NCBI RefSeq assembly: GCF_004101865.1
Contig: NZ_CP026118.1
Location: forward strand, 1,319,001-1,383,000
Direction of reading: 5' to 3'
Origin: Halobacillus litoralis
Lineage (GTDB): Bacteria; Bacillota; Bacilli; Bacillales; Halobacillaceae
DNA length: 64,000 bases
This document shows, in pieces, positions 1-64,000 of this stretch. A program made the position numbers and the translations under genes. The notes under the pieces are model-generated. The model saw nothing but the letters and a program-made list of their open reading frames with translations, had not been told where the DNA came from and ran no database searches. Positions within the stretch are counted from its first letter, which is position 1; each line of letters begins with the position of its first letter.

Positions 1-25
1 TAAAAACAGATTCATAGATAATAAG

Positions 26-60
26 TAATCATCCGTCCGTATCCATATGGCGGATGATTA
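26..60 (+). terminator. Hairpin ending an upstream transcript
   Basis: A 10-bp perfect stem (26-35 with 51-60) with a 15-nt loop, followed by a T-rich run. It probably terminates a gene lying left of the window. There is no open frame between it and the first gene. Confidence 0.5.
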
Positions 61-155
61 TATTTATATTTACTTCATTTACCACTCCCTACGTTTAAAT
101 TCATAGAAAAAAAGGAAATGTACTCAAGAAACTTTATTCGTTGGAGGTGAAAGAG

Positions 156-347
156 TTGGCTGATAAAAAACGAAACAAAGTAGCGGAAAATGACCAAAGC
201 TTCCAAGAAAAATTGAAGAAAGAACAATTGACAGATGAAATTCCAGATGAAGATGTTAAAAAAGAAGAGCGCGAACAAAAAAAAGGAAGGAAATCAAAGA
301 ACGATTCCTCTTCTGAAGAAAAATATAACGAAGATTTAAGACCTTAA
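156..347 (+). CDS. Small charged hydrophilic protein of unknown function
   Basis: A 63-residue protein made almost wholly of Lys, Glu, Asp, Gln and Ser, with no hydrophobic core, signal peptide or membrane segment. It is probably disordered. An in-frame TTG at 141 overlaps the ribosome site itself; GGAGGTG at 143-149 sits 6 bases before the TTG at 156, so 156 is taken as the start. It ends 15 bases before the oxidoreductase gene and may be co-transcribed with it. Small charged proteins of this kind are common in Bacillaceae, often as sporulation or stress proteins, but I do not recognise a named family. Confidence 0.6.
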   Translation: MADKKRNKVAENDQSFQEKLKKEQLTDEIPDEDVKKEEREQKKGRKSKNDSSSEEKYNEDLRP

Positions 348-362
348 TTGTGAGGTGGAATG

Positions 363-1358
363 ATGACAAAATTTCAAGCATTTAAAATCGAACAAACCGA
401 TGGAGGGGTCCAAGGAGAGATTCAGACGCTCTCCTTAAGTGACCTTCCTTCCAGCGAAGTATTGATTCGTGTCCATTTTTCCAGCATTAATTTCAAAGAT
501 GGTATAGTCTCCCAACCAGACAATGCATTGGTTAAAGACTATCCGATTATCCCGGGTATCGACCTTGCTGGGGAAGTCGTTAAATCCTCCGATCAACGAT
601 TCAAAGAAGGTGATCGGGTTATTGCTACCAGTTATGAAATCGGCGTTAATCATCATGGTGGATTCAGTGAATATGCAAATATTCCCGCCGATTGGATTGT
701 CCCATTACCCGAAGGAATCACGTTGGAAGAAGCGATGATTTACGGTACGGCAGGATTCACTGCAGCCCTGTCCGTCCACCGTTTAGAACAAAATGGCTTA
801 TCCACTGATGACGGGCCTGTCTTGGTCACAGGTGCTACAGGTGGTGTAGGCAGCATGGCAGTCGCTATGTTAGCTAAACGCGGTTATGAAGTAGAAGCAA
901 GTACAGGCAGCTTCGAGCACAAAGAATACTTAAAAGATTTGGGCGCATCAAAAGTGATCTCACGTGAAGAGGTTTATGATGGAAAACTCAAACCCATTGG
1001 CAGCCAGCGCTGGGCAGCCGCTGTCGATCCAGTCGGCGGTGAACAGCTAGCTTCTTTGCTTGGCCAACTGAAATATAATGGAGGAGCAGCAGTCAGCGGA
1101 TTGACTGGAGGAACAGAAATTCCTACTCAAGTTTACCCTTTCATTTTACGGGGTATCAGTCTCTTAGGTATCGACTCTGTTTACTGTCCAATGGATACGA
1201 GAAAGAAAGTTTGGCACCGGATGGCTAATGATCTGAAAGTCAAAGAATCTTTCAACCGTATTAAAGTCGTCCATTCACTTTCCGATGTACAGGACACACT
1301 TGAACAGATTCTACAAGGGAACACTCGCGGACGTTCAATTGTAAAAATGGATCATTGA
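363..1358 (+). CDS. YhdH/YhfP-family quinone oxidoreductase (acrylyl-CoA reductase type)
   Basis: A zinc-independent medium-chain dehydrogenase/reductase of about 331 residues, the usual length of the YhdH/YhfP/AcuI family. The N-terminal GroES-like domain (about residues 1-120) has the SSINFKDG and PGIDLAGEV signatures. The Rossmann domain carries the nucleotide-binding VTGATGGVGSMAV motif near residue 155. Characterised AcuI members reduce acrylyl-CoA to propionyl-CoA with NADPH. YhfP of Bacillus is structurally related, but its substrate is uncertain, so no symbol is given. Tandem ATGs lie at 360 and 363; the second is better spaced from GAGGTGG at 352-358. Confidence 0.85.
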   Translation: MTKFQAFKIEQTDGGVQGEIQTLSLSDLPSSEVLIRVHFSSINFKDGIVSQPDNALVKDYPIIPGIDLAGEVVKSSDQRFKEGDRVIATSYEIGVNHHGGFSEYANIPADWIVPLPEGITLEEAMIYGTAGFTAALSVHRLEQNGLSTDDGPVLVTGATGGVGSMAVAMLAKRGYEVEASTGSFEHKEYLKDLGASKVISREEVYDGKLKPIGSQRWAAAVDPVGGEQLASLLGQLKYNGGAAVSGLTGGTEIPTQVYPFILRGISLLGIDSVYCPMDTRKKVWHRMANDLKVKESFNRIKVVHSLSDVQDTLEQILQGNTRGRSIVKMDH

Positions 1359-1387
1359 TAGTGATAGTCTTTATAAGAGGCCATATG

Positions 1388-1416
1388 TTGACATACAAGA
1401 ATATTTAAATTATACT
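1388..1416 (+). promoter_or_regulatory. Consensus sigma-A promoter for a structured RNA
   Basis: TTGACA (1388-1393) and TATACT (1411-1416) with exactly 17 bases between them, about the best sigma-A promoter in the window. It lies just after the end of the oxidoreductase gene and predicts a transcript from about 1423. No reading frame with a ribosome site follows before the terminator at 1681-1715. Confidence 0.75.
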
Positions 1417-1422
1417 ATTAGA

Positions 1423-1715
1423 TAGTGCCTTCAGAAGAAGGTAACTCGGAAAAGAAAAGAGTGATTTGTATGAGACTGGCATTCTGCTACGTTTTGATAC
1501 AACTTAATCACACTGGATCAGCTTCGGAGCTGTAAGGATGCGATAGAGGTAGGGATTGCGTCGTTTAAGTTGACAAAAACTACCATGTAGAATTAATGAA
1601 CCGCGGCACATGGATTTTTAATTCAAATGAACTTGTAGATAACAAGAAAAAAATAACTTGATATTTTCCGAAACATATACAAAAGCGAGTGAGACGACGG
1701 TCTGACTCGCTTTTT
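1423..1715 (+). ncRNA. Candidate structured non-coding RNA or leader, about 290 nt
   Basis: The region is bounded by a consensus promoter and a strong terminator and is rich in compatible pairings. A 7-bp long-range stem joins 1447-1453 to 1664-1670. A three-way junction is closed by 1500-1507/1565-1572 and holds two hairpins (1519-1532 with loop TCGG; 1537-1562 with an 8-bp stem using G-U pairs). An H-type pseudoknot combines 1583-1588/1608-1613 with 1590-1596/1618-1624. A small hairpin lies at 1632-1646. I see no signature of RNase P RNA, tmRNA, SRP RNA or a riboswitch class I know. A 6S-like RNA or an attenuator for the gene at 1789 are alternatives. Confidence 0.55.
1681..1715 (+). terminator. 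Terminator of the structured RNA
   Basis: A 9-bp stem (AAAGCGAGT with ACTCGCTTT) extended past one G-G mismatch by AGAC/GTCT around a 4-nt loop, followed by a T run. It lies 74 bases upstream of the next gene, so it either ends an independent RNA or acts as an attenuator. Confidence 0.8.
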
Positions 1716-1788
1716 CCAATTCTTATAGGTTTAAGACGCTTGCTTTCATGGTAATATAACCTTTAGAAGCTATGAAGGAGGTCATTTC

Positions 1789-2187
1789 ATGTCACAATAC
1801 ATAGGACGTATTGACCCGGAGGATGTCCGCTTTCTCATGGATCTCTCTGAGTTCAAGGAGTTTGTCACTGATATGCTCGGAGGAGCTCGGGGCCTTGTAA
1901 ATGTAGAGATTGATTACGAGATCATAGAAGAACAAGCTGGAGATACTCTCATACGGCCAATGGTCCTACTCAATGAGATTAGCCGTTTTACTGAAGAAGA
2001 CCGCCATACCTTGTTAAGTTCGGGATTCTCCATTGACCGTGAACCCTATAAAAATGGTGATTATGCGATGGAGCAGATCTTCGGTACTTATTACACGATT
2101 TTAGAAGCTACAGAGGATGAGGATGGAGCATTTTTCACCATTGAACTTCCCTATCATCATTTCATTATTGAGAGAAATAAAGATTAA
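1789..2187 (+). CDS. Conserved hypothetical acidic protein
   Basis: A 132-residue soluble acidic protein, with no signal peptide or transmembrane segment and no family that I recognise. The ribosome site AAGGAGG lies just upstream of the ATG, and a strong terminator follows directly, so it is a real, probably monocistronic gene. A weak second promoter may lie between the RNA terminator and the gene (TATAAC near 1755), so control by the upstream RNA is possible but not shown. Confidence 0.7.
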   Translation: MSQYIGRIDPEDVRFLMDLSEFKEFVTDMLGGARGLVNVEIDYEIIEEQAGDTLIRPMVLLNEISRFTEEDRHTLLSSGFSIDREPYKNGDYAMEQIFGTYYTILEATEDEDGAFFTIELPYHHFIIERNKD

Positions 2188-2224
2188 AAAATAGCCCTCC
2201 TGCACGCACGGGGGCTATTTTTTT
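2188..2224 (+). terminator. Bidirectional terminator
   Basis: An A-rich/T-rich flanked hairpin (AATAGCCC with GGGCTATT) lies between the convergent hypothetical gene and ywbE. It can end both transcripts. Confidence 0.8.
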
Positions 2225-2226
2225 GT

Positions 2227-2421
2227 TCAAGGATGAATTTGTTTAACCCTGCCAACCTGACCATCTTCCAGGCGTACTTTGATGCCATGAGGATGATTCG
2301 GAGATTTTGTTAAAATATCCTTCACTTTCCCACGAGTCAATGCACCACTTCTTTGATCTTTTTTCAGTACAATATCCACTTCTGCTCCAATATTAATATT
2401 ACTTCGTGTCTGTCCATCCAT
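2227..2421 (-). CDS. ywbE: YwbE family protein (DUF2196)
   Basis: A 64-residue protein matching the small YwbE family over its full length. It opens with the family-typical region around INIGAEVDIVLKKDQRSG (about residues 9-26) and ends with the RLEDGQVGRVKQI segment. The fold is predicted to be a small beta-barrel; the function is unknown. The ribosome site GGAGGGA precedes the ATG. It is a single gene facing the preceding one across a shared terminator. Confidence 0.9.
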   Translation of the reverse strand: MDGQTRSNINIGAEVDIVLKKDQRSGALTRGKVKDILTKSPNHPHGIKVRLEDGQVGRVKQIHP

Positions 2422-2676
2422 TAGGATCCCTCCAAAATATAAGCATTACTCAGCTATTTTACCATATCCACCCTCGTATTCATCCCAAAACTAAACCACA
2501 AGTAACCTTGTCATACTTCCCCAGGTTTAAGCAGAATTTTTTGTCAAAGGGGCAGATTGAGTTCGGCTAAAAACGCCCCGTGGGCCAAAGACCTCGATAG
2601 CCTAAGTGCCAGGATTGGAAGTGATTTATGCAGCACTGGACTCGAAAGTCAGTATTTTATAACTGCCGGAATCATA

Positions 2677-2706
2677 AAAAAGCACCTTCACCAGGTGCTT
2701 TTTTCA
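2677..2706 (-). terminator. Terminator after the short DUF2188 gene
   Basis: AAAAAGCACCT/AGGTGCTTTTT stem with a 5-nt loop and a T run on the minus strand, just downstream of the gene ending at 2717. The 295 bases between 2422 and 2716 hold no other convincing gene. Confidence 0.75.
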
Positions 2707-2716
2707 TTCATCACTA

Positions 2717-2929
2717 TTAACCTGAATAATTATATTGATTTTGAATGGTACCTTCTTTTGTGTGTATAACTGCTGAGGTACCCTTATTTTGAGCAATTTC
2801 TTTCGCGCGGTTGATGGCATCCTGTTTATTATCATAAACTTTCGTAGGTTGTTCAGCACCCTCAGCCTTTACAGCCCACCCGTCTTCATGTGAAACAACA
2901 TGTTCGGCCTGATTACTTGTGTCAGCCAA
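2717..2929 (-). CDS. DUF2188 domain protein (short paralogue)
   Basis: About 70 residues made up of a single DUF2188 domain, with HEDGWAVKAEGA, an AINRAKEIAQNKG helix and a final IHTKEGTIQ strand. It is clearly a duplicate of the C-terminal half of the neighbouring gene on the same strand. The ATG at 2935 lies almost on top of AGAGGA; the TTG at 2929 is correctly spaced, so it is chosen as the start. Function is unknown; these proteins are frequent in stress-related loci of bacilli. Confidence 0.75.
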   Translation of the reverse strand: MADTSNQAEHVVSHEDGWAVKAEGAEQPTKVYDNKQDAINRAKEIAQNKGTSAVIHTKEGTIQNQYNYSG

Positions 2930-2987
2930 TTTCATTCCTCTTAAGTTGATTTATCTGCTATATATCCATCTTGAAAATTTTGTAAAC

Positions 2988-3455
2988 CTAAGATTTACTT
3001 TCATATGACTTTTTTTCTTGAATACTGCCATTTTCTTTGTGAATAATGGCTTGCGTCCCTTTGTTTTCAGCTATTTCTTTCGCCCTTTTCACTGCATCTT
3101 CTTTCTTTTCAAATACACTAGATGGTTTTTTCGCGTCTTCTGCTTTAACGGCCCATCCATCTTCATGTGAAATGACGTGTTCACCCTTATCTAACAATTC
3201 TGGTCTATTCTCATACTGTTTGTCCTCTTCATCTCTGCCCTTCAAAGCTTGATCGCTCATCTGTTTCACTTGATTGATTTCTTCTTTTCCAGCATTGTCG
3301 TACCATTCTTTTGCTTGTGTTGTAGCAATAGGGATGGCCCGATTTTCGTCATACCCTTCATCAATCATTGCGTTAGCGATATCAATGGCTTTTTTCCTTG
3401 TTGGAGTATTTAAGTTTTTAAGTGAACTTGGATAATTTTCCGTATCCCAAGGCAT
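2988..3455 (-). CDS. ydaT: YdaT-like protein: ChaB-like N-terminus plus DUF2188
   Basis: A 155-residue protein with two parts. Residues 1-55 begin MPWDTENYPSSLKNL and continue with a helical ChaB-like segment (AIDIANAMIDEGYDENRAIPIAT). Residues 95-150 form a DUF2188 domain nearly identical in pattern to the short gene downstream. B. subtilis YdaT has the same architecture and belongs to the general stress regulon, as far as I recall. The ribosome site AAGGAGGACG is well placed. The two genes are separated by 52 bases and may form a small operon. Confidence 0.8.
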   Translation of the reverse strand: MPWDTENYPSSLKNLNTPTRKKAIDIANAMIDEGYDENRAIPIATTQAKEWYDNAGKEEINQVKQMSDQALKGRDEEDKQYENRPELLDKGEHVISHEDGWAVKAEDAKKPSSVFEKKEDAVKRAKEIAENKGTQAIIHKENGSIQEKKSYESKS

Positions 3456-3548
3456 TAGGTCGTCCTCCTTTTTTTGTGTATAGATATATAATTACCGCAT
3501 CCTGACGTTGATAAACAATTTATTTATCCACCTACGACGAAGTCCAGA

Positions 3549-3577
3549 TTGAAAGGTCTCATTAAATAGGATAGGAT
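3549..3577 (+). promoter_or_regulatory. Possible sigma-A promoter for pxpBCA
   Basis: TTGAAA (3549-3554), a 17-base spacer and TAGGAT (3572-3577), about 90 bases upstream of pxpB. The -10 box is imperfect, so this is a tentative call. Confidence 0.35.
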
Positions 3578-3664
3578 GAAAACAGTCAGATTTTTCTTAT
3601 ATTTATGTGAATCTATTTCACTTTCGATATCGGAAATCATCAAACATATTTAGGAGGTCTTTCC

Positions 3665-4381
3665 ATGTCAATAAATGTCCAACCATTCGGGGATCAGGCA
3701 ATCCTTGTTGAATTTGGAAGCTCCATTAATGAGGAAACAAATAAAGAAGTGAGAAAGTTTTCTGCCCACCTTGATGCCAGCAGTCCTGAATGGATGATTG
3801 AATATATTCCAGCATTTACGACAGTGACAATCATTTATGATCCGCTTTACATAAGCCACCAGGTCGGTGGAGAAACTCCTCTCCCCTACGAATGGGCGCA
3901 GCAGCGAGTAGAAGAGCTGTTATCTAAGAATGCAATTGACCGCAATCAGACAGACCGAACGATTGAAATCCCTGTCAGTTATGGTGGAGACTTGGGACCA
4001 GACCTCTCGTTTGTAGCCGCTCACAACAAAATGAGTGAAGAAGAGGTAATAAAAACCCATATGGCCGGGGATTATTTGGTTTATATGATTGGCTTTGCTC
4101 CAGGCTTTCCCTACATTGGCGGCATGGATGAAAAAATTGCTGCCCCACGCAGAGATGACCCCAGATTAGCAATCCCAGCTGGCTCTGTAGGGATTGCCGG
4201 TGCTCAAACGGGAGTCTATCCAATCGAAACTCCTGGAGGGTGGCAACTGATCGGACGCACACCACTGAGACTCTTTCAACCCGAGAAAGCCCCCCCTTCC
4301 CTGCTGCAAGCGGGTGACCATATCAAGTTCACTCGTATATCAGAAGATGAATACAAGTCAATGAAGGAGGATGAACGATGA
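3665..4381 (+). CDS. pxpB: 5-oxoprolinase subunit B (KipI-like)
   Basis: A 238-residue protein of the KipI/PxpB (CT_C_D) family, with the opening INVQPFGDQAILVEFG strand and the diagnostic GFAPGFPYIGGM segment near residue 145, followed by PRLAIPAGSVGIAGAQTGVYP. With PxpC and PxpA it forms the ATP-dependent prokaryotic 5-oxoprolinase that opens 5-oxoproline to glutamate. The B. subtilis homologue was first named for inhibiting the sporulation kinase KinA. The ribosome site AGGAGG is clear. Its stop overlaps the pxpC start (ATGA), indicating translational coupling. Confidence 0.93.
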   Translation: MSINVQPFGDQAILVEFGSSINEETNKEVRKFSAHLDASSPEWMIEYIPAFTTVTIIYDPLYISHQVGGETPLPYEWAQQRVEELLSKNAIDRNQTDRTIEIPVSYGGDLGPDLSFVAAHNKMSEEEVIKTHMAGDYLVYMIGFAPGFPYIGGMDEKIAAPRRDDPRLAIPAGSVGIAGAQTGVYPIETPGGWQLIGRTPLRLFQPEKAPPSLLQAGDHIKFTRISEDEYKSMKEDER

Positions 4382-5406
4382 TTCGCATTTTAAAATCCGG
4401 ACTTCTGACTTCCATTCAGGATCTTGGACGATATGGCTATCAAAAACATGGAATAATCGCATCGGGAGTCATGGATTCTGTAGCACACCGCATCGCAAAC
4501 TTCCTTGTTAATAATGCGGCTAATGCACCAACATTGGAAATCACCCTGATGGGTCCAGTCATTGAATTTCAAGAGGATACATTGATTTCTATATGTGGGG
4601 GAGAACTTTCACCAATGATTGATGGTGAACACGTGAACATGTGGAAATTAATCTATGTCAGAAAAGGGAGCGAGTTACGATTCGGACAGCCTAAGCAAGG
4701 ATTCCGTGCCTATTTAGCTATAGCTGGTGGTTTTGATGTTCCTAGAGTCATGAATAGTGCTTCCACGTATATGCGCGCTGCAGTTGGTGGTTTCCAGGGC
4801 AGAATGCTTGAGAAAGGAGATGAGATCCCTGTATATCCTGACACAGATTTATCCGGCATCTTCCAATCTCTATCATCTGAAATTAGAAAAGATCCTTTTA
4901 TCGAAGCACCTTGGTTTGTAGCGCCTGAAATTACTAGCTACACTAAGACGAACGAGCCTATACGTGTTATGCGAGGCCGGGAATTTGAATTGTTCGATGA
5001 TGCTAGCCAAAATAACTTCATGAAAAACTCATTCAAAATCGATCCTAAGTCTGATCGAATGGGGTATCGTTTAAAAGGAACAACGCTATCTTTAAAAGAA
5101 AAACAAGAAATCGTTTCAGAAGCTGTTACATTCGGTACAGTTCAAGTCCCACCAGAAGGGAATCCTATTATCCTATTGGCTGACCGTCAGACCACAGGTG
5201 GCTATCCTAAGATCGGGCAAGTTGCTTCTGTAGATTTACCTAGAATTGCACAAATGAAACCTGGAGAAAATATGACTTTTCGACACATCAGTCACGCAGA
5301 AGCCCAGCATTTGTATCTCAAAAGGGAAAATCAGCTGCGCCAACTAAAACGTGGAATACATTCAAACATCACTAAGGAGGCACAAATATGTACAGCGTTG
5401 ATTTGA
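4378..5406 (+). CDS. pxpC: 5-oxoprolinase subunit C (KipA-like)
   Basis: A 342-residue biotin-dependent-carboxyltransferase-like (CT_A_B) protein. It starts with [19 protein letters not shown] and has the [40 protein letters not shown] and [18 protein letters not shown] signatures. It partners PxpB in 5-oxoproline cleavage. The length matches the family (about 330-340). It overlaps pxpB by 4 bases and pxpA by 19 bases, so the three subunits are tightly coupled. Confidence 0.93.
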
Positions 5407-6161
5407 ACTGCGATATGGGGGAGAGCTTCGGTGCTTATAAAATCGGACGGGATGAAGAAATATTGAAGTACGTTACCTCCGTCAATATCGCTTGCGGTTT
5501 CCACGCGGGCGACCCCTCGATCATGAAAAAAACTGTCCGCATGGCTATTGAGCATAAAGTAGGTATTGGGGCGCACCCAGGACTTCCTGATTTGGCGGGA
5601 TTCGGCCGCAGACCTATGGACATCACCCCAGAAGAAGCTTATGACATGGTCGTTTATCAAATTGGTGCCCTCAAAGGCTTTGTCGATGCAGAAGGAGGGC
5701 AATTACAGCACGTAAAACCGCATGGAGCTTTATACAATATGGCAGCCAATAAACCATCATTGGCTGATGCAATAGCTAGAGCTGTGTACGACGTCGATCG
5801 TAACCTCGTTTTGTTTGGACTATCCGGAAGTGAACTTGTCCGAGCGGGGCAAAAACACGGACTGAGAACTGCAAATGAAGTGTTCTCAGACCGTACATAT
5901 CAACAAGATGGAACACTCACTTCAAGGAGGAAGCCCGACGCATTAATCACAGATCATGAGCAAGCAGTGAACCAAGTCATACGTATGATCAAAGAAAACA
6001 AAGTCCATTCCCTTCAAAAAGTTGATGTGGATATTGATGTTCAAACTATATGTATCCATGGTGATGGAAGCCGTGCTGTCGAATTCGCCGATTATATAAG
6101 TCAAACTCTAAGAGGTGCCAATATACAATTACAACCCATAGGAGAGTTTTCCACTCGTTGA
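5388..6161 (+). CDS. pxpA: 5-oxoprolinase subunit A (LamB/YcsF family)
   Basis: A 257-residue LamB/YcsF protein, full family length. The signature [17 protein letters not shown] lies at residues 4-20, followed by [29 protein letters not shown] and the [10 protein letters not shown] motif near residue 107. It completes the 5-oxoprolinase and returns 5-oxoproline to glutamate, relevant in a cell that spends glutamate on proline. Its ribosome site lies inside the end of pxpC. The spontaneous product 5-oxoproline accumulates when glutamate or glutamine pools are high, which fits a halophile. Confidence 0.94.
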
Positions 6162-6212
6162 AAGCTGTTTGAACACCTTTTCGCAACAAAATACGTGGAA
6201 GGAGAGTATAAA

Positions 6213-6875
6213 GTGAATTCTCAAGATATGTGGACAAATGTGGACCAGTACTTCCTGGACCACCTCTTTCCTGAAGAAACTATTATGGAAGAGGTTCTGG
6301 AAGTAAATAAAGAAGCAGGACTTCCATCCATCGATGTATCACCGACTCAAGGAAAGCTCCTTCATCTATTAGTGAAGATGAAAGGTGCAAAAAACATCTT
6401 GGAGATTGGCACCCTCGGCGGTTACAGCAGTATTTGGATGGCAAAAGCTTTACCTGAGGGAGGCAAGTTGACGACACTTGAATTCAATCCTAAACATGCA
6501 GAGATAGCAGCAGCGAATATGAAAAAAGCTGGAGTCGAAGAAAAAATCGAGATCATTGTCGGGCCAGCTTTAAATACGCTCCCTACACTAAAAATGAACG
6601 TACCTTTCGACTTTATTTTTATCGACGCAGATAAAAATAACAATCCTCCTTACGTAAATGAGGTTTTAAAACGATCTCAATCTGGAACGACTCTCATCAT
6701 TGATAATGTCGTAAGGAGTGGTGATATATTAGAATCCCAAAGTGAAGATTCCAGCATTCAGGGAATTCGTGAAATGTTCGAAATGCTGAAAAATGACTCA
6801 CGAATGGACTCTACCGCGTTCCAAACTGTGGGAAGTAAAGGTTATGATGGGTTCGTCTTAGCTATCGTAAAATAA
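6213..6875 (+). CDS. SAM-dependent O-methyltransferase (caffeoyl-CoA OMT-like)
   Basis: A 220-residue class I methyltransferase. The SAM-binding motif I is ILEIGTLGGYSSIWMA (about residues 61-76); the acidic motif II region is LTTLEFNP; and FDFIFIDADKNN carries the metal-associated aspartates of the O-methyltransferase 3 family. The family methylates catechol-like substrates; the substrate here is unknown. A GTG at 6195 overlaps the ribosome site, whereas GTG 6213 is 7 bases from AAGGAGA, so 6213 is used. It lies 51 bases after pxpA and could be read from the same transcript. Confidence 0.85.
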   Translation: MNSQDMWTNVDQYFLDHLFPEETIMEEVLEVNKEAGLPSIDVSPTQGKLLHLLVKMKGAKNILEIGTLGGYSSIWMAKALPEGGKLTTLEFNPKHAEIAAANMKKAGVEEKIEIIVGPALNTLPTLKMNVPFDFIFIDADKNNNPPYVNEVLKRSQSGTTLIIDNVVRSGDILESQSEDSSIQGIREMFEMLKNDSRMDSTAFQTVGSKGYDGFVLAIVK

Positions 6876-6910
6876 AGAATCCTTCCCCATTGTCGGTCAA
6901 GACTACAATT

Positions 6911-7067
6911 AAAGTTTGTGGTTGCTTCTCACGAATGGCTTGACGGTGGGGGCTTGCCGCGGGCACGTCCTCAGCTAACTCGGTCAAGAAGATCACTTGA
7001 CCAAGTGGATCTTCGGCTCGTGCTGTCCCCCCAGGCGTCACCACCGAACGCACCTCTTGGAATCAAC
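6911..7067 (+). repeat. Dispersed repeat R1, copy 1
   Basis: A GC-richer block of about 157 bases that recurs in reverse orientation at 28970-29128 with long identical stretches, for example CTTGACCAAGTGGATCTTCG and GGCGTCACCACCGAACG. It encodes nothing convincing in any frame. It resembles the short non-coding repeats scattered in Bacillaceae genomes. Confidence 0.8.
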
Positions 7068-7123
7068 AGTGGCCTATTAAAAAAAGAGCCAAAGAAAATC
7101 ACTGCTTTTCTTGTCCATTGAAA

Positions 7124-7162
7124 GGAGCCGAGTTGGACGATTTTATCGTTCAACTCGGCTCC
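7124..7162. repeat. Palindromic repeat R2, copy 1
   Basis: A long hairpin: GGAGCCGAGTTG pairs with CAACTCGGCTCC, extended inward by ACGA/TCGT. Related hairpins lie at 25375-25413 and 28875-28911. It sits just downstream of both flanking transcription units and could end transcription. R1 and R2 account for most of the gene-free stretch 6876-7230. Confidence 0.75.
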
Positions 7163-7230
7163 TTCGTTTGATGTATAACACTAAAAATGGCAGATCTTCA
7201 ATAGGATCCTTGAACTAGTAAGCTTTTGTT

Positions 7231-7779
7231 TTATCGATTGCTATTCCACTCTTCAGCAAGCATTCCATACACGACATGGTCGGTGTATTCGTCATACAAG
7301 AGAGCAGCTTGACGAACGACACCCTCTTGCACAAAGCCTAAGCGTTCAGGTATTCCCCGACTCTTGATATTCTCTTCTGCTGCCCGTATTTCAATACGAT
7401 TGAGTCCCATATCTTGAAAGGCATAATCAAAAAGTGTACGACAAGATCTTGTGAGCAATCCTTTTCCCTTGTAATCCGCCCCCATCCAATAACCTACACT
7501 CGTTTTTTTGTTTCCCCAATCAAATTCCAGAAAATCTACTACACCTGCAATTTTGCCATGATATAAAATGCACACCGTGAGTCCATCGTTGTCTGCATAT
7601 CGTTGTAAGCTCGCTTGAATGAATTTTTTCGTATCGTCAGGCGAATGGGTGAAATTGATCCATGGAAGCCATGTTCGTAAATGATCCCTTGATCGATCCG
7701 AAAGGTTATAAAGCTCCTCAGCATCTTGATAATCTATTAATTTCAGTGAAAGATCTTCATCTACCTTATGTACAAACAT
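7231..7779 (-). CDS. GNAT N-acetyltransferase, RimL/YdaF type
   Basis: A 182-residue GNAT protein of the ribosomal-protein-serine acetyltransferase group. The acetyl-CoA loop region is GYWMGADYKGKGLLTRSCRTLFDYAF (about residues 100-125), followed by NRIEIRAAEENIKSRGIPERLGF, typical of RimJ/RimL proteins. The N-terminus with LSDRSRDHLRTWLPW also fits. ATGs further upstream overlap the GGAGGAGGAG ribosome site, so ATG 7779 is the start. Likely monocistronic. The actual substrate could be a ribosomal protein N-terminus or a small molecule. Confidence 0.85.
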   Translation of the reverse strand: MFVHKVDEDLSLKLIDYQDAEELYNLSDRSRDHLRTWLPWINFTHSPDDTKKFIQASLQRYADNDGLTVCILYHGKIAGVVDFLEFDWGNKKTSVGYWMGADYKGKGLLTRSCRTLFDYAFQDMGLNRIEIRAAEENIKSRGIPERLGFVQEGVVRQAALLYDEYTDHVVYGMLAEEWNSNR

Positions 7780-7943
7780 CCCATACTCCTCCTCCATTAA
7801 CATCTGCATTTCGTTCGATAACTTATATTTTCCTCCTTAATTGAACAAGCGCTGTCCATGATTCACACAGCGCTTGTTCAGATGAGCTATTCCCTTTTGT
7901 GGTATTCACATATAGATTCACCCCAACTATGAATAGGGAAAAG

Positions 7944-8921
7944 TTAAGGTTTCAAAACCAGTTTACCTTTTGTTTTTCTATTTTGCATTATTTCATGAAC
8001 ATGAGCAGCTTCCTCTAATTTATAGACCCCTCCGATGGTTAACTTCAATTCACCAGTATTGACCATCTTCAACAGGTGATCCAAACTTTTTTCAAACAAG
8101 ACAGGTTTTCTCATAATTTGCGGTAAAAAGAAACCGATTACTGATAAGTTGCGATTCATCAATCCTGATGGGTACATTTCTGCCTGGTTACCACTAGCCA
8201 CCCCATATACGACAACTCGACCAAAGGCACGCATGCATTTGACTGTTTCATGAAATATATCGCCACCCGCCATTTCCAGGGCAATATCAACACCTTTTCC
8301 ATCAGTTATTTTCATAACCTCATCGCCCCAATGTTCACTTGTATAATTAACTGTATGGTCTGCTCCTAGATCCTTGGCTAACTGGAGTTTTTCTTCAGAA
8401 CTTGCGGTCGCAATCACATTCCCCGCCCCGAATTGTTTGGCTAGTTGAACAGCAAGGGACCCTACCCCTCCAGCAGCAGCATGGACAAGGACCGTCTCCC
8501 CTTTTTCAAGCCTCCCCATCGTTGTTAGTAAATGGTATGCTGTCAGACCTTGAAGAGGCAACGCTACGGCAGTCTCATCATTTACACCATCTGGCAGAGG
8601 AATTAAAGAGCTTTCTTTGGTCGTGACATACTCAGCATAGCCCCCCGATCCGATCAGAGTCACTACACGGTCCCCCTTTTTAAAACGGTTCGTACCTTTT
8701 CCTACTTCCTCTACCACACCAGCCACTTCTGCCCCTGGTATGAAAGGAAGAGGCGTAGGTATTACATAAGCACCTTCACGCCTCGCTGTGTCTGCGTAGT
8801 TCACCCCAATCGCTGTCACTCTCAATAGTACTTCTCCTTCATTGATTTCCGGAAGTTCCATTTCTACATTTTCTAAAACCGATGGATTCCCATATTCCTT
8901 AAATTGAATAGCTTTCATCAT
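7944..8921 (-). CDS. NADPH:quinone oxidoreductase family (zinc-free MDR)
   Basis: About 325 residues. The GroES-like domain contains IGVNYADTARREG and PFIPGAEVAGVVEEVG; the Rossmann domain contains VHAAAGGVGSLAVQLAKQFGA (about residues 140-160). The catalytic zinc ligands of alcohol dehydrogenases are absent, as in QOR enzymes. Last gene of the ten-gene acyl-CoA operon, 7 bases after the enoyl-CoA hydratase stop, with its ribosome site over that stop. Tandem ATGs at 8921 and 8918 follow AGGAGGG; one of them is the start. In this operon an enoyl-CoA or quinone reductase role is plausible; the substrate is not predictable. Confidence 0.85.
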   Translation of the reverse strand: MMKAIQFKEYGNPSVLENVEMELPEINEGEVLLRVTAIGVNYADTARREGAYVIPTPLPFIPGAEVAGVVEEVGKGTNRFKKGDRVVTLIGSGGYAEYVTTKESSLIPLPDGVNDETAVALPLQGLTAYHLLTTMGRLEKGETVLVHAAAGGVGSLAVQLAKQFGAGNVIATASSEEKLQLAKDLGADHTVNYTSEHWGDEVMKITDGKGVDIALEMAGGDIFHETVKCMRAFGRVVVYGVASGNQAEMYPSGLMNRNLSVIGFFLPQIMRKPVLFEKSLDHLLKMVNTGELKLTIGGVYKLEEAAHVHEIMQNRKTKGKLVLKP

Positions 8922-8928
8922 TTCCCTC

Positions 8929-9717
8929 CTATTTTCCAATGAAATTTGGTTTTCGTTTTTCCTTAAAAGCCTGGACTCCTTCTTTATGATCTTCAGTTGA
9001 TACCATCATCGCTTGAGTCACCCGTTCTTGCTCAAGGATTGTAGCCAGGTCTGATTTGTCTGCTTGATCGACAATTTTTTTCATCATGCCAAGTGCGCGA
9101 CCTGGCCCTTTCGCAAGACGAAGGGCATAATTCATCGCTCCCTCCTCCAAGTCTTCTAATGGTAAAACGCGATTGACCAAGCCCCACTCCACAGCTGTTT
9201 CAACCGGTATCGGTTCTGCCCGGAATAACAACTCTTTAGCTCGATAAGGGCCTAACAGTTTTGATAAAAAGTAGTGGCCTCCGCCATCTGCCACTAGCCC
9301 TACCTGGGCAAAACTCAGTACGAACTTACTCTCTTCTCCTGCAATGATTTGGTCACAGGCAAGAGCTAAATTGAAACCTGCGCCAGCGGCATATCCATGA
9401 ACGGCCGCAATCACGGGCTTAGGAATATCTTTGAGCATTAATACTAAACGATTCAATTCGCCTACGTGTTCATATAAATGATTTGCTGTAACTTTTTCCC
9501 CCATATTTTTCACATCTCCGCCTGCTGAAAAAGCCCGGCCGGCACCTGAGAGGACAACTACCTTCACATCATCATTTTCAGATGCTACCTTGATAGCTTC
9601 CTGTAAACCTATGATCATATCATCTGAAAAAGCATTTAAGGAATCTGGCCGATTCAACATACAAGACATGACGGGTCCATTAATAGAAACATTCAAATGC
9701 TCGTTTCCCAGTTTCAT
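8929..9717 (-). CDS. Enoyl-CoA hydratase/isomerase family protein
   Basis: A 262-residue crotonase. The oxyanion-hole motif AGRAFSAGGDVKNM (about residues 59-72) and HGYAAGAGFNLALACD (about 109-124) are both present. At the two catalytic glutamate positions of classical hydratases it has Gln (SFAQVGLV) and Asp (ADGGG), as in PaaG/isomerase-type crotonases. Isomerisation, or hydration of an unusual substrate, is therefore as likely as simple enoyl-CoA hydration. It follows the acyl-CoA dehydrogenase gene by 15 bases in the operon, with ribosome site AGGGGAG. Confidence 0.88.
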   Translation of the reverse strand: MKLGNEHLNVSINGPVMSCMLNRPDSLNAFSDDMIIGLQEAIKVASENDDVKVVVLSGAGRAFSAGGDVKNMGEKVTANHLYEHVGELNRLVLMLKDIPKPVIAAVHGYAAGAGFNLALACDQIIAGEESKFVLSFAQVGLVADGGGHYFLSKLLGPYRAKELLFRAEPIPVETAVEWGLVNRVLPLEDLEEGAMNYALRLAKGPGRALGMMKKIVDQADKSDLATILEQERVTQAMMVSTEDHKEGVQAFKEKRKPNFIGK

Positions 9718-9732
9718 AAGTATTCTCCCCTT

Positions 9733-11502
9733 TTAAGATACATAATGACCTGCTTCTAACATTTCTTCCGCAATATCACGATTTCGTTTCAAGCTATCCC
9801 CCATTTGGTATTCACTTAAGAGTGCAGAAACATTTCTCAAAGTCTTTACCCTTTCTTCTCCTTGGAGCAAAGAGGAAAGTAAGCCAGTAGTCGCTTGATG
9901 AACTACTAAAGCGGATTGTTCAATCACCGTCTGGGTCAGCCTTTTCTTCAAATCGTACTTACTTTCCTTTTGAAAAGCTTTTTTTGTACGCAGAACGGCG
10001 GACTCCGCACGATAAATATGAATGGCAATATCTGCAAGTTTCATCAACGTTTCTTGTTCATTTTGTATAGATTTCCCATAAGTGCGATAGGCGGCACCAG
10101 CGGCAACCAAGTACAAATCTTTAAACACTGACACCGGCTCCTCAAGCTTATCCATCCAGTGATTCCCACGTTTGAATCCAGCATTTTTCAAAGAATACTC
10201 TGCTTTTTCCATTAATAATCGAACATCAAGTTCTGCTTGGCCGGCTTTTTTAAAGAATGCACCAGGAATGAGAAGGCGATTAATTTCATTTGTCCCTTCA
10301 AAAATACGATTGATCCTTGAATCACGATATGCTTGTTCAATCGGATACTCTTTAATAAACCCGGCACCACCGTGAAGTTGTAGAGCTTCGTCAACAATTA
10401 AATCGAGGGTTTCTGATCCCACGACTTTACAAATGGCTGATTCCAGCTTGTGTTCATTCATAGCCTTGGCGGTTGCCGACTTGTCTGATGTTTGATAATG
10501 AGCTCCTAATTCTGCCTCTATGTGGCCGGCCGTTCGGAAAAGGAGGGATTCAGCTGCGTATAGATGGGCGCCCATGAGAGCGAATTTTTCTTTACTGGCA
10601 TTAAACTTTGATATGCTTCTTCCAAATTGCTTACGTTCCTTCGTATGTTCAAGAGCTAATTGAAAGCAATACTTCGCGGCTCCTGTGGTAGCGAAACCCA
10701 AATTGAATCTTCCAAGGTTAAGGACATTCAAAGCAATACGATGCCCCTTACCTACTTCTCCCAGTAGATTTTCAACAGGAACCTCACAATCCTCCATGAT
10801 GACCGAGCATGTGGATGAACCTTTGATACCCATTTTATTTTCTTCCGGGCCAATAGTAACGCCGGGGAAATCTTTCTCCACGATAAATGCTGTGAAATGC
10901 TCTCCATCCACTTTTGCATAAACGATGAATGTATCAGCAAAAGCAGCGTTAGTGATATAGATTTTTGTGCCATTCAAAAAATAATGAGACTGACTTTCAT
11001 TCAAAACAGCTGTAGTCTTTGCTGATAATGCATCTGAACCAGCATCTGGCTCTGTCAGACAATAAGCACCAATGTACTCTCCGGAAGCCAGTTTAGGCAG
11101 ATATTTCTGTTTTTGCCCCTCTGTTCCGAAATATGTAATCGGAAGGGTAGCGATACACGTGTGATTTGAATGAGCAACACTATAACCGCTCGCATTACCT
11201 AAAGCTTCTCCAACGATTCCCTTACTGACTTTATCAAGCCCGAGGCCTCCATAAGTTTCAGGAATGCTGTGACTTAACAACCCTAGTTCACCCGCCTGAC
11301 GCATTTTACGAGCAACAAATCCGAAGTCACCTCCCTCGATTTTCATCCAGTTAGGGTGGATTTCCCGGGAAATAAATTGTCGAGCTGTGTCAGCAATCAT
11401 TTTGTGCTCTTCACTTCGGTCCTCAGGCGTGAAAATACATTCAACAGATATATCAGTAGTCAGAAATTCTCCTCCACGAATTTTTTGTTTAATTGCTTGC
11501 AT
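9733..11502 (-). CDS. Acyl-CoA dehydrogenase, long FadE-like form
   Basis: A 589-residue protein, colinear with the roughly 594-residue FadE of B. subtilis. It begins with a KIRGGEFLTTD region and FTPEDRSEEHKMIADT; the FAD/substrate domain has YCLTEPDAGSDALSAKT and FLNGTKIYITNAAFAD. The catalytic region is YRDSRINRIFEGTNEINRL, with the catalytic Glu present. A roughly 160-residue C-terminal extension, usual for this subfamily, follows. An upstream in-frame ATG at 11583 lies inside comB; ATG 11502, preceded by AAGGAGGG, is chosen. It overlaps comB by 14 bases. It should carry out the first oxidation of beta-oxidation on the operon's substrate. Confidence 0.92.
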   Translation of the reverse strand: MQAIKQKIRGGEFLTTDISVECIFTPEDRSEEHKMIADTARQFISREIHPNWMKIEGGDFGFVARKMRQAGELGLLSHSIPETYGGLGLDKVSKGIVGEALGNASGYSVAHSNHTCIATLPITYFGTEGQKQKYLPKLASGEYIGAYCLTEPDAGSDALSAKTTAVLNESQSHYFLNGTKIYITNAAFADTFIVYAKVDGEHFTAFIVEKDFPGVTIGPEENKMGIKGSSTCSVIMEDCEVPVENLLGEVGKGHRIALNVLNLGRFNLGFATTGAAKYCFQLALEHTKERKQFGRSISKFNASKEKFALMGAHLYAAESLLFRTAGHIEAELGAHYQTSDKSATAKAMNEHKLESAICKVVGSETLDLIVDEALQLHGGAGFIKEYPIEQAYRDSRINRIFEGTNEINRLLIPGAFFKKAGQAELDVRLLMEKAEYSLKNAGFKRGNHWMDKLEEPVSVFKDLYLVAAGAAYRTYGKSIQNEQETLMKLADIAIHIYRAESAVLRTKKAFQKESKYDLKKRLTQTVIEQSALVVHQATTGLLSSLLQGEERVKTLRNVSALLSEYQMGDSLKRNRDIAEEMLEAGHYVS

Positions 11503-12226
11503 GCTTTCCCTCCTTGATTTGACCCTTAACTGAATCATAAATAAGTATGCTGTTGAACAAACCTTCCTGTGCAGCGAAGTCAATTTCTTTCTGATCCAGC
11601 CCTGCGCTCATCAACATTTTCCCAATTCGTGAGTTTTGCAGAAGGTGAGCTGCATCTTTATTTCCTTTATAAAAAAGATGGGCGGTCATAGCTGCATCGG
11701 ATAAATTCCATTCTTCCACCCCTCGCATATGACTCACTAAACTTCCGACTCCATAAAAATCTTCCATCGTATATCGACCATTAGATCCAGAACAAATTAA
11801 AATGATGGAATCGTCTTTGTGAAACTGCAATAGGTGATCAGCCATTGCAGGATTGTTCAATAATGATGAAGCATATAAGTCAGAAGCCCTTCTTGATTGA
11901 TGTAAAGCAACAGTGCCGTTTGTAGTGGTCAAAATTAAGTGCTTATCCTTAATGACCGAGCTCAAGTGCGTTCGTAACGGCGGATAAAACCCTTCAATCC
12001 TTTTCCCCTGATCTTCTCCAGCCATGATGAAAGAGTCAGTTGATTTCTTCGCTATTATTCTTGCTTCTTCAGGGTTGTGAACTGGTATGACTGAAGCAGC
12101 CCCATCAGCTATAGCAGCTGTAATCGTTGAGGTAGCGAATAGCACATCAAATACGACCACCGTTTTCCCCTGCAAGTCTTCAGGTCGAATATCCTCTTTT
12201 TTGAAGATGACTTGAACATCCCCCAT
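11489..12226 (-). CDS. comB: ComB-family phosphatase (2-phosphosulfolactate phosphatase-like)
   Basis: A 245-residue member of the ComB family, whose characterised members dephosphorylate 2-phospho-3-sulfolactate using Mg2+. Recognisable segments are VVVFDVLFATSTITAAIADGA (about residues 23-43), GEDQGKRIEGF, TTTNGTVAL (about 101-109) and EDFYGVG. As I know the family, the first motif normally reads DVLRAT and the second TNGTRA; here both arginines are replaced (Phe30, Val107). No phosphosulfolactate synthase (ComA) is nearby. It sits between the kinase-like gene (2-base gap) and the FadE gene (14-base overlap) in an acyl-CoA operon, so a different phosphorylated substrate is likely. Confidence 0.85.
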   Translation of the reverse strand: MGDVQVIFKKEDIRPEDLQGKTVVVFDVLFATSTITAAIADGAASVIPVHNPEEARIIAKKSTDSFIMAGEDQGKRIEGFYPPLRTHLSSVIKDKHLILTTTNGTVALHQSRRASDLYASSLLNNPAMADHLLQFHKDDSIILICSGSNGRYTMEDFYGVGSLVSHMRGVEEWNLSDAAMTAHLFYKGNKDAAHLLQNSRIGKMLMSAGLDQKEIDFAAQEGLFNSILIYDSVKGQIKEGKHASN

Positions 12227-12228
12227 AA

Positions 12229-13290
12229 TTAGAGACCTGCCGTTTCTTCAGCATGTTCGATCAAATTATTAACAAACACATTCATCCCTGCAAAACGGGG
12301 ATCTTCTGTCTGTCCTTGCATATACCGGTAATAGATTTGCTGAATGATGCCAGCCAACTTAAAATATGCGAATGTCATATATACGTGGATTTCACTTAAA
12401 TCACGTCCACTCTTTTCTGCATATCGTTGGAGAAATTCATCCCTCTTGAAAAATCCATCTTGTACTGTAACGGGGGGCTTACCGAGCCCTGTCTTCAAAA
12501 GCTCAGGGTCATCCGGTTGTATCCAATAGCTCATTGCAGCGCCTACATCAGCTAACGGATCCCCCACTGTCGTCATTTCCCAATCAAATAAGCCGACCAT
12601 CTGAGATGGGTTTTCTTTACTGAACATCGCATTATTCAACTTGTAATCGTAATGGATAATCGATGAGTCGGGCGAATTCGGTATATGATCCAGGAGCCAT
12701 TTCTTCAATCGTTCACCTGATACGACATCATCCGTCCGTGCTCGATCATAGCGTTTCATCCACCCATGAAATTGGCGTTCTATAAATCCCTCAGGCTTAA
12801 CCATTTCCCGCAAACCGGTTTCTTTATAGTCAATTGCATGAAGCTCCACTAAACGATCGACCATTGTTTCTGATAAGCTTTCATCTAACTCGGCAGTTGC
12901 TGCTACTCCATCAGGAAATTCTTGATCAAACACAAGCCCTTCCCTTCTTTCCATAACAAAGAATGGTCGCCCTATCAGATTTCCTGACTCATACAGATAA
13001 GGCTTCGGTGCTAACGGAAAGACCGGGTGCAAGGAGTTCAGTATTTTGTACTCTCTCTCCATGTCATGAGCTTTCGGAGCCACTGGCCCCATCGGTGGTC
13101 TCCGGAGTACGACCTTCCATTTCTTTCCGACCGATAGTTCATAGGTCAAGTTGGAATGGCCGGCTCCGAACTGACGTACATCCATTTCTCCTTTTGGTAC
13201 ATCCATTGTCTCTCTTAAAAAAGAAGCGATCTTACTTGTATCCAACTCTTCCCCCGCACGGACCGGCTTCGTATCATTTTTGTAAACCAT
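12229..13290 (-). CDS. Phosphotransferase (APH family), ACAD10/11 kinase-like
   Basis: A 353-residue aminoglycoside-phosphotransferase-fold kinase. The ATP-binding lobe carries FGAGHSNLTYELSV (about 41-54) and WKVVLRRPPMGPVAPKAHDMEREYKIL. The catalytic loop is HYDYKLNN (213-220, Asp215), and the metal-binding motif is GLFDWEMTTVGDPLADVG (about 233-250). This is the pattern of the kinase domain fused to a dehydrogenase in animal ACAD10/ACAD11 and of LvaA of the levulinate pathway, which phosphorylate a 4-hydroxyacyl-CoA. It is translated directly upstream of comB, and a dehydrogenase of the ACAD11 type opens the same operon. Confidence 0.9.
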   Translation of the reverse strand: MVYKNDTKPVRAGEELDTSKIASFLRETMDVPKGEMDVRQFGAGHSNLTYELSVGKKWKVVLRRPPMGPVAPKAHDMEREYKILNSLHPVFPLAPKPYLYESGNLIGRPFFVMERREGLVFDQEFPDGVAATAELDESLSETMVDRLVELHAIDYKETGLREMVKPEGFIERQFHGWMKRYDRARTDDVVSGERLKKWLLDHIPNSPDSSIIHYDYKLNNAMFSKENPSQMVGLFDWEMTTVGDPLADVGAAMSYWIQPDDPELLKTGLGKPPVTVQDGFFKRDEFLQRYAEKSGRDLSEIHVYMTFAYFKLAGIIQQIYYRYMQGQTEDPRFAGMNVFVNNLIEHAEETAGL

Positions 13291-13302
13291 TTCAAACCTC
13301 CC

Positions 13303-13701
13303 TTAATTGGCTGCCAATTGGTAGGACGCTAACATTTCCTTCATCTTCTCTGAAAGGGGATGGCTTTGCTGTTTCCCGAAATCGAATTGAACGATTACAC
13401 TTTTCCCCTTAGCCACAAGCTCGCCGGATTCTTTCTCAAACATTTCCTGTATCAAGTGAAAGCTCGAATTTCCTATCTTATCCACATGGCTATGAATGAC
13501 AAGTGTTTGGTTGAAATATACTTGTTTGATAAAATCACACTTCGTAGACGCGAGAATAAAATTCCAGTCGTCCCCTACAAGCTCTAAGTCATCGAAGAAA
13601 CGAATACGGGAATCTTCCATATAGATAAAAAAATTATTGTTATTGACGTGTCCTAATAAATCCGTTTCACAAAAACGGATTTTCACCTCATGTTCATGCA
13701 T
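13303..13701 (-). CDS. Acyl-CoA thioesterase, 4-hydroxybenzoyl-CoA thioesterase fold
   Basis: A 132-residue single hotdog domain. It opens with EHEVKIRFCETDLLGHVNNNNFFIYMEDSRIRF, the YbgC/FadM-type signature in which the Asp/His-rich loop is catalytic. It presumably releases free CoA from acyl-CoA intermediates of the operon, either as a relief valve or as a product-forming step. It lies 12 bases from both neighbours, with ribosome site GAGGAAGG, and is fully embedded in the operon. Confidence 0.88.
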   Translation of the reverse strand: MHEHEVKIRFCETDLLGHVNNNNFFIYMEDSRIRFFDDLELVGDDWNFILASTKCDFIKQVYFNQTLVIHSHVDKIGNSSFHLIQEMFEKESGELVAKGKSVIVQFDFGKQQSHPLSEKMKEMLASYQLAAN

Positions 13702-13713
13702 GGTCCTTCCTCC

Positions 13714-14586
13714 TCAACTTTTTACCTTAGCATCATAAGTATAAAAACCTTTACCTGTTTTGCGACCGAGCTCTCCCGCCTTCATCTTTTCTTCTAAGGT
13801 TCGAGAGGGCTTGTCCTTCGGATCACCAGTCTCTTCATATTGTTGTTGCATTACATAATAACCGACATCAATTCCTGACAGGTCCATTAATTCAAAAGGA
13901 CCGATCGGGTGATTCAATGCTTTTTTGACTATCTTATCGATATCTTCATAGTCTGCATATCCACCTTCGTATAAACTCATCGCTTCTTTTTGAATAGCGA
14001 ATAGTATACGGTTAGCTACGAATCCTGAAATTTCTTTTTGCAATAATACAGCAGTGCGGTTCATCTGTTCACAAATTTCCATAGCCAATGATACTGTCTC
14101 CTCAGAGGTGTGTTCACCCTTGACCACTTCCACACAATCCATTACTAATGGCGGAAAGAAAAAGTGCATATTGCAAATTTTATCCGGTCTTGAAGTTGCA
14201 TCGGAAATCAAGGAGCTGACGATCGTTGATGAATTGGTAGCCAGCACCGTATGAGAAGGTACTATTTCATCCAATTGAGCAAAGACCTCCCGCTTCACTT
14301 CCAGTTTCTCGATGACGGCTTCTATGACGATATCAGCATCTGCGGCAGCTTCTCTTAGGTCAGAGATGAAATGAAGTCGTTCAAAAGCATGCTGCCGTTG
14401 TTCACTTGTTATTTTTTTCTTTTCCACCCATTTCCCCATGATAGCTGTCAACTTTTCACGAGCTGTATCCAATGACTCCTGACTTATATCCTGCAAGTTT
14501 GTATCATAGCCTGCCAAAGCCCCCAGCATAGCGATTTGATGCCCCATACTTCCCGCTCCAACCACTGTCAATTTGGTTATGGTCAT
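13714..14586 (-). CDS. 3-hydroxyacyl-CoA dehydrogenase
   Basis: About 290 residues. The NAD-binding motif VVGAGSMGHQIAML is at residues 8-21. The catalytic region has ATNSSTIVSSLI and MHFFFPPLVMDCVEVV, with the conserved His of the SxxxxxxxxxxxxxxHxFxP type motif. The C-terminal domain has GFVANRILFAIQKEA, LNHPIGPFELMDLSGID and GELGRKTGKGFYTY. It is a monofunctional enzyme of beta-oxidation or hydroxybutyryl-CoA metabolism. The start at 14586 follows GAGGGGGA; a longer start at 14601 would overlap the regulator gene. Confidence 0.92.
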   Translation of the reverse strand: MTITKLTVVGAGSMGHQIAMLGALAGYDTNLQDISQESLDTAREKLTAIMGKWVEKKKITSEQRQHAFERLHFISDLREAAADADIVIEAVIEKLEVKREVFAQLDEIVPSHTVLATNSSTIVSSLISDATSRPDKICNMHFFFPPLVMDCVEVVKGEHTSEETVSLAMEICEQMNRTAVLLQKEISGFVANRILFAIQKEAMSLYEGGYADYEDIDKIVKKALNHPIGPFELMDLSGIDVGYYVMQQQYEETGDPKDKPSRTLEEKMKAGELGRKTGKGFYTYDAKVKS

Positions 14587-14587
14587 G

Positions 14588-15160
14588 CTACTCCCCCTCA
14601 ATTCCTTTAAAAATCATAGACATATAAATGTCTGTCAGCTCATTCTCTTTCACTTCACCATCCGGCTCGTACCAAAAGTAGCTCCAATTCGCAATTCCAA
14701 GAACAGCGTAAGACAGCATATCCGTCCTAAGGTCTTGACGGAATTCATTCATGAGGATGCCGTCTTCAATTACTTTTTGTATATTTTCCTGGAACAATTG
14801 CCTTTTAGGTAGAATAGCAGCTGTTTTTTCGTCACTGAGATGTCTCATTTCACGGAAAAAAACCATTGCACTATTCCCATTTGAACGAATATTCCTAATC
14901 AGTGTTTCAACAATTTGATAGAGCTTCTCGTGGTTTGTACTTTGCTTGTTTTGCATTATTTGTTCTTGTCCATTTAACAAGTGATCGATAAACGATTCAT
15001 GGATCTGTACAAGAACACCTTCTTTATTTTTAAAATAATAATAGAACGTTCCTTTAGTAGCTCCATTCGCCTCGACGATGTCTTGAATAGACGTGGACCG
15101 AAATCCTTTGTTGCCGAATAGTTCAATGCTCGTTTTCATCATTTGTTCCTTCATACTCAT
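14588..15160 (-). CDS. TetR-family regulator of the acyl-CoA operon
   Basis: About 190 residues. The N-terminal helix-turn-helix is classic TetR: IELFGNKGFRSTSIQDIVEANGATKGTFYYYFKNKEGVL. The C-terminal part is a ligand domain, most likely for an acyl-CoA, by analogy with FadR-type TetR proteins. Located inside the operon, so it is probably autoregulated through the palindrome at 17208-17225. The start is uncertain: ATG 15160 gives a normal N-terminus; ATG 15211 would add 17 residues and overlap the upstream gene, and neither has a strong ribosome site. Confidence 0.9.
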   Translation of the reverse strand: MSMKEQMMKTSIELFGNKGFRSTSIQDIVEANGATKGTFYYYFKNKEGVLVQIHESFIDHLLNGQEQIMQNKQSTNHEKLYQIVETLIRNIRSNGNSAMVFFREMRHLSDEKTAAILPKRQLFQENIQKVIEDGILMNEFRQDLRTDMLSYAVLGIANWSYFWYEPDGEVKENELTDIYMSMIFKGIEGE

Positions 15161-15185
15161 CGTCCCAACGTTAGTATTCTCTTTA

Positions 15186-15965
15186 TTAACAAGAGGCGTG
15201 CATGCCTCCATCTACGACCAGAACATCACCCGTCACATAGTCAGAAGCTTTACAAGCCAGGAAAAGCGCCGCACCTTTCAAATCTTGTTCAGATCCGAAA
15301 CGTCCTAATGGAGTCCGGTCCAAAATGAAATCGCCGCCTTGTTCAAGAACGCCTTTGGACATTTTCGTGGGGAAGAAACCAGGTGCCAAAGCATTTACCT
15401 GGATGTTGCTTTCTCCCCACTTGACAGCAAGATCTTTGGTGAAAGTGATGACAGCTCCCTTGCTTGCATTATAGCCGACCGTTTGCATAAAACGCGGATC
15501 TGCTCCACCCAGTCCAGCGACTGAGGCGATATTAATGATTTTACCTGACTTCTGTTTAAGCATTACTTCGCCGACTTTTTGAGACATTAAGAACGTCCCT
15601 GTTACATTTACATTCATCACTTTCTGAAAAGCCTCTAAAGGCATATCAAGGGTGGGCGCCCCCCAGGTGGCTCCACTATTGTTGACAAGAATATCTATTG
15701 TACCGAATCGATCCACACTCTCTTGAACCACCTGTTCAACATCTTCTGGCTTTGTGATGTCACAGGCGAGGGCTAACGTCTGTACCCCTAAATCACTCTC
15801 CAAGCGAAGGGCTACTTGTTCACAGGCCTCCTTCTTTCGTGAACAGACGATAATATTCGCACCTGCTTCTGCTAATCCTTCAGCAATTTGTTCACCAAGT
15901 CCCCTTCCTCCACCAGTCACAAGAGCGGTCTTTCCCGTCAAATCAAAAAGTTTCTTTACATGCAT
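15186..15965 (-). CDS. Short-chain dehydrogenase/reductase (FabG-like)
   Basis: A 259-residue classical SDR. The cofactor motif TGGGRGLG is at 17-24, NNSGA near 95-99, and the catalytic triad is Ser148, Tyr165 and Lys169 (YNASK). The C-terminus has the usual DVLVVDGGMH. It most likely oxidises or reduces a hydroxy- or ketoacyl-CoA; an SDR (LvaD) is also part of the levulinate operon of Pseudomonas. It is the second gene of the operon, 4 bases after the first dehydrogenase, with ribosome site AAGGAGTG. Confidence 0.9.
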   Translation of the reverse strand: MHVKKLFDLTGKTALVTGGGRGLGEQIAEGLAEAGANIIVCSRKKEACEQVALRLESDLGVQTLALACDITKPEDVEQVVQESVDRFGTIDILVNNSGATWGAPTLDMPLEAFQKVMNVNVTGTFLMSQKVGEVMLKQKSGKIINIASVAGLGGADPRFMQTVGYNASKGAVITFTKDLAVKWGESNIQVNALAPGFFPTKMSKGVLEQGGDFILDRTPLGRFGSEQDLKGAALFLACKASDYVTGDVLVVDGGMHASC

Positions 15966-15969
15966 GGTC

Positions 15970-17181
15970 TCACTCCTTGTATTTAGATAATTCCAGTTTA
16001 GCTATTTGGCGGCGGTGAACTTCATCAGGCCCATCAGCAAGGCGTAAGGTCCGTGAATTCGCCCATTGGGCAGCCAACGTGAAATCTTCACTGACTCCCG
16101 CTGCTCCATGTGCTTGAATAGCACGATCGATGACACGTAAGGCCATATTTGGGGCGACAACTTTAATCATAGCTATTTCTGTTTTTGCTTGTTTATTGCC
16201 GACAGTATCCATCATATAAGCAGCTTTCAGCGTTAATAGCCGCGCTTGCTCCAGATCAACTCTTGAATCAGCTATCCATTCCCTTACCACTCCTTGTTCA
16301 GCCAGAGAACGATGAAAGGCTACACGGTTTTGTACACGCTTACATAAATCTTCAAGTGCTCGCTCAGCTGCTCCGATCAACCGCATACAATGATGGATAC
16401 GACCTGGCCCAAGTCTTCCTTGAGCGATTGCGAATCCTTTTCCTTCTCCCCATATGATATTCTCTTTTGGTACGCGCACATTAACAAAGTCTATCTCCGC
16501 GTGACCATGTGGAGCATGATCATATCCGAAAACCGGCAGCATGCGGCGGATATGTACCCCTTTAGTGTCCAGTGGTACTAGAATCATAGATTGTTGCTCA
16601 TATCTTTGCGCATCCGGGTTCGTTTTCCCCATAAAAATAGCTACCTTGCAACGAGAGTCGCCTGCTCCGGAGGACCACCACTTCCTCCCATTGATGACGT
16701 ACTCATCCCCGTCCCTTGTAATCCGTGCCTCGATGTTCGCAGCATCCGAGGAAGCCACTTCTGGTTCTGTCATGGAAAAACAAGAACGTATTTTCCCTTG
16801 TAAAAGTGGCTTTAACCATGTGTCCTTCTGCTCTTCGCTTCCATAACGGGCTAAAACCTCCATATTGCCAGTGTCTGGAGCGTTGCAATTGAAAACCTCA
16901 GGTCCAATTAAAGATCGTCCCATCATTTCACACAAAGGAGCATATTCAAGGTTGCTCAATCCTGCACCATATGTATCATCTGGTAAAAATAAATTCCATA
17001 ATCCTTGCTCTTTAGCCTTAGCCTTCATCTCTTCCATGATCGGCAGTGTTCCATCCCAACGACTTTCCTGCGACTTTAATTGGTCTTCGTAAACAGACTC
17101 GTTAGGATAAACCCATTCTTCCATGAATTCCTTCAGCTTATCTTGATAGTTTTTTACTTTTTCTGTGTAATCGAAATTCAT
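15970..17181 (-). CDS. Acyl-CoA dehydrogenase, ACAD10/ACAD11 subfamily
   Basis: A 403-residue protein whose second half is strikingly like the dehydrogenase domain of animal ACAD10/ACAD11: [59 protein letters not shown] and, at the end, [10 protein letters not shown] (380-389). At the position of the usual catalytic Glu (EGTNE in the FadE gene of this operon) it has Asp383. ACAD11-type enzymes are reported to eliminate phosphate from a 4-phosphoacyl-CoA rather than simply desaturate. First gene of the operon, with ribosome site AAGGAGGAAAA and promoter/operator directly upstream. Confidence 0.92.
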
Positions 17182-17207
17182 TTCATTTTCCTCCTTTCCT
17201 CCCTAAC

Positions 17208-17225
17208 ATACCAACCGGTTAGTAT
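17208..17225. promoter_or_regulatory. TetR-type operator
   Basis: ATACCAACC followed directly by GGTTAGTAT, an 18-bp inverted repeat with one mismatch, centred on AACCGGTT. It lies immediately downstream of the -10 box of the operon promoter and about 27 bases before the first gene, the expected place for repression by the TetR protein encoded at 14588-15160. Confidence 0.8.
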
Positions 17226-17231
17226 CCTTAC

Positions 17232-17260
17232 ATTTTATACCTATTATTCTGAAAATTCAA
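17232..17260 (-). promoter_or_regulatory. Sigma-A promoter of the acyl-CoA operon
   Basis: On the minus strand TTGAAT (17255-17260), a 17-base spacer and TAAAAT (17232-17237). The start point would fall at about 17225, at the edge of the operator palindrome. Confidence 0.65.
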
Positions 17261-17298
17261 CATAAATGAATGAATACTCATTTTTTGAATTAAAAAAG

Positions 17299-17326
17299 AT
17301 GCCAGTGTATTCTGGCATCTATCGTA
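17299..17326 (-). terminator. Hairpin with minus-strand T run
   Basis: GATGCCAG/CTGGCATC perfect 8-bp stem with a 6-nt loop; on the minus strand it is followed by six T. It would insulate the acyl-CoA operon promoter from upstream minus-strand transcription. Confidence 0.6.
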
Positions 17327-17560
17327 GAGAAAATTTTCATGGTGTGGTAATCCATGAACCTACAAGAAAAGCTGTAGGTATAATAAGATATGTATATGAA
17401 GTGAAAGTGGGTTGGCAATTGCCCTTACACCACCCGTCTATTTTTCTATTCCCTCACTTTTCAACTTTTCATTATTGCTCTCTTATCTTGAATGCTCTGC
17501 TTCGAAATATTCTAAGGTTCCCGTTACTAAGAATAGAGCTTGGTAAAAATTAAAATTTCA

Positions 17561-17590
17561 CATAAAAAAAGACCCACAAAAGAAGGTCAT
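17561..17590 (-). terminator. Weak terminator after the DinB gene
   Basis: A short TGACC/GGGTC-type stem, then seven T on the minus strand, immediately after the gene ending at 17592. The 17327-17560 stretch holds no convincing gene. Confidence 0.4.
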
Positions 17591-17591
17591 T

Positions 17592-18053
17592 TTATCCTTT
17601 TACTGCAGGATTTGTTCCCCACCAACCGCTCTGTTTACGAAGGTTAACAATTTGACCGATATGATAAGCGTTATGATTGAATAGATGGGAAAGCGTTTCG
17701 CTCCAAATTTCCAGCTTCTCATCACTGCATGTTTTAATCTCCGCTCTAAATTCACTCATGACCATTTGAAATGCTGAAATCCTTCTGTTCCAGGAGATAT
17801 GATCGTGGTTTTGAAAGGTATTGTAATGCCGTGGAAGTTCAGGCACTTCCTTTCCACAGAACCGATTCAAGTACCTTTCGTTATAGAAATATAAATGATG
17901 GACAAGCTCAGCGATGGAGTATGGATGATCCTCTTTTTTAGCTGTTGCTTCTGCCTCTGTCAACTCTTTAACAGCCACATTAAAACAGACAAACCAATTG
18001 TTTTCATCATATACGGACTGAAGTTGTTCTAGCAGGATTTCCCTAACGCCCAT
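17592..18053 (-). CDS. DinB-family protein (putative metal-dependent transferase)
   Basis: A 153-residue four-helix DinB/YfiT-type protein. The conserved metal-ligand histidines are in ELVHHLYFYNERYL (about residues 47-60) and LFNHNAYHIGQIVNLR (about 125-140). Some members are thiol transferases for bacillithiol or mycothiol, but most, including this one, have no known substrate. The ribosome site AAGGAGGTG is excellent. A second, distant DinB protein lies at 34370. Confidence 0.85.
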   Translation of the reverse strand: MGVREILLEQLQSVYDENNWFVCFNVAVKELTEAEATAKKEDHPYSIAELVHHLYFYNERYLNRFCGKEVPELPRHYNTFQNHDHISWNRRISAFQMVMSEFRAEIKTCSDEKLEIWSETLSHLFNHNAYHIGQIVNLRKQSGWWGTNPAVKG

Positions 18054-18219
18054 ATTAACACCTCCTTATAATGAACATTCCCCATTTTCATGAGGTTAAT
18101 CCTATAACTTCCCTTTTCCGGTGCATGGAAATGGAAAAGATTAGTACTTAACTTTATAATAGAAATAATTGCGACCATTTTAATTACAAAAGCATTTTAA
18201 GTAGAGAGGGGCTATTGTT

Positions 18220-19056
18220 GTGGACTTGAACCGATCTTTGCATGATTTTTTATTAAATCGATCCTTTGCGCTTACAGAAGAATGGTATGAATCCTTGGAT
18301 AAAAGTGAGTCTTCAGGAGTTTATGCTGCCCAGGATGCAGAAACCGTCAAACAGCTGAAAAAGAAAAATTACGAATTTCATAGATATTTGTCACAGTTGT
18401 TCATTTTAGAGACAGAGGAATTCTATCAGCAAATCAATGAATGGATTTTGAAAATCGCACGGGACCCAGATCATCTTGAGACCCCTACACACGATATTAT
18501 GCGTGAATTCATGAGAGTCAGAGAACAGTACTTAGATTTTCTCAATGATTTTATCACCTATGAAGATAAACATATTTCCCGTGATCTAGAAGAGTCATGG
18601 AAACGCAAACTGATTGAAGCTTTCGATCAAATCATGTTTCAAGTAGCAGAGGAAAAGTCTACACAATTAAATAATCAGATTGAGAAACAGAAATCTGTTA
18701 TTAATGAATTGAGTACTCCGCTGATTCAACTGGCAAATGACAGAGCACTGCTCCCCTTGGTTGGAAACATTGATACAGACCGGGCAACGGCAATATTAGA
18801 AAATACTTTACAAAAATGCACAGACCAGGAAATCGATCATCTCTTCATTGACTTGACCGGGGTTTATCTTGTAGATACGATGGTCGCACATCAAATCTTC
18901 CAATTGATTGATGGATTGCGCTTGATTGGCGTCGTTACAACTGTTGTCGGCATCAGACCTGAAATCGCCCAAACCGCTGTTCAATTAGGAATCAATTTCA
19001 GTCAAGTGAAGACCACTGCCACTTTATCCCAGGCTATGGCTAAAGAATATATCTAG
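18220..19056 (+). CDS. RsbR-type stressosome protein (STAS domain)
   Basis: A 278-residue protein with an N-terminal helical, globin-like sensor half (about 1-155) and a C-terminal STAS domain (about 160-275). The two threonines phosphorylated in RsbR by RsbT are conserved: Thr166 in ELSTPLIQL and Thr220 in LVDTMVAHQIFQ. RsbR paralogues build the stressosome with RsbS and release RsbT to activate sigma-B, or another output in species lacking sigma-B. Starts with GTG after GAGAGGGG. Monocistronic. What signal it senses cannot be told from the sequence. Confidence 0.9.
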   Translation: MDLNRSLHDFLLNRSFALTEEWYESLDKSESSGVYAAQDAETVKQLKKKNYEFHRYLSQLFILETEEFYQQINEWILKIARDPDHLETPTHDIMREFMRVREQYLDFLNDFITYEDKHISRDLEESWKRKLIEAFDQIMFQVAEEKSTQLNNQIEKQKSVINELSTPLIQLANDRALLPLVGNIDTDRATAILENTLQKCTDQEIDHLFIDLTGVYLVDTMVAHQIFQLIDGLRLIGVVTTVVGIRPEIAQTAVQLGINFSQVKTTATLSQAMAKEYI

Positions 19057-19079
19057 AACTCCCTTCTTAAGGAGTTCTA
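19052..19079. terminator. Terminator between convergent genes
   Basis: AGAACTCC/GGAGTTCT stem with a short loop, overlapping the end of the RsbR gene and facing the nucleotidyltransferase gene. The flanking T run is short. Confidence 0.5.
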
Positions 19080-19844
19080 GTTTATCATTTCATTCAACAT
19101 TCTTTTAAGAAAAGGAATGGTATACTTCTCTTTTTCAAATTGTGAAGATAACCATATGATATGGTCCTGTATAATCAAAGCCATGCTGTATACGGCTTTT
19201 GGATGCTTCTTTGCTGAAAGGTGTCTATAGACTATTCTCATTTGTTCAACCACTTCTACCGGCAGCGTCCGATCGATCGTTTTTAATCCTAATTGCGCAC
19301 GTTCTGGGCAGTACCTTTGTAACAAAACCTTTGCTATATTAATCCCTAGATCATTTGCCACCTTCACTGCCCAAAAGTCATTCCCACGGTCAGCTGCTTT
19401 TTTATATTGTAAAAGAAAAAAAGCCACATCTTCCACTGCATAATGAAAATCTTTTTGTGACAACCATAAGTTTTGATGATCTTGGAATCTGTCCATACGT
19501 CGTGCGGGATCATAGAGCACCTTAAAATAATCTTTATGTACAAGTGTTTTTTCCGTAACCGTAAATAAGTCGACATGCAACAAGTTTTCATAAACAACAA
19601 TGATCTGTGGAGCAATAATGAAAATATCATCGTAGAAGATAATGGATTGATAACTTTCGAGATGTTTTTTTCTATTTTGTAAGAATGCAGCCTTATTTTC
19701 CTCTTCGACTAATACATAAAGGTCGACATCGGAATTTTCATCTTCTTCTCCACGTGCCATTGACCCTTTAAGAAAGACAGCTTCTACTAGATTATCTTCT
19801 CTTAAACTATGTACGATAGCCTCTACAGCCTTTGTTTGTCTCAT
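19077..19844 (-). CDS. Nucleotidyltransferase-domain protein
   Basis: A 255-residue protein with a Pol-beta-type nucleotidyltransferase domain at the N-terminus. FLKGSMARGEEDENSDVDLYVLV (about residues 24-46) is the GS-x-ARG-x(n)-DxD signature, with the two metal-binding aspartates. A helical C-terminal domain (about 120-255) follows, as in aminoglycoside adenylyltransferase-like proteins. It may modify a small molecule; antibiotic resistance is not established. Ribosome site GGAGGATG precedes the ATG. Confidence 0.82.
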   Translation of the reverse strand: MRQTKAVEAIVHSLREDNLVEAVFLKGSMARGEEDENSDVDLYVLVEEENKAAFLQNRKKHLESYQSIIFYDDIFIIAPQIIVVYENLLHVDLFTVTEKTLVHKDYFKVLYDPARRMDRFQDHQNLWLSQKDFHYAVEDVAFFLLQYKKAADRGNDFWAVKVANDLGINIAKVLLQRYCPERAQLGLKTIDRTLPVEVVEQMRIVYRHLSAKKHPKAVYSMALIIQDHIIWLSSQFEKEKYTIPFLKRMLNEMIN

Positions 19845-19948
19845 TTTTCATCCTCCCTGGAAAAATAAATATTACACCATCATATAATAAATGGTGATTT
19901 TTGTAAAAGGAGATGTCAAAGATCATTCTCCGAGAGGCTCACTCAAAC

Positions 19949-19993
19949 AAAAAGGAAGGGAGACTCATTCTGAGAGTCTCCCTTCCTTTTTAT
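19949..19993. terminator. Strong bidirectional terminator after proA
   Basis: A 17-bp stem (AAAAGGAAGGGAGACTC with its complement) and 7-nt loop, flanked by A and T runs. It ends the proline operon on the minus strand. Confidence 0.85.
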
Positions 19994-19998
19994 CATTT

Positions 19999-21261
19999 TT
20001 ATCGAATTTGACCGGTACCCTTCATCAAGAACTTCACTGTTGTTAGCGCAGGAAGTCCCATCGGGCCTCGAGCATGCAATTTTTGAGTGGAAATGCCGAT
20101 TTCCGCTCCGAATCCCAGTGCACTACCGTCAGTAAAACGAGTAGAAGCATTATGGTAAAGAGCCGCTGCATCAACAAGTGCGAAGAATTTTTCGGCAGCC
20201 TCTGAATCTTCAGTTACGATCGCTTCAGAGTGTTTGGTGCCGTACGTTTCAATATGAGCAATCGCGTCTGTTAAATTGTCAACGGCTTTTACAGCGATGT
20301 CAGTGCTCAAGTATTCATTCGCCCAGTCTTCTTCACCGGCAAGCACTGATCCCGGAATGATTTCCTGAATATATTCATCACCGTGTACCCCAATATCATT
20401 CGCTTTCAATGCAGTTATCAAAGCATCTTTATACTGTTCCAACCATTCTTTGTGCACAACTAGCGTTTCCGCTGCGTTACATACAGCAGGACGATCTGTC
20501 TTTGCGTTCACAAGAATAGCAATCGCTTTTTCTACATCTGCATCTTTGTCTACATAGATGTGGCAGTTTCCTACTCCCGTTTCAAGGACTGGTACGGTCG
20601 CATTTTCGACAACGGCTTGGATAAGCTTACCGCCACCACGAGGAATGAGCACATCAATGTGTTCTTTCATCGTAAAGAGTTCATTTGTAGCAGCACGATC
20701 TGTTGATGCGATGAACTGAACAGCTTCTTTAGGAATCTTCGTTTCCGCTAAACCGCGGTGCATCACTTCAACAATCGCCTGGTTGGAGTTGATAGCAGAA
20801 GATCCTCCCTTCAATACAATTGCATTACCGGATTTCAAAGCAAGCCCTGTCGCGTCAACCGTTACGTTGGGGCGTGCCTCATAAATCATACCGATGACGC
20901 CAAGTGGTACTGTCACTTTTTCAACTTGAAGACCATTCTCAAGTGTCCAATCTGAAAGTACTTGGCCGGTCGGATCTTCAAGCTGTGCAACGTCGCGCAA
21001 TCCTTGAGCAAAACCAGCGATACGTTCCTTAGATAAAGATAGACGATCCATGAAGGCATCAGTAAAGTCTTTTTTACGTCCATTTTCTAAGTCTTTTTCA
21101 TTCGCAGTAAGAATCGTTTCGTATTCCCGTTCAAGAACATCAGCTAAATGAAGCAGTGCTTGGTTTTTCTCTTCTTCAGAAAGAACCAGCAGTTTTTTGG
21201 ATGCTTTCTTAGCTTCCATTGCTTGCGCTTCAACGTTCACATTACTTTTAGTTAGTGTCAT
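19999..21261 (-). CDS. proA: Glutamate-5-semialdehyde dehydrogenase (gamma-glutamyl phosphate reductase)
   Basis: A 420-residue ProA of full length. Motifs include GVIGMIYEARPNVTVDATGLALKSGNAIVLKGGSSA, DVLIPRGGGKLI, the catalytic-cysteine segment DRPAVCNAAETL (near residue 259) and GPMGLPALTTVKFLMKG at the C-terminus. It reduces gamma-glutamyl phosphate to glutamate semialdehyde. Third gene of proC-proB-proA, 20 bases after proB. The gene order equals proHJA, the osmotically induced proline operon of Halobacillus halophilus. ATG 21261 follows GGAGG at the normal distance; the TTG directly before it does not. Confidence 0.95.
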   Translation of the reverse strand: MTLTKSNVNVEAQAMEAKKASKKLLVLSEEEKNQALLHLADVLEREYETILTANEKDLENGRKKDFTDAFMDRLSLSKERIAGFAQGLRDVAQLEDPTGQVLSDWTLENGLQVEKVTVPLGVIGMIYEARPNVTVDATGLALKSGNAIVLKGGSSAINSNQAIVEVMHRGLAETKIPKEAVQFIASTDRAATNELFTMKEHIDVLIPRGGGKLIQAVVENATVPVLETGVGNCHIYVDKDADVEKAIAILVNAKTDRPAVCNAAETLVVHKEWLEQYKDALITALKANDIGVHGDEYIQEIIPGSVLAGEEDWANEYLSTDIAVKAVDNLTDAIAHIETYGTKHSEAIVTEDSEAAEKFFALVDAAALYHNASTRFTDGSALGFGAEIGISTQKLHARGPMGLPALTTVKFLMKGTGQIR

Positions 21262-21281
21262 CAAAGACCTCCTTGATTATT

Positions 21282-22412
21282 TTAAACACCTACAGGCATG
21301 GCAACTTCTAAATGGCAGACAAAGTCTTTACGTTCAATAGCTGCTTTATCATAAGACTCTAATTCCGGTTCGGTCAGACTGATCATTTCTTCCATTTCTT
21401 CTGAAGAATAATTTACGACTCCAAGCCCAATTTCATCGCCAGTGAGATCGTGAATACGCACGACAGAGCCCTTTTTAAAGCGGCCTTTAACATGATGAAT
21501 GTTCATTGGCAGCAAACTCTTCTTCATCTCAATGATTGATTCCTTGGCACGATGATCAATAATCACTTCCCCTTCAGGTCCTGAGTTGAAAGCGATCCAT
21601 TGTTTCTTCTGATCCAAGTTTTCTGAATCTGTTGTTGTTTCAAAGTACGTGCCTTTGGCGTTGTAATAAACGGCATCATAAACGATGCTCGGTGTATTGG
21701 CTTTGCCTAAGAAAGAAGAAATGCCAGATGCCATAGAAATCTTGAATGCATCGATTTTGGATTTCATACCACCAGTACCTACAGCACTACCTGGGTCACC
21801 AGCCGCTTCTTCGATTTCCGGGGTTATTTCGTGGACTTTGTCGAGTAGTTGAGCGTCCTCATTTTTTCTTGGGTCCGCATCGTATAGTCCATCAATATCA
21901 GATAGAATAATCAATTGATCGGCGTCGACAAGTCCTGCCACTTTAGCTGAAAGCGTATCATTGTCACCGAATTTCAGTCTGTCTATTGTGATCGTGTCAT
22001 TCTCGTTTACGATCGGAATGATCCCACGTTCGAGCAATACATTGATTGTGTTACGAGCGTTGTTGTAACGATCTTCGTCAGAAAAGTCACTACGTGTAAT
22101 AAGGATTTGAGAACCCATATAGCCGTGGGATAGGAAGAGATCGGAATATGATTCCATCAACAATCCTTGACCAATGGATGCGGCAGCTTGTTTTTCCGGC
22201 AATGTGCTCGGGCGCTCTAAGCATCCGAGTTTGCGATAGCCTGCTGCTACGGCTCCTGAGGATACGAGTAAAACTTCGTGGCCGTCGTCTTTTAAACGAA
22301 CGACTTCATCTACTAGCTTTTCTAATTTACGTCGGCTGATTTCTCCGTGCATACTGGTGAGGGAACTACTCCCTATTTTAATTACTACCCTTTTTTTGTT
22401 TTGAGTCAACAT
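21282..22412 (-). CDS. proB: Glutamate 5-kinase with PUA domain (ProB/ProJ)
   Basis: About 376 residues. The amino-acid kinase domain opens VVIKIGSSSLTS and has LLVSSGAVAAGYRKLG, PIVNENDTI and LIILSDIDGLYDADPRKN. The C-terminal PUA domain (about 285-360) includes GSVVRIHDLTGDEIGLGVVNYSSEE. It phosphorylates glutamate, the committed step to proline. The start at ATG 22412 follows AGGAGT. In an osmoadaptive pathway a ProJ-type, less feedback-sensitive kinase is expected, but this cannot be judged by eye. Confidence 0.95.
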   Translation of the reverse strand: MLTQNKKRVVIKIGSSSLTSMHGEISRRKLEKLVDEVVRLKDDGHEVLLVSSGAVAAGYRKLGCLERPSTLPEKQAAASIGQGLLMESYSDLFLSHGYMGSQILITRSDFSDEDRYNNARNTINVLLERGIIPIVNENDTITIDRLKFGDNDTLSAKVAGLVDADQLIILSDIDGLYDADPRKNEDAQLLDKVHEITPEIEEAAGDPGSAVGTGGMKSKIDAFKISMASGISSFLGKANTPSIVYDAVYYNAKGTYFETTTDSENLDQKKQWIAFNSGPEGEVIIDHRAKESIIEMKKSLLPMNIHHVKGRFKKGSVVRIHDLTGDEIGLGVVNYSSEEMEEMISLTEPELESYDKAAIERKDFVCHLEVAMPVGV

Positions 22413-22451
22413 ATCACTCCTATTTAGCATTTTTGCATCGATTTTCTTCGA

Positions 22452-23294
22452 TTATTTGCTTCCTACAAGTAGTCCTTCAAGTTCTTTGCTCAATTCTTTA
22501 GAACGGCTGGCCGCTCCTTTGATTGCTTCTGATATTGCTTGCCCGCCGCCATTTTCATTTAATGCGTCGAGTCCTGCAGCAGTTGTACCATTCGGTGATG
22601 TTACGTTTTCGCGAAGTTCTGTCGGGCTTTCATCACGTTCAAGCATCATCTTGGCTGCACCAAGTAGTGTTTGAGCTCCGATTTCGCGCAACGTTTCACG
22701 GTCCATCCCTTCGGCACGACCTGTTTCTTCAATATGCTCCATTAAATAATAGAAATATGCCGGTCCACTTCCTGCGATTCCTGTGAAAACATCCATTTTG
22801 TCTTCTTCGATGACAAAGACCTCTCCGATGGAACGCAGCAATTCTTTTGCAACGATCACTTTATCCATTGCAACGAATTGACCTGGGCAAATTGCCGTAG
22901 CTGATTCGCGCAGCATACTCGAAGTATTCGGCATAACGCGGATCACTTCTTGGCGATCGTTCAGACGCTCTTCCATATATGATGTTGAAATACCAGCAAG
23001 TACAGATACAAGTACTTGATTAGGTGTCAATTTATCTTTTAAATCTTCAAGTACAGCATCAATGTCCTTTGGTTTCATTGCCAAAATGAATTGATCGACT
23101 TCAGAGAAATTCAACTCATCTTTCAAGACTGTGCGTACTCCATATTTCGAATTGATTTCATTTAAACGTTGTTGATTACTTCGATTGGTTACAATGATGT
23201 TTTCAGCTGGAATATTACCGGATTCCACCATTCCTGAAATCATCGCTTCAGCCATTGAACCTGCACCTAGAAAAGCAATCGTTTGTTTAATCAT
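22452..23294 (-). CDS. proC: Pyrroline-5-carboxylate reductase (ProC/ProH)
   Basis: A 280-residue P5C reductase. The Rossmann motif AFLGAGSMAEAMISGMV is at residues 6-22, with RVMPNTSSMLRESATAI, the GSGPAYFYYLMEHIEE segment, LLGAAKMML and the signature TSPNGTTAAGLDALNENG near the C-terminus. First gene of the proline operon. The open frame extends further upstream, but ATG 23294, preceded by GGGAGAG, gives the standard N-terminus. The order reductase-kinase-dehydrogenase is that of osmotic proHJA, so the symbol proH may be more accurate in the organism's own nomenclature. Confidence 0.95.
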   Translation of the reverse strand: MIKQTIAFLGAGSMAEAMISGMVESGNIPAENIIVTNRSNQQRLNEINSKYGVRTVLKDELNFSEVDQFILAMKPKDIDAVLEDLKDKLTPNQVLVSVLAGISTSYMEERLNDRQEVIRVMPNTSSMLRESATAICPGQFVAMDKVIVAKELLRSIGEVFVIEEDKMDVFTGIAGSGPAYFYYLMEHIEETGRAEGMDRETLREIGAQTLLGAAKMMLERDESPTELRENVTSPNGTTAAGLDALNENGGGQAISEAIKGAASRSKELSKELEGLLVGSK

Positions 23295-23349
23295 TTGGGT
23301 TAATCTCTCCCGTTCGCGTTTTTTGTTCGCTTTATTTAAGACGTGTTTC

Positions 23350-23377
23350 ATCATAACACTGGGCAAAACATATTCAA
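23350..23377 (-). promoter_or_regulatory. Promoter of the proline operon
   Basis: Minus-strand TTGAAT (23372-23377), a 16-base spacer and TATGAT (23350-23355) preceded by TGT. It would give a leader of about 50 nt. The remainder of 23295-23677 contains the cre-like site and otherwise nothing I can name. Confidence 0.65.
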
Positions 23378-23419
23378 GGGTTTTTTTGCATGTCGGGTCT
23401 ATAAGAGCCAATTAGTTAG

Positions 23420-23433
23420 TGTAAACGGTTTCA
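23420..23433. promoter_or_regulatory. Consensus cre site (CcpA) upstream of proCBA
   Basis: TGTAAACGGTTTCA fits the catabolite-responsive element consensus TGWAANCGNTNWCA at every position. It lies about 43 bases upstream of the -35 box, a place from which CcpA usually activates rather than represses. Confidence 0.6.
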
Positions 23434-23648
23434 CGGAGAGATATTTCCACTTCATCGCTTCTCATCGGAAATAATCTCGTCTCACGCTTATATTTGCGCA
23501 TTGAAATTTCAAGAATAAACGGATAACACTAAATTAAGGGAATTTACTGACAATTATCAAGCTCGTATGAAATCTTTGAAATACACTCAATTCAATAATA
23601 CCAACATCATAAAAGCACGATTTCTTTGACCTTCTACGAACAAAAAGA

Positions 23649-23680
23649 ACATCTGTTGATTACTTTCAACAGATGTTCTA
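23649..23680 (-). terminator. Terminator of the thioredoxin-like gene
   Basis: AACATCTGTTGA pairs with TCAACAGATGTT around a 6-nt loop, followed by TTCTTTTT on the minus strand. It overlaps the stop codon at 23678. Confidence 0.8.
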
Positions 23681-24007
23681 GGATTCATTGATAAAGTGAT
23701 TCAGTTTTGCCAGTTGCTGGTTCAGTTCACCAATCGGTACGAAGCGCGCTTTCCTGAACAACTCTTTCCCTTTTGAGTAAATCAGGACGGCCGGAACTGT
23801 CATGACGGAAAACCTTCCCGCGATTTGTGGTATTTCATCTGCATTGACTTGCCGCGCCTCAATCTGTGGGTATAGTTCCAGCAAATTCTCTACTTGAGGA
23901 AGTAATCCATGACATACGGAGCAGCCTGGCCGGGATACAAAAACTATTGACAATCCCTGATCATCTACAAACGTGTTCAATTCTTCTATAGAATGTATAG
24001 ATTCCAA
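23678..24007 (-). CDS. Thioredoxin-like protein with CSVC active site
   Basis: A 109-residue thioredoxin fold. SIVFVSRPGCSVCHGLLPQVENLL carries the CxxC redox motif as C-S-V-C at about residues 29-32, and FSVMTVPAVLIYSKGKEL has the cis-proline. No signal peptide, so cytosolic; resembles the small thioredoxin-like YtpP/YusE group. The ATG at 24028 is embedded in a TATAAT promoter element and has no ribosome site; GAGGTG lies 6 bases before the TTG at 24007, so TTG is chosen. Confidence 0.82.
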   Translation of the reverse strand: MESIHSIEELNTFVDDQGLSIVFVSRPGCSVCHGLLPQVENLLELYPQIEARQVNADEIPQIAGRFSVMTVPAVLIYSKGKELFRKARFVPIGELNQQLAKLNHFINES

Positions 24008-24147
24008 AGTGCTCACCTCTATCTTCATTATACCAATAAATAGATTGAATTTTCTCGTTTAACCAATTGATTAATAGTAAGTGTTTGAAAGAGTTTTTCA
24101 GAGTGATATTGACTTTTATGGTCATATCCATTCATATCTTAGAATAA

Positions 24148-24188
24148 AAACAAACCACAAAGATGTTAAAAAGGAATGTGGCTTGTTT
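24148..24188 (-). terminator. Possible terminator after the YdeI gene
   Basis: AAACAA-CCACA pairs with TGTGG-TTGTTT with one mismatch and a loop of about 17 nt; the minus strand continues TTTGTTTTTATT. It is the only feature seen between 24008 and 24347. Confidence 0.4.
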
Positions 24189-24347
24189 GCGTTCTTTTAT
24201 TTATATTACTTTCACCTGTAATTGATATTTTATACAGTATATTAAAATCACGTTAGCAGAGAATTTAGTACACATGCCTGTTGCTGAAGCCCTGTTTTCA
24301 AGAGGTTACACCTGTCACTGACTGACTCGGGCTTGCTCCAAAAGTAA

Positions 24348-24935
24348 TTAATCGTTTAATCCCTTGCCATTAAGAATGTGCTGCACATACTTTTCAACCC
24401 TGGACTCTCGCGTTGTAGTTTTTTTAGCTTTAGAAAAGTAAAGAATATATGCTCTTTGGCGACCAGGCGTCAAGGCTTCAAAAGCAGCTTTCAAACCCGG
24501 AATTTCATCGAATTTTCTTTCAAGTTCTCCAGGAATCTCTTCTTTCTTTTTAAATTCCACTTCCAAACCTGCTTTTTCAACTGCAATAGCTTCATTAATA
24601 TAGTCTTTTACAATGTTCTTCCGAGCAACTATATCCTGCACATTGGTGAACCGAATTTGACGCGCAGCCTGTACATTCTCTGTTTGCTGTATTAGAATTC
24701 CCTGAGCGTCCTTCAGCAAAGCTCCTTTGTGAAACAGAAGCGCACAATACTCTTTGAATCCATGAATTAAAACGATGTTTTTTTCCTGAAACGTATAGCA
24801 AGGTTTACCCCACTTCAATTCTTCATTCAGATTACAGTCCAGAATAATATCTCTCAACATCCCATATTCTTGCTTCCACTTTTCGGATTGACTTAAGAAC
24901 TCATCAACCTTAGGATTCATATTATTACTTGTCAT
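24348..24935 (-). CDS. YdeI/DUF1801 family protein
   Basis: A 195-residue protein. The N-terminal DUF1801 part has EELKWGKPCYTFQEKNIVLIHGFKEYCALLFHKGALLKD (about 38-77). The C-terminal YdeI helical part (about 120-190) has EIPGLKAAFEALTPGRQRAYILYFSKAKKTTTRESRVEKY. B. subtilis YdeI has the same arrangement; function unknown. Preceded by GGGGGGTC as ribosome site. Monocistronic on the minus strand. Confidence 0.88.
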   Translation of the reverse strand: MTSNNMNPKVDEFLSQSEKWKQEYGMLRDIILDCNLNEELKWGKPCYTFQEKNIVLIHGFKEYCALLFHKGALLKDAQGILIQQTENVQAARQIRFTNVQDIVARKNIVKDYINEAIAVEKAGLEVEFKKKEEIPGELERKFDEIPGLKAAFEALTPGRQRAYILYFSKAKKTTTRESRVEKYVQHILNGKGLND

Positions 24936-25374
24936 GAACGACCCCCCTTTTCAAATGCCCTTTTCTTGAATATACCGCAACATTGCCTTATTTTCCACAC
25001 CTCATACAAGCTAGTGGATCGCTTAACACAGATCAGCCCTTATTCTGCAATCATAATCTTAGAAGCTTGTCTGCATTCACTAATAAACGACAACATATTG
25101 AAGTGACTTTGTGCTGGCGGACTTCTTACAATCAACAGAAGTATAATTGCATTAGCTAATGTCCTCTTTTTCACTTTCATCAGGGGTGATACATTTAATT
25201 AAGACCTTCTATTAAACACTTTCAGACTAAGTTAATGGATGAATTAAATTTGATAAATATGGTAATTGGAGGAATGATGAAAACGAAACCCCGGGTAAAA
25301 TTGCCTTCTTAAAAAAACTACCTCATCTGAAGAGATCACTAAAGAGCTGCATTTTTAGTTGAGCATTAAATTAA

Positions 25375-25413
25375 GCAGCAGAATTGGACGAATTCATCGT
25401 TCAACTCGGCTGC
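25375..25413. repeat. Palindromic repeat R2, copy 2
   Basis: GCAGC-GA-TTGGACGA pairs with TCGTTCAACTCGGCTGC. Same family as 7124-7162 and 28875-28911. It lies 54 bases downstream of the DUF421 gene (minus strand) and may end its transcript. The rest of the 24936-25466 interval holds nothing I recognise. Confidence 0.7.
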
Positions 25414-25466
25414 TTTCAATGTACAAGAAAAAAAGAGTGCTTTCAGTACACTTAAAAGGACGTTAT

Positions 25467-26081
25467 CTATTGCAAACGATCAGGATGGACTTGCTGGTGT
25501 TGTTTCGTTTCGACTTCCTTGAATAGGTCTTCAGCAAGCGGATTCGCTTCATCAGGCTGTACAGCTTGATTCGGATTCAACATTTGCCTTAATGACTGGA
25601 TTTGCTTATTAAGGTTATCAATGTCTTTCTTGGTTGCTGGCCTTTTCTCCTCTTTCAATTCATAACCCACCTGCCCATTCGGTTCAAGGGTGGCAGATTT
25701 GACATCTGCTATGGAGGTAATATTCATTTGCCTTAACTTCATCTCTAACTGATCCACAGTGAAACGTACTTTTTTCAAATTTTTCTCATTCAATTGGCCA
25801 TTTTCAATGATGGATACTGACCTTCCTGTCAAAAAACGCTCCATAAAATCAAATTTCACCTGGGTGAATTCCATCGCAATCAACGTTAGGACAAGGACAC
25901 CCCCGACGCCGAACGTCACCCAAATATTTTTCCCTGCCACCGGCTGAATCAGTAATGACCCGATAGCGATCATAATTACCGTTTGCGACAGAGTCATTTG
26001 CGAGATTGACTTCCTACCTGCAATCCTCAGTATGATCGTACCGACCAGTATGATTAAAACAGCTTTCCATATCCAATCCAT
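25467..26081 (-). CDS. DUF421 (YetF-family) membrane protein
   Basis: A 204-residue protein with three N-terminal hydrophobic segments (about 3-22, 32-48, 55-72), the motif ILRIAGRKSISQMTLSQTVIMIAIGS, and a cytoplasmic DUF421 domain with RFLTGRSVSIIENGQLNEKNLKKVRFTVDQLEMKLRQ. The tail (about 145-204) is hydrophilic and helical. YetF-type proteins in bacilli have been linked to spore or membrane biology, but their function is unknown. Ribosome site GAGGTGAG. A second family member begins at 63732. Confidence 0.88.
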   Translation of the reverse strand: MDWIWKAVLIILVGTIILRIAGRKSISQMTLSQTVIMIAIGSLLIQPVAGKNIWVTFGVGGVLVLTLIAMEFTQVKFDFMERFLTGRSVSIIENGQLNEKNLKKVRFTVDQLEMKLRQMNITSIADVKSATLEPNGQVGYELKEEKRPATKKDIDNLNKQIQSLRQMLNPNQAVQPDEANPLAEDLFKEVETKQHQQVHPDRLQ

Positions 26082-26142
26082 TAGCTCACCTCACTATTTC
26101 ATATGTTTTCCCATACCTTATGAGATATTCTTTTAAAAAGCG

Positions 26143-26171
26143 TTGCAAAAGAAGGTATTTTCCGATATAAT
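26143..26171 (+). promoter_or_regulatory. Promoter of the argS T-box leader
   Basis: TTGCAA (26143-26148), a 17-base spacer and a perfect TATAAT (26166-26171). Transcription should begin near 26178, just before the T-box Stem I. Confidence 0.8.
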
Positions 26172-26177
26172 CTTTTC

Positions 26178-26415
26178 AAATATCTAAATTCTAGGAAAAA
26201 GAGAGTAGCTATAATGGAAACAGCTTAGCGAATCAGGGATGGTGAGAGCCTGATCGGATTTCTGATAGTGAACCGGACTTTTGAGAAGCGATCCTGAAGA
26301 ACAAGTAGGGATATAAGCCGGGGTGTCCCCCGTTAACAACTTCGAGTGGCTGATTCAGCTATTAGAGTGGTACCGCGAGCATAAACCTCGTCTCTTCAAT
26401 AAGAGACGAGGTTTT
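26178..26415 (+). promoter_or_regulatory. T-box leader, arginine-specific, upstream of argS
   Basis: It contains the T-box sequence AGAGTGGTACCGCG (26364-26377), which pairs with the uncharged tRNA end, and an intrinsic terminator whose stem is 26383-26396 with 26401-26414. In Stem I a CGG triplet at 26274-26276 follows GTGAAC, where the specifier codon usually sits; CGG reads arginine, in agreement with the downstream gene. Uncharged tRNA-Arg should favour readthrough. Confidence 0.9.
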
Positions 26416-26420
26416 TTTAT
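26383..26420 (+). terminator. T-box regulatory terminator
   Basis: A perfect 14-bp stem (AAACCTCGTCTCTT with its complement), a 4-nt loop and a T run, the expression platform of the argS T-box. Confidence 0.9.
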
Positions 26421-26487
26421 TCCATATTTCGGAGGACAGACTCGTCCACCTAGGCTAGGGGTTCGTTCATTCCATGTTGAATGAGTT

Positions 26488-26604
26488 GTCTTTGAAATGA
26501 CGAGGCTCCCGCGGGAGAAGGGGCTAGGCGAGACCCTGTAGTGAGTGTCAACGACCTAGGAGGCTTGCCAGTTCCGCCGCAGGAAAGCGAGTTATTTCAA
26601 AGAC
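26488..26604. repeat. MITE-like repeat R4 in the argS leader
   Basis: A 117-bp element with perfect 11-bp terminal inverted repeats, GTCTTTGAAAT and ATTTCAAAGAC. Inside are GAGGCTCCCGCGGG and CCGCAGGAAAGCGAG, which resemble the interspersed repeats common in Bacillus genomes. It lies between the T-box terminator and argS and so is part of the argS leader. No gene is encoded in 26421-26738. Confidence 0.75.
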
Positions 26605-26738
26605 ACTCCTCTACCTTATTCGGTATCGAACCCCATTATCTCGGAATCGAGCCTTCAAGTGTACTGAACGTTTTGGGAAAAACCAGATACAAAAAAACAA
26701 TAACGGTTAATATACTTAATTTTAAGGAGGAATAGATA

Positions 26739-28421
26739 GTGGAAAAACATATTTTAGCGCTTCAACTATCGCACATACTCGGGGAGGATTTTCCCCGCGA
26801 CTGGGTGCATGGATTAATTGAAACACCTAAACAGGGAGATCATGGTGATTTGGCTTTCCCCTGCTTCCAACTAGCTAAGACGTTTCGTAAAAGCCCCGCG
26901 GAAATCGCCAAAGAAATCGCACCAAAACTTCAACACCAGGTATTTCAACAAGTCCGCCCAGTTGGAGGGTATATCAATATATTTTTAAATCAATCATTCA
27001 TCGCCGATCATACGCTTCAGCAATTACTTGCAGATCCTGGTCAATTTGGATCCCTTCAATTCGGGAAAGGGGAAACAATCGTACTTGATATGTCCGCACC
27101 TAACATTGCGAAACCATTTTCTATGGGTCATTTACGTTCAACGGTCATTGGTAATGCACTGGCTAACCTGTCGGAAAAGTGCGGGTATGAAACCGTAAAG
27201 ATCAATTATATCGGGGATTACGGAACACAATTCGGAAAGCTGCTAGCTGCCTATCAAAAATGGGGCGATGAAAAATCCGTGCGTGAAAACCCCATCCAGG
27301 AACTTACGAAAATCTACGTTAAATTCCATGAAGCTTCCAAAGAAGATCCTTCTTTGATTGATGAAGGGAGAAGCTGGTTCAAAAAATTGGAAGAACAAGA
27401 CGATGAGGCAGTGAAACTTTGGAGGTGGTTCAAGGATGCTTCACTGGAAGAGTTTGAAAAAATCTATCGACTCTTAGGCATCGACTTCGACTTGATACGA
27501 GGAGAGGCCTATTACAATGATAAGATGAGTGACACCATCAATCTTTTAAAGGATGAACAATTGCTTGTTGACTCAGAAGGAGCGCAAGTAGTCCGTTTGG
27601 ACGAGGTGGGTTTACCTCCGTGTCTCATTCGCAAAAGTGATGGGACCACGATCTATGCGACACGTGATTTAACAGCAGCTATTGACCGCTTTAATAATTA
27701 CCAATTCAATGAAGCTTTATATGTCGTCGGTCATGAACAGACTCTTCATTTTCAACAAATACAGCAAGTATTGCAGAAAATGAACTTTTCATGGGCTCCG
27801 AATTTGAAGCACATTCCGTTCGGGATGATGCTGAAGGACGGCAAAAAAATGTCCACACGCCAAGGAAAAACCGTATTGTTGGAACAAGTATTAAAAGAAG
27901 CGATCACTCGTGCTGAGAAAAATATCGAGGAAAAAAATCCGACATTAGCAAATGCTGGAGAAATTGCAGAACAGGTGGGCGTCGGTGCTGTCATTTTTCA
28001 TGATTTAAAACATGACCGCCGCAATGATGTGGAGTTCTCTCTTGAAGATATGTTGACCTTTGAAGGCAATACAGCACCGTATATCCAATACACACACGCA
28101 AGGGCTGCTTCCTTATTAGAAAAAGGCTCGTTCCGACTAAAAGATGCCGTAACCACATTTGATGATGAGCTTGCTTGGCCGATCATCAAGCTTGTACGGA
28201 ATTATCCTGTGGTTGTAGAGAATGCTTACAAAGATTATGACCCTTCCAAAATTGCTAAATACCTCTTAGATGCATCGAGAGCGTTCAATCAATATTATGC
28301 CAAAACGAAAATACTGGAAAGTGACCAGCAGCAAGCACGTTTGACGGTCATTTTCGCTTTGACAGTGGTCTTGAAAGACGGGTTGAATATATTGGGAATT
28401 CAAGCCCCACTCCAAATGTAG
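26739..28421 (+). CDS. argS: Arginyl-tRNA synthetase
   Basis: A 560-residue class I synthetase. The HIGH-type region is MSAPNIAKPFSMGHLRSTVIGN (about 112-133); the second signature is GKKMSTRQGKTV (about 367-378), a KMSKS variant with Thr; the DALR anticodon-binding domain occupies the C-terminus. Starts with GTG, 8 bases after AAGGAGG. The N-terminal sequence does not look like that of B. subtilis ArgS as I remember it, so it may be a second ArgRS type. Control by the T-box means arginine shortage induces it. Confidence 0.95.
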   Translation: MEKHILALQLSHILGEDFPRDWVHGLIETPKQGDHGDLAFPCFQLAKTFRKSPAEIAKEIAPKLQHQVFQQVRPVGGYINIFLNQSFIADHTLQQLLADPGQFGSLQFGKGETIVLDMSAPNIAKPFSMGHLRSTVIGNALANLSEKCGYETVKINYIGDYGTQFGKLLAAYQKWGDEKSVRENPIQELTKIYVKFHEASKEDPSLIDEGRSWFKKLEEQDDEAVKLWRWFKDASLEEFEKIYRLLGIDFDLIRGEAYYNDKMSDTINLLKDEQLLVDSEGAQVVRLDEVGLPPCLIRKSDGTTIYATRDLTAAIDRFNNYQFNEALYVVGHEQTLHFQQIQQVLQKMNFSWAPNLKHIPFGMMLKDGKKMSTRQGKTVLLEQVLKEAITRAEKNIEEKNPTLANAGEIAEQVGVGAVIFHDLKHDRRNDVEFSLEDMLTFEGNTAPYIQYTHARAASLLEKGSFRLKDAVTTFDDELAWPIIKLVRNYPVVVENAYKDYDPSKIAKYLLDASRAFNQYYAKTKILESDQQQARLTVIFALTVVLKDGLNILGIQAPLQM

Positions 28422-28491
28422 AAGGGAATATTTCCCGCATCGCCTTCCTTCTATTATAATAGGAGGAAGACTAACATAGGAGCGGATGTTC

Positions 28492-28722
28492 ATGTACCCG
28501 ATTTATTATATCGTCGTCATTCTTGTTTCAATCATAGCCCTTATCAGTACCATCGTGATTGCGAAAAATATAAGCAAGGATGATCAGGAATCTTCTCCGG
28601 ATCAGGAGTTGGAATTATTGAAAAGTGAAAGTAAAAGTTCCAACAGCATCCCTATGTTAACCACTATTTACACGATCACTTTTGTCCTGGTAATCATCCT
28701 GATGTGGATCTTCATCTTTTAA
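28492..28722 (+). CDS. Small two-helix membrane protein
   Basis: About 76 residues with two hydrophobic segments, one at the N-terminus (YIVVILVSIIALISTIVIA) and one at the C-terminus (YTITFVLVIILMWIFIF), joined by a charged Ser/Asp/Glu-rich loop of about 25 residues. No family recognised. AGGAG at 28478-28482 is 9 bases from ATG 28492 and only 3 from ATG 28486, so the former is used. A TATAAT-like element lies near 28455, allowing its own promoter after argS. Confidence 0.65.
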   Translation: MYPIYYIVVILVSIIALISTIVIAKNISKDDQESSPDQELELLKSESKSSNSIPMLTTIYTITFVLVIILMWIFIF

Positions 28723-28874
28723 TAAAACGGGGCTGGGATAAAAGAATTTCTCCACTAGAAAATCCGAACAAATCGTTCGGGTTTTCTTTATGAAGCAATA
28801 AATACATACGTCGCTCCGGCAACATACTTGAGGCTATTGAAGAACTGCAACTTTCTGAGTTATGCATCAAAGAA

Positions 28875-28911
28875 AGGCCGGGCAGGACGGTTTTATCGTT
28901 CAACTCGGCTT
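28875..28911. repeat. Palindromic repeat R2, copy 3
   Basis: A degenerate R2 hairpin sharing TTTTATCGTTCAACTCGGCT with the copy at 7124-7162. In both places the sequence AAAGAAAATCACT lies near it. Confidence 0.65.
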
Positions 28912-28969
28912 CTTTATTTCGATGAGACATTTATAAATCAAAGAAAATCACTCTTTTTAGATAAGCCTC

Positions 28970-29128
28970 GTTGCTTCCACGATGAGCGTTCGGTGGTGAC
29001 GCCTGCGGGAACAGCGCGAGCCGAAGATCCACTTGGTCAATGTTCTTCTTGACCAAGTTAGTTGAGGCCGTGCCCGCGGCAAGCATCCACCGACAAGCGA
29101 TTCGTGAGAAGCAACAACAAACTTTAAC
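28970..29128 (-). repeat. Dispersed repeat R1, copy 2
   Basis: Reverse-orientation copy of 6911-7067, with conserved TTCGGTGGTGACGCCTG, GAGCCGAAGATCCACTTGG and TTGCTTCTCACGAAT (read on the appropriate strand). Length about 159 bases. Confidence 0.8.
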
Positions 29129-29164
29129 AGTTCCTCTAGATTGAAAAGGTTTTTTCAGTAGCTT

Positions 29165-29280
29165 CAACATACTTCGCTTTCTGCGGGCACGGCCTCAGCC
29201 TCCTCTGAAAGCAAAGACCGCTTTCTCCCGGGGGCTTGGTCTTTGCCTCGTACTGTTCCCGCAGAAGTCTACGTATGTTG
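29165..29280. repeat. Inverted-repeat element R4-like inside the composite block
   Basis: Bounded by CAACATAC and GTATGTTG, with inner pairs CTGCGGG/CCCGCAG. The layout is like that of the element at 26488-26604, although the sequence differs. It interrupts the R3 element. Confidence 0.6.
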
Positions 29281-29373
29281 CCTATGCTTCATTTGATCCA
29301 TTCTACTTTATTGTCCATCTTTTCCAATGGCAGTTATCGTTTTGTCCCAGCCTCGTTTCCTATTATTGTCTGA

Positions 29374-29961
29374 TTATACTTGAAGGACTAAATCAGCCTT
29401 TTGCTCAGGCTTGATTGTTTGTAAGTAATAATCTTCTGCTTTCCAATATCTTCTTTCAAACTTCGCTGACTTTTTTCGTGTTGCTTCCTTTTCCCGAGCA
29501 AATCTTTTTTCTCTAGGACAGTCTAAATATATGACATAATCGAAAAATTCCCGCCATTCTTCACGTTGGAGAAAGATACCTTCTATTAAAACCACACAAG
29601 TATCAGGTAACGTAACATTTTGCCATTCACAGCAATCCAACGAAGCTGTGTATTTATGTAAGTTAAATTCTCTTTCCATTTTCAAAATTTCAAAGAAATG
29701 GTTTCTTAACCAGAGCACATCCCATTGTAGCTGGTAATACTCAAACCACTCTTCCTGGCCAGTATGATAACGTCTAGATTTACTAACGATATAATCATCG
29801 ATATGAAAAGTGTGAACATCATATCTTCCACATAACTGCTCCCCGAGTTCTTTCACTATTGTCGTTTTTCCTGCCCGGCTCAATCCATCTATTCCGACTA
29901 TGAACCTTTCTCCCTTTTGAAGGTGGGGTAATGATCCCCAAAAGTTGCTCAAACCTTTCAC
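29374..29961 (-). CDS. P-loop kinase, uridine kinase-like
   Basis: A 195-residue NTPase/kinase fold. Walker A is VGIDGLSRAGKTTIV (about 22-36); TFHIDDYIV is the usual second acidic motif of the uridine kinase/phosphoribulokinase group; VVLIEGIFLQ is the Walker B region. The lid region is basic (CPREKRFAREKEATRKK). Substrate is probably a nucleoside or another small hydroxylated compound. GTG start with AAGGAGTG ribosome site. Transcribed away from the repeats; the 367 bases upstream contain no recognised gene. Confidence 0.8.
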   Translation of the reverse strand: MKGLSNFWGSLPHLQKGERFIVGIDGLSRAGKTTIVKELGEQLCGRYDVHTFHIDDYIVSKSRRYHTGQEEWFEYYQLQWDVLWLRNHFFEILKMEREFNLHKYTASLDCCEWQNVTLPDTCVVLIEGIFLQREEWREFFDYVIYLDCPREKRFAREKEATRKKSAKFERRYWKAEDYYLQTIKPEQKADLVLQV

Positions 29962-30329
29962 AATGTATCACTCCTTATTTTCGGACCTGCTGAGAAACCC
30001 TGTTGTTCTTTACGACCAAGTCATTCGATGGGCAAAGGGAAGGTAACCACGGTGCTCTCGCTTTTTTCAAGTAAACATGCCTATTAACAAAGGTAAAGCA
30101 GAAGTCATCTTTAAGCATTCCTGATTGCATAATTATACCAATATTGACACATACTCTCGATAAATTCATGTTATCTTTCACATAGGTCTATGAATATCTT
30201 AATAACAAGGGGAATAAAACTTAAGTATTTGCCTCCTCCCCGTTCTTTCTTGAGGCATCCCCCGACAACAAACATGAACAAGACAAAAAGTTAACAGAGC
30301 CTTGTGAAAAAATAAAGGAGCTGTCTGTT
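29962..30329. other. Gene-free stretch, nothing recognised
   Basis: The interval separates divergent genes. A minus-strand frame of 68 codons exists, but it has no ribosome site and an unconvincing composition. No hairpin or named regulatory motif was seen apart from the ribosome site of the next gene. Confidence 0.4.
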
Positions 30330-30854
30330 GTGAATCAATCAAATGTATTTCAAAATCTCACTTATAAGCAAATGAATTTCTCTGAGGTGTTCTCCCATAT
30401 CATCACCTTTATGAAAAAGGAACCAATCGCAAATTACCGTTTAATGGTCGGGACTGATTCTCAAGTTCATCCTTCTAATACACTATTTATTACAGGCATC
30501 GTTATCCAACGTGTCGGCAAAGGGGCGTGGGCGTGTTTTCGAAAAGAAATTGTCCATAGAGAAATGACGACTTTACATGAACGGATTTCTTATGAAACGT
30601 CATTGACTGAAAAAGTAGCTGCTTTATTTACAGAAGAGAAAAAAAACGAATTGATTGAAATCGTCCTCCCCCATATTTATAAAGGAGCGACCTTTACTAT
30701 TGAAGGACATATCGACATTGGTTCTGGAGAACGAAATCGGACAAGGGTCTATGTGAATGAAATGGTTGCAAGAATTGAATCATTAGGAATGGAGCCGAAA
30801 ATCAAACCTGATTCGATCGTCGCAAGCAGCTATGCCAATCGATACACAAAATGA
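30330..30854 (+). CDS. ykuK: YkuK family protein (RNase H-like fold)
   Basis: A 174-residue DUF458/YkuK protein, full length. Signature regions are RLMVGTDSQVHPSNTLFITGIVIQ (about 38-61), with the acidic residue of an RNase H-like first strand, IEGHIDIGSGERNRTRVYVNEMVARIESLG (about 128-157) and the C-terminal KPDSIVASSYANRYTK. The enzymatic activity has not been shown. GTG start preceded by AAAGGAGC. Followed after 48 bases by the DUF4190 gene, possibly in one transcript. Confidence 0.9.
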   Translation: MNQSNVFQNLTYKQMNFSEVFSHIITFMKKEPIANYRLMVGTDSQVHPSNTLFITGIVIQRVGKGAWACFRKEIVHREMTTLHERISYETSLTEKVAALFTEEKKNELIEIVLPHIYKGATFTIEGHIDIGSGERNRTRVYVNEMVARIESLGMEPKIKPDSIVASSYANRYTK

Positions 30855-30902
30855 TTCTAAATAACCCGTGTCCTTGATACAATTGTATTAAGGAGGAAAT
30901 TT

Positions 30903-31166
30903 ATGAACAATAAAGCCATTACATCCCTAACTTTGGGCATTATGTCCATTTTTATTCCAATAGTGGGCCTGATCATCGGCATTTTCGGTCTCACCTATGC
31001 CAATCAATCTTTTAAGGAAATGAATGAGGTTGAATCAGAAGGAAAGAACTTTGCCATCGGAGGAAAAGTATGCAGTATCATAGGTATCTGTATCCAGGCA
31101 GGGGTCATTATATTGATTGTTACTGGATTTTTCTTATTTTCTTCTTTTAAGAGTTTTGTATTATGA
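30903..31166 (+). CDS. DUF4190 small membrane protein
   Basis: An 87-residue protein with the DUF4190 pattern: the first helix pair (ITSLTLGIMSIFIPIVGLIIGIFGLTYA, residues 5-32), a short polar loop with a SFKEMNEVESEG stretch, then GKVCSIIGICIQAGVIILIVTGFFLF (about 54-79). Function unknown. Ribosome site AAGGAGG is ideal. Ends at a bidirectional terminator shared with the EutH gene. Confidence 0.82.
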   Translation: MNNKAITSLTLGIMSIFIPIVGLIIGIFGLTYANQSFKEMNEVESEGKNFAIGGKVCSIIGICIQAGVIILIVTGFFLFSSFKSFVL

Positions 31167-31168
31167 AG

Positions 31169-31213
31169 AAAAGCCCAAATGTCTTTCAAATTTGAAGGAC
31201 GTTTGGACTTTTC
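31169..31213. terminator. Bidirectional terminator
   Basis: A long, slightly imperfect hairpin (CCAAA-GTC-TTCAAA with TTTGAA-GAC-TTTGG) flanked by AAAAG and CTTTT, between the convergent DUF4190 and EutH genes. Confidence 0.7.
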
Positions 31214-31220
31214 TTTAATA

Positions 31221-32333
31221 TCAGTCCATTCCGGAGCGAGTCGATTGTTGGTCAGCAGTTTCACTTTTAGTCATTAAAAGAGCCAATAGTATCGCTAATA
31301 CTCCAGCTGTCAATTTACCGACGATTACGGATAATATCATATCTTTTTCAACACCTGCTACGAATGCGAAATGACTGCCAAACACAAAAGCACCGCTTAC
31401 CGCAAAAGCCGCATTCACTGTCTTCCCTCTGTCATCCATGTCCTTCATCGTCGCCAGCATTGGCAGATGATGAGCTAAAGAAGCGATCAGCCCCGTCATT
31501 GCTATAGTGTTTATGCCCATCTTCGCACTCATTTTCGCTAAACCTTTTTCTCCATGTTGATTGATAAAAGCAACTAATGGATAAGCCCCCGCTAACGTCA
31601 CAGTTATCCGACCGACGATAGTGACTCCTTCTGACAAAGGAGCCATCCCTGGTAAAAGAACCATTCCTGTCAATGTTTCAATAATAATCAGAGCTAAACC
31701 GGTGATGATGATCAGTTCTATAGTTTTTCCGAAATAAGAAAATAAGCGGATAGTCATATTTGTAAATAACCATAAACCAGCACCGATCACTACAGACAGA
31801 ATGATGGCTGGTGTTAAATTGCGCAACATCCATAGCCAATCATAACCTGCGATCCAACCTCCTATTAAACAGCCAATCGGGACGGTTACCAAGCCAGCTA
31901 GAATGCCCTTAGCAAAAAAAGGACGATCTTTCTTTTTTACAATCGTCAAAGCTACCGGAATGGTGAAAACGAGGGTAGGTCCCATCATCGTCCCTAACAA
32001 AGACCAGGAAAATACCGCCGCTTTTTCCTCCAATGCCAGCGAACTTGCTAGAGGATACGCTCCCATATCAATTGCCAGCAACATGGAGGCGAACATGGAA
32101 GGGTCTGCACCGAACCAATGAAAAAGGGGAGAAATAATCGGCGCCAGCCATCTCGAAAGTACAGGAGCAAGGGAAATGATTCCGACCATGGATAAGGCTA
32201 ATGGACCCATCATCATGAAGGCTTCATAGAACCTCCATCCTAAAGATAAACGATGATTAAGGACGTAGTAATCCAAAGCCCCGAGCATCATGAATATGCA
32301 CATAACAATTAAAATGCCATCATTGAACCACAC
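31221..32333 (-). CDS. eutH: EutH-family ethanolamine transporter
   Basis: A 370-residue integral membrane protein with about ten hydrophobic segments. It has the EutH signatures FMMMGPLALSMVGIISLAPVLSRWLAPIISPLFHWFGADPSMFASMLLAIDMGAYPLA (residues about 39-95) and GSHFAFVAGVEKDMI near the C-terminus. EutH members move ethanolamine. No ethanolamine ammonia-lyase or microcompartment genes are in the window, so the transporter is separate from any eut operon here. GTG start with GGAGGGAGGC upstream. Confidence 0.85.
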   Translation of the reverse strand: MWFNDGILIVMCIFMMLGALDYYVLNHRLSLGWRFYEAFMMMGPLALSMVGIISLAPVLSRWLAPIISPLFHWFGADPSMFASMLLAIDMGAYPLASSLALEEKAAVFSWSLLGTMMGPTLVFTIPVALTIVKKKDRPFFAKGILAGLVTVPIGCLIGGWIAGYDWLWMLRNLTPAIILSVVIGAGLWLFTNMTIRLFSYFGKTIELIIITGLALIIIETLTGMVLLPGMAPLSEGVTIVGRITVTLAGAYPLVAFINQHGEKGLAKMSAKMGINTIAMTGLIASLAHHLPMLATMKDMDDRGKTVNAAFAVSGAFVFGSHFAFVAGVEKDMILSVIVGKLTAGVLAILLALLMTKSETADQQSTRSGMD

Positions 32334-32421
32334 GCCGCCTCCCTCCTTTTTCAGATTACTAACGATTTACCTTTCACCAAATCCTGAAACTTATTAAATA
32401 TTTTATAATTTCATGCACGAT

Positions 32422-32450
32422 AAAAAAAGACCTCTTTTTCAAGAGATCTT
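32422..32450 (-). terminator. Terminator after msrA
   Basis: GATCTCTT/AAGAGGTC stem (one G-U pair) with a GAAA-like loop and seven T on the minus strand, just after the msrA stop. Confidence 0.75.
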
Positions 32451-32460
32451 AAATTTAACT

Positions 32461-32934
32461 TCAGCCAATTCCACAAGCGACGGAACCGTTTTTTTGTAAA
32501 TATTTCTGATGGTGTTCTTCTGCCTCATAGAAAGTCGTCGCTTTCTCGACTGTTGTGACAATCCGACGTTTGAAGACTCCTTTTTCTTCCCACTCTTTAA
32601 TCTTTTCATCCGCAATATACTTTTGACTTGCTTCAGAATAGAAAATAACTGAACGATATTGGTGACCTATATCAATCCCCTGTCTATTACGAGAGGTCGG
32701 ATCATGAGCTTCAAAAAAGATATTCACCAGTTCTGCGTAAGTGATCACTGTTGGATCATAATCGATTTTCACCGCTTCTGCATGTCCTGTACCGCCTGCT
32801 TTTACCTGCTCATAAGAAGGGTGTTCTAATTTGCCGCCTATATAGCCGACTTTAGTCATTGTGACTCCTTCGAATTTTTCAAAGAAAGCTTCTACACCCC
32901 AAAAACATCCTGCACCGAAAATAGCTGTTGCCAT
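32461..32934 (-). CDS. msrA: Peptide-methionine (S)-S-oxide reductase MsrA
   Basis: A 157-residue MsrA. The catalytic motif GAGCFWGVEAFF places the nucleophilic Cys at residue 10; KVGYIGG, GHAEAVKIDYDP and RNRQGIDIGHQYRSVIFY are typical, and a C-terminal Cys155 (VACGIG) may serve as resolving residue. It repairs oxidised methionine with thioredoxin. It is single-domain; no MsrB is fused or adjacent. The leader is an S-box riboswitch, which ties its expression to SAM and methionine supply. Confidence 0.95.
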   Translation of the reverse strand: MATAIFGAGCFWGVEAFFEKFEGVTMTKVGYIGGKLEHPSYEQVKAGGTGHAEAVKIDYDPTVITYAELVNIFFEAHDPTSRNRQGIDIGHQYRSVIFYSEASQKYIADEKIKEWEEKGVFKRRIVTTVEKATTFYEAEEHHQKYLQKNGSVACGIG

Positions 32935-32999
32935 TTGACATCGTTCCTTTCCCTTAACGCAACTTCTACCGAGAGCCTGACGGTTTCAATTAACCAAAA

Positions 33000-33032
33000 G
33001 ACCCCTTTTCTTATCCAGTAAGAAAAGGGGTC
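33000..33032 (-). terminator. S-box regulatory terminator
   Basis: A perfect 14-bp stem (GACCCCTTTTCTTA with its complement) and 5-nt loop, then CTTTTGG on the minus strand, 66 bases upstream of msrA. Confidence 0.85.
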
Positions 33033-33175
33033 GCTAATATCCGCACGATCCTCTCATCTCTTAGGATGTTAACCATCCTACAGGAATTGGCACCGTTCTC
33101 GTCAATCCTTGGATTGATTCGATGGTTGCCGGGCATCAAAGGGCCAGTCCCTCCGCCTCTCTGGATAAGAAGTTT
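33000..33175 (-). promoter_or_regulatory. SAM-I (S-box) riboswitch controlling msrA
   Basis: Read on the minus strand: TTCTTATCCAGAGAGGCGGAG, then GGGACTGGCCC, GATGCCCGGCAACC, GGTGCCAATTCCTG, a P4 hairpin TAGGATG/CATCCTA and P1 3' strand GATGAGAG. These are the conserved blocks of the SAM-I aptamer in the right order. The terminator at 33000-33032 is the expression platform. High SAM should cause termination. The 11 bases of the P1 5' strand region are fully complementary to bases inside the terminator (33008-33018). Confidence 0.93.
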
Positions 33176-33334
33176 CCGTTATTTATTTTTTGTTAATTAT
33201 CATCCTACAATGTTTTTGTATCGAAGTAAAGGATTACTGCTTAAAAATTTCAAAAACAGCCTATCCCATTCTCCTGCTACCATTGTATTCATAGAGTACC
33301 ATACTCATGCCTGTCCGAAAAAAAATGTGCTTTT

Positions 33335-34027
33335 TCACTGACTTCCTGTGGTATGAACCTCCTCAAACGGCTGGACAATCACAAAACCGTCCCCTTCAAA
33401 CTCCATTTGGATCGATTCACCACTTCCCCGCCCGATAAACGTTTTGAAACTGATATCCGTCTTGAAATCAGGTTCAAGGTGACCGGACCAAGCAACCGTT
33501 GCGTGCGGGTCTGTGATGACAGGTTGGCCAGGTCGTACAAGTAAAGTCAATGGTTCATAATGGGAAGTGATCGCCACACGGCCACTGCCCTTCAAGGTCA
33601 CATTGAATAATCCTCCTGAAACCATCCCGGCAACTTTTTTCATCAATTTGATATCCCATTCAATACTTGGCTCAAAAGCAAGTAAATCATTTCCATTGAC
33701 CGTAATTGCTTCATTGTCTAAATCGAAAATCGTTATTTTCTTTCCTTGATCGGCAAGGTAAAGTCGTCCGCGTCCGGTAGCTTTCATCAACGAACTGCCT
33801 TCCCCTGTCACTGCCTTTTTGAAAAGGCGACCGACTCCATGTTCTAATATCCCTTCACGTTCGAATTTGATCCCCCCATTATAAGAAATCATCGATCCTG
33901 CTTTAGCCCAAACCTGATCAAGTAAATTGACTTCTAAAATCCTTGGAGTTTCTAACTCGAAATAATCATTTTCTGTATCATCCTGTTTTGTCTGCCTTAT
34001 GAACTCATTAATCGAATAATTACTCAT
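33335..34027 (-). CDS. AIM24 family protein
   Basis: A 230-residue AIM24 (DUF124) protein. It contains the region WAKAGSMISYNGGIKFEREGILEHGVGRLFKKAVTGEGSSLMKATGRGRLYLA (about 40-92) and GGLFNVTLKGSGRVAITSHYEPLTL (about 137-161). The fold is a beta-sandwich barrel; the bacterial role is unknown. No signal peptide. Ribosome site AGGAGGAGAAGAG. Monocistronic on the minus strand, ending about 160 bases before the S-box promoter region. Confidence 0.88.
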   Translation of the reverse strand: MSNYSINEFIRQTKQDDTENDYFELETPRILEVNLLDQVWAKAGSMISYNGGIKFEREGILEHGVGRLFKKAVTGEGSSLMKATGRGRLYLADQGKKITIFDLDNEAITVNGNDLLAFEPSIEWDIKLMKKVAGMVSGGLFNVTLKGSGRVAITSHYEPLTLLVRPGQPVITDPHATVAWSGHLEPDFKTDISFKTFIGRGSGESIQMEFEGDGFVIVQPFEEVHTTGSQ

Positions 34028-34165
34028 CTCTTCTCCTCCTTATGTATGCTCCCTTTTATTCTATGATAAAGGGCTTCCCTATACCATGATGAAGTGATTC
34101 CAAGTGAAATTGCGTTTCCCTTATAAGCTTGCAGTTATTACACTGCCACTCTCTTTCAACGGAAT

Positions 34166-34237
34166 TCACTTAATGAGAAACACGACAATCCCGATAAACA
34201 AGAGGAAAATCGAGAGTGAAAACATGATTTTCTTCAT
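34166..34237 (-). CDS. Putative 23-residue single-helix membrane peptide
   Basis: ATG at 34237 opens a 24-codon frame: a short MKKIM basic start, about 16 consecutive hydrophobic residues, and a final Lys. An AAGGTGG ribosome site lies 8 bases before the ATG on the minus strand. This is the pattern of genuine bacterial miniproteins, but length alone gives weak statistics and no family is recognised. It stands alone between the AIM24 and DinB genes. Confidence 0.4.
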   Translation of the reverse strand: MKKIMFSLSIFLLFIGIVVFLIK

Positions 34238-34369
34238 AATTACGCCACCTTTACTTATATACGTACCTAGTAAAGCAAAGTTTCAAAGGATTTGAGGTTT
34301 CTTATAAGAACAATCCGTTTTTATTATGATAGACTCGAGGTAAACCTAATGGTGAAAGGAAGAGTTTTC

Positions 34370-34858
34370 ATGTATGGCTTAGACGAAAAAAGAAATCAAG
34401 TGTTAGACTTTGTAAATGAAGTCCCTGAAGAACAAGCCCATCTTACACCTGGCGAAGATCAGTGGTCCATTTTAGAAGTACTTGAACATCTTTATTTGAT
34501 GGAACAACTTGTCGTTTATCAAATTAACCAAGCCATCAAACAAGGTGACGACCACCAGGCTTCCGAAAAACCTCTCCATCGTACAACGGACCGGGACTAT
34601 AAAGTGGAAGCTCCCGCTTCGGTGCGGCCAAAAGGAGAATTCATGAACCTTGATGATGCCAAGGAAGGGTTGAAAAAGACCCGGGAGTCCACTCTATCCC
34701 TCGTTAATAATATAGAGAAGGAAACCTTGAAAAATCGTGCTTTTCCTCACCCGGCATTCGGTGATCTGAGTTTGGAACAATGGATTGAATTCATTGGATG
34801 GCATGAATTACGCCACTTGGAACAAATGAAAGAAGTGAGAGCGGCACTCAATCATTAA
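34370..34858 (+). CDS. DinB-family protein
   Basis: A 162-residue DinB/DfsA-type four-helix protein. QWSILEVLEHLYLMEQLVVYQINQAI (about 35-60) and IEFIGWHELRHLEQMKEVR (about 139-157) hold the conserved His residues of the metal site. Function unknown. The frame can be read from further upstream, but AAAGGAAGAG lies 6 bases before ATG 34370. It faces the NhaC gene across a strong shared terminator. Confidence 0.82.
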   Translation: MYGLDEKRNQVLDFVNEVPEEQAHLTPGEDQWSILEVLEHLYLMEQLVVYQINQAIKQGDDHQASEKPLHRTTDRDYKVEAPASVRPKGEFMNLDDAKEGLKKTRESTLSLVNNIEKETLKNRAFPHPAFGDLSLEQWIEFIGWHELRHLEQMKEVRAALNH

Positions 34859-34899
34859 AATACGTATGATTACTAGATGAATTTCTTCGCGAGAAAAAC

Positions 34900-34939
34900 A
34901 AAAACCCCTGAGTCATTGCGCAATGACTCAGGGGTTTTT
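34900..34939. terminator. Bidirectional terminator
   Basis: A perfect 19-bp stem (AAAAACCCCTGAGTCATTG) with a 2-nt loop, between the convergent DinB and NhaC genes. Confidence 0.9.
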
Positions 34940-34941
34940 GT

Positions 34942-36432
34942 TTATTCTTGAGCTTTATAATCCTTCGGTTTGATTTCTTCTCCATTCTTGCCAGAATAAC
35001 GAAGCCCCCAGCCTGTCCAGGCAGCGATGAACATGACAATCAATAGTCCCCAGCCCTGAAAAACGAATGGGAAGACTTCTGCAGGACCGACCACAGGAAG
35101 GAAATCATATTGCTCTGCTGCACCTTGAACTGTTGCCCAGGCGAGGAGGACTCCACCACTCCAAGGGAAAATATAACCGAGAGAGGATGTGACAGTATCC
35201 AAGAAGTTCGCCCGGCGGTATGCATGAATATTCAATTCCGTCCCTAACTTCCTTACGAATGGCGCCGCAGCTATTTCTGCCGCCGTATTGATTGTAATAA
35301 ACATATTCAAGAAAGCAACGATTCCGAAAATTGACAACTCAGCCCGACGGACTACATTATTGATAATTCGAAGGAAAAAGTTCTTGATAACGTCCATCGT
35401 TCCAGCCACTTCCAATAAATAAGCCGCCGCTAAGATGAACAAGATCAATATCGCCATATTGAAATATCCACCGATTCCATTAATCAAAGCACCTTCAACA
35501 ACTGCTTCACCAGCGTCGTTTTTATAAATATGAAGCACTTCAGTCAATGGTCTTCCACTCAGGAATATGAATACCACGGATGCTAGTATGCCCCATGAAA
35601 GAGAGGTCAATAAGTGTTGGCCACTCAGTGCTAAATAAAGCACCAAAATGAATGGCACCAACATGAGCAATCCACTTGGTGAAACTTCATTTTGTAATTG
35701 ATTGACGACTTGCTGGCTTCCAGCGTCGCCACCTCCACCTAAAATAACAAATAATATAAGTGCTGGGATAGCTGCTGCTATAGAATATTTGAACCTTGAA
35801 CGAACGACTCCAGGAACATCCGCTTCCTGGGTTGTGGCGGAAACAATGGTCGTGTCCGAGACAGGTGCCAGGTTATCACCGAATACCGCACCACTCAAAA
35901 TAGCTGCTAACAAAATAACAGGGTCTGCACCTAATATGACCCCTGCTGGATACATAAGTACACCGAACGTTGCAACCGTACCGTAACCAGTACCGACGGC
36001 AGTCGCAAATAAACCGGCCAAAAGAAAAGTGATTCCGACGAAAGCTCCGCCTTCAAGGCCAGACTGGAATCCGAACCATATCAGTCCGTCCACTAATCCA
36101 CCTGCAGAAAGCATATTGGCGAACATCCCAGCCCAAAACCAGGCAATAATCGCTACGACCCCGACCGGCTGCGCCATTCCTGAAATCAGACTTTGAGCGT
36201 AATCCGCCCATTTAGATTTACAAAAAAATAGTCCTAGTGCGATACCAATGACCATTCCCAATACAAGTGCTTGTTCAGTCACGAGTTCAGTGATACTTAA
36301 CACAATCGCCCATATAATGAAAAACACTAAAGGGATGGTGGCGGCAAATACGCCTCCCCGAAACTCTAATCGTTGAATGGATTTTTCTCCTAATGCTTCA
36401 TCGATAACTTGATCTTTTTCTTGATCTGCCAC
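34942..36432 (-). CDS. NhaC-family Na+/H+ antiporter (first)
   Basis: A 496-residue polytopic membrane protein with about 11-12 hydrophobic segments. The NhaC-type signatures are AVGTGYGTVATFGVLMYPAG and GAVFGDNLAPVSDTTIVSATTQEAD (about 160-210), the latter with the conserved GDNxxPxSDTT cation-site segment. A second half-repeat with NTAAEIAAAPFVRKLG lies near residue 390. It should exchange Na+ (or a carboxylate/H+) across the membrane, in keeping with a halophilic lifestyle. GTG start with AGGAGGGAG. A second, only distantly similar NhaC-type gene is at 59125. Confidence 0.88.
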   Translation of the reverse strand: MADQEKDQVIDEALGEKSIQRLEFRGGVFAATIPLVFFIIWAIVLSITELVTEQALVLGMVIGIALGLFFCKSKWADYAQSLISGMAQPVGVVAIIAWFWAGMFANMLSAGGLVDGLIWFGFQSGLEGGAFVGITFLLAGLFATAVGTGYGTVATFGVLMYPAGVILGADPVILLAAILSGAVFGDNLAPVSDTTIVSATTQEADVPGVVRSRFKYSIAAAIPALILFVILGGGGDAGSQQVVNQLQNEVSPSGLLMLVPFILVLYLALSGQHLLTSLSWGILASVVFIFLSGRPLTEVLHIYKNDAGEAVVEGALINGIGGYFNMAILILFILAAAYLLEVAGTMDVIKNFFLRIINNVVRRAELSIFGIVAFLNMFITINTAAEIAAAPFVRKLGTELNIHAYRRANFLDTVTSSLGYIFPWSGGVLLAWATVQGAAEQYDFLPVVGPAEVFPFVFQGWGLLIVMFIAAWTGWGLRYSGKNGEEIKPKDYKAQE

Positions 36433-36577
36433 TAGACTCCCTCCTCCATTTTATACATTACTGCACCATTACAGTTTAACACCTCCACCCGTCCTTCATA
36501 AATAGCGAATATTTAACACTTTAAAGTAAATAAGTGGCAATAATAAGGATAGTTTTAATATCTAATTGTTAGTTATT

Positions 36578-36591
36578 ATACATTAGTGTAT
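36578..36591. promoter_or_regulatory. Candidate PadR operator
   Basis: ATACA-TTAG-TGTAT inverted repeat 28 bases upstream of the PadR gene, in an AT-rich region with TATTATA elements that may hold the -10 box. PadR proteins commonly bind ATGT/ACAT-type dyads and repress their own operon. Confidence 0.4.
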
Positions 36592-36619
36592 TATATACAG
36601 TATAAGGAGAGGTGAAATT

Positions 36620-36967
36620 ATGACCAGGCTATCTCAATCATTGATTACAGAAATGAGGAGAGGGTATCTGACTTTAGCCGTTCTCAGTCAGCTCTCTTCT
36701 CCCCAATACGGTTACTCTTTAGTCCAAAGACTAGAATCCTCAGGTATCGTTATTGATCAAAGCACCCTTTATCCGCTTCTCCGTCGTTTAGAAAAACAAA
36801 CACTTGTAACTAGTACATGGAATACGACCGAAAGCCGACCTCGAAAATACTATGTGCTCAGCACTTATGGAGAAAAAGTGTTTAAAGAACTGAAAGAGGA
36901 GTGGAAAAAGACGACTTCTGAACTAAACAACCTACTGCAAGGAGAGGAAGAATATGAATCTCATTGA
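36620..36967 (+). CDS. PadR-family transcriptional regulator
   Basis: A 115-residue PadR protein with a single winged-helix domain: EMRRGYLTLAVLSQLSSPQYGYSLVQRLESSGIVIDQSTLYPLLRRLEKQTLVTS, typical of the small PadR-s2 subfamily. The C-terminal helix is for dimerisation. Its gene overlaps the HAAS membrane protein by 14 bases, a pairing seen throughout Firmicutes in which the regulator controls the adjacent membrane protein. Ribosome site GGAGAGGTG. Confidence 0.92.
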   Translation: MTRLSQSLITEMRRGYLTLAVLSQLSSPQYGYSLVQRLESSGIVIDQSTLYPLLRRLEKQTLVTSTWNTTESRPRKYYVLSTYGEKVFKELKEEWKKTTSELNNLLQGEEEYESH

Positions 36968-37991
36968 TTTGTATATCCATGAAGTGACCCGCCGTCTCCC
37001 TGAAAAAAACAGGGATGACATAGAAATGGAGCTCCGATCGACGATCTTAGATATGTTGCCAGAGGAGAACCATACAGAGGAAGAGATAAAAAAAGTTTTA
37101 GAAACACTCGGTGACCCGGCACTGCTTGCAAGTCGATACAATGATCGCCCTTCCTATTTGATCGGGCCGGGTTTATATAACAAATATTTGTCGATATTAA
37201 AAATGGCAATGCCTATCATTCTCTTCATCATTCTTTTAGTGACGGCAATTGAAGAGATTTTCATTTATTCAGGTGATACTGGATTGTTTTCCATTTTCGC
37301 AGGATTACTCGCTGAATTATCGGGATCTGCCATCAATGCAGGGATCCACGTATTTTTCTGGATTACCATTGTGTTCATTTTGATAGAACGGTTCGCTCCC
37401 CGGAAGGAAGAGCATCAAAATATTTTCAATAGAAAATGGACACCGGAACAGTTGAAAGAACGTCCTATCATCCACGAGAAACGTGAAATAAAAAGATGGG
37501 AGGTTCTTCTAGGATTATTATGGACGGCTATATGGGCATCATTGTATTTTAATACCCCCAAGTTGATTGCCATTTATGAGAATTCGAATAATGGCTTACA
37601 ATTTGCTGCCTCTATTATCAATGAAGACATCTTGCTTGCCTATTGGGGTATTGTCAGCCTGTCCGTTGTACTGGAAATCGGTATAGCTGTTTATAAATGG
37701 CGGGTACGACAATGGACGAAACGCCTTGCATGGATCAATGCATTTACCAATGCAGTCTTTTTTATTTTCGCTTGGATCATAATCACCGATTCCAGACTAT
37801 TCAACAATAGTGCCATCAGGATAATAGGAGATAATTTAGATATGGAAAGCACGGAGGTTCTAATTTGGTTAGGGGTCAGTGTGCTGATTGGTATAGCCAT
37901 CGCCTGCATGATCGATTCCTATGAAGGATTCAAAAAAGCTTATAAAGGGATCAAAAAGAACCAGCAGTCAGAGGGAAAGCTGAATGATTGA
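36954..37991 (+). CDS. HAAS-domain membrane protein (DUF1700-like)
   Basis: A 345-residue protein. The N-terminus (1-65) is a cytoplasmic HAAS signalling domain: IDLYIHEVTRRLPEKNRDDIEMELRSTILDML and a GDPALLASRYNDRP end. Then follow about seven hydrophobic segments (for example 80-103, 115-150, 185-205, 225-250, 260-285, 305-325). HAAS proteins are usually coded with PadR regulators and are thought to sense or signal at the membrane. Overlaps padR by 14 and the GNAT gene by 8 bases, so the three genes form one operon. Confidence 0.88.
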   Translation: MNLIDLYIHEVTRRLPEKNRDDIEMELRSTILDMLPEENHTEEEIKKVLETLGDPALLASRYNDRPSYLIGPGLYNKYLSILKMAMPIILFIILLVTAIEEIFIYSGDTGLFSIFAGLLAELSGSAINAGIHVFFWITIVFILIERFAPRKEEHQNIFNRKWTPEQLKERPIIHEKREIKRWEVLLGLLWTAIWASLYFNTPKLIAIYENSNNGLQFAASIINEDILLAYWGIVSLSVVLEIGIAVYKWRVRQWTKRLAWINAFTNAVFFIFAWIIITDSRLFNNSAIRIIGDNLDMESTEVLIWLGVSVLIGIAIACMIDSYEGFKKAYKGIKKNQQSEGKLND

Positions 37992-38502
37992 ATTAAAACC
38001 ATTCACGGCGGATGATTATGACCAGTTGATTCAATGGGTGGACTCCCCTGCCTTTCTGATGCAATGGGCCGGTCCCACCTTCCATTATCCTTTGAATAAA
38101 GAACAGTTGAAGGATTATTCGCAAACCAGTGATCGCATCTCATTTAAAGTTATTCACAAGAATAGCGGGGAAACCACAGGGCATATTTCAATAGGACGCA
38201 TCGATCCCGAACAAAGGAAAGCTCGCATTGGGAAAATCATGGTTCCTTCTTCGAAACGCGGACGTGGTATCGGCACAGAAATAATGAAGAAGATGTTAGC
38301 ATTCGCGTTCAATGAATTATCCTTGAAAGAAGTTACACTGGGAGTATTCGATTTTAATACAGCAGGCATTTGTTGTTATGAAAAAGTTGGTTTCAAAAAG
38401 AAAAGCCTCCTGAGAAACCATCGAAAAGTCGGAAATGAATATTGGAACCTTCTTGAAATGAGTATGACCAAAATGGAGTGGGAAAAAAAGAAGCAGGGGT
38501 GA
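37984..38502 (+). CDS. GNAT N-acetyltransferase
   Basis: A 172-residue GNAT protein. The acetyl-CoA loop is IGKIMVPSSKRGRGIGTEIMKKMLAFAF (about 77-104), followed by VTLGVFDFNTAGICCYEKVGFKK, the usual C-terminal motif B. Third gene of the padR-HAAS operon, translated from a ribosome site (GAGGGAAAG) inside the preceding gene. Substrate unknown. The stop codon lies inside the terminator stem. Confidence 0.87.
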   Translation: MIELKPFTADDYDQLIQWVDSPAFLMQWAGPTFHYPLNKEQLKDYSQTSDRISFKVIHKNSGETTGHISIGRIDPEQRKARIGKIMVPSSKRGRGIGTEIMKKMLAFAFNELSLKEVTLGVFDFNTAGICCYEKVGFKKKSLLRNHRKVGNEYWNLLEMSMTKMEWEKKKQG

Positions 38503-38530
38503 ACAATTGATGTTCACCCCTGCTTCTTTA
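38491..38530. terminator. Terminator of the padR operon
   Basis: A perfect 15-bp stem (AAGCAGGGGTGAACA with its complement) and a short loop; also suits the convergent SMP-30 gene. Confidence 0.85.
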
Positions 38531-38544
38531 TTACTTACTCTTCC

Positions 38545-39417
38545 TTACCCTTTAAATGGATAAGAGGGCATGCCTTTTGTCTTCGTAGAAACTTTGAAAA
38601 GGCCTCCTGCTTCCGGATATTGTTCCAATTGATCCTCTGTCATGTCTTTTCTTGCGGTAGTGATAAACAATTCATTCCGGTCTTTTCCCCCGAAAACACA
38701 GCAGGTGACGTTAACAGCCGGTACAGAGATGAATTCAAGTTTCTCCCCTGTCTCAGGGTTCCATTTCGAGACTCCCCCACCACCCCAGTGAGCAATCCAC
38801 AGCATGCCTTCTTCATCAACTGTCATACCGTCCGGAAAGCCTTCTTCATCAGAAAAATGGATCACGGGTTTCGGATTCTTAACCTCCCCTGTGTCTAAAT
38901 CAAAGTCGTAGCGGACGACTTGTTCTGTCGGTGTATCAATGTAATACATCGCTTTGAGGTCAGGGGACCATCCAAGTCCATTTGATGTACTTACACCTTC
39001 TATTTTTTTCATAAGTTCAAGATCAGTTCCCAAGCAATAAAGCGAACCCTCGCCTGGCTTTCCGTCCAACTCCATTGTGCCAGCCCAGAATCTTCCGGCA
39101 GGATCGCATTTTCCATCATTAAAACGATTTTCCGGCATATGCTCTTCCGGATCGACAATCGGGTCTAATTCCTCTGATATCCAATTATAAAAATAGATGC
39201 CTTGTTCTAATCCCAGGATAACTCCCTCACTTTCCCGCGGAGCTATGGTCCCAGGCATTTGATTTAATTCAACCGTTTTATTTTCATTTTTTGCAGGGTC
39301 ATACTGATGAATCTTTTTTTGCAGAATATCCACCCAATAGAGGACTTCTTTCTCTGAGTCCCAACTCGGGCCTTCTCCCAGCGACGACTTGGTATTCAAA
39401 ACTAATTCGACAGCCAT
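38545..39417 (-). CDS. SMP-30/gluconolactonase family protein
   Basis: A 290-residue six-bladed propeller of the SMP-30/LRE type. Signatures: LGEGPSWDSEKEVLYWVDI (with the metal-binding Glu near residue 14), ENRFNDGKCDPAGRFWAGTM (about 95-114), GVSTSNGLGWSPDLKAMYYIDT (about 141-162) and DGMTVDEEGMLWIAHWGGG (about 197-215), the last supplying the catalytic Asp. It probably hydrolyses a sugar lactone. Ribosome site GGAGGGT. Monocistronic. Confidence 0.9.
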   Translation of the reverse strand: MAVELVLNTKSSLGEGPSWDSEKEVLYWVDILQKKIHQYDPAKNENKTVELNQMPGTIAPRESEGVILGLEQGIYFYNWISEELDPIVDPEEHMPENRFNDGKCDPAGRFWAGTMELDGKPGEGSLYCLGTDLELMKKIEGVSTSNGLGWSPDLKAMYYIDTPTEQVVRYDFDLDTGEVKNPKPVIHFSDEEGFPDGMTVDEEGMLWIAHWGGGGVSKWNPETGEKLEFISVPAVNVTCCVFGGKDRNELFITTARKDMTEDQLEQYPEAGGLFKVSTKTKGMPSYPFKG

Positions 39418-39723
39418 ATAAACCCTCCTGAATGTGGCTTATGTTTCATGGTAACATTTATTTCCTGTTCAAATGCACAAGCAATCATTTTGTCATTTAA
39501 TCTTAAAAAAATTACAATGAAAGTAATCAAACCTACCTTCTGAAAAAGGTAGCGCTTACAAATATGATTATAAATACATTTACCATTTTTTTCAGAATAA
39601 AACTCATTTTAACCACTGATACTATCACGATTCCAAGCATTTGACTATACAAATTATTCTGATAACATTATGAAACACATAGACAACCAAAAATACTTAA
39701 AGAACTGACAGGAAGGTGAAAGT
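39418..39723. other. Divergent intergenic region between lactonase and ppc genes
   Basis: It contains a tentative ppc promoter, TTGACT (39641-39646), a 16-base spacer and TAACAT (39663-39668). GGTAGCGCTTACAAA near 39547-39561 resembles half of a cre site, with two mismatches in the other half. Nothing else was recognised. Confidence 0.35.
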
Positions 39724-42483
39724 GTGACTACCGTAAAAAATACGAACGATCATACGACTCCACTAAGACGTGATATCCACGCATTAGGAAAAATGCTTGG
39801 TAACATTCTCGTCCATCATGGGGGAGAAGAACTGCTGAATAAAGTAGAAACGATACGTCAATTGACGAAAGACCTGCGTAAAAACCCAGATCCAGCAACT
39901 TATGAACAACTGAAAAAAGAAATGCAAAGCCTCGAACCACCAATGCGCTCCCAAGTCATCCGTGCATTCTCAATTTATTTCCACCTCGTAAACATTGCTG
40001 AGCAAAACCACCGAGTTCGCCGCCGTCGCGAATATCAACTGCGTGAAGATCATGGGGCACAACCATTCTCTCTAGAGAGCGCTGTCCTTAACTTGAAAAA
40101 CAACGAATTTTCTAAAGATGTCATCCAGGATGTTCTGGACAAGCTATCCTTAGAGTTGATTATCACTGCTCACCCTACGGAAGCAACAAAACGGACAGTT
40201 TTAGAAATTCAAAAACGGATTGCCACCATTCTACAGCAGCTGGATCACCCGCAAATGACACTAAGTGAACGTGAAGATTTACAAGACAGTTTACAAAACG
40301 AAGTAACTGCCCTATGGCAAACTGACGAGCTTAGGGAACGCAAACCGACTGTCATGGATGAAGTGCGGAATGGCCTTTATTATTTCGATGAAACACTATT
40401 CGACGTACTTCCAGATATTCACCAGGAGCTTGAAGCCCGTTTGGAAGATCACTTTCCGGATGAAGATTGGTCTGTACCGAACTTCCTTCGCTTCGGATCA
40501 TGGATAGGCGGTGACCGTGATGGAAACCCGAATGTAACACCTGACCTCACGTGGCAGACTCTGCAAAAACAACGCAAGCTCGTCCTGAAGAAATATGACG
40601 CAGTTCTTGTGGAATTGATGAAGCGTTTCAGCCATTCTTCCGCTCAAGTAACGGTCACAGATGAACTGAGGGACGCCATTGAAAACGAAGAACCAATGCT
40701 TCCTAAAGGGAAAAAATGGCGTGTCGAAAGAGAGATTTACCGCCGTAAATTCGCGATTATTTTAGAACGTTTACGTCAGGTCGGTCAATCAGAAATCGGC
40801 TATGAATCTGAAGAACAGTTACTTGATGACTTACGGCAAATTCGTGATAGTGCAAAAACTCACCAGCCTGGAAAGAATGAATTGAAAAAGCTGCGTAAGT
40901 TGATTCGTCAGGTAGAACTATTCGGTTTCCACTTAGCTACTTTGGATATCCGTAACCATAGCGGTGAACACGAATCAGCTGTAACGGAACTATTGCGTAA
41001 GGTAGGGATTCAGAATGATTATGCTTCCCTATCCGAAGAGAAAAAACTAGAGGTTCTTCAAGAGGTATTGAAAGACCCGCGTCCGATTTCCTTATTGAAT
41101 GAAGACTATTCAGAAGCGACCCAAGAAATGTTGAACGTCTTCCAAATGATCCGCAAAGCACACTTGGAATACGGCAAACGCTCAATTGAAGTGTATCTGA
41201 TCAGTATGACTGAGTCTGCAAGTGATCTATTGGAAGTTCTTGTGCTCGCCAAAGAAGCAGGTATTTATCGTCTTCACGCCGATGGTACTGTTGAAAGCAA
41301 CCTTAATATTGCTCCATTATTAGAAACCGTCGATGACTTAGTGGCAGGTCCGGAAATTTTGAAAACATTGTTTGAAATGGATGTTTATCATAAACACTTG
41401 AACAAACGAAGCAATCACCAGGAAATTATGCTGGGGTATTCTGATGGCAGTAAAGACGGTGGTACACTAACCGCTAACTGGAGGTTGTACAAAGCCCAAC
41501 AGGAAATTCACGATATGGCCCGCGAGTACAACGTAGGACTTAAGTTCTTCCACGGACGCGGCGGCTCATTAGGTCGCGGCGGCGGCCCATTAAACCGCAG
41601 CCTGCTTTCCCAGCCGGCTGAAACATTAGGCGATGGAGTGAAGATTACCGAGCAAGGTGAAGTACTATCCTCCCGTTACTTATTGAGGGATATCGCTTAT
41701 CGCAGCCTCGAACAAGGTGCTTCTACTCTTCTTGAAGGCGCAGCGAATGTTTCACAAGAATCAGAGCAGGCTTACCATCGTGAAGAAGCATGGGAACAAG
41801 CGCTTGAAGATATTTCCGAAATTTCCCTGAAAAAATACCAGTCACTTGTGTTCGGGGATAAAGATTTCTTGACTTACTTCAACGAAGCAACCCCATTACA
41901 AGAAATAAGCGAATTGAACATCGGGTCCCGTCCGATGAAACGAAAAGACAGTTCAAAGTTCGAAAATTTAAGAGCGATCCCCTGGGTATTCTCCTGGACC
42001 CAGAACCGTCACCTGATTCCTGCATGGTACGCATCTGGGACAGGCTTGACAGAGTATGCTGATCGCAGTGTGGAGCATCTAGAGAAACTTCAAAAAATGT
42101 ATCAGAATTGGCCGTTCTTCCGCTCCACCATCAACAACTTACAGATGGCTTTGACAAAAGCGGATATTCAAACAGCTAAAGAATACAAGGCTCTCGTTAA
42201 TGACGAAAAGCTTGGCGAACGAATTTTCCAAAACGTCGTCGATGAGTATGACCGCACAAAGGATATTCTCCTCCGGATTACAGGAGATGCGGAACTGCTC
42301 GACCACCAGCCGACAATCAAAGAATCTGTCCGTCTGCGTAACCCTTACGTTGATCCACTCAACTTCTTGCAAGTGGAATTGATAAAAGAATTGCGCAACG
42401 TTGAAGATAAGAATGACAATATCCTGACAGAAGTATTGCTGACGATAAGTGGTATTGCGGCAGGACTGCGGAACACCGGTTGA
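39724..42483 (+). CDS. ppc: Phosphoenolpyruvate carboxylase
   Basis: A 919-residue PEPC of full bacterial length. Active-site motifs are all present: LIITAHPTEATKRTVLE (catalytic His near 154), FGSWIGGDRDGNPNVT, GYSDGSKDGGTLTANW and FFHGRGGSLGRGGGPLNRS, and it ends with the conserved C-terminal type segment TISGIAAGLRNTG. It carboxylates PEP to oxaloacetate, replenishing the citric acid cycle when carbon is drawn to glutamate and proline. GTG start after GGAAGGTG. Monocistronic and ended by an R3-type hairpin. Confidence 0.97.
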   Translation: MTTVKNTNDHTTPLRRDIHALGKMLGNILVHHGGEELLNKVETIRQLTKDLRKNPDPATYEQLKKEMQSLEPPMRSQVIRAFSIYFHLVNIAEQNHRVRRRREYQLREDHGAQPFSLESAVLNLKNNEFSKDVIQDVLDKLSLELIITAHPTEATKRTVLEIQKRIATILQQLDHPQMTLSEREDLQDSLQNEVTALWQTDELRERKPTVMDEVRNGLYYFDETLFDVLPDIHQELEARLEDHFPDEDWSVPNFLRFGSWIGGDRDGNPNVTPDLTWQTLQKQRKLVLKKYDAVLVELMKRFSHSSAQVTVTDELRDAIENEEPMLPKGKKWRVEREIYRRKFAIILERLRQVGQSEIGYESEEQLLDDLRQIRDSAKTHQPGKNELKKLRKLIRQVELFGFHLATLDIRNHSGEHESAVTELLRKVGIQNDYASLSEEKKLEVLQEVLKDPRPISLLNEDYSEATQEMLNVFQMIRKAHLEYGKRSIEVYLISMTESASDLLEVLVLAKEAGIYRLHADGTVESNLNIAPLLETVDDLVAGPEILKTLFEMDVYHKHLNKRSNHQEIMLGYSDGSKDGGTLTANWRLYKAQQEIHDMAREYNVGLKFFHGRGGSLGRGGGPLNRSLLSQPAETLGDGVKITEQGEVLSSRYLLRDIAYRSLEQGASTLLEGAANVSQESEQAYHREEAWEQALEDISEISLKKYQSLVFGDKDFLTYFNEATPLQEISELNIGSRPMKRKDSSKFENLRAIPWVFSWTQNRHLIPAWYASGTGLTEYADRSVEHLEKLQKMYQNWPFFRSTINNLQMALTKADIQTAKEYKALVNDEKLGERIFQNVVDEYDRTKDILLRITGDAELLDHQPTIKESVRLRNPYVDPLNFLQVELIKELRNVEDKNDNILTEVLLTISGIAAGLRNTG

Positions 42484-42510
42484 TTGTTAAAATGATAACT
42501 TATTAATAAG

Positions 42511-42583
42511 AGACTGTAACAAAAGAAATTTCCCTCTAGAAAACCCGAACGAATTTTTTCGTTCGGGTTTTCTTTATGAATGA
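42511..42583. repeat. Partial R3 repeat acting as ppc terminator
   Basis: It matches the left half of the R3 element: a degenerate end, CTAGAAAACCCGAACGA, the complementary CGTTCGGGTTTTC and TTTATGAA. The 13-bp hairpin with following T residues, 60 bases after the ppc stop, should terminate the ppc transcript. The stretch up to 42727 is otherwise empty. Confidence 0.75.
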
Positions 42584-42727
42584 TATATCCGCTAAAGAAT
42601 TTTCAATGATTTGGCAGTTTTGAAGAATCTTTACTGAAATAATGACCAGGAAGGTATTCCCTTACCTGTAAGATGGCAGAGTCAGGGGAAGTATTGATAT
42701 ATTAATATTTCCTGGATTACTGCAAAA

Positions 42728-42757
42728 GAACTCAGCCATGAAAATGGCTGAGTTCAA
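42728..42757 (-). terminator. Terminator of the glutamate dehydrogenase gene
   Basis: GAACTCAGCCAT/ATGGCTGAGTTC, 12-bp stem with GAAA loop and TTTTG on the minus strand, directly after the gene. Confidence 0.85.
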
Positions 42758-42761
42758 GTTA

Positions 42762-44138
42762 TTAATATAGTTTACCCTGGCGATACATGATTGTAGAAAG
42801 TTTCATGACGGAATGGATATAACAATTTTGACGCAGCGGGAACGGATCCCCGAAAAATTGCGGTAAAATCGTATCCATCGTCACTTTCATTTTATCGTAT
42901 AGGCGTTTGAACACTTCTTCTTCAGTCAGGAATTGGGCTTCTCTGCCCTGGACCCATTCATAATAGGAAACGATGACACCGCCGGCATTAGCTAGAATGT
43001 CCGGAATAATCAATACCCCTTTATCCGCTAAATAAGTGTCTGCTTTTTCTGTAATCGGGCCATTGGCACCTTCCACAATGATTTTTGCTTTGATATCCTC
43101 CATATTGTCTTCATGAATTTGGTCCTCAAGTGCTGCAAGAATAAGGACATCTACATCCATTTCCAATAGATCATCACGATTTTTTATTTCTGCTTTCGAT
43201 TCACATTCTACTAACTCTTCTTCATTTTTAGGAAGTTCACCGTCATGATCTTCAGTGAACTTAACAAGCGCGGGGATATCAAGTCCATCCTCATTGTACA
43301 GCATCACATTCGCATCACTTACGGCTACCACTTTGTTTTGAAGATAATTGCACTGGTAGGCCTCTAAGGCTGCCACAGACCCAAGGTTACCGAAACCCTG
43401 CACTGCAATTTTAGATTTCTTTTCAACATGATCGAGAGCTGCATGAGCGAAAATATTTTCAGTATCACCTAACCATTTTTTATTTTCTTTCACAAAGTTA
43501 TGCATCATATAGCGGAAAGTGAAATACACGCCTTTCCCAGTGGCTTCACGACGTCCGAGCGAACCACCATTTACAACACTCTTTCCTGTAAAACTGTTAC
43601 GATACGGCTCTCCTGGGTGAATGTTTTTGAATTCCCCCATCATCCAGTCCATTTCTCTTTCACCTGTGCCCACATCCGGAGCCGGTATATCTTTATCCGG
43701 TCCGAGGATATCATTGAAATATTGTACATATTTTTTACAAATCAAGTTAAGCTCTTTGACGGTGTATTCTTTCGGATTGATGACTACACCGCCTTTTCCT
43801 CCACCAAAAGGAAGTTCATGCAATGCATTCTTCAACGTCATCAATTTGGCTAAATTAGCGACCTCCTCATCGTTTACCGAATGGTGAAAACGGATACCAC
43901 CTTTATAAGGTCCCACTGTATCACTGTGTTGGACCCGGAATGCGGGAATACGGACAATGGTCCCGTTTTCTAAAGCTACCCTCAAAAAGGACTTATGTAT
44001 GTGGTTAGGTGTTGAAAGAAGCGCAACTAAGGACTTATAAGCCTGATCGCGGGTCTGAGCCTTTAAATCAGGAAGAAACTCCTCATCTTCCATGACTGCT
44101 TTCAGTGATTCTTCAATAATCGATTGTTGCCTTTGCAT
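42762..44138 (-). CDS. Glutamate dehydrogenase (Glu/Leu/Phe/Val dehydrogenase family)
   Basis: A 458-residue GDH. The N-terminal domain has GPYKGGIRFHHSVNDEEVANLAKLMTLKNALHELPFGGGKGGV, with the catalytic Lys in PFGGGKGG, and PAPDVGTGEREMDWMM, with the catalytic Asp. The Rossmann domain has IAVQGFGNLGSVAA (about 260-273) and the NAD-site region VEGANGPIT. It is somewhat longer than RocG/GudB (about 425) because of an insert around residues 225-255. It interconverts glutamate and 2-oxoglutarate. A cre-like palindrome TGGAAACGTTTCA lies about 85 bases upstream. Ribosome site GGAGG. Confidence 0.93.
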   Translation of the reverse strand: MQRQQSIIEESLKAVMEDEEFLPDLKAQTRDQAYKSLVALLSTPNHIHKSFLRVALENGTIVRIPAFRVQHSDTVGPYKGGIRFHHSVNDEEVANLAKLMTLKNALHELPFGGGKGGVVINPKEYTVKELNLICKKYVQYFNDILGPDKDIPAPDVGTGEREMDWMMGEFKNIHPGEPYRNSFTGKSVVNGGSLGRREATGKGVYFTFRYMMHNFVKENKKWLGDTENIFAHAALDHVEKKSKIAVQGFGNLGSVAALEAYQCNYLQNKVVAVSDANVMLYNEDGLDIPALVKFTEDHDGELPKNEEELVECESKAEIKNRDDLLEMDVDVLILAALEDQIHEDNMEDIKAKIIVEGANGPITEKADTYLADKGVLIIPDILANAGGVIVSYYEWVQGREAQFLTEEEVFKRLYDKMKVTMDTILPQFFGDPFPLRQNCYIHSVMKLSTIMYRQGKLY

Positions 44139-44280
44139 ATTCCGTCAGCCTCCGTTCTGATGATTTTGTCCTGTGATATTTCTCCTTGTCTAAAAACATC
44201 TTTCCCCATTTCAGCTTAATGAAACGTTTCCATCGGTTGAATTGACAAAAAACGCACTCACTCTAGTTCTCTGCAAATGA

Positions 44281-44304
44281 AAAACTCCCTAAAAGCAGGG
44301 AGTC
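44281..44304 (-). terminator. Terminator after fabI
   Basis: ACTCCCT/AGGGAGT stem with 6-nt loop and a T run on the minus strand. Confidence 0.75.
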
Positions 44305-44313
44305 TGAAAATGG

Positions 44314-45093
44314 TTATCCTAAAATGTTATAGCCTGAATCCACATATACGATTTCACCTGTTACGCCTCTGGAAAGGTGACTCATCATTGCAAGTGTCAT
44401 GTCGCCCACTTCTTCTTGTGTAACATTCTTTTTAAGTGGCGAGGTTGCTTCAATTTTACGCAAAATCTCATTGAAGGACGGGACGCCTTTAGCTGCCAGA
44501 GTACGGACAGCTCCCGCAGAAATAGCATTTACACGAATGTTGTTTTTACCCAGGTCAGCGGCTAAGTATCTGACTGCAGCTTCCAGGGAGGCTTTTGCCA
44601 CGCCCATGACGTTGTATCCTTCTACCACACGTTCAGCACCAAGATAACTCATCGCAATCAGTGAACCACCTTCTGTCATGTATGGTTGACTTGCTTTAGC
44701 GACGGCAACCAGCGAATAAGCGCTTGTATCTTGAGCAAAAGCGAAACCGTCTCTGGAGGTATCAAGAAAATCACCTTTCAAATCCTCTGCATGAGCAAAA
44801 GCAATGCTATGACAGATCCCATGAATGACCTCAACTTTTTCACCAATGAATCGAAAAGCTTCTTGGATACTTTCATCACTGTTCACATCACATTGGATGA
44901 TTGCTTCCGCTTGCAAATTGTCTTCTTCTAAAAGCTTCTCCAACTTCGTCCGTGAGCGGTCTTTACGATATGTAAAAATCAGATTGGCTCCTGCCTGATA
45001 AAGGGATTTAGCCACACCCCACGCAAGGCTTCTTTTGTTAGCCACGCCCATGACGACGATATTTTTATCTTTCAATTTTAATAAGTCTTCCAT
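44314..45093 (-). CDS. fabI: Enoyl-[acyl-carrier-protein] reductase (FabI type)
   Basis: About 259 residues. The atypical SDR cofactor motif of FabI, IVVMGVANKRSLAWGVAKSL, is at residues 10-29; the catalytic Tyr/Lys pair lies in GYNVMGVAKASLEAAVRYLA (Y-x6-K); the loop NAISAGAVRTLAAKGV closes the site. It reduces enoyl-ACP with NAD(P)H in the last step of each fatty-acid elongation cycle and is the triclosan target. An ATG at 45105 overlaps the ribosome site, so the start is ATG 45093. Confidence 0.93.
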   Translation of the reverse strand: MEDLLKLKDKNIVVMGVANKRSLAWGVAKSLYQAGANLIFTYRKDRSRTKLEKLLEEDNLQAEAIIQCDVNSDESIQEAFRFIGEKVEVIHGICHSIAFAHAEDLKGDFLDTSRDGFAFAQDTSAYSLVAVAKASQPYMTEGGSLIAMSYLGAERVVEGYNVMGVAKASLEAAVRYLAADLGKNNIRVNAISAGAVRTLAAKGVPSFNEILRKIEATSPLKKNVTQEEVGDMTLAMMSHLSRGVTGEIVYVDSGYNILG

Positions 45094-45173
45094 AGTGACC
45101 TCCATCTAACACAAAGATTTCTTCTATCTTATCATAACGGCTCCCATACATCTTTAAGAAATGAGGAAGACAA

Positions 45174-45857
45174 TTACAACCCGCTCTGTCTCCCCTTCAG
45201 TTCGACATGGGCAAACCTTCCTTCCATCGTTTCGAAGACTTCCCCACCCTTAACGGGAACAGAATTTTGAAAGATAGGACCAGCAAAGACAAATGTATGG
45301 AATTCTCCATGTTCTCCACACTGGTCGATCTCGGCTGATATGGATGTAAGAAAATGACGATCATAGTGATGGCCGAGCCATTTGTGATCAAGTACCTCTG
45401 TATCAACAGTTGTCAACAATGCCTCATACCCAAGCTGAATAATATCTTCTGTGACTTTTGCTGTACCCTTTCCCCACAAAGGGTAATGTCCCTTCATTCC
45501 ACCCTTTGTTAACAGCTGGTCTCGATACTTCCTTATATCTTCTAAGAAAAGATCTGCGTAGACAATAGTGTCTATTCCCTCCTTCTTGAAAGTATGCCAT
45601 TGTTCCTTTAGTTTGTTTTCATATATCACATTTGACGCATCGGGAGGCAATGGAACTTCATAGAGCGGAAGACCGACCGCATCCGCTTGTTTGCGCAACC
45701 ATGTTGTCTTCACTTCATGGATAGGCAAGCGTCCCGTTGTTTCAGAGGTTGTTGAAATCAAACCTTTCACTTCGTACCTTCTATCTTCTATCATCCTATG
45801 CAGAGCAAGAGCGCTATCTTTTCCGCCACTCCAGGATACGATTACTTTTTCAGACAT
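45174..45857 (-). CDS. Dph6-related ATP pyrophosphatase (adenine nucleotide alpha-hydrolase fold)
   Basis: A 227-residue PP-loop protein: VIVSWSGGKDSALALHRM (residues 5-22) is the P-loop, and YGEIHEFHTF-like spacing is mirrored by CGEHGEFHTFVFAGP near residue 178, the diagnostic EHGEFHT of the diphthine-ammonia ligase family. Bacteria lack diphthamide, so the substrate must be another one. Ribosome site AAAGGAGT. Next to, and on the same strand as, the C45 hydrolase gene (37 bases apart), probably co-transcribed. Confidence 0.87.
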   Translation of the reverse strand: MSEKVIVSWSGGKDSALALHRMIEDRRYEVKGLISTTSETTGRLPIHEVKTTWLRKQADAVGLPLYEVPLPPDASNVIYENKLKEQWHTFKKEGIDTIVYADLFLEDIRKYRDQLLTKGGMKGHYPLWGKGTAKVTEDIIQLGYEALLTTVDTEVLDHKWLGHHYDRHFLTSISAEIDQCGEHGEFHTFVFAGPIFQNSVPVKGGEVFETMEGRFAHVELKGRQSGL

Positions 45858-45894
45858 ACGAAGGACTCCTTTCTATTAATCGAAAGCTCTGAGA

Positions 45895-46962
45895 TCACTT
45901 TTTCCCTGTCCAGTAAGCTCCATCTTCCATATGTGCAAAAGGTAGATCTGTATCGACTTCGCCGTATATTTTCCGCTCACAGATGTCCTTGCCCTCCAAC
46001 CAGTTCATAAAATCGAGTTCAACCGGTTGCTGGTCACCGCCAAGGGCGAACCAGCTCCTTAACTTTTGTGGTAAATAGCCGGATGTGTGGATCGTGCCCG
46101 CCCAGTTGCTGTACAGCTTGGAAAAAACACCCCGATTTGTATCGTTCATCAAACGGAACGCTTCGTAAGCGTCTTTCAACTGGTCACGATTTGAGTTGAT
46201 CACATCCATTCTTTTCATCGAATCGACGAGATGGTTACGGTTTTCCTTAGTCATGATTTCAAAATGATTTGTACACACATCAGATTGGCGTACTTCCACA
46301 CCTCTCGGAGAAGCTTCGACCACAAAAGACTGGTTGGTTGAATCGAATACTGTGTAACTGAAAGAATGACGATGGGGTATATTCCGGAGCATTTCCGTTG
46401 CTTCGTGAACATCAGCGCATGATTCCAGTACCAAACGACCGATCATACAGCAAATGAAGCCAGCACCCGGACGTTTACGGTGCATAAAGTTATATCCCAT
46501 TACAAGTCCTTTTTCATTCATTCCATCCATCCGTCCTGTAATTCTCTGGGTCGGTCCGATAATTGCATAACCTTGATCCGTCGGTTGGAACAAACTATAA
46601 CGCCCTTCATATGTTTTAGGCATATAGTCATAATTACGGATGAAATAACCCTCCCCCGTCATGATCGAGCACCCGGATCGTTTGTAGTCGATTCGGTACC
46701 CTCCAAATTCCATCATGACTCGTTCCATTGGCCACTCTAGCGCATCACGAAGTCCTAACAGCTCATCCCATACACCAGGAGCGAACCGGGTGATTGCATC
46801 CCTCACCTCTTCTTCCTGCACAGTAAAGCGCGGTTTGCGAACGCGCCATTGCTTTTCACGATTACTCACAGTTAAAGACTTTTTTAACAAATTCCCTTGG
46901 TAGACCCCAAAATCATAATGGGTGCCCCGGAATTGTAATAGGTCACTATGTATTTGTTTCAT
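45895..46962 (-). CDS. C45-family autoproteolytic acyltransferase/hydrolase
   Basis: A 355-residue Ntn-hydrolase of the acyl-CoA:6-aminopenicillanate acyltransferase-like (C45) family. The nucleophilic Cys, exposed by self-cleavage, is in YKRSGCSIMTGEG (near residue 99); FIRNYDYMPKTYEGRYSLFQP and RMDGMNEKGLVMGYNFM are the other family blocks, and VVEASPRGVEVR lies near residue 225. It likely cleaves or forms an amide bond on a small substrate such as an N-acyl amino acid; penicillin is not implied. Ribosome site GAAGGAAAC. Confidence 0.85.
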   Translation of the reverse strand: MKQIHSDLLQFRGTHYDFGVYQGNLLKKSLTVSNREKQWRVRKPRFTVQEEEVRDAITRFAPGVWDELLGLRDALEWPMERVMMEFGGYRIDYKRSGCSIMTGEGYFIRNYDYMPKTYEGRYSLFQPTDQGYAIIGPTQRITGRMDGMNEKGLVMGYNFMHRKRPGAGFICCMIGRLVLESCADVHEATEMLRNIPHRHSFSYTVFDSTNQSFVVEASPRGVEVRQSDVCTNHFEIMTKENRNHLVDSMKRMDVINSNRDQLKDAYEAFRLMNDTNRGVFSKLYSNWAGTIHTSGYLPQKLRSWFALGGDQQPVELDFMNWLEGKDICERKIYGEVDTDLPFAHMEDGAYWTGKK

Positions 46963-47097
46963 GCCAAGTTTCCTTTCTTCTGCAAGACTGTGACTTTAAT
47001 TTACCACTTTTCATTTTCTTGGACAAAGCAATCAGAACCCCCTTTCATCTACACATTGTTCGTCCTGGTAATGACTAAAGCTGGCTAATTGCTTACT

Positions 47098-47769
47098 TCA
47101 GGCTTCCCTCGTCTTATTTTTTTCCTGTTCCACTTCTTTTTGAACTTCATGGATTAGTCCAGGGGAGTTCTTAATAACTTTTCCTATATAGAAAAACCCT
47201 CCTATGATAGCAAATGTAAGTCCCCAATTGATTACTTGCCTTATAATGATCCCCTTATCAAATGCTTCCACCCCAAATTCTGATATGAGCCAAACTTTAA
47301 CGCTCGCAAGCACTACGTTTTGAAATATATAGGCAACAACAATCAAATTAAACCAGCGGAGCAATTCTTTTTTATAAAAGAGCTTTTTACTGAAGCCACG
47401 ATCGTATCCTTGAAGCTCAACGAAGTCCAGAGCAAAATAAAGCGCAATCGGCCTTCTTATCAGTATAGTCAAAAGAAAGACCCCAGCCATAACATAAGCA
47501 AAGATGACATTATTCCAGAGCAATTGCAAAGCAGACCCCGCCAACACGTCAATCAATGTACCGGCCACGAGGGTGACAATCATATATATGCCAAAGAAGT
47601 TCACTTTCTTTAATGCTTTGAAACGATAAATGGTATAAATGATTCCCGGTATTGATGATAGTAACATCGCATAATAATCACCGATATAATCTCTGGTGAT
47701 ATTCCAAACAGCAAGTGGAAAAACGACATAACAAATCAAATCCAATAAAACAAACCGATTATTATTCAA
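47098..47769 (-). CDS. VC0807-like integral membrane protein
   Basis: A 223-residue protein with about six hydrophobic segments (for example 8-25, 33-50, 58-75, 84-105, 145-165, 180-200) and a charged C-terminal tail of about 20 residues. The pattern RPIALYFALDF after the fourth helix is typical of the VC0807 family. Function unknown. TTG start directly after GGAGGGAAGAG, so the start is well defined. Monocistronic. Confidence 0.7.
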   Translation of the reverse strand: MNNNRFVLLDLICYVVFPLAVWNITRDYIGDYYAMLLSSIPGIIYTIYRFKALKKVNFFGIYMIVTLVAGTLIDVLAGSALQLLWNNVIFAYVMAGVFLLTILIRRPIALYFALDFVELQGYDRGFSKKLFYKKELLRWFNLIVVAYIFQNVVLASVKVWLISEFGVEAFDKGIIIRQVINWGLTFAIIGGFFYIGKVIKNSPGLIHEVQKEVEQEKNKTREA

Positions 47770-48035
47770 ACTCTTCCCTCCCTCTCTTTTTATTTCCTTT
47801 AAATACGAATATGAGATGATTTTGTTTCAATACTTTTACCTTGCTCCTCTTCTGGGTAAAGTAGTAAAAAGATGATCTTTTGAATAAACGTATGAATAAA
47901 TACTTACTTCTTCTAGTTTTTCGACGCTTTTTTTGGTAGTCTTAAAAATGTAAGAAAACAGGAAGCGTTTTCGAATATAGGGGGAATCACCTGCTGCGAC
48001 AGGGATTCATTTAGTAAAAGGGCGGTGAAACAAAG

Positions 48036-49094
48036 ATGAGAGAAGTCGTTATTTTGGGGGGCGGCTATGGTGGTATGAATATTTTGCACGGACTGCTCGA
48101 TGATTTATCAGAAGATGTACATATTACCGTAATCGACCGAAACCCATATCATTCATTAAAAACAGAATTCTACACCATAGCAGCTGGTACAGAATCCGAC
48201 CGTCATGCACGAGTGGATTTTCCAGAGCACAAGCAAGTAGACTATGTTTTTTATGAAATTGAAAAAATCGATACAGAAAATGAAAAGGTACTGATTAAAG
48301 GTGGAGTAGAAGCTATTCCATATGATTACTTGCTCATCGGGCTTGGCTGTGAAGACAATTATCACGGTATCGAAGGTGCACGTGAATTTACAGAAAGTGT
48401 ACAAACTTTCTCTAAGGCGAGAAGCGCTGGCTACGCTATTAACAATTTGAAAGCCTATGGAAAAGTAACCGTTGTCGGAGCAGGATTGAGCGGCATCGAA
48501 GTTGCTTCAGAAGTTCGTGAAAGCCGGCCTGATTTAAACATCCGTTTATTGGACCGTGGTGAAACTGTACTAAAAGCTTTCGATTCGAAGATTCAAAATT
48601 ATGTTGAAAAATGGTTCAAAGAGAATGGCGTGGAAGTAATTCACGGCGCGAATGTCGAATATGTTGAAAAAGACGGCGTATGTAACAACGGCCTATGTTA
48701 CATCAATGATGTGACTGTCTGGACAGCTGGTGTACGTCCGAACTACCTTGTACGTGAATTACCTTTTGAAAAAGATGACCAGGAAAAAGTGATTGTCAAT
48801 GATTTTTACCAGGTCCCTTCCCATCAGAACGTTTACATTGTCGGAGATTGTGCTTCATCTGAACACTCTCCAAGTGCACAACTAGCAGGACAACAAGGTG
48901 AAAATGCAGCGGAAGTCCTCGCATCTGTTCTAAAAGGGCGAGTACCTGAACGTCCAAGTCATGTGAAGCTGAAAGGCGCACTCGGTTCTCTAGGAAAAAA
49001 CGACGGTTTCGGCAATATGCTGCAAAAACCGATGACAGGTGTGCTCCCGAGGTTAGCTAAGTCAGGCGTCCTCTGGTTGAGCAAACGGCATTAA
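48036..49094 (+). CDS. NAD(P)/FAD-dependent oxidoreductase, NDH-2-like (YutJ type)
   Basis: A 352-residue two-dinucleotide-domain flavoprotein. The FAD motif VVILGGGYGGMNI is at residues 4-16, the second nucleotide motif VTVVGAGLSGIEVASEV at about 145-161, and the FAD-contacting VYIVGDCASSEHSPSAQLAGQQGENAA at about 267-293. It is shorter than respiratory Ndh (about 390-400) and has a short C-terminus, as in B. subtilis YutJ. It may pass electrons from NADH to quinone, but membrane attachment is unclear. Ribosome site GGGCGGTGAAA. Confidence 0.88.
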   Translation: MREVVILGGGYGGMNILHGLLDDLSEDVHITVIDRNPYHSLKTEFYTIAAGTESDRHARVDFPEHKQVDYVFYEIEKIDTENEKVLIKGGVEAIPYDYLLIGLGCEDNYHGIEGAREFTESVQTFSKARSAGYAINNLKAYGKVTVVGAGLSGIEVASEVRESRPDLNIRLLDRGETVLKAFDSKIQNYVEKWFKENGVEVIHGANVEYVEKDGVCNNGLCYINDVTVWTAGVRPNYLVRELPFEKDDQEKVIVNDFYQVPSHQNVYIVGDCASSEHSPSAQLAGQQGENAAEVLASVLKGRVPERPSHVKLKGALGSLGKNDGFGNMLQKPMTGVLPRLAKSGVLWLSKRH

Positions 49095-49121
49095 AAGTGC
49101 CTGCACATGTAATAGAAAGAA

Positions 49122-49293
49122 GAGGCTGGGACAAAAGAATTTTTCCGCTAGAAAACCCGAACGAATCCGTTCGGGTTTTCTTTATGAAACAATAAATGCA
49201 TACGCCGCTCCGGCAACATACTTCGCTTCATTTGATCCATTGCACCCTATTGTTCGTCTTTTCCTATGACAGTTAGTGTTTTGTCCCAGACCC
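49122..49293. repeat. Complete R3 repeat element
   Basis: A 172-bp element with terminal inverted repeats GAGGCTGGGACAAAA and TTTTGTCCCAGACCC (two mismatches) and an internal 13-bp hairpin GAAAACCCGAACG/CGTTCGGGTTTTC (49151-49180). Copies lie at 28729-29354 (interrupted) and 42511-42583 (partial). It lies between the convergent NDH-2-like and ATP-grasp genes and may serve as their terminator. No open frame of note. Confidence 0.8.
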
Positions 49294-49297
49294 TTTT

Positions 49298-50242
49298 TCA
49301 TCCCTCGGCCTTTTCGAGTAGTCCACCCAAATATTCAGCCAATTCCAACATGCCATAAATACCTGCTTTTTCTTCTGCATCAGAATTGTAGTTTGTATTC
49401 GTGTTCACATCATAAGTGTACAAATTGCCGTCCTTGTCTTTAATCGCCTCAATACCAGCAACCTGGATATTCTGCCTTTTCAAAAATTCTTTATACTGGT
49501 CCACAATGGACGGATGGTAGTTTTCTAAGACTTCGAATTTCGCTTTCGTTTTTTGTGATTCAGCGTCAGTCGGGCAGTAAAGGTCCTCAATCGAACAAGC
49601 ATCAGCCGGGCACAGCTCGAAACCTTCCGAGGTGTCAACTTTAACTCCATAAACAAATTCCCCACCTATAAATTCATGACGCACAATATAAGGTTCAGGG
49701 GCTTCTATATATTGCTGAATCAGTGTAATCCCATCCACGGGCTCTTCAAACGAATCACCATCCAAATATTCACGCAAGGCTTCTTTGGAATGGAAAAGTT
49801 GAACCCCTTGCCCTTTCCCTGCACGGTTGTGTTTCGTTATAAACGAATTCACACCTAATTGGTGAGCGGCTTCCAGGATATTTTCTTTCCCTACTGCTGA
49901 AATGGTTCCCGGGGTTTGAATACCGGCCTGATTCAAAGCCATATACTGATTGACTTTACTAACCTCTAACCGCAGCGCGCGACTTCCATTGACGACCGTT
50001 CGATCATGACGTTCCAGCCATGCCAAGACAGCCTCTGTAAATTCCGGGGCATAGCGGTGATCTCTTGTATGTGAAGAGGCACTGATCCGATTATAAAAAA
50101 TCCCTTCCGGCGGTACACTTGTCAGGTCAAGGGTGCCAGCATCCAAATGCCACAACTCAAACGGAAGATTCAATTCTTCTAATCGCTGTGTTAAATGATC
50201 GGTCCACTCATCGTTCTCATGGAGAATGTAAATTTTGCTCAT
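49298..50242 (-). CDS. ATP-grasp (RimK-like) ligase
   Basis: A 314-residue ATP-grasp protein. The pre-ATP-grasp domain is at 1-95. The ATP-binding segment is NSFITKHNRAGKGQGVQLF (about 136-154) with the Gly-rich loop, then TLIQQYIEAPEPYIVRHEFIGGEFVYGVKV and, at the C-terminus, YTYDVNTNTNYN, whose acidic and Asn residues bind Mg-ATP. It resembles alpha-L-glutamate ligases of the RimK type and should make an amide or peptide bond, substrate unknown. Ribosome site AAGGAGCCGG. Confidence 0.83.
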   Translation of the reverse strand: MSKIYILHENDEWTDHLTQRLEELNLPFELWHLDAGTLDLTSVPPEGIFYNRISASSHTRDHRYAPEFTEAVLAWLERHDRTVVNGSRALRLEVSKVNQYMALNQAGIQTPGTISAVGKENILEAAHQLGVNSFITKHNRAGKGQGVQLFHSKEALREYLDGDSFEEPVDGITLIQQYIEAPEPYIVRHEFIGGEFVYGVKVDTSEGFELCPADACSIEDLYCPTDAESQKTKAKFEVLENYHPSIVDQYKEFLKRQNIQVAGIEAIKDKDGNLYTYDVNTNTNYNSDAEEKAGIYGMLELAEYLGGLLEKAEG

Positions 50243-50326
50243 CGAACCGGCTCCTTTCTAAATAATTCTCACATTCATTTTATCAATAAAACCTATAGGG
50301 TTACTAGGGATAAACCTCAAGAAAGT

Positions 50327-50363
50327 GAGAACCCGCTTTTCACTAAGGGAAAGCGGGTTCTTC
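50327..50363 (-). terminator. Terminator after cstA
   Basis: GAACCCGCTTT/AAAGCGGGTTC stem, 10-nt loop, followed on the minus strand by TCTCACTTTC. Confidence 0.7.
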
Positions 50364-50375
50364 TCTAAATAGTAA

Positions 50376-51821
50376 TTATCCAGCTTTTGAAGTAATGATT
50401 TTCTCTTCTTTTCTTCCTTTATTCTTAAGGAGCTGCCTTACGAACCATAAAACGACAGCCAGCCAAATGATTGCACCAATCACCATTGAGGTAGAATAAG
50501 ATAGGCCGAATCCTTCTGGAGCGTAAAAGATATACGAACTTACAACTGCTGTCATGAATAATGCAGGAACACTGCAAATCCAGTGGAACTTGTGATTTTT
50601 CAAAAGATACATAGCACCTGTCCAAAGCATGACTGTAGCGACCACCTGATTAGACCAGCCTACGTACCGCCAAAGAAAGCTGTAATCCATTTGTGTAAGC
50701 ATAAACGTCGGTACTGCTACTGGGAGAGCGAATATGATAGGTATCCATTTACCATTCAAGCTCTTCTTACTCACTTGTCTTGCAAAATCGACAAGCATCA
50801 TCCGTGAAGAACGTAAAGCGGTATCTCCAGTTGTGATCGGAAGAATGATAACTCCGAGTACAGCTAAAATGCCACCAAATGTTCCAAGTGTAGTTGTACT
50901 GATTTCGTTGACCACACCTGCCGGGCCTCCATTAGCAAGTGCAGATTGCAAGCCTCCCGTACTGCCGAAGAAGGTCATTCCAGCAGCAGCCCAAATCAGC
51001 GCAATAATTCCTTCAGCAATCATTGCACCGTAAAAGACTTTGCGTCCTTCACTCTCTTTTTTCAGCGTACGGGCAAGGATTGGACTTTGGGTACTATGGA
51101 AACCTGAAATGGCCCCGCAAGAGATTGTTACCATTAACATCGGCCAGACGGGTAATTCCTCTGGATGGAGATTACTCAACGTTAAATTCGGAATAGGCTG
51201 ATCGAAGAAAAACATGCCTACACCGATAGAAACAGCCATAAAAATCAAAACGGCACCAAAAATAGGATATACTTTTCCGATAATTTTATTGATTGGCAGC
51301 AATGTCGCTATTAAAAAATAAGCAAAAATGATCAGGATGGATGTGAAAAAACCGAGTGGTGTCACTTCTGCCATCAACTGGGCAGGTCCAGCTGTAAATG
51401 CAGCAGCTACTAATACCATCAAACCAATGGACAAAAGATTGATGATTGACTGGGCAGGTCTGCCTAAGTATTTCCCCACAAGACTCGGGTACTGCGCCCC
51501 ATTGTGTCTAAGTGATAGCATCCCCGAAAAGTAATCATGCACGGCTCCAGCGAATATCGAGCCGACAACAATCCATATAAAAGCGACCGGTCCATACAAA
51601 GCTCCTAATACTGCTCCGAAAATAGGTCCCAGCCCAGCGATATTGAGTAATTGGATAAGACTCGCTTTCCACCAGCTCATTGGCATGTAGTCAAATCCGT
51701 CATTCTTCTTGTATGCAGGGGTTGTGTTCTGATCATTGATTCCAAAAATCCGTTCGACAACTTTTGCATATACAAGATATCCGACTATTAGTAGTACAAT
51801 TGATGCGATAAATGTAATCAT
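50376..51821 (-). CDS. cstA: Carbon starvation protein CstA family transporter
   Basis: A 481-residue polytopic membrane protein of the CstA/BtsT family, about 13 hydrophobic segments. Signatures: MPMSWWKASLIQLLNIAGLGPIFGAVLGALYGPVAFIWIVVGSIFAGAVHDYFSGMLSLRHNGAQYPSL, given here only as the region at about residues 45-115, CGAISGFHSTQSPILARTL near 230, and TGDTALRSSRMMLVDFA near 330. Family members import pyruvate or peptides. It is shorter than E. coli CstA (about 700), like Gram-positive members. ATG 51821 follows GAGGAGG; the longer frame start is rejected. Confidence 0.9.
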   Translation of the reverse strand: MITFIASIVLLIVGYLVYAKVVERIFGINDQNTTPAYKKNDGFDYMPMSWWKASLIQLLNIAGLGPIFGAVLGALYGPVAFIWIVVGSIFAGAVHDYFSGMLSLRHNGAQYPSLVGKYLGRPAQSIINLLSIGLMVLVAAAFTAGPAQLMAEVTPLGFFTSILIIFAYFLIATLLPINKIIGKVYPIFGAVLIFMAVSIGVGMFFFDQPIPNLTLSNLHPEELPVWPMLMVTISCGAISGFHSTQSPILARTLKKESEGRKVFYGAMIAEGIIALIWAAAGMTFFGSTGGLQSALANGGPAGVVNEISTTTLGTFGGILAVLGVIILPITTGDTALRSSRMMLVDFARQVSKKSLNGKWIPIIFALPVAVPTFMLTQMDYSFLWRYVGWSNQVVATVMLWTGAMYLLKNHKFHWICSVPALFMTAVVSSYIFYAPEGFGLSYSTSMVIGAIIWLAVVLWFVRQLLKNKGRKEEKIITSKAG

Positions 51822-52139
51822 CGCTGAGCCTCCTCTCAAACATTAATGTAAGGATATTCTAGCGATAGCTTTGTCGAAAAACAACCCATTTTCTGAAAAT
51901 TGATTTTTTTATCTTTTTTTTCTTAGAAATAAAGCGTTTGCACTTAATTAGGTATCAATATTTGAGTCCCCTCATAAGCAGGGCCTCTTCTCTCAGAATC
52001 AACTTCATATTGATCATTAAATGGTTTGTGAAAAAAGTTATAGTGTTAACAAGAAATTAATCCAGTCAATTTGTAGGAAAAGAATGTTCGTGTAGTACAT
52101 AATATCGCAGGTCGAAATTAAAAATTCCACGAATTATAG

Positions 52140-52170
52140 AAAAAGACCCCCTGTGGATTCACAGAGGGTC
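52140..52170 (-). terminator. Second terminator downstream of the Spo0E-like gene
   Basis: GACCC-CTGTG/CACAG-GGGTC stem with one mismatch and GATT loop, then TTTTTCT on the minus strand. The stretch 51822-52139 holds no recognised feature. Confidence 0.65.
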
Positions 52171-52180
52171 ATCATTTAAA

Positions 52181-52250
52181 TTAAAAAACCTGCCACCCTT
52201 TTTAGAAATGGTTAAGTTTCCCGCAGTCGTTTCCGAATGCAAGAGTGGCA
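52181..52250 (-). ncRNA. Structured RNA element downstream of the Spo0E-like gene
   Basis: On the minus strand TGCCACTCTT (52241-52250) pairs with AAGGGTGGCA (52191-52200), 10 bp with one G-T, enclosing a hairpin GCATTCG-GAAA-CGACTGC (52223-52240) with a GNRA tetraloop and one mismatch. GGTTTTTT follows directly. It is either an unusually elaborate 3' terminator of the Spo0E-like gene, 70 bases upstream, or a small RNA; no strong promoter of its own is visible. Confidence 0.45.
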
Positions 52251-52319
52251 TTAAATTTAAGTTACCATAGAAATTTAGGCATTTCAACTTTTGGCATATG
52301 ATACTTCAACTATGTATCC

Positions 52320-52502
52320 TTAATTAACACGATTCATATCGATTTGCACATTGGCAGCTGTTCTTTTTCTGAATCGATTCAATAAATCATCTAATTCTTG
52401 TGAAATACGCACCAACTCTTCATCAGCAGGATTATTATTATATAACTCATACATACGAATTCGCAGTTCTTCAATTTGCTGTTCTAATTTCTCCTTGTAC
52501 AT
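52320..52502 (-). CDS. Spo0E-family aspartyl-phosphate phosphatase-like protein
   Basis: A 60-residue helical hairpin protein. QQIEELRIRMYELYNNNPADEELVRISQELDDLLNRFR contains the family hallmark S-Q-E-L-D (about residues 37-41). Spo0E, YisI and YnzD remove phosphate from Spo0A and delay sporulation; which of them this corresponds to cannot be told. GTG 52511 overlaps the ribosome site; GGAGT is 8 bases from ATG 52502. Its presence supports a spore-forming host. Confidence 0.88.
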   Translation of the reverse strand: MYKEKLEQQIEELRIRMYELYNNNPADEELVRISQELDDLLNRFRKRTAANVQIDMNRVN

Positions 52503-52764
52503 AATTTTCACTCCTCTAAATTATAAAATACCCTCAATGGATGCGGTTAAACGATTATTTCCAAAACTTTTTCCGAGTTGATTTCTTTAATTATCGAATG
52601 GGAACCGCTCTTTTCTTTTATCGGTCTTAGGAAGAATAACGTAAGCCTTTTTCACTATTTGTTTCTGGATGTAAATGTCGTTTATTGCCCAGGAAATGAA
52701 AATAATTTCACTTCAAGTCGAAAAGTGTTAGGATTAATGAAAAATAATCATAGGAGTGAATGTC

Positions 52765-53145
52765 ATGTTCAAATCTGTATCTACTGATCAAGCCCCGAGC
52801 GCTATTGGACCTTATTCACAGGCAACCGACCTGGGAAACCTTATATTCATTTCTGGTCAAATTCCTTTGAACGCAGAAACAATGGAATTTGTATCTGATG
52901 ATGTAAAAGAACAAACAGCACAAGTAATGAAAAATATTGGTGCCATCCTGAAAGAAGCTGGACTTACTTATCAAAACCTTGTAAAAATGAACATTTACCT
53001 TGATTCCATGGACAATTTCGCTATTGTCAATGAAGTTTATGCCAGTTACTTAAATGAACCATATCCTGCACGCGCAGCTGTCGAGGTCAGTAAACTTCCT
53101 AAAGGGGCAAAAGTTGAAATCGAAGCGATTGCCGCACGAGGGTAA
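52765..53145 (+). CDS. ridA: RidA family enamine/imine deaminase
   Basis: A 126-residue YjgF/YER057c/UK114 protein. STDQAPSAIGPYSQATDLGNLIFISGQIPLN is the N-terminal signature; the active-site Arg is in EPYPARAAVEVSKLPKGAKVEIEAIAARG (about 98-126). It hydrolyses reactive 2-aminoacrylate and similar imines formed by PLP enzymes. GTG 52756 overlaps the ribosome site AGGAGTG, so ATG 52765 is the start. Monocistronic, followed by a clear terminator. Confidence 0.95.
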   Translation: MFKSVSTDQAPSAIGPYSQATDLGNLIFISGQIPLNAETMEFVSDDVKEQTAQVMKNIGAILKEAGLTYQNLVKMNIYLDSMDNFAIVNEVYASYLNEPYPARAAVEVSKLPKGAKVEIEAIAARG

Positions 53146-53220
53146 CCGGTCTTTTAGTATATTTGAAAATATTGGTTTTACAAACGGTGGCTTTGAATCA
53201 TACTACCTATATAAAAGGAA

Positions 53221-53251
53221 AGCAGAGCATACAATAAGGCTCTGCTTTTTT
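53221..53251. terminator. Terminator of ridA
   Basis: AGCAGAGC/GCTCTGCT, 10-nt loop, then six T; lies between ridA and the convergent HTH gene. Confidence 0.8.
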
Positions 53252-53480
53252 AATCCTCGTCTTTTACATCCGGGTCCTCCGGGATTGGTTCACTCAAATA
53301 TTCTTGAATCATCATCCGGTACTTTTCCATTTGGTCGAGATGGTTATCAAATTGATTTTTATTGATTAAATAGCGATCTCCGTCATGTAAGGTTTTGATT
53401 TTATTGTGCCGGATAATATGCAAAATATAGTCTTCCGGTAATTCCAAGTACGCGGCGGTTTCTTTGACTGTCAAATACAT
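53250..53480 (-). CDS. Excisionase-type helix-turn-helix protein
   Basis: A 76-residue protein. Residues 1-50 form a MerR/Xis-type HTH: MYLTVKETAAYLELPEDYILHIIRHNKIKTLHDGDRYLINKNQF. The C-terminal third is acidic (EPIPEDPDVKDED). Such proteins bind DNA and are common outside prophages; there is no integrase nearby, so a link with a mobile element is not supported. Ribosome site AAGGTGGTG. Confidence 0.83.
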   Translation of the reverse strand: MYLTVKETAAYLELPEDYILHIIRHNKIKTLHDGDRYLINKNQFDNHLDQMEKYRMMIQEYLSEPIPEDPDVKDED

Positions 53481-53618
53481 CTATTCACCACCTTTACCAC
53501 CTCAATAATACCATTTTTCCGTCCTCTATTCTATGACTAAAAAGCCCGGGGTTTGTTTCTTCCCCCTCAAGGGAAGGTTTATGATGAACAAACAAAATGA
53601 TAAGTGGGTGTGAACATA

Positions 53619-54467
53619 ATGGATGCATCAATGAACAACAGCAAGGAAATAAGAGAAGCCAAAGAAGAAATCAAACCATGGATACGTCGAGTAGGGCGAG
53701 TCGGGTTCATGGCCAAGGGGACTGTCTACTTTTTCATTGGCATCCTGACGATAATGGCCGTGCTGGGCTTAGGCGGGAAAAAAACCGGCACGAATGGTAT
53801 GTTTCGTTCATTAGCCAGTATCCGGTTTGGGGAAATCCTTCTTTGGGCAATCGGAACCGGATTGATCGGGTACATCCTATGGATCTTCATCAAAGTATTC
53901 AAAGACCCTGAAAATTATGGAAATGATATAAAAGGTGTGATTACTCGCACCGGTTATTTAGTCGGCGGCATCATATATTCCGGCCTGGCTTACAATGCAT
54001 TCAAAATTGCAATCAGCGTAGGAACTGGAAGTGGGAACACAGAACAGACCATGTCTGCCAGACTCCTTTCCCAACCCTTAGGTCAATGGATAGTCGGCCT
54101 CGTTGGAGTGATCATCATCGGTTATGGAGTCTATGAGTTTTATCAGGGAGCCTCATGCAGCTTCATGAAAAAATTCCATATTAGTGATATGGATAAAAAG
54201 AAACAGATGATCGCTAAAAATGCAGGACGCTTTGGTCTATCGGCTCGTGGCATAGTTCTTGTCCTCATAGGTTTCTTCTTCGTTCAAACGGCACTTTCCT
54301 CAAACCCCAACGAAGCTAAGGGGCTAGATGGAGCATTATCAGAGCTCTCTCAACAACCACACGGACAATGGCTCTTAGCTGTTGCTGCGGTAGGATTGAT
54401 TCTTTATGGAATTTATCAAATGGTAAGAGGAAGATATACAAGAATGAACTTCGGAAAAAATGAATGA
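53619..54467 (+). CDS. DUF1206 membrane protein
   Basis: About 282 residues with six hydrophobic segments arranged as three repeats of a two-helix DUF1206 unit (near 20-75, 105-155, 200-265). Each repeat begins with a R-x-G-x-x-x-K/R-G motif: VGRVGFMAKGTVYFFIGIL, ITRTGYLVGGIIYSGLAY and AGRFGLSARGIVLVLIGFF. Function unknown. The frame runs further upstream, but ATG 53619 is the first ATG; the ribosome site GTGGGTG is weak. Confidence 0.83.
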   Translation: MDASMNNSKEIREAKEEIKPWIRRVGRVGFMAKGTVYFFIGILTIMAVLGLGGKKTGTNGMFRSLASIRFGEILLWAIGTGLIGYILWIFIKVFKDPENYGNDIKGVITRTGYLVGGIIYSGLAYNAFKIAISVGTGSGNTEQTMSARLLSQPLGQWIVGLVGVIIIGYGVYEFYQGASCSFMKKFHISDMDKKKQMIAKNAGRFGLSARGIVLVLIGFFFVQTALSSNPNEAKGLDGALSELSQQPHGQWLLAVAAVGLILYGIYQMVRGRYTRMNFGKNE

Positions 54468-54474
54468 TTCCAGA

Positions 54475-54640
54475 TCAAAAGCGCAAGCGCCTTGTTCACC
54501 CCCGACAAGCTTAAGCAAACCTTTGAAGTGGCAGCGTTTTTTTGCCATTGCAAAGGGCTTGCTTAAGACCTCGAGGGGGTAGGCGCTGGAGCTGGATGTA
54601 TCAAAAGCGCAGGCGCCTTGTTCTTCACCGACAAGCATAG
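54475..54640. repeat. R5 palindromic repeat, one full and one partial copy in tandem
   Basis: AAAAGCGCAAGCGCCTTGTT then CACCCCCGACAAGC begin a roughly 125-bp palindromic unit whose right half carries GCTTGCTTAAG and GGCGCTGGAGCTGGATG; a second copy, truncated after ACCGACAAGC, starts at 54604. This sequence type is widespread in Bacillaceae genomes. It accounts for much of the gene-free interval 54468-55015. Confidence 0.8.
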
Positions 54641-54673
54641 GAACAATTGTTTTATCATTTTCCTTACAGCAAA

Positions 54674-54704
54674 AAAAGCCTCCCCTGATCAGGGAAGGCT
54701 TTTC
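54674..54704. terminator. Terminator downstream of the repeat
   Basis: AAAGCCT-CCCTGATCAGGG-AGGCTTT hairpin flanked by A and T runs, probably ending the DUF1206 transcript. No gene is recognised in 54705-55015. Confidence 0.65.
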
Positions 54705-55015
54705 GAATTTTGTCGCGAATGTACCGACGACCACATTCGTCGTTTAGCTTTATAAAAAGCATATACTTCGTCTTACACAAACAGCTCATCGCCCTAATAC
54801 TATACCATCCTATAAAATAGAAAGCAATGATATTTTTGCAGGACACCCTTTGTGCTATACTTGGTCATAAACACGATAGGAAGCAACTTCGAAAACAAAG
54901 GGATGATATGAGAACGACTTCTGCAACTGGATTATGATAGACAAGATCTCGGGCTTAGTTTAATAAATCACACTTGGTCTATTTACGATAAAAGAACAAA
55001 CCTCAGGAGGATTAT

Positions 55016-55471
55016 ATGCTTACATTTGAAGAAAAGCTCAGCATCATCGAAGAATTCCCAGAACTTGAAAAGAAAGAAATTTCCCTTGGTCGTGTTAACT
55101 TCCACTATGAGGAAAGTCTTTATGAAAAACAAATCGTTGTTTACCGCCTGCACCCGAATGGCAATGGATTTGTATTTGCAGGTGAGATTGAAGACCACCC
55201 CACAGATGACAAAGGAATGGTCAATATCAAAGATTTCAGTGCTGAAGGGCTTCGCGAACTTATCCGGGAGGCGATTGAATCCCTTTCCCTATCCCCTGCC
55301 GAAAAGAACCCCGTCATGGAAGAGTGGCTGAATACAAATGGCCAGGCTCTCATACTGATGAGAGAAGACGATGGCTTCAATGTGTATGCAGATGAGCAGT
55401 TGGAAGGTGCGTTCAATTCTTATGAAGAAGCTGTAAATTTCCTGGAGCAAGAAGGGTTCAGCCGCTTATAA
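55016..55471 (+). CDS. Conserved hypothetical protein
   Basis: A 151-residue acidic soluble protein. Residues 1-100 include FHYEESLYEKQIVVYRLHPNGNGFVFAGE and the segment FSAEGLRELIREAIESLS; residues 105-151 form a strand-helix unit (LILMREDDGFNVYADEQLEGAFNSYEEAVNFLEQEGFSRL). No catalytic motif or membrane segment; family not recognised. The ribosome site CAGGAGG and the terminator just downstream support a real gene. Confidence 0.75.
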   Translation: MLTFEEKLSIIEEFPELEKKEISLGRVNFHYEESLYEKQIVVYRLHPNGNGFVFAGEIEDHPTDDKGMVNIKDFSAEGLRELIREAIESLSLSPAEKNPVMEEWLNTNGQALILMREDDGFNVYADEQLEGAFNSYEEAVNFLEQEGFSRL

Positions 55472-55499
55472 AAAAACAGTCTGTCAGATGACATAGGAT

Positions 55500-55542
55500 G
55501 AGTAACAGAGGAGATTTTTTTCCACTCTGTTGCTCTTTTTTT
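55500..55542 (+). terminator. Terminator
   Basis: GAGTAACAGAG pairs with CTCTGTTGCTC (one G-T), 14-nt loop, then seven T. Confidence 0.75.
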
Positions 55543-55709
55543 ATGTCTTTTTGAGATTCACTTCTTTTCACAAACAGTGCCCCTTTCGTTTTTTCTTTCC
55601 CCGGCCCCCTACTGAATAACATTCAGCTATTCCCTTCTGTAAATAACCTGCCATGCAAGTCACACTTCCTTCTTCAGGCATATGCTATTGAAAAACGACG
55701 GAGGTTTCT

Positions 55710-56456
55710 ATGTACACATATCCCTATAATTTTCGGCAGCAACCTGCTGGAACATCAAATATTTTTGCGTTTGCCCAAGGAGACGTGAATGGTGATTACA
55801 TTCAAGATCAAGTTTATCTTGTAGGACAAAAAACGTCGGATAGTCCTTATATCACTGACATCACTTTAATCATTCAAGATGGCCGGTCTAATTTGTTCTA
55901 TAATGTACCTCTGAAAACAAACATGGGGTATCAACCTCGTCTGTTCCTGGGAGACTTCACAGGGGATGGCACCGATGACATATTGATAAGTATGGATTCA
56001 GGGGGAAGCGGCGGGTTTGGTTACTATTACCTTTATTCTTTTGTTAACAACCAACCGATGGTGCTTTTCGATTACGAGACCTTTGACGAAACTTACAAAT
56101 ATGTGGTCAATTATCAAGATCAATACAAAGTTGAAGTGATAAATCAAACGTTGAATCTATCTTTCATCATTGATTTGAGCAACCGGGACCAGGAATATTT
56201 AGATGGAATTTATAATCAGGACGGAACTCTGAAAGCACCATTGCAAGGATGGGTTTCAGGATTGAACCAGCTTTATCCTGTCGACTTTGATGGTGACGGG
56301 GTATATGATTTATACGCTTTACAAAGAATCGTCGGTCAATATAATGCAGATGGACTTGGACTGGTCCAGACGCCATTAAGCTGGGATGGGCAGCGCTTCA
56401 GTTCATTTTTTGATAATCAATACGCAGCTGTCCTCGGAACGGCAGCAGACTCCTGA
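55710..56456 (+). CDS. FG-GAP/VCBS-type repeat protein with Ca-binding loops
   Basis: A 248-residue protein without a signal peptide. Three calcium-binding-like FG-GAP loops are visible: GDVNGDYIQDQVYLV (about 24-38), GDFTGDGTDDILISM (about 81-95) and VDFDGDGVYDLYAL (about 191-204), consistent with part of a beta-propeller. The N-terminus is rich in Tyr, Phe and Gln, as in spore-surface proteins. Its location and function are unknown. Ribosome site GGAGG; strong terminator downstream. Confidence 0.75.
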   Translation: MYTYPYNFRQQPAGTSNIFAFAQGDVNGDYIQDQVYLVGQKTSDSPYITDITLIIQDGRSNLFYNVPLKTNMGYQPRLFLGDFTGDGTDDILISMDSGGSGGFGYYYLYSFVNNQPMVLFDYETFDETYKYVVNYQDQYKVEVINQTLNLSFIIDLSNRDQEYLDGIYNQDGTLKAPLQGWVSGLNQLYPVDFDGDGVYDLYALQRIVGQYNADGLGLVQTPLSWDGQRFSSFFDNQYAAVLGTAADS

Positions 56457-56491
56457 TGGGGGCCTCCCTCTTCATAACAATCGCATTAAAT

Positions 56492-56530
56492 ACCTGGTAC
56501 AAACATCCCTTTTTTGTACCAGGTGTTTTT
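56492..56530 (+). terminator. Terminator
   Basis: ACCTGGTACAAA/TTTGTACCAGGT, perfect 12-bp stem, 9-nt loop, then GTTTTT. Confidence 0.85.
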
Positions 56531-56668
56531 ATTGTGTTGTCATGTTAATTAGTTTCCTTGATTGTATCGACATCCAATACCTTCATCTCTCCTAATCTAA
56601 AAACTAGTTATAGTATTATGAAATAGGGAATAGGAAGAACAACGGATAGGATAGGAGAGGAGAACGAT

Positions 56669-57493
56669 ATGGAAAAATTGAACGCACGTTTAGCGAAATA
56701 CTTTAAAAATAACCAGACTAAATTAGTAAATGAACTTTTACCGCAAACTCTCGATGAACTTGATATCGTCTATAATGATAATGACTTGAATTATCATTTT
56801 GAAATGTTGCGTCTACTTTTGGATCGGGTCGGGGAAAGTTTACTGCAGCCACCTGAAGAAATGAGTGCAGCTGAAATCGGTTATGATACAGACAATTATT
56901 TATACTCACAAGGAGTTCTTTTGAAACAAACCGTCGACGTGCTCAGCGTCTTCAGACTGTCTTTAATAAAACATATGCGAAGGTCCGATTTGATCCAAGA
57001 AGCAGAAGTGGAAGAGGGTTTCCTAGTAACGGAACAAGTCGTAACCGCATTTGATGCTGCCATCCGGGCCACGACGGATAGTTATAACCGCACGAAGGAG
57101 TCGGAACATGAAGAAATGGAAAAACACTTGAACACGGTTTCTTCTCCGGTAGTCTTGATTGATGAATTTCAAGCTGTCCTTCCTTTAGTCGGTGAGTTTT
57201 CACCTGAGCGTTTCGATGTCGTCAAAGATCACACCTTGCACAAGGTAAAAGAACACGGCCTCCGTCTCTTGTTTATCGATTTTTCAGGAATCGCCACCTT
57301 TGATGAAGTATTCATCAACGATTTATTCAATTTGACAAAAACGATTAAATTGTTGGGCACGCGCACTGTTTTGACAGGGATTCGCACTGAAATGGCCGTG
57401 GCAGCTATCCAATCAGAAATGAATTTCGAAGAATTAGAAACTTTTAGTGATTTGAAGCAGGCACTAATTACCATCAATGACTCAAAAGTATAA
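56669..57493 (+). CDS. RsbR-like STAS protein with altered phosphorylation sites
   Basis: A 274-residue protein with an N-terminal helical sensor-like half (1-150) and a C-terminal STAS domain (about 155-272), like the RsbR-type protein at 18220. Compared with that paralogue, the first phospho-site Thr is Ser159 (SSPVVLI) and the second is Glu213 (TFDEVFINDLF). Glu in place of Thr could act as a permanent phosphate mimic. It may be a non-switching stressosome component or serve a different pathway. Ribosome site AGGAGAGGAG. A Gfo/Idh/MocA gene follows after 12 bases. Confidence 0.87.
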   Translation: MEKLNARLAKYFKNNQTKLVNELLPQTLDELDIVYNDNDLNYHFEMLRLLLDRVGESLLQPPEEMSAAEIGYDTDNYLYSQGVLLKQTVDVLSVFRLSLIKHMRRSDLIQEAEVEEGFLVTEQVVTAFDAAIRATTDSYNRTKESEHEEMEKHLNTVSSPVVLIDEFQAVLPLVGEFSPERFDVVKDHTLHKVKEHGLRLLFIDFSGIATFDEVFINDLFNLTKTIKLLGTRTVLTGIRTEMAVAAIQSEMNFEELETFSDLKQALITINDSKV

Positions 57494-57505
57494 GGGGGGA
57501 TAACA

Positions 57506-58504
57506 ATGCTTCGTGTCGCCTTATTAAGCCGATGGCATGTCCACGCCGATGATTATGCTGCAGAAGCGTCCGCTCACCCGCTTGTCTCGATCGACAAAGT
57601 ATGGGATGAAGATGCTGAAAGAGGAAAGTCATGGGCAGAGGAGCTGGGTGTTCCTTTCGAAGATGATGTTAGTTCCATTTTCCATGACCCGCACATTGAC
57701 GCCATTATCCTCACAAGCTCTACTGCCCGTCATCACGATCTATTGGTGGAAGCGGCAAAATATGGAAAGCACATTTTTACAGAGAAGGTCTTAACTTTAA
57801 CTAAAAACGATGATGAAAAAGTCTTGACTGCGGTTGCAAAAGCCCAGATCAAGTTCATGATTTCGATGCCAAGATTGACAGCTGATTATTATTTGTATGC
57901 GCAAAAAATGATGGATCAAGGTGTTCTCGGACAAGTGAACATGATCCGCTGCCGGGTGGCCCATAACGGTGCTGTTCCGAACGGGCAACATTCAACCGGG
58001 TGGCTTCCTGAACGTTTCTTCGATGCCGAACAATGTGGTGGAGGGTCGCTGGTTGATCTAGGTGCCCATCCCATTTATTTAGCAAACCGATTAGCAGGAA
58101 AACCACAATATGTAAGCGCAAGACTCCACTCACTGATGGGGCGAGGGGTCGATGACCACGCTGCTGTTACTGTTGAATATGATTCAGGGATACTTGCAGT
58201 CTTAGAAACGAGCTTCATATCTACAGGGAGTCCTTTTCAATTAGAATTGTATGGTACAGAAGGCACTCTATTAATTGAGAGCGACCAAATTCGTGTGAAA
58301 AGTGAAAAACATGGACTGGAAAAGTGGACGCCCCCTGCTGAGCTGCCGCAGCCCCTGGAAACTCCTTTTGAACAGTGGGTCAAGGAAATAATAGAGGGCA
58401 CTCCTCCGTCCATTACAGTGAAAGATGCTCAGGATCTCACACTTGTGAATGAAGCAGCAGCTATTTCCCATCAAGAGGGATGTCGTGTGGAAATTCAACC
58501 ATAA
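57506..58504 (+). CDS. Gfo/Idh/MocA family oxidoreductase
   Basis: A 332-residue dehydrogenase. The N-terminal Rossmann domain begins LRVALLSRWHVHADDYAAEA, an unusual variant of the GxGxxG loop; the central segments are ILTSSTARHHDLLVEAAKYGKHIFTEKVLTLT, where the usual EKP motif is EKV, and GGGSLVDLGAHPIYLANRLAG (about 177-197), with the catalytic Asp/His. It probably oxidises a polyol, inositol or sugar with NAD(P). Preceded by AAGGGGGGA and likely co-transcribed with the RsbR-like gene. Confidence 0.88.
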   Translation: MLRVALLSRWHVHADDYAAEASAHPLVSIDKVWDEDAERGKSWAEELGVPFEDDVSSIFHDPHIDAIILTSSTARHHDLLVEAAKYGKHIFTEKVLTLTKNDDEKVLTAVAKAQIKFMISMPRLTADYYLYAQKMMDQGVLGQVNMIRCRVAHNGAVPNGQHSTGWLPERFFDAEQCGGGSLVDLGAHPIYLANRLAGKPQYVSARLHSLMGRGVDDHAAVTVEYDSGILAVLETSFISTGSPFQLELYGTEGTLLIESDQIRVKSEKHGLEKWTPPAELPQPLETPFEQWVKEIIEGTPPSITVKDAQDLTLVNEAAAISHQEGCRVEIQP

Positions 58505-58516
58505 AAAAGAAGTTAT

Positions 58517-58560
58517 AAAGAACGCCCGCCTTTCAATGAGGAAAGGCGGGCGTTCTTTTA
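58517..58560. terminator. Strong bidirectional terminator
   Basis: A perfect 18-bp stem (AAAGAACGCCCGCCTTTC) with a 6-nt loop, between convergent genes; the stop codon of the minus-strand gene lies in the stem. Confidence 0.9.
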
Positions 58561-59036
58561 ATTTCTTTTTGAAGGGTAAGTAGGGTGCGGGGCATACCTC
58601 TGAATAATTCTTCGTTCTGCTCTCCATTCCATTCAAAACCGTTTTTTTGAAAAAAACGCAAACTTTCAAAATTATCTTCATACACTTCGGCAAATATATC
58701 TTTCACCCCAAAATCTCTATTGATTTCATCAAGGAACAGCTGCAACGCTTTTGTTCCAATGCCACTTCCTCGCTCTTCGGCGACTACGATACCCAGAAAG
58801 TCTCTCTTTTGGGTACGAAAAAGCTCTAACTTTCCAATGACCCGTCCTTCAGTTTCAATTGCTTTCAGTAGTAAATTAGGCTTTTCTCCACTGAAGTACG
58901 CACCATAAGAATGCCTGAATTGCTCAAAAGTCCTGGGAACATCCACACCCGTCTTTACTTGCAGTTCTTCATCCATCTCCCATTTATGTAATGTCTTTAA
59001 ATGATGATGCTGTATATTGACTATTTTTACACTCAT
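58533..59036 (-). CDS. GNAT N-acetyltransferase
   Basis: A 167-residue GNAT protein. The acetyl-CoA loop is LGIVVAEERGSGIGTKALQLFLDEI (about 81-105), then KDIFAEVYEDNFESLRFFQKNGFEW (about 112-136). The substrate is unknown. Ribosome site GAGGTGAAC. The stop codon is inside the shared terminator hairpin. Confidence 0.87.
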   Translation of the reverse strand: MSVKIVNIQHHHLKTLHKWEMDEELQVKTGVDVPRTFEQFRHSYGAYFSGEKPNLLLKAIETEGRVIGKLELFRTQKRDFLGIVVAEERGSGIGTKALQLFLDEINRDFGVKDIFAEVYEDNFESLRFFQKNGFEWNGEQNEELFRGMPRTLLTLQKEIKRTPAFPH

Positions 59037-59061
59037 CGTTTGTTCACCTCTATAATATAAG

Positions 59062-59095
59062 CGAGTACCAGGGGCTCGCCCTGGTACTCGTTTTA
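59062..59095. terminator. Terminator after the second NhaC gene
   Basis: CGAGTACCAGG/CCTGGTACTCG, perfect 11-bp stem with 7-nt loop. The T run is better on the plus strand, but the position fits the end of the minus-strand gene. Confidence 0.55.
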
Positions 59096-59124
59096 TTCCC
59101 TATTCACATGAATACCAACCATTT

Positions 59125-60423
59125 TCATCGAGTCGTAAACTTTGGAAAACGGATGAATATAGCGATGATCCCTGATAATGCAAGAAGGATTGGATACAAG
59201 CAGAAAGGAACGACCGAGACAGGTGAAATACTCGCCACTCCTGCCACAGAAAGTATTTGCGCACCATAAGGAAGCAACCCTTGGACAGAACTTGAGAAAA
59301 TATCCAAAATACTGGCAGACCTTCTAGCATCAATATCAAACCTTGCAGATATCTGTTTGGCTAAAGGACCTGCCGTGATAATCGAAATTGTATTGTTCGC
59401 TGTAGATACGTTAACAGCGCTCACAAGACCAGCGATGCCGAACTCGCCTCCTCGCTTGGAGTTGGCACCACGACTTATTTTATGCAACAAATACTCGATT
59501 CCGCCGTTTTGACGAATTAGTTCTACAAGTCCGCCTAAAAGTATAACGACTAAGGCCAACTCCTGCATACTGGAGAAGCCGTCACCCACAAGCGTGACGA
59601 ATTCCATTAAGGTGAAGTCTCCCATCATCAGACCCACGATCCCAGCAAAACCGATACCTCCCATCAACACATAAATCACGTTCACACCGATGAGCGCAAA
59701 GATGAGGACCCCTAAATAAGGAAGAACTTTCACCAATTCAAAAGGATGCTCGCCTTGAAGTGTTGTAGAAGCATCTGCCGTCAATACACCAAAAATGATT
59801 GCCGTTCCGATGGCGGCAGGCAAAACAATAAAGAAATTCGCCCGGAACTTATCTTTCATTTCTGTGCCCTGGGTTCGCACAGCAGCAATAGTCGTATCAG
59901 AAATGATGGAAAGATTATCCCCGAACATCGCACCACTGACCACCGCCCCCATAGTGAGAGCGACGGCTACATCTGTCTGATCAGCAATCCCCATCCCGAT
60001 TGGAGCCAGGGCTACAATCGTTCCAACAGATGTACCCATCGAAATGGAGATGAAGCAAGCGATAATGAAAAGACCGACAACCAAAAGATTACCTGGCAAT
60101 ATGCTCAATCCTAAATTGACAGTCGAATCGACAGCTTTCATCCCTTCAGCAACAGTGGAAAATGCCCCAGCCAAGAGAAAGATGATCACCATCAAAATGA
60201 TATTCGAATGGCCCCCTCCTTCCGTCAACTGCTGCAGCTTTGATTGAAAGTCTGTGCGCCTGTTCATGAACAGGGCGACGAGAATGGCGACAAACAAAGC
60301 CACCAAGACCGGCATTTGATAGAAATCCCCGGTGAGGATTCCCGAACCGATGAAGAGTAATATAAATACACCAAAGGGAAGTAAACTCCATCCATTCCCT
60401 TGTTTGTTTTGAATATCTTCCAT
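59125..60423 (-). CDS. NhaC-family Na+/H+ antiporter (second)
   Basis: About 432 residues, about 11 hydrophobic segments. Signatures ISMGTSVGTIVALAPIGMGIAD and GAMFGDNLSIISDTTIAAVRTQGTEMKDKFRANFF (about 170-210), with the GDNxxxxSDTT motif, and STANNTISIITAGPLAKQISARF near residue 350 in the second half. It belongs to the same superfamily as the gene at 34942, but in a different branch (shorter, different linker). Role in Na+ extrusion is likely. ATG 60423 follows AGAGGGA. Confidence 0.87.
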   Translation of the reverse strand: MEDIQNKQGNGWSLLPFGVFILLFIGSGILTGDFYQMPVLVALFVAILVALFMNRRTDFQSKLQQLTEGGGHSNIILMVIIFLLAGAFSTVAEGMKAVDSTVNLGLSILPGNLLVVGLFIIACFISISMGTSVGTIVALAPIGMGIADQTDVAVALTMGAVVSGAMFGDNLSIISDTTIAAVRTQGTEMKDKFRANFFIVLPAAIGTAIIFGVLTADASTTLQGEHPFELVKVLPYLGVLIFALIGVNVIYVLMGGIGFAGIVGLMMGDFTLMEFVTLVGDGFSSMQELALVVILLGGLVELIRQNGGIEYLLHKISRGANSKRGGEFGIAGLVSAVNVSTANNTISIITAGPLAKQISARFDIDARRSASILDIFSSSVQGLLPYGAQILSVAGVASISPVSVVPFCLYPILLALSGIIAIFIRFPKFTTR

Positions 60424-60635
60424 AAAAATTCCCTCTTTCTTATATACCAAGCTCTTTCATACACTACAATACACCAATCCATAATAGCAAGGAGCTCTAT
60501 CAGTTGCAAAACAAGCTGATGTAAAACATTTCGCTTAGCGATAATTTTTTCAGGAATAAATTAAAAAGACCCCCCCAAAAAAATATGCAGATCCGAAACC
60601 TCTGAATGTAATGACCTCCCCTATTGATAAATATT

Positions 60636-60668
60636 AAGGCGCAGCTGGAATTCAGCTGCGCCTTTTTG
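60636..60668. terminator. Palindromic terminator-like hairpin
   Basis: AAGGCGCAGCTG/CAGCTGCGCCTT with a 5-nt loop, flanked on the right by TTTTT. It is the only feature recognised between 60451 and 60827 and may end the YjiH transcript. Confidence 0.6.
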
Positions 60669-60827
60669 CGTTTCAATTATTCAGATTGAACTCCAACAGG
60701 CAGAGTCGGTGTACACCAATGTAAGCTGATTTATATCCCTGCCCTTTCTACTTGAAAAACTCCCCGATTCTCTTAATCCATTATCATAGGCTAAGAAAAC
60801 CAACACTCATAGTACTCATTACTATGT

Positions 60828-62216
60828 TCAAAAGAATAAAAGATGGGCAAGGAGTGCTGCAATCGGCAAGGTAATCACCGTACGTTGCAAGAAAATGACA
60901 AACAGCTCGAAAAAGTTGATCGGGATCTTCGATTTAATTAAAAGAATACCGATTTCAGACATATAAATGAGTTGTGTCAGAGACATGACCCCAATGACAA
61001 AACGCGTCAACTCAGATTCGATGCCGCTCCCGATGACCGCCGGCAGGAACATATCCGCAAATCCGACAATCATTGCCGGGGCTGCTTCTGCTGCTTCAGG
61101 TATTTGGAGAAGATTCATGAAAGGAATAAACGGATAAGACAAGTAGGTGAAAACTGGTGTGAACTCCGCGATGACAAGGGCGACCGTTCCAAGTGCCATG
61201 ACAAGTGGAATCAAACCGAACCAGATATCCACTACATTATAGACACCTTTTTTCACGACGGATCCTGGGCTCTTCACTTGATCAGCTTTTTCAATAGCTT
61301 TATCAATCCCCCACCTTAAAGTGGAAACACCTTCTGGTACAACTTCATCAATTTTCTTACCCACTGGCTCATGATAGGTTTCTTTTTTCTTGGATAGTGG
61401 CGGGATTCTCGGGCAGATGACCGCTGCCACCACTCCACACACAACAACTGTGAAATAAAACGAAATGAACATGTGATCGATTGAAAGGAATTTAGCTATC
61501 ACTAAGCTGAAAGCAATCGATGCAATGGAAAAGTTACTTGCAACTACAGCAGCTTCCCTTTTTGAATAATATCCACCTTCATACTGCTGTGTTGTGAGCA
61601 AGACCCCAACCGTTCCGCTCCCCATCCAAGATGCCATTGCATCAACGGATGAACGACCAGGCAGTTTGAATAATGGATGCATAACCTTTCGAACAACCGT
61701 TCCGATGAAGTCCATCAACCCGAATTCTAATAGTAATGGCATGAATAAACTAGCAAACAAGAACCACACCATCAATACAGGGATTAAATCATATAGCACA
61801 ACTCCACCCGTAATATCTGAGGAAACAAACTCAGGTCCAAATCCTGTTAACGTCATAATCGCAAAGGCTGCCCCCAGAAAGCGCAAGCTGATCCAAAGCG
61901 GACCAATATCAAATACATTAGATATGAATGAATTCTTTCTTATTCTTCCTTTTGGTAAAGCTTTAATAACGATACTTCCCACAGCTGACGCTCCGATAAT
62001 ACTCGTCATGAATAAAGGAATATAATCAGCGATAGCAGCCTGGAGGCCATCTGCAAGGACTCCTAACCCAATGGTCACTCGACCATCAATGGAAATTGGG
62101 ACTAGGAATAAAAGGACACCGATAAACGAAGGGATGAGAAATTTCATCCATTGCTTCATTGTAAAGGATGAGGATTGCTGAATTGGTTCTGTAACTTTCG
62201 TCTGTTCAATTGCCAT
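60828..62216 (-). CDS. YjiH family membrane protein (nucleoside-recognition/Gate domain)
   Basis: About 462 residues with ten or more hydrophobic segments. The YjiH signature is seen in SSVDAMASWMGSGTVGVLLTTQQYEGGYYSKREAAVVASNFSIAS (residues about 190-235), and the Gate-like second half has GFADMFLPAVIGSGIESELTRFVIGVMSLTQLIYMSEIG (about 395-435). Transport substrate unknown. ATG 62216 follows GAGGGGGAAG. It is divergently transcribed from the CYP152 gene across a region with a palindrome. Confidence 0.85.
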   Translation of the reverse strand: MAIEQTKVTEPIQQSSSFTMKQWMKFLIPSFIGVLLFLVPISIDGRVTIGLGVLADGLQAAIADYIPLFMTSIIGASAVGSIVIKALPKGRIRKNSFISNVFDIGPLWISLRFLGAAFAIMTLTGFGPEFVSSDITGGVVLYDLIPVLMVWFLFASLFMPLLLEFGLMDFIGTVVRKVMHPLFKLPGRSSVDAMASWMGSGTVGVLLTTQQYEGGYYSKREAAVVASNFSIASIAFSLVIAKFLSIDHMFISFYFTVVVCGVVAAVICPRIPPLSKKKETYHEPVGKKIDEVVPEGVSTLRWGIDKAIEKADQVKSPGSVVKKGVYNVVDIWFGLIPLVMALGTVALVIAEFTPVFTYLSYPFIPFMNLLQIPEAAEAAPAMIVGFADMFLPAVIGSGIESELTRFVIGVMSLTQLIYMSEIGILLIKSKIPINFFELFVIFLQRTVITLPIAALLAHLLFF

Positions 62217-62275
62217 GATGTTTCTTCCCCCTCTATCATTTTCATACAAATCAATGCATAAATAAACATTATTCG

Positions 62276-62290
62276 ATAGTTAGTAACTAT
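62276..62290. promoter_or_regulatory. Palindrome between divergent yjiH-like and CYP152 genes
   Basis: ATAGTT-AGT-AACTAT, a perfect 6-3-6 inverted repeat in the 188-bp divergent region, 115 bases before the CYP152 start and 60 bases before the other gene. A possible operator; no regulator gene is adjacent. Confidence 0.4.
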
Positions 62291-62404
62291 ACAATTTATC
62301 GCATAAAAATTCAATAGTATTTTAAAAGATTCTAATATCGGTTTATCTTCTTCCAGAAGGAGGAATCTAGAACAATAAGAGACTGATATTTAGGAGGAGT
62401 ACAT

Positions 62405-63652
62405 ATGGCCGTCAAAGTACCGAAAGATAATACGATTGACAACACATTGGCTATTTTCAAGGATGGTTACAATTTCATCCCCAACCGTGTACAGAACCAT
62501 CATTTGGATGTATATGAAACGAGAGTATTGGGAGAAAAAGTCGCCCTCCTCAGTGGAATCGAAGGGGCGGAACTTTTTTATGACAGAAATCGGATGAACC
62601 GGTCAGGAGCACTGCCGACAAGGGTTTTGAAAACACTATTCGGCGAAGGTGGGATTCAGACGATGGACGGCGACCCTCATACCCACCGTAAGCTTTTGTT
62701 CATGTCCTTGATGACTCCTGAATCTTTGCAACACTTATACGAAATCACGACCAAAAACTGGGCTCAATTCACGAAAAAGTGGAGCAAGATGAAAAAGGTC
62801 AACCTCTATGATGAGTCACGAGAACTCCTCTGCCGGACAGCGTGTGATTGGGCTGGTATTCCTTTAAATGAAAAAGAAGTGAATAAACGCACACGTGACC
62901 TGAGCAACATGATTGATGGCTTCAGTGCCATCGGGCCGAAACATATTGAAAGCCGACGTGCACGGAAACGGTCGGAAGCGTGGATCGAGGACTTGATCAT
63001 AAAAGTCAGAAATGGAGAAATGGAAGCTGAAAAAGGAAAAGCTGTATATGAGATGGCTATGCACCGAAATGTAGAGGGCGAGTCATTAGATGCACGTATG
63101 GCAGCTGTTGAAACGCTTAACGTAATTAGGCCACTCGTCGCCATCTCGAAGTTTCTGACTTTCGGTGCTGTTGCGCTGGAGGAATATCCCGAAACACGAA
63201 CTCGCGTTTCTTTAGATGATGAATATTTGTTCATGTTCACTCAAGAAATCCGACGCTTCTATCCATTCGTCCCATTTCTTGGGGCGAGAGTCGACCATGA
63301 CTTCACATGGCAGGAGTACCCTTTCAAAAAAAATCAGCTAGTTTTGATTGATGTTTATGGAATCAATCACGATCCACGGATATGGGAGAAGCCGGACGAA
63401 TTCAATCCAGAAAGGTTTTTGAATTGGGACGGAGGATTGTTTGATCTCATTCCGCAAGGGGGCGGCGGTTATTATAATGGACACCGCTGTCCAGGCGAAT
63501 GGGCGACTATCGAAGTGCTTCAGGCGAGTTTTCGTTATATGACAAAACACCTCGGTTATGAGGTGCCGAAACAGGATTATAGCTACAGCTTAAAAAAAAT
63601 GCCCGCCCTTCCGAAAAGCGGGTTCATTATGAAGAATGTCCATTATAAATGA
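62405..63652 (+). CDS. Cytochrome P450 fatty-acid peroxygenase (CYP152)
   Basis: A 415-residue CYP152 enzyme that uses H2O2 and needs no reductase. The heme-thiolate loop is GGGYYNGHRCPGEW, with Cys362. The carboxylate-binding Arg242-Pro243 of the family is present (NVIRPLVAIS), and residue 85 is Gln (GGIQTMDGD). In characterised members Gln85 is found in the beta-hydroxylating P450-BSbeta, and His85 in the decarboxylating OleT. Beta/alpha-hydroxylation of fatty acids is therefore the likely reaction. Ribosome site AGGAGGAG is ideal. Monocistronic. Confidence 0.94.
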   Translation: MAVKVPKDNTIDNTLAIFKDGYNFIPNRVQNHHLDVYETRVLGEKVALLSGIEGAELFYDRNRMNRSGALPTRVLKTLFGEGGIQTMDGDPHTHRKLLFMSLMTPESLQHLYEITTKNWAQFTKKWSKMKKVNLYDESRELLCRTACDWAGIPLNEKEVNKRTRDLSNMIDGFSAIGPKHIESRRARKRSEAWIEDLIIKVRNGEMEAEKGKAVYEMAMHRNVEGESLDARMAAVETLNVIRPLVAISKFLTFGAVALEEYPETRTRVSLDDEYLFMFTQEIRRFYPFVPFLGARVDHDFTWQEYPFKKNQLVLIDVYGINHDPRIWEKPDEFNPERFLNWDGGLFDLIPQGGGGYYNGHRCPGEWATIEVLQASFRYMTKHLGYEVPKQDYSYSLKKMPALPKSGFIMKNVHYK

Positions 63653-63669
63653 ATGGGGTTACAACGAGG

Positions 63670-63697
63670 CGCTCAGGGCAAAGGCTCTGAGCGTTAT
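63670..63697 (+). terminator. Hairpin after the CYP152 gene
   Basis: CGCTCAGGGC/GCTCTGAGCG, 10-bp stem with one G-T, 4-nt loop and a weak T run. Confidence 0.55.
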
Positions 63698-63731
63698 TCA
63701 TTACTCACATACCAATAGAGGAGAGAATAAA

Positions 63732-64000
63732 ATGTTTTTTGATAGTTGGATAAGTGTTTTCAAAATAATTATGATGGCGCTGCTCATTTATCCTGCCGTT
63801 ATTTTGCTATTAAGAATTTCAGGAAAGCGAACATTATCAAAAATGAACATGTTTGATTTGGTTATTACTGTAGCTATAGGATCGACCGTTGCTACCATCC
63901 TTTTATCAAGTCAAGTCAAATGGCTGGATGGGATTGCTGCGTTATCCTCCCTTATCTTTCTTCAATACGCTGTAACATGGCTGGAGGTGCGTTCAAAAAC
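63732..64000 (+). CDS. DUF421 (YetF-family) membrane protein, cut by window end
   Basis: The first 89 codons of a DUF421 protein. It starts MFFDSWISVFKIIMMALLIYPAVILLLRISGKRTLSKMN, with the family motif R-x-x-GKR-x-L-S-x-M, followed by FDLVITVAIGSTVATILL and a third hydrophobic segment. The cytoplasmic domain lies beyond the window. ATG 63732 follows GAGGAGAG. It is related to, but not a close copy of, the gene at 25467. Confidence 0.88.
   Translation, partial: MFFDSWISVFKIIMMALLIYPAVILLLRISGKRTLSKMNMFDLVITVAIGSTVATILLSSQVKWLDGIAALSSLIFLQYAVTWLEVRSK

Follow-up and report, generated by a model that had tools for sequence, protein, structure and literature searches.

A split ACAD11-type kinase and dehydrogenase in a ten-gene Halobacillus operon with a ComB-family candidate phosphatase

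The 64,000-nucleotide stretch of Halobacillus litoralis DNA analysed here (the window) carries a ten-gene operon whose sequence gives good support for a predicted 4-hydroxyacyl-CoA kinase and a phospho-eliminating dehydrogenase that would feed beta-oxidation. The two proteins probably form a two-gene equivalent of ACAD11, of the LvaA/LvaC type, within a beta-oxidation operon, with a ComB-family protein as accessory phosphatase. The enzymes for the breakdown of 4-hydroxy fatty acids have been assigned only recently, in mammals and Pseudomonas. Much of the Bacillus group, which is open to genetic work, has operons with the core ACAD11-type enzymes, and the conserved ComB gene beside the kinase is a previously unremarked partner, apparently made for the pathway. 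In the open-licence literature, our searches turned up no description of this operon, of PDB 9o56 or of any ComB protein that takes part in 4-hydroxy acid metabolism.

Ten consecutive minus-strand reading frames run from 17181 down to 7944 in the ORF list of the window, with all intergenic gaps at 25 bp or less (ATG starts used wherever available) and an overlap between the ComB and FadE genes, which confirms the operon proposed in an earlier, sequence-only reading. Families were assigned with Pfam and NCBIfam. The first gene encodes the ACAD11/LvaC-type acyl-CoA dehydrogenase (15970..17181, 403 aa), predicted from ACAD11 similarity and active-site residues to eliminate phosphate from 4-phosphoacyl-CoA. 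It is followed by an SDR oxidoreductase (15186..15965; NF006070 subfamily, annotated as gluconate 5-dehydrogenase), which could interconvert 4-oxo- and 4-hydroxyacyl-CoA and whose gene often adjoins the ACAD11-like gene in relatives' loci, and by a TetR regulator (14588..15160, with an alternative earlier start up to 15211; TetR_C_24) that is likely the local repressor. Next come an HBD-like 3-hydroxyacyl-CoA dehydrogenase (13714..14586; 3HCDH), a 4HBT_2 hot-dog thioesterase (13303..13701), the APH-fold kinase (12229..13290, 353 aa; PF01636), predicted to act on 4-hydroxyacyl-CoA in the manner of LvaA and the ACAD11 kinase domain, and the ComB-family protein (11489..12226, 245 aa; PF04029), a member of an operon-specific subfamily and a predicted phospho-hydroxyacyl phosphatase. 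A FadE-type acyl-CoA dehydrogenase (9733..11502; NF058590, 751.7 bits against a cut-off of 600), a crotonase or enoyl-CoA hydratase (8929..9717; PF00378) and a PIG3-like zinc-type NAD(P)H:quinone oxidoreductase or enoyl reductase (7944..8918; 287.8 bits against a cut-off of 296.8) complete the run. Promoter and terminator scans gave signal near shuffled levels.

By similarity and by its residues, the window dehydrogenase is of the ACAD11/LvaC type. It scores 463 bits against human ACAD11 (2wbi) and 485.5 bits against 4hr3, and is closer to ACAD11 than to conventional acyl-CoA dehydrogenases, the best of which with a known structure (FadE3, 4iv6) scores 139.4 bits. The ACAD11 signature motifs noticed earlier are present at residues 260-267 and 380-389. 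R256, R261, H264, R267 and D383 correspond to mouse ACAD11 R626, R631, H634, R637 and D753; of these, R626, H634, R637 and D753 were mutated or modelled, and R631 is family-wide (PMC12440821). D383, the counterpart of D753, is the catalytic Asp. Of 51 aligned proteins, 50 retain the whole motif set; the remaining one is an ordinary acyl-CoA dehydrogenase that is 26% identical.

The kinase scores 143.1 bits against the kinase domain of ACAD11 (8v3v), and its D215, N220 and R172 correspond to mouse ACAD11 D220 and N225, given as catalytic, and R176, given as a CoA contact (PMC12440821). The Asp and Asn are kept in 52/52 aligned proteins and the CoA-contact Arg in 51/52. An Arg-Glu pair of ACAD11 lines up with R79-E80; its Arg is at about 84 by hand count, against R86 for the CoA-contact neighbour of the alphaC Glu. 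The match of catalytic and phosphate-handling residues to mouse ACAD11 (PMC12440821) supports the earlier view of a kinase and an ACAD11-type dehydrogenase encoded by separate genes. Among the 120 of 7975 kinase relatives listed, all had PF01636 alone and none was a kinase-ComB fusion, in a search whose upper length limit was 1.75 times that of the query, so that longer fusions escape it.

In the proposed pathway, the kinase would phosphorylate the 4-hydroxyl of a 4-hydroxyacyl-CoA, and the ACAD11-type dehydrogenase would remove the phosphate via transient oxidation and re-reduction on FAD to give a 2-enoyl-CoA, whose chain could then be shortened by the operon's hydratase, 3-hydroxyacyl-CoA dehydrogenase and FadE. 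Phosphorylation followed by elimination of phosphate to 2-enoyl-CoA is the chemistry of ACAD10/11, as described in PMC11342911 and PMC12440821. The window proteins resemble mammalian ACAD10/ACAD11 in belonging to the same kinase and dehydrogenase subgroups, in keeping the mutated or modelled residues and in the two reactions predicted, but differ in that the genes are separate, there is no HAD domain, and a protein of ComB fold adjoins the kinase. The lva operon of Pseudomonas putida, as those sources describe it, has a kinase (LvaA) and a dehydrogenase (LvaC) that are both related to ACAD10/11 (PMC11342911, PMC12440821). The likeness to lva, compared by description, is the split kinase and dehydrogenase in an operon; the window operon differs in having beta-oxidation genes, a thioesterase and ComB, and in having no LvaE-type acyl-CoA synthetase.

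Our order-level survey covered 249 genomes, with co-occurrence and distances taken as raw counts that ignore kinship. The kinase is present in all 111 genomes with the dehydrogenase (E <= 1e-90), and in the three kinase genomes without a strong dehydrogenase match (G045, G051, G136) a 40-41%-identical acyl-CoA dehydrogenase adjoins the kinase. This, together with similar gene orders in relatives, argues that the operon is not a chance assembly. Among genomes with ComB, 96/98 have the kinase; of the two exceptions, one carries a ComB copy of the type that retains a canonical Arg (discussed below) and one a copy with a stop codon. ComB lies within 150 bp of the kinase for 81 of 102 genes, and downstream in 79 of those 81. 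Since 18 of the 114 kinase-bearing genomes have no ComB, it is not a required step. Within the family of the window's own genome, ComB is found within 200 bp of 34/40 orthologous kinases and the dehydrogenase within 12 kb of 29/40, one of these being a fragment. The order is ComB-kinase-dehydrogenase in locus L058 and different again in L166, ComB adjoins the dehydrogenase in L030, L053 and L062, and three-gene cassettes occur in L046, L049 and L080, with the same trio in L065; the link among the three genes survives rearrangement. The arrangement is not specific to halophiles: other genera with kinase-ComB loci include Geobacillus, Metabacillus and Aneurinibacillus.

Two DNA motifs precede the operon. 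The palindrome ATACCAACCGGTTAGTAT at 17208..17225 matches ATACYAACCGGTTRGTAT, which was derived from the same site, without a mismatch, and is likely the operator of the local TetR, judging from its sequence and recurrence: of 108 regions upstream of ACAD11 genes in relatives, 55 have it with up to 3 mismatches and 53 do not, the rate in shuffles being 0.05%. The own genome has two further sites with 3 mismatches; two others with 2 mismatches were dropped as they lie inside unrelated reading frames. A FadR-type box, ATGAATGAATACTCATTTTT, at 17266..17285 has 2 mismatches to the B. subtilis FadR consensus. The other three own-genome sites with up to 2 mismatches lie at the start of a fatty-acid ligase gene, at that of a fadN-fadA-like pair and just before fadR, whose product is encoded in this genome (NF053878, 313 bits). 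There are 11 sites with 3 mismatches, the single one inspected not being at a fad gene, which makes 15 sites with up to 3 mismatches against 4 for a reversed control pattern. The box and the encoded FadR resemble the Bacillus FadR regulon (fadR, fadNA and ligases), while the operon departs from it by including a TetR gene and by having a palindrome distinct from the box.

Because the FadR-type box precedes the operon, the most likely substrates in this Halobacillus are medium- or long-chain 4-hydroxy fatty acids, or 4-oxo fatty acids via the SDR, and fatty acids are favoured over levulinate there. With up to 4 mismatches the box occurs in 9/11 Halobacillus-labelled upstream regions and 0/97 others, so this argument is limited to Halobacillus. 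The same chemistry could instead act on a gamma-lactone or on a short acid with a 4-oxo or 4-hydroxy group (for example levulinate, 4-hydroxyvalerate or gamma-valerolactone), making this a Gram-positive lva pathway, which we consider rather unlikely. In the 50 order-level kinase loci that were fetched, AMP-ligase-like genes occur in 41 and LivH-like genes in 13; TRAP transporter genes occur in L028 and L166, and relatives with ligase and Liv or TRAP transporter genes may take up shorter acids. A protein of the phosphotriesterase family, which includes lactonases, is encoded in 4/80 named loci, at the end of the full operon in L101 and L161 and near ComB in L150 and L162, and also in L029. The last is weak evidence, since no kinase accompanies its ComB-ligase-phosphotriesterase group in that stretch, the genome's kinase being on another contig. 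The window operon itself has neither ligase nor transporter, which, like the FadR-type box, speaks against short acids and weakens the earlier pointer to levulinate here, while leaving them possible in those relatives. In Aneurinibacillus sp. H1, according to PMC7362256, levulinate carbon did not enter 3-hydroxyvalerate, which counts against short acids only if H1 has the operon.

The ComB protein matches PF04029 with 192.6 bits (cut-off 26.4) and the fold of 1vr0 with a TM of 0.90, and no HAD domain was matched by Pfam among the operon's ten proteins. Its earlier description as a phosphatase-family protein therefore stands, as ComB, while HAD identity is rejected and with it descent from the HAD domain of ACAD10, whose fold is unrelated. 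The operon ComBs form their own clade (UFBoot 97 in IQ-TREE, as an unrooted split; FastTree support 0.50, read after rerooting, where node labels can shift). They share the fold and the acidic and TNGT residues of the ComB 2-phosphosulfolactate phosphatases (1vr0, 2yyv, 2z0j), but differ in being tied to a predicted 4-hydroxyacyl-CoA kinase and in several positions. All 22 ordinary ComBs have the Arg of the DxLRAT motif, whereas all 48 operon-clade proteins carry Leu, Phe or Met there (Phe30 in the window), a Lys10-Glu11 pair is new in 48/48, and Asn83 of ordinary ComBs is Pro. The role of the Arg is judged from conservation and predicted secondary structure alone.

We propose from these features that ComB is a phospho-hydroxyacyl phosphatase that would remove dead-end or excess intermediate, acting on 4-phospho-acids or 4-phosphoacyl-CoA that escape the dehydrogenase, such as free 4-phospho-acid released by a thioesterase. 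Such hydrolysis would reset the dead-end intermediate and restrain net flux through the kinase. According to PMC11342911, 4-phospho-acid is found in cells, and the kinase is restrained by the ACAD10 HAD domain. The role of ComB is possibly similar despite the unrelated fold; the analogy is one of role and not of chemistry, since the HAD domain is described as nearly without phosphatase activity (PMC11342911). Tentatively, this PF04029 clade could have been co-opted in Bacillales to deal with phosphorylated 4-hydroxy acid intermediates, either as their phosphatase or as a partner that restrains the kinase. If so, the clade would have solved independently the problem for which ACAD10 uses its HAD domain, and the Arg-to-Leu change and Lys10-Glu11 pair would mark a specificity switch. 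As a phosphatase, ComB would represent a new activity for a family that takes its name from a coenzyme M enzyme, indicate that bacteria, too, must keep the phosphorylated intermediate under control, and offer a simple parallel for probing the function of the ACAD10 HAD domain.

It is unlikely that ComB is instead catalytically altered and serves the kinase as a subunit for binding or regulation. Its tight pairing with the kinase and missing canonical Arg would fit such a role, as would the ACAD10 HAD domain, which has an incomplete motif and restrains the kinase with little phosphatase activity (PMC11342911); against it, conservation of Asp27, Glu71, Thr102-Asn103-Gly104-Thr105, Asn124, Gly147, Asp156 and Asp177 is as high as in ordinary ComBs. 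We also find it improbable that the kinase and dehydrogenase belong to an unrelated catabolic pathway and act on another hydroxyacyl-CoA (5-hydroxy, branched or isoprenoid): acyl chain preference is unreadable from sequence and several operon genes are generic, but all the ACAD11 residues that bind the 4-phosphate are kept. Least probable is an ordinary 2-phosphosulfolactate phosphatase travelling with the operon without functional reason, which the shared fold and retained acidic residues would allow, but which the clade-wide loss of an otherwise invariant Arg, the new Lys10-Glu11 pair, the kinase pairing across different gene orders and the near-constant presence of the kinase in ComB genomes oppose.

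The window ComB scores 150.3 bits against 345 for the NCBIfam equivalog and is under the cut-off for all 8 models; these cut-offs were dropped as a mark of a distinct operon ComB, since they are passed by 0/4 other operon-type ComBs and 2/6 Arg-type ComBs, so that low scores do not set the operon proteins apart from the ordinary ones. An ordinary ComB with an adjoining ComA was rejected, as no ComA was recognised beside the window copy. Read from translations, the genome's second ComB-like gene, which is of the Arg type, lies between transporter-like genes and a uridine-phosphorylase-like gene.

The operon comprises ten open reading frames on the minus strand, read from the window between 17181 and 7944. 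By domain scans they encode, in order of transcription, an ACAD11-like dehydrogenase, an SDR, a TetR protein, a 3-hydroxyacyl-CoA dehydrogenase, a thioesterase, an APH kinase, a ComB-family protein, FadE, a crotonase and a quinone oxidoreductase. Intergenic gaps, counted with ATG starts, are at most 25 bp, and the ComB and FadE genes overlap by 14 bp. The genome has a single ACAD of the ACAD11-like type (E <= 1e-100) and a single matching kinase (E <= 1e-60). Among the matches listed, the closest relative of the kinase is from Halobacillus sp. H74 (97% identical), and Halobacillus accounts for each of the 14 top-listed ComB loci. Past the operon and a GNAT-like gene, at 5388-6875, lie two further genes whose translations we take to be a LamB/YcsF-like protein (5-oxoprolinase subunit A) and an O-methyltransferase-like protein.

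The kinase and dehydrogenase chemistry predicted for the operon core is already known. New here are the ComB partner, its residue signature and its strong link to the kinase, and in these the operon differs from known kinase/ACAD systems. We found no account of the ComB partner in open-licence literature, in searches only partly aimed at ComB. Among solved structures the dehydrogenase matches 4hr3 (485.5 bits) and human ACAD11 (463), the next best scoring 139.4. R256, R261, H264, R267 and D383, the counterparts of R626, R631, H634, R637 and D753 in mouse ACAD11, are all retained in 50 of 51 aligned ACADs from the window and fetched loci, the lone exception being an ordinary ACAD of 26% identity. 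The kinase is closest to 9o56 (457 bits), deposited as an aminoglycoside phosphotransferase and for which no paper was found in open-licence literature, followed by 3dxp and ACAD11. Its D215, N220 and R172 correspond to D220, N225 and R176 of ACAD11; the catalytic Asp and Asn are retained in 52/52 aligned kinases and the Arg in 51, the other being a different APH protein (26% identity). According to one study (PMC11342911), bacterial orthologues can substitute for the kinase and ACAD parts of ACAD10 in vitro, which makes assignment by homology reasonable, and the two proteins of this operon are predicted to catalyze the same reactions.

The sequence-only reading had likened a phosphatase-family protein of the operon to the phosphatase-like domain of ACAD10. 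The family holds, as the gene beside the kinase (11489..12226, minus strand) encodes a 245 aa protein of PF04029, which is distinct from the HAD fold of the ACAD10 domain. Its AlphaFold model (mean pLDDT 95.7, alignment of 21 sequences) superposes on 1vr0 with a TM score of 0.90, and comparison with the PDB (E <= 0.001) gave seven matches, all to chains of the ComB-family entries 1vr0, 2yyv and 2z0j and none to a HAD protein. In a tree of 70 ComB proteins, from which one fragment with a stop codon was left out, a single split (UFBoot 97) divides 48 operon-type from 22 ordinary members. Residue 30 is Arg in all 22 ordinary proteins and Leu (46), Phe (the window protein) or Met in the operon type; position 83 changes from Asn (21/22) to Pro (47/48), and Lys10-Glu11, unconserved among ordinary ComBs, is present in 48/48. 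Neither type varies at Asp27, Glu71, Thr102, Gly104, Thr105, Asn124 or Gly147, and both are almost invariant at Asn103, Asp156 and Asp177. Position 30 is also hydrophobic in the best 80 of 580 confirmed loci from named genomes (Leu 64, Phe 14, Ile 1, Met 1), a set skewed to close relatives and with LLAT contained in one search pattern. In the model, strand 22-26 precedes residues 27-30 and residues 10-11 occupy the turn after strand 3-7, and both segments may line the active site. NCBIfam scores fail to discriminate the types, a cut-off being passed by 2/6 Arg-type and 0/5 operon-type proteins. A second ComB-like gene of the same genome (3109759-3110394) is Arg-type and 28% identical; its neighbours, by reading of translations, are transporter-like genes and a uridine-phosphorylase-like gene.

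Across 249 genomes of the order, the ACAD (E <= 1e-90) occurs in 111, every one of which has the kinase (E <= 1e-60), and three more have a kinase with an adjoining ACAD of 40-41% identity. The kinase is present in 114 genomes, ComB (>70 bits) in 98 and both in 96 (2x2 table 96, 18, 2, 133; Fisher p 2e-47, phylogeny not corrected for). ComB is almost missing wherever the kinase is missing; the two exceptions carry a copy with a stop codon (G164) and an Arg-type ComB (G262). With five weak matches (30 to 37 bits) excluded, 81 of 102 ComB matches lie no more than 150 bp from a kinase, 84 no more than 3 kb and 90 no more than 8 kb, the other 12 being on another contig, on the other strand or farther than 8 kb; of the 81 closest pairs, 79 have ComB downstream. 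In 44 genomes of the family, a same-strand ComB lies no farther than 200 bp from 34 of 40 orthologous kinases (at least 460 bits), and the ACAD lies up to 12 kb from 29, in one case (G023) as a fragment. None of six additional, more distant kinase copies has ComB within 200 bp, the one in G040 having it 937 bp off. Of the 80 named loci, 75 contain the kinase, which in 70 immediately precedes ComB, and 61 contain an ACAD11-like gene. Some ComB (E <= 1e-10) was found in 160 of 299 genomes of a broader phylum sample against six with the kinase, and the ComB family as a whole is therefore independent of the 4-hydroxy-acid pathway.

The ComB-kinase link outlasts gene rearrangement. The sixty loci fetched came from genomes of the order and the family; the majority were chosen to span diversity, a few for a solitary ComB or kinase. 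ComB adjoins the ACAD rather than the kinase at L030, L053 and L062, and the order at L058 is ComB-kinase-ACAD. Distant members form a three-gene ACAD-kinase-ComB cassette at L046, L049 and L080 (ACAD 41%, kinase 44 to 49% identical), and the trio recurs at L065 (40% and 47%), adjoining additional ACAD and transporter genes. In a genome of a different order (G450, L166), ComB and a 39%-identical kinase are neighbours in a cluster that also includes a TRAP transporter and an ACAD11-like gene. Counter-examples are G290, G337 and G376, in which ComB and kinase are both present but non-adjacent; G290 and G376 have Arg-type ComBs, and the G290 kinase is accompanied by a 42%-identical ACAD. Near the kinase-ComB pair of G023 is a partial ACAD11-like remnant (1584147-1584860, query residues 101-338 only) with a full copy elsewhere, so it seems that in some relatives the ACAD was replaced by a paralogue at a different locus.

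ComB is not a required step, because 18 of the 114 kinase-bearing genomes, and mammals, manage without it. Its one-sided dependence on the kinase would fit a repair or restraint activity acting on the kinase product. Phosphosulfolactate, the natural substrate of ComB, is itself a phosphorylated hydroxy acid, so a change in specificity would be a short step; we propose that the operon ComB has shifted to the phosphorylated intermediate of the pathway. The operon thioesterase may be a source of free 4-phospho-acid. Such an acid is present in cells, and the ACAD10 HAD domain restrains its kinase with negligible phosphatase activity, according to PMC11342911.

A palindrome, ATACYAACCGGTTRGTAT, lies 27-44 bp upstream of the first operon gene; of 108 regions upstream of ACAD11 in relatives, 55 contain it with up to three mismatches (shuffles 0.05%). 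A FadR-type box at 17266-17285 has two mismatches to the B. subtilis FadR consensus. Four sites in the genome have at most two mismatches. One is at this operon, and the others are at a gene for a fatty-acid ligase, at a fadN-fadA-like pair whose fadN-like product scores under the cut-off of its model, and immediately ahead of fadR, whose product matches NF053878 at 313 bits. For the ligase and the fadN-like gene, the longest reading frame already includes the box close to its 5' end, and the real starts are therefore probably farther in. Eleven further sites have three mismatches, the one examined being at no fad gene; at up to three mismatches the pattern gives 15 sites against four for a reversed control. 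With up to four, the box is found in 9/11 Halobacillus-labelled upstream regions and 0/97 others (shuffles 0.28%). In Halobacillus the operon is thus probably turned on together with fatty-acid oxidation.

In other genera, a ligase-like gene accompanies 41 of 50 kinase loci and a Liv transporter 13, so the substrates there may be shorter or exogenous acids. In two distant genomes (L028, L166), TRAP-type DctP and DctM replace the Liv-type ABC transporter in the ACAD11-ComB-kinase cluster. At L101 and L161 the operon is followed by a second ligase and a lactonase-like gene of the phosphotriesterase family, and the same pair lies near a ComB with no adjacent kinase at L150, L162 and L029 (5294-8790). 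The phosphotriesterase-family genes at these five loci hint that lactones supply the 4-hydroxy acids.
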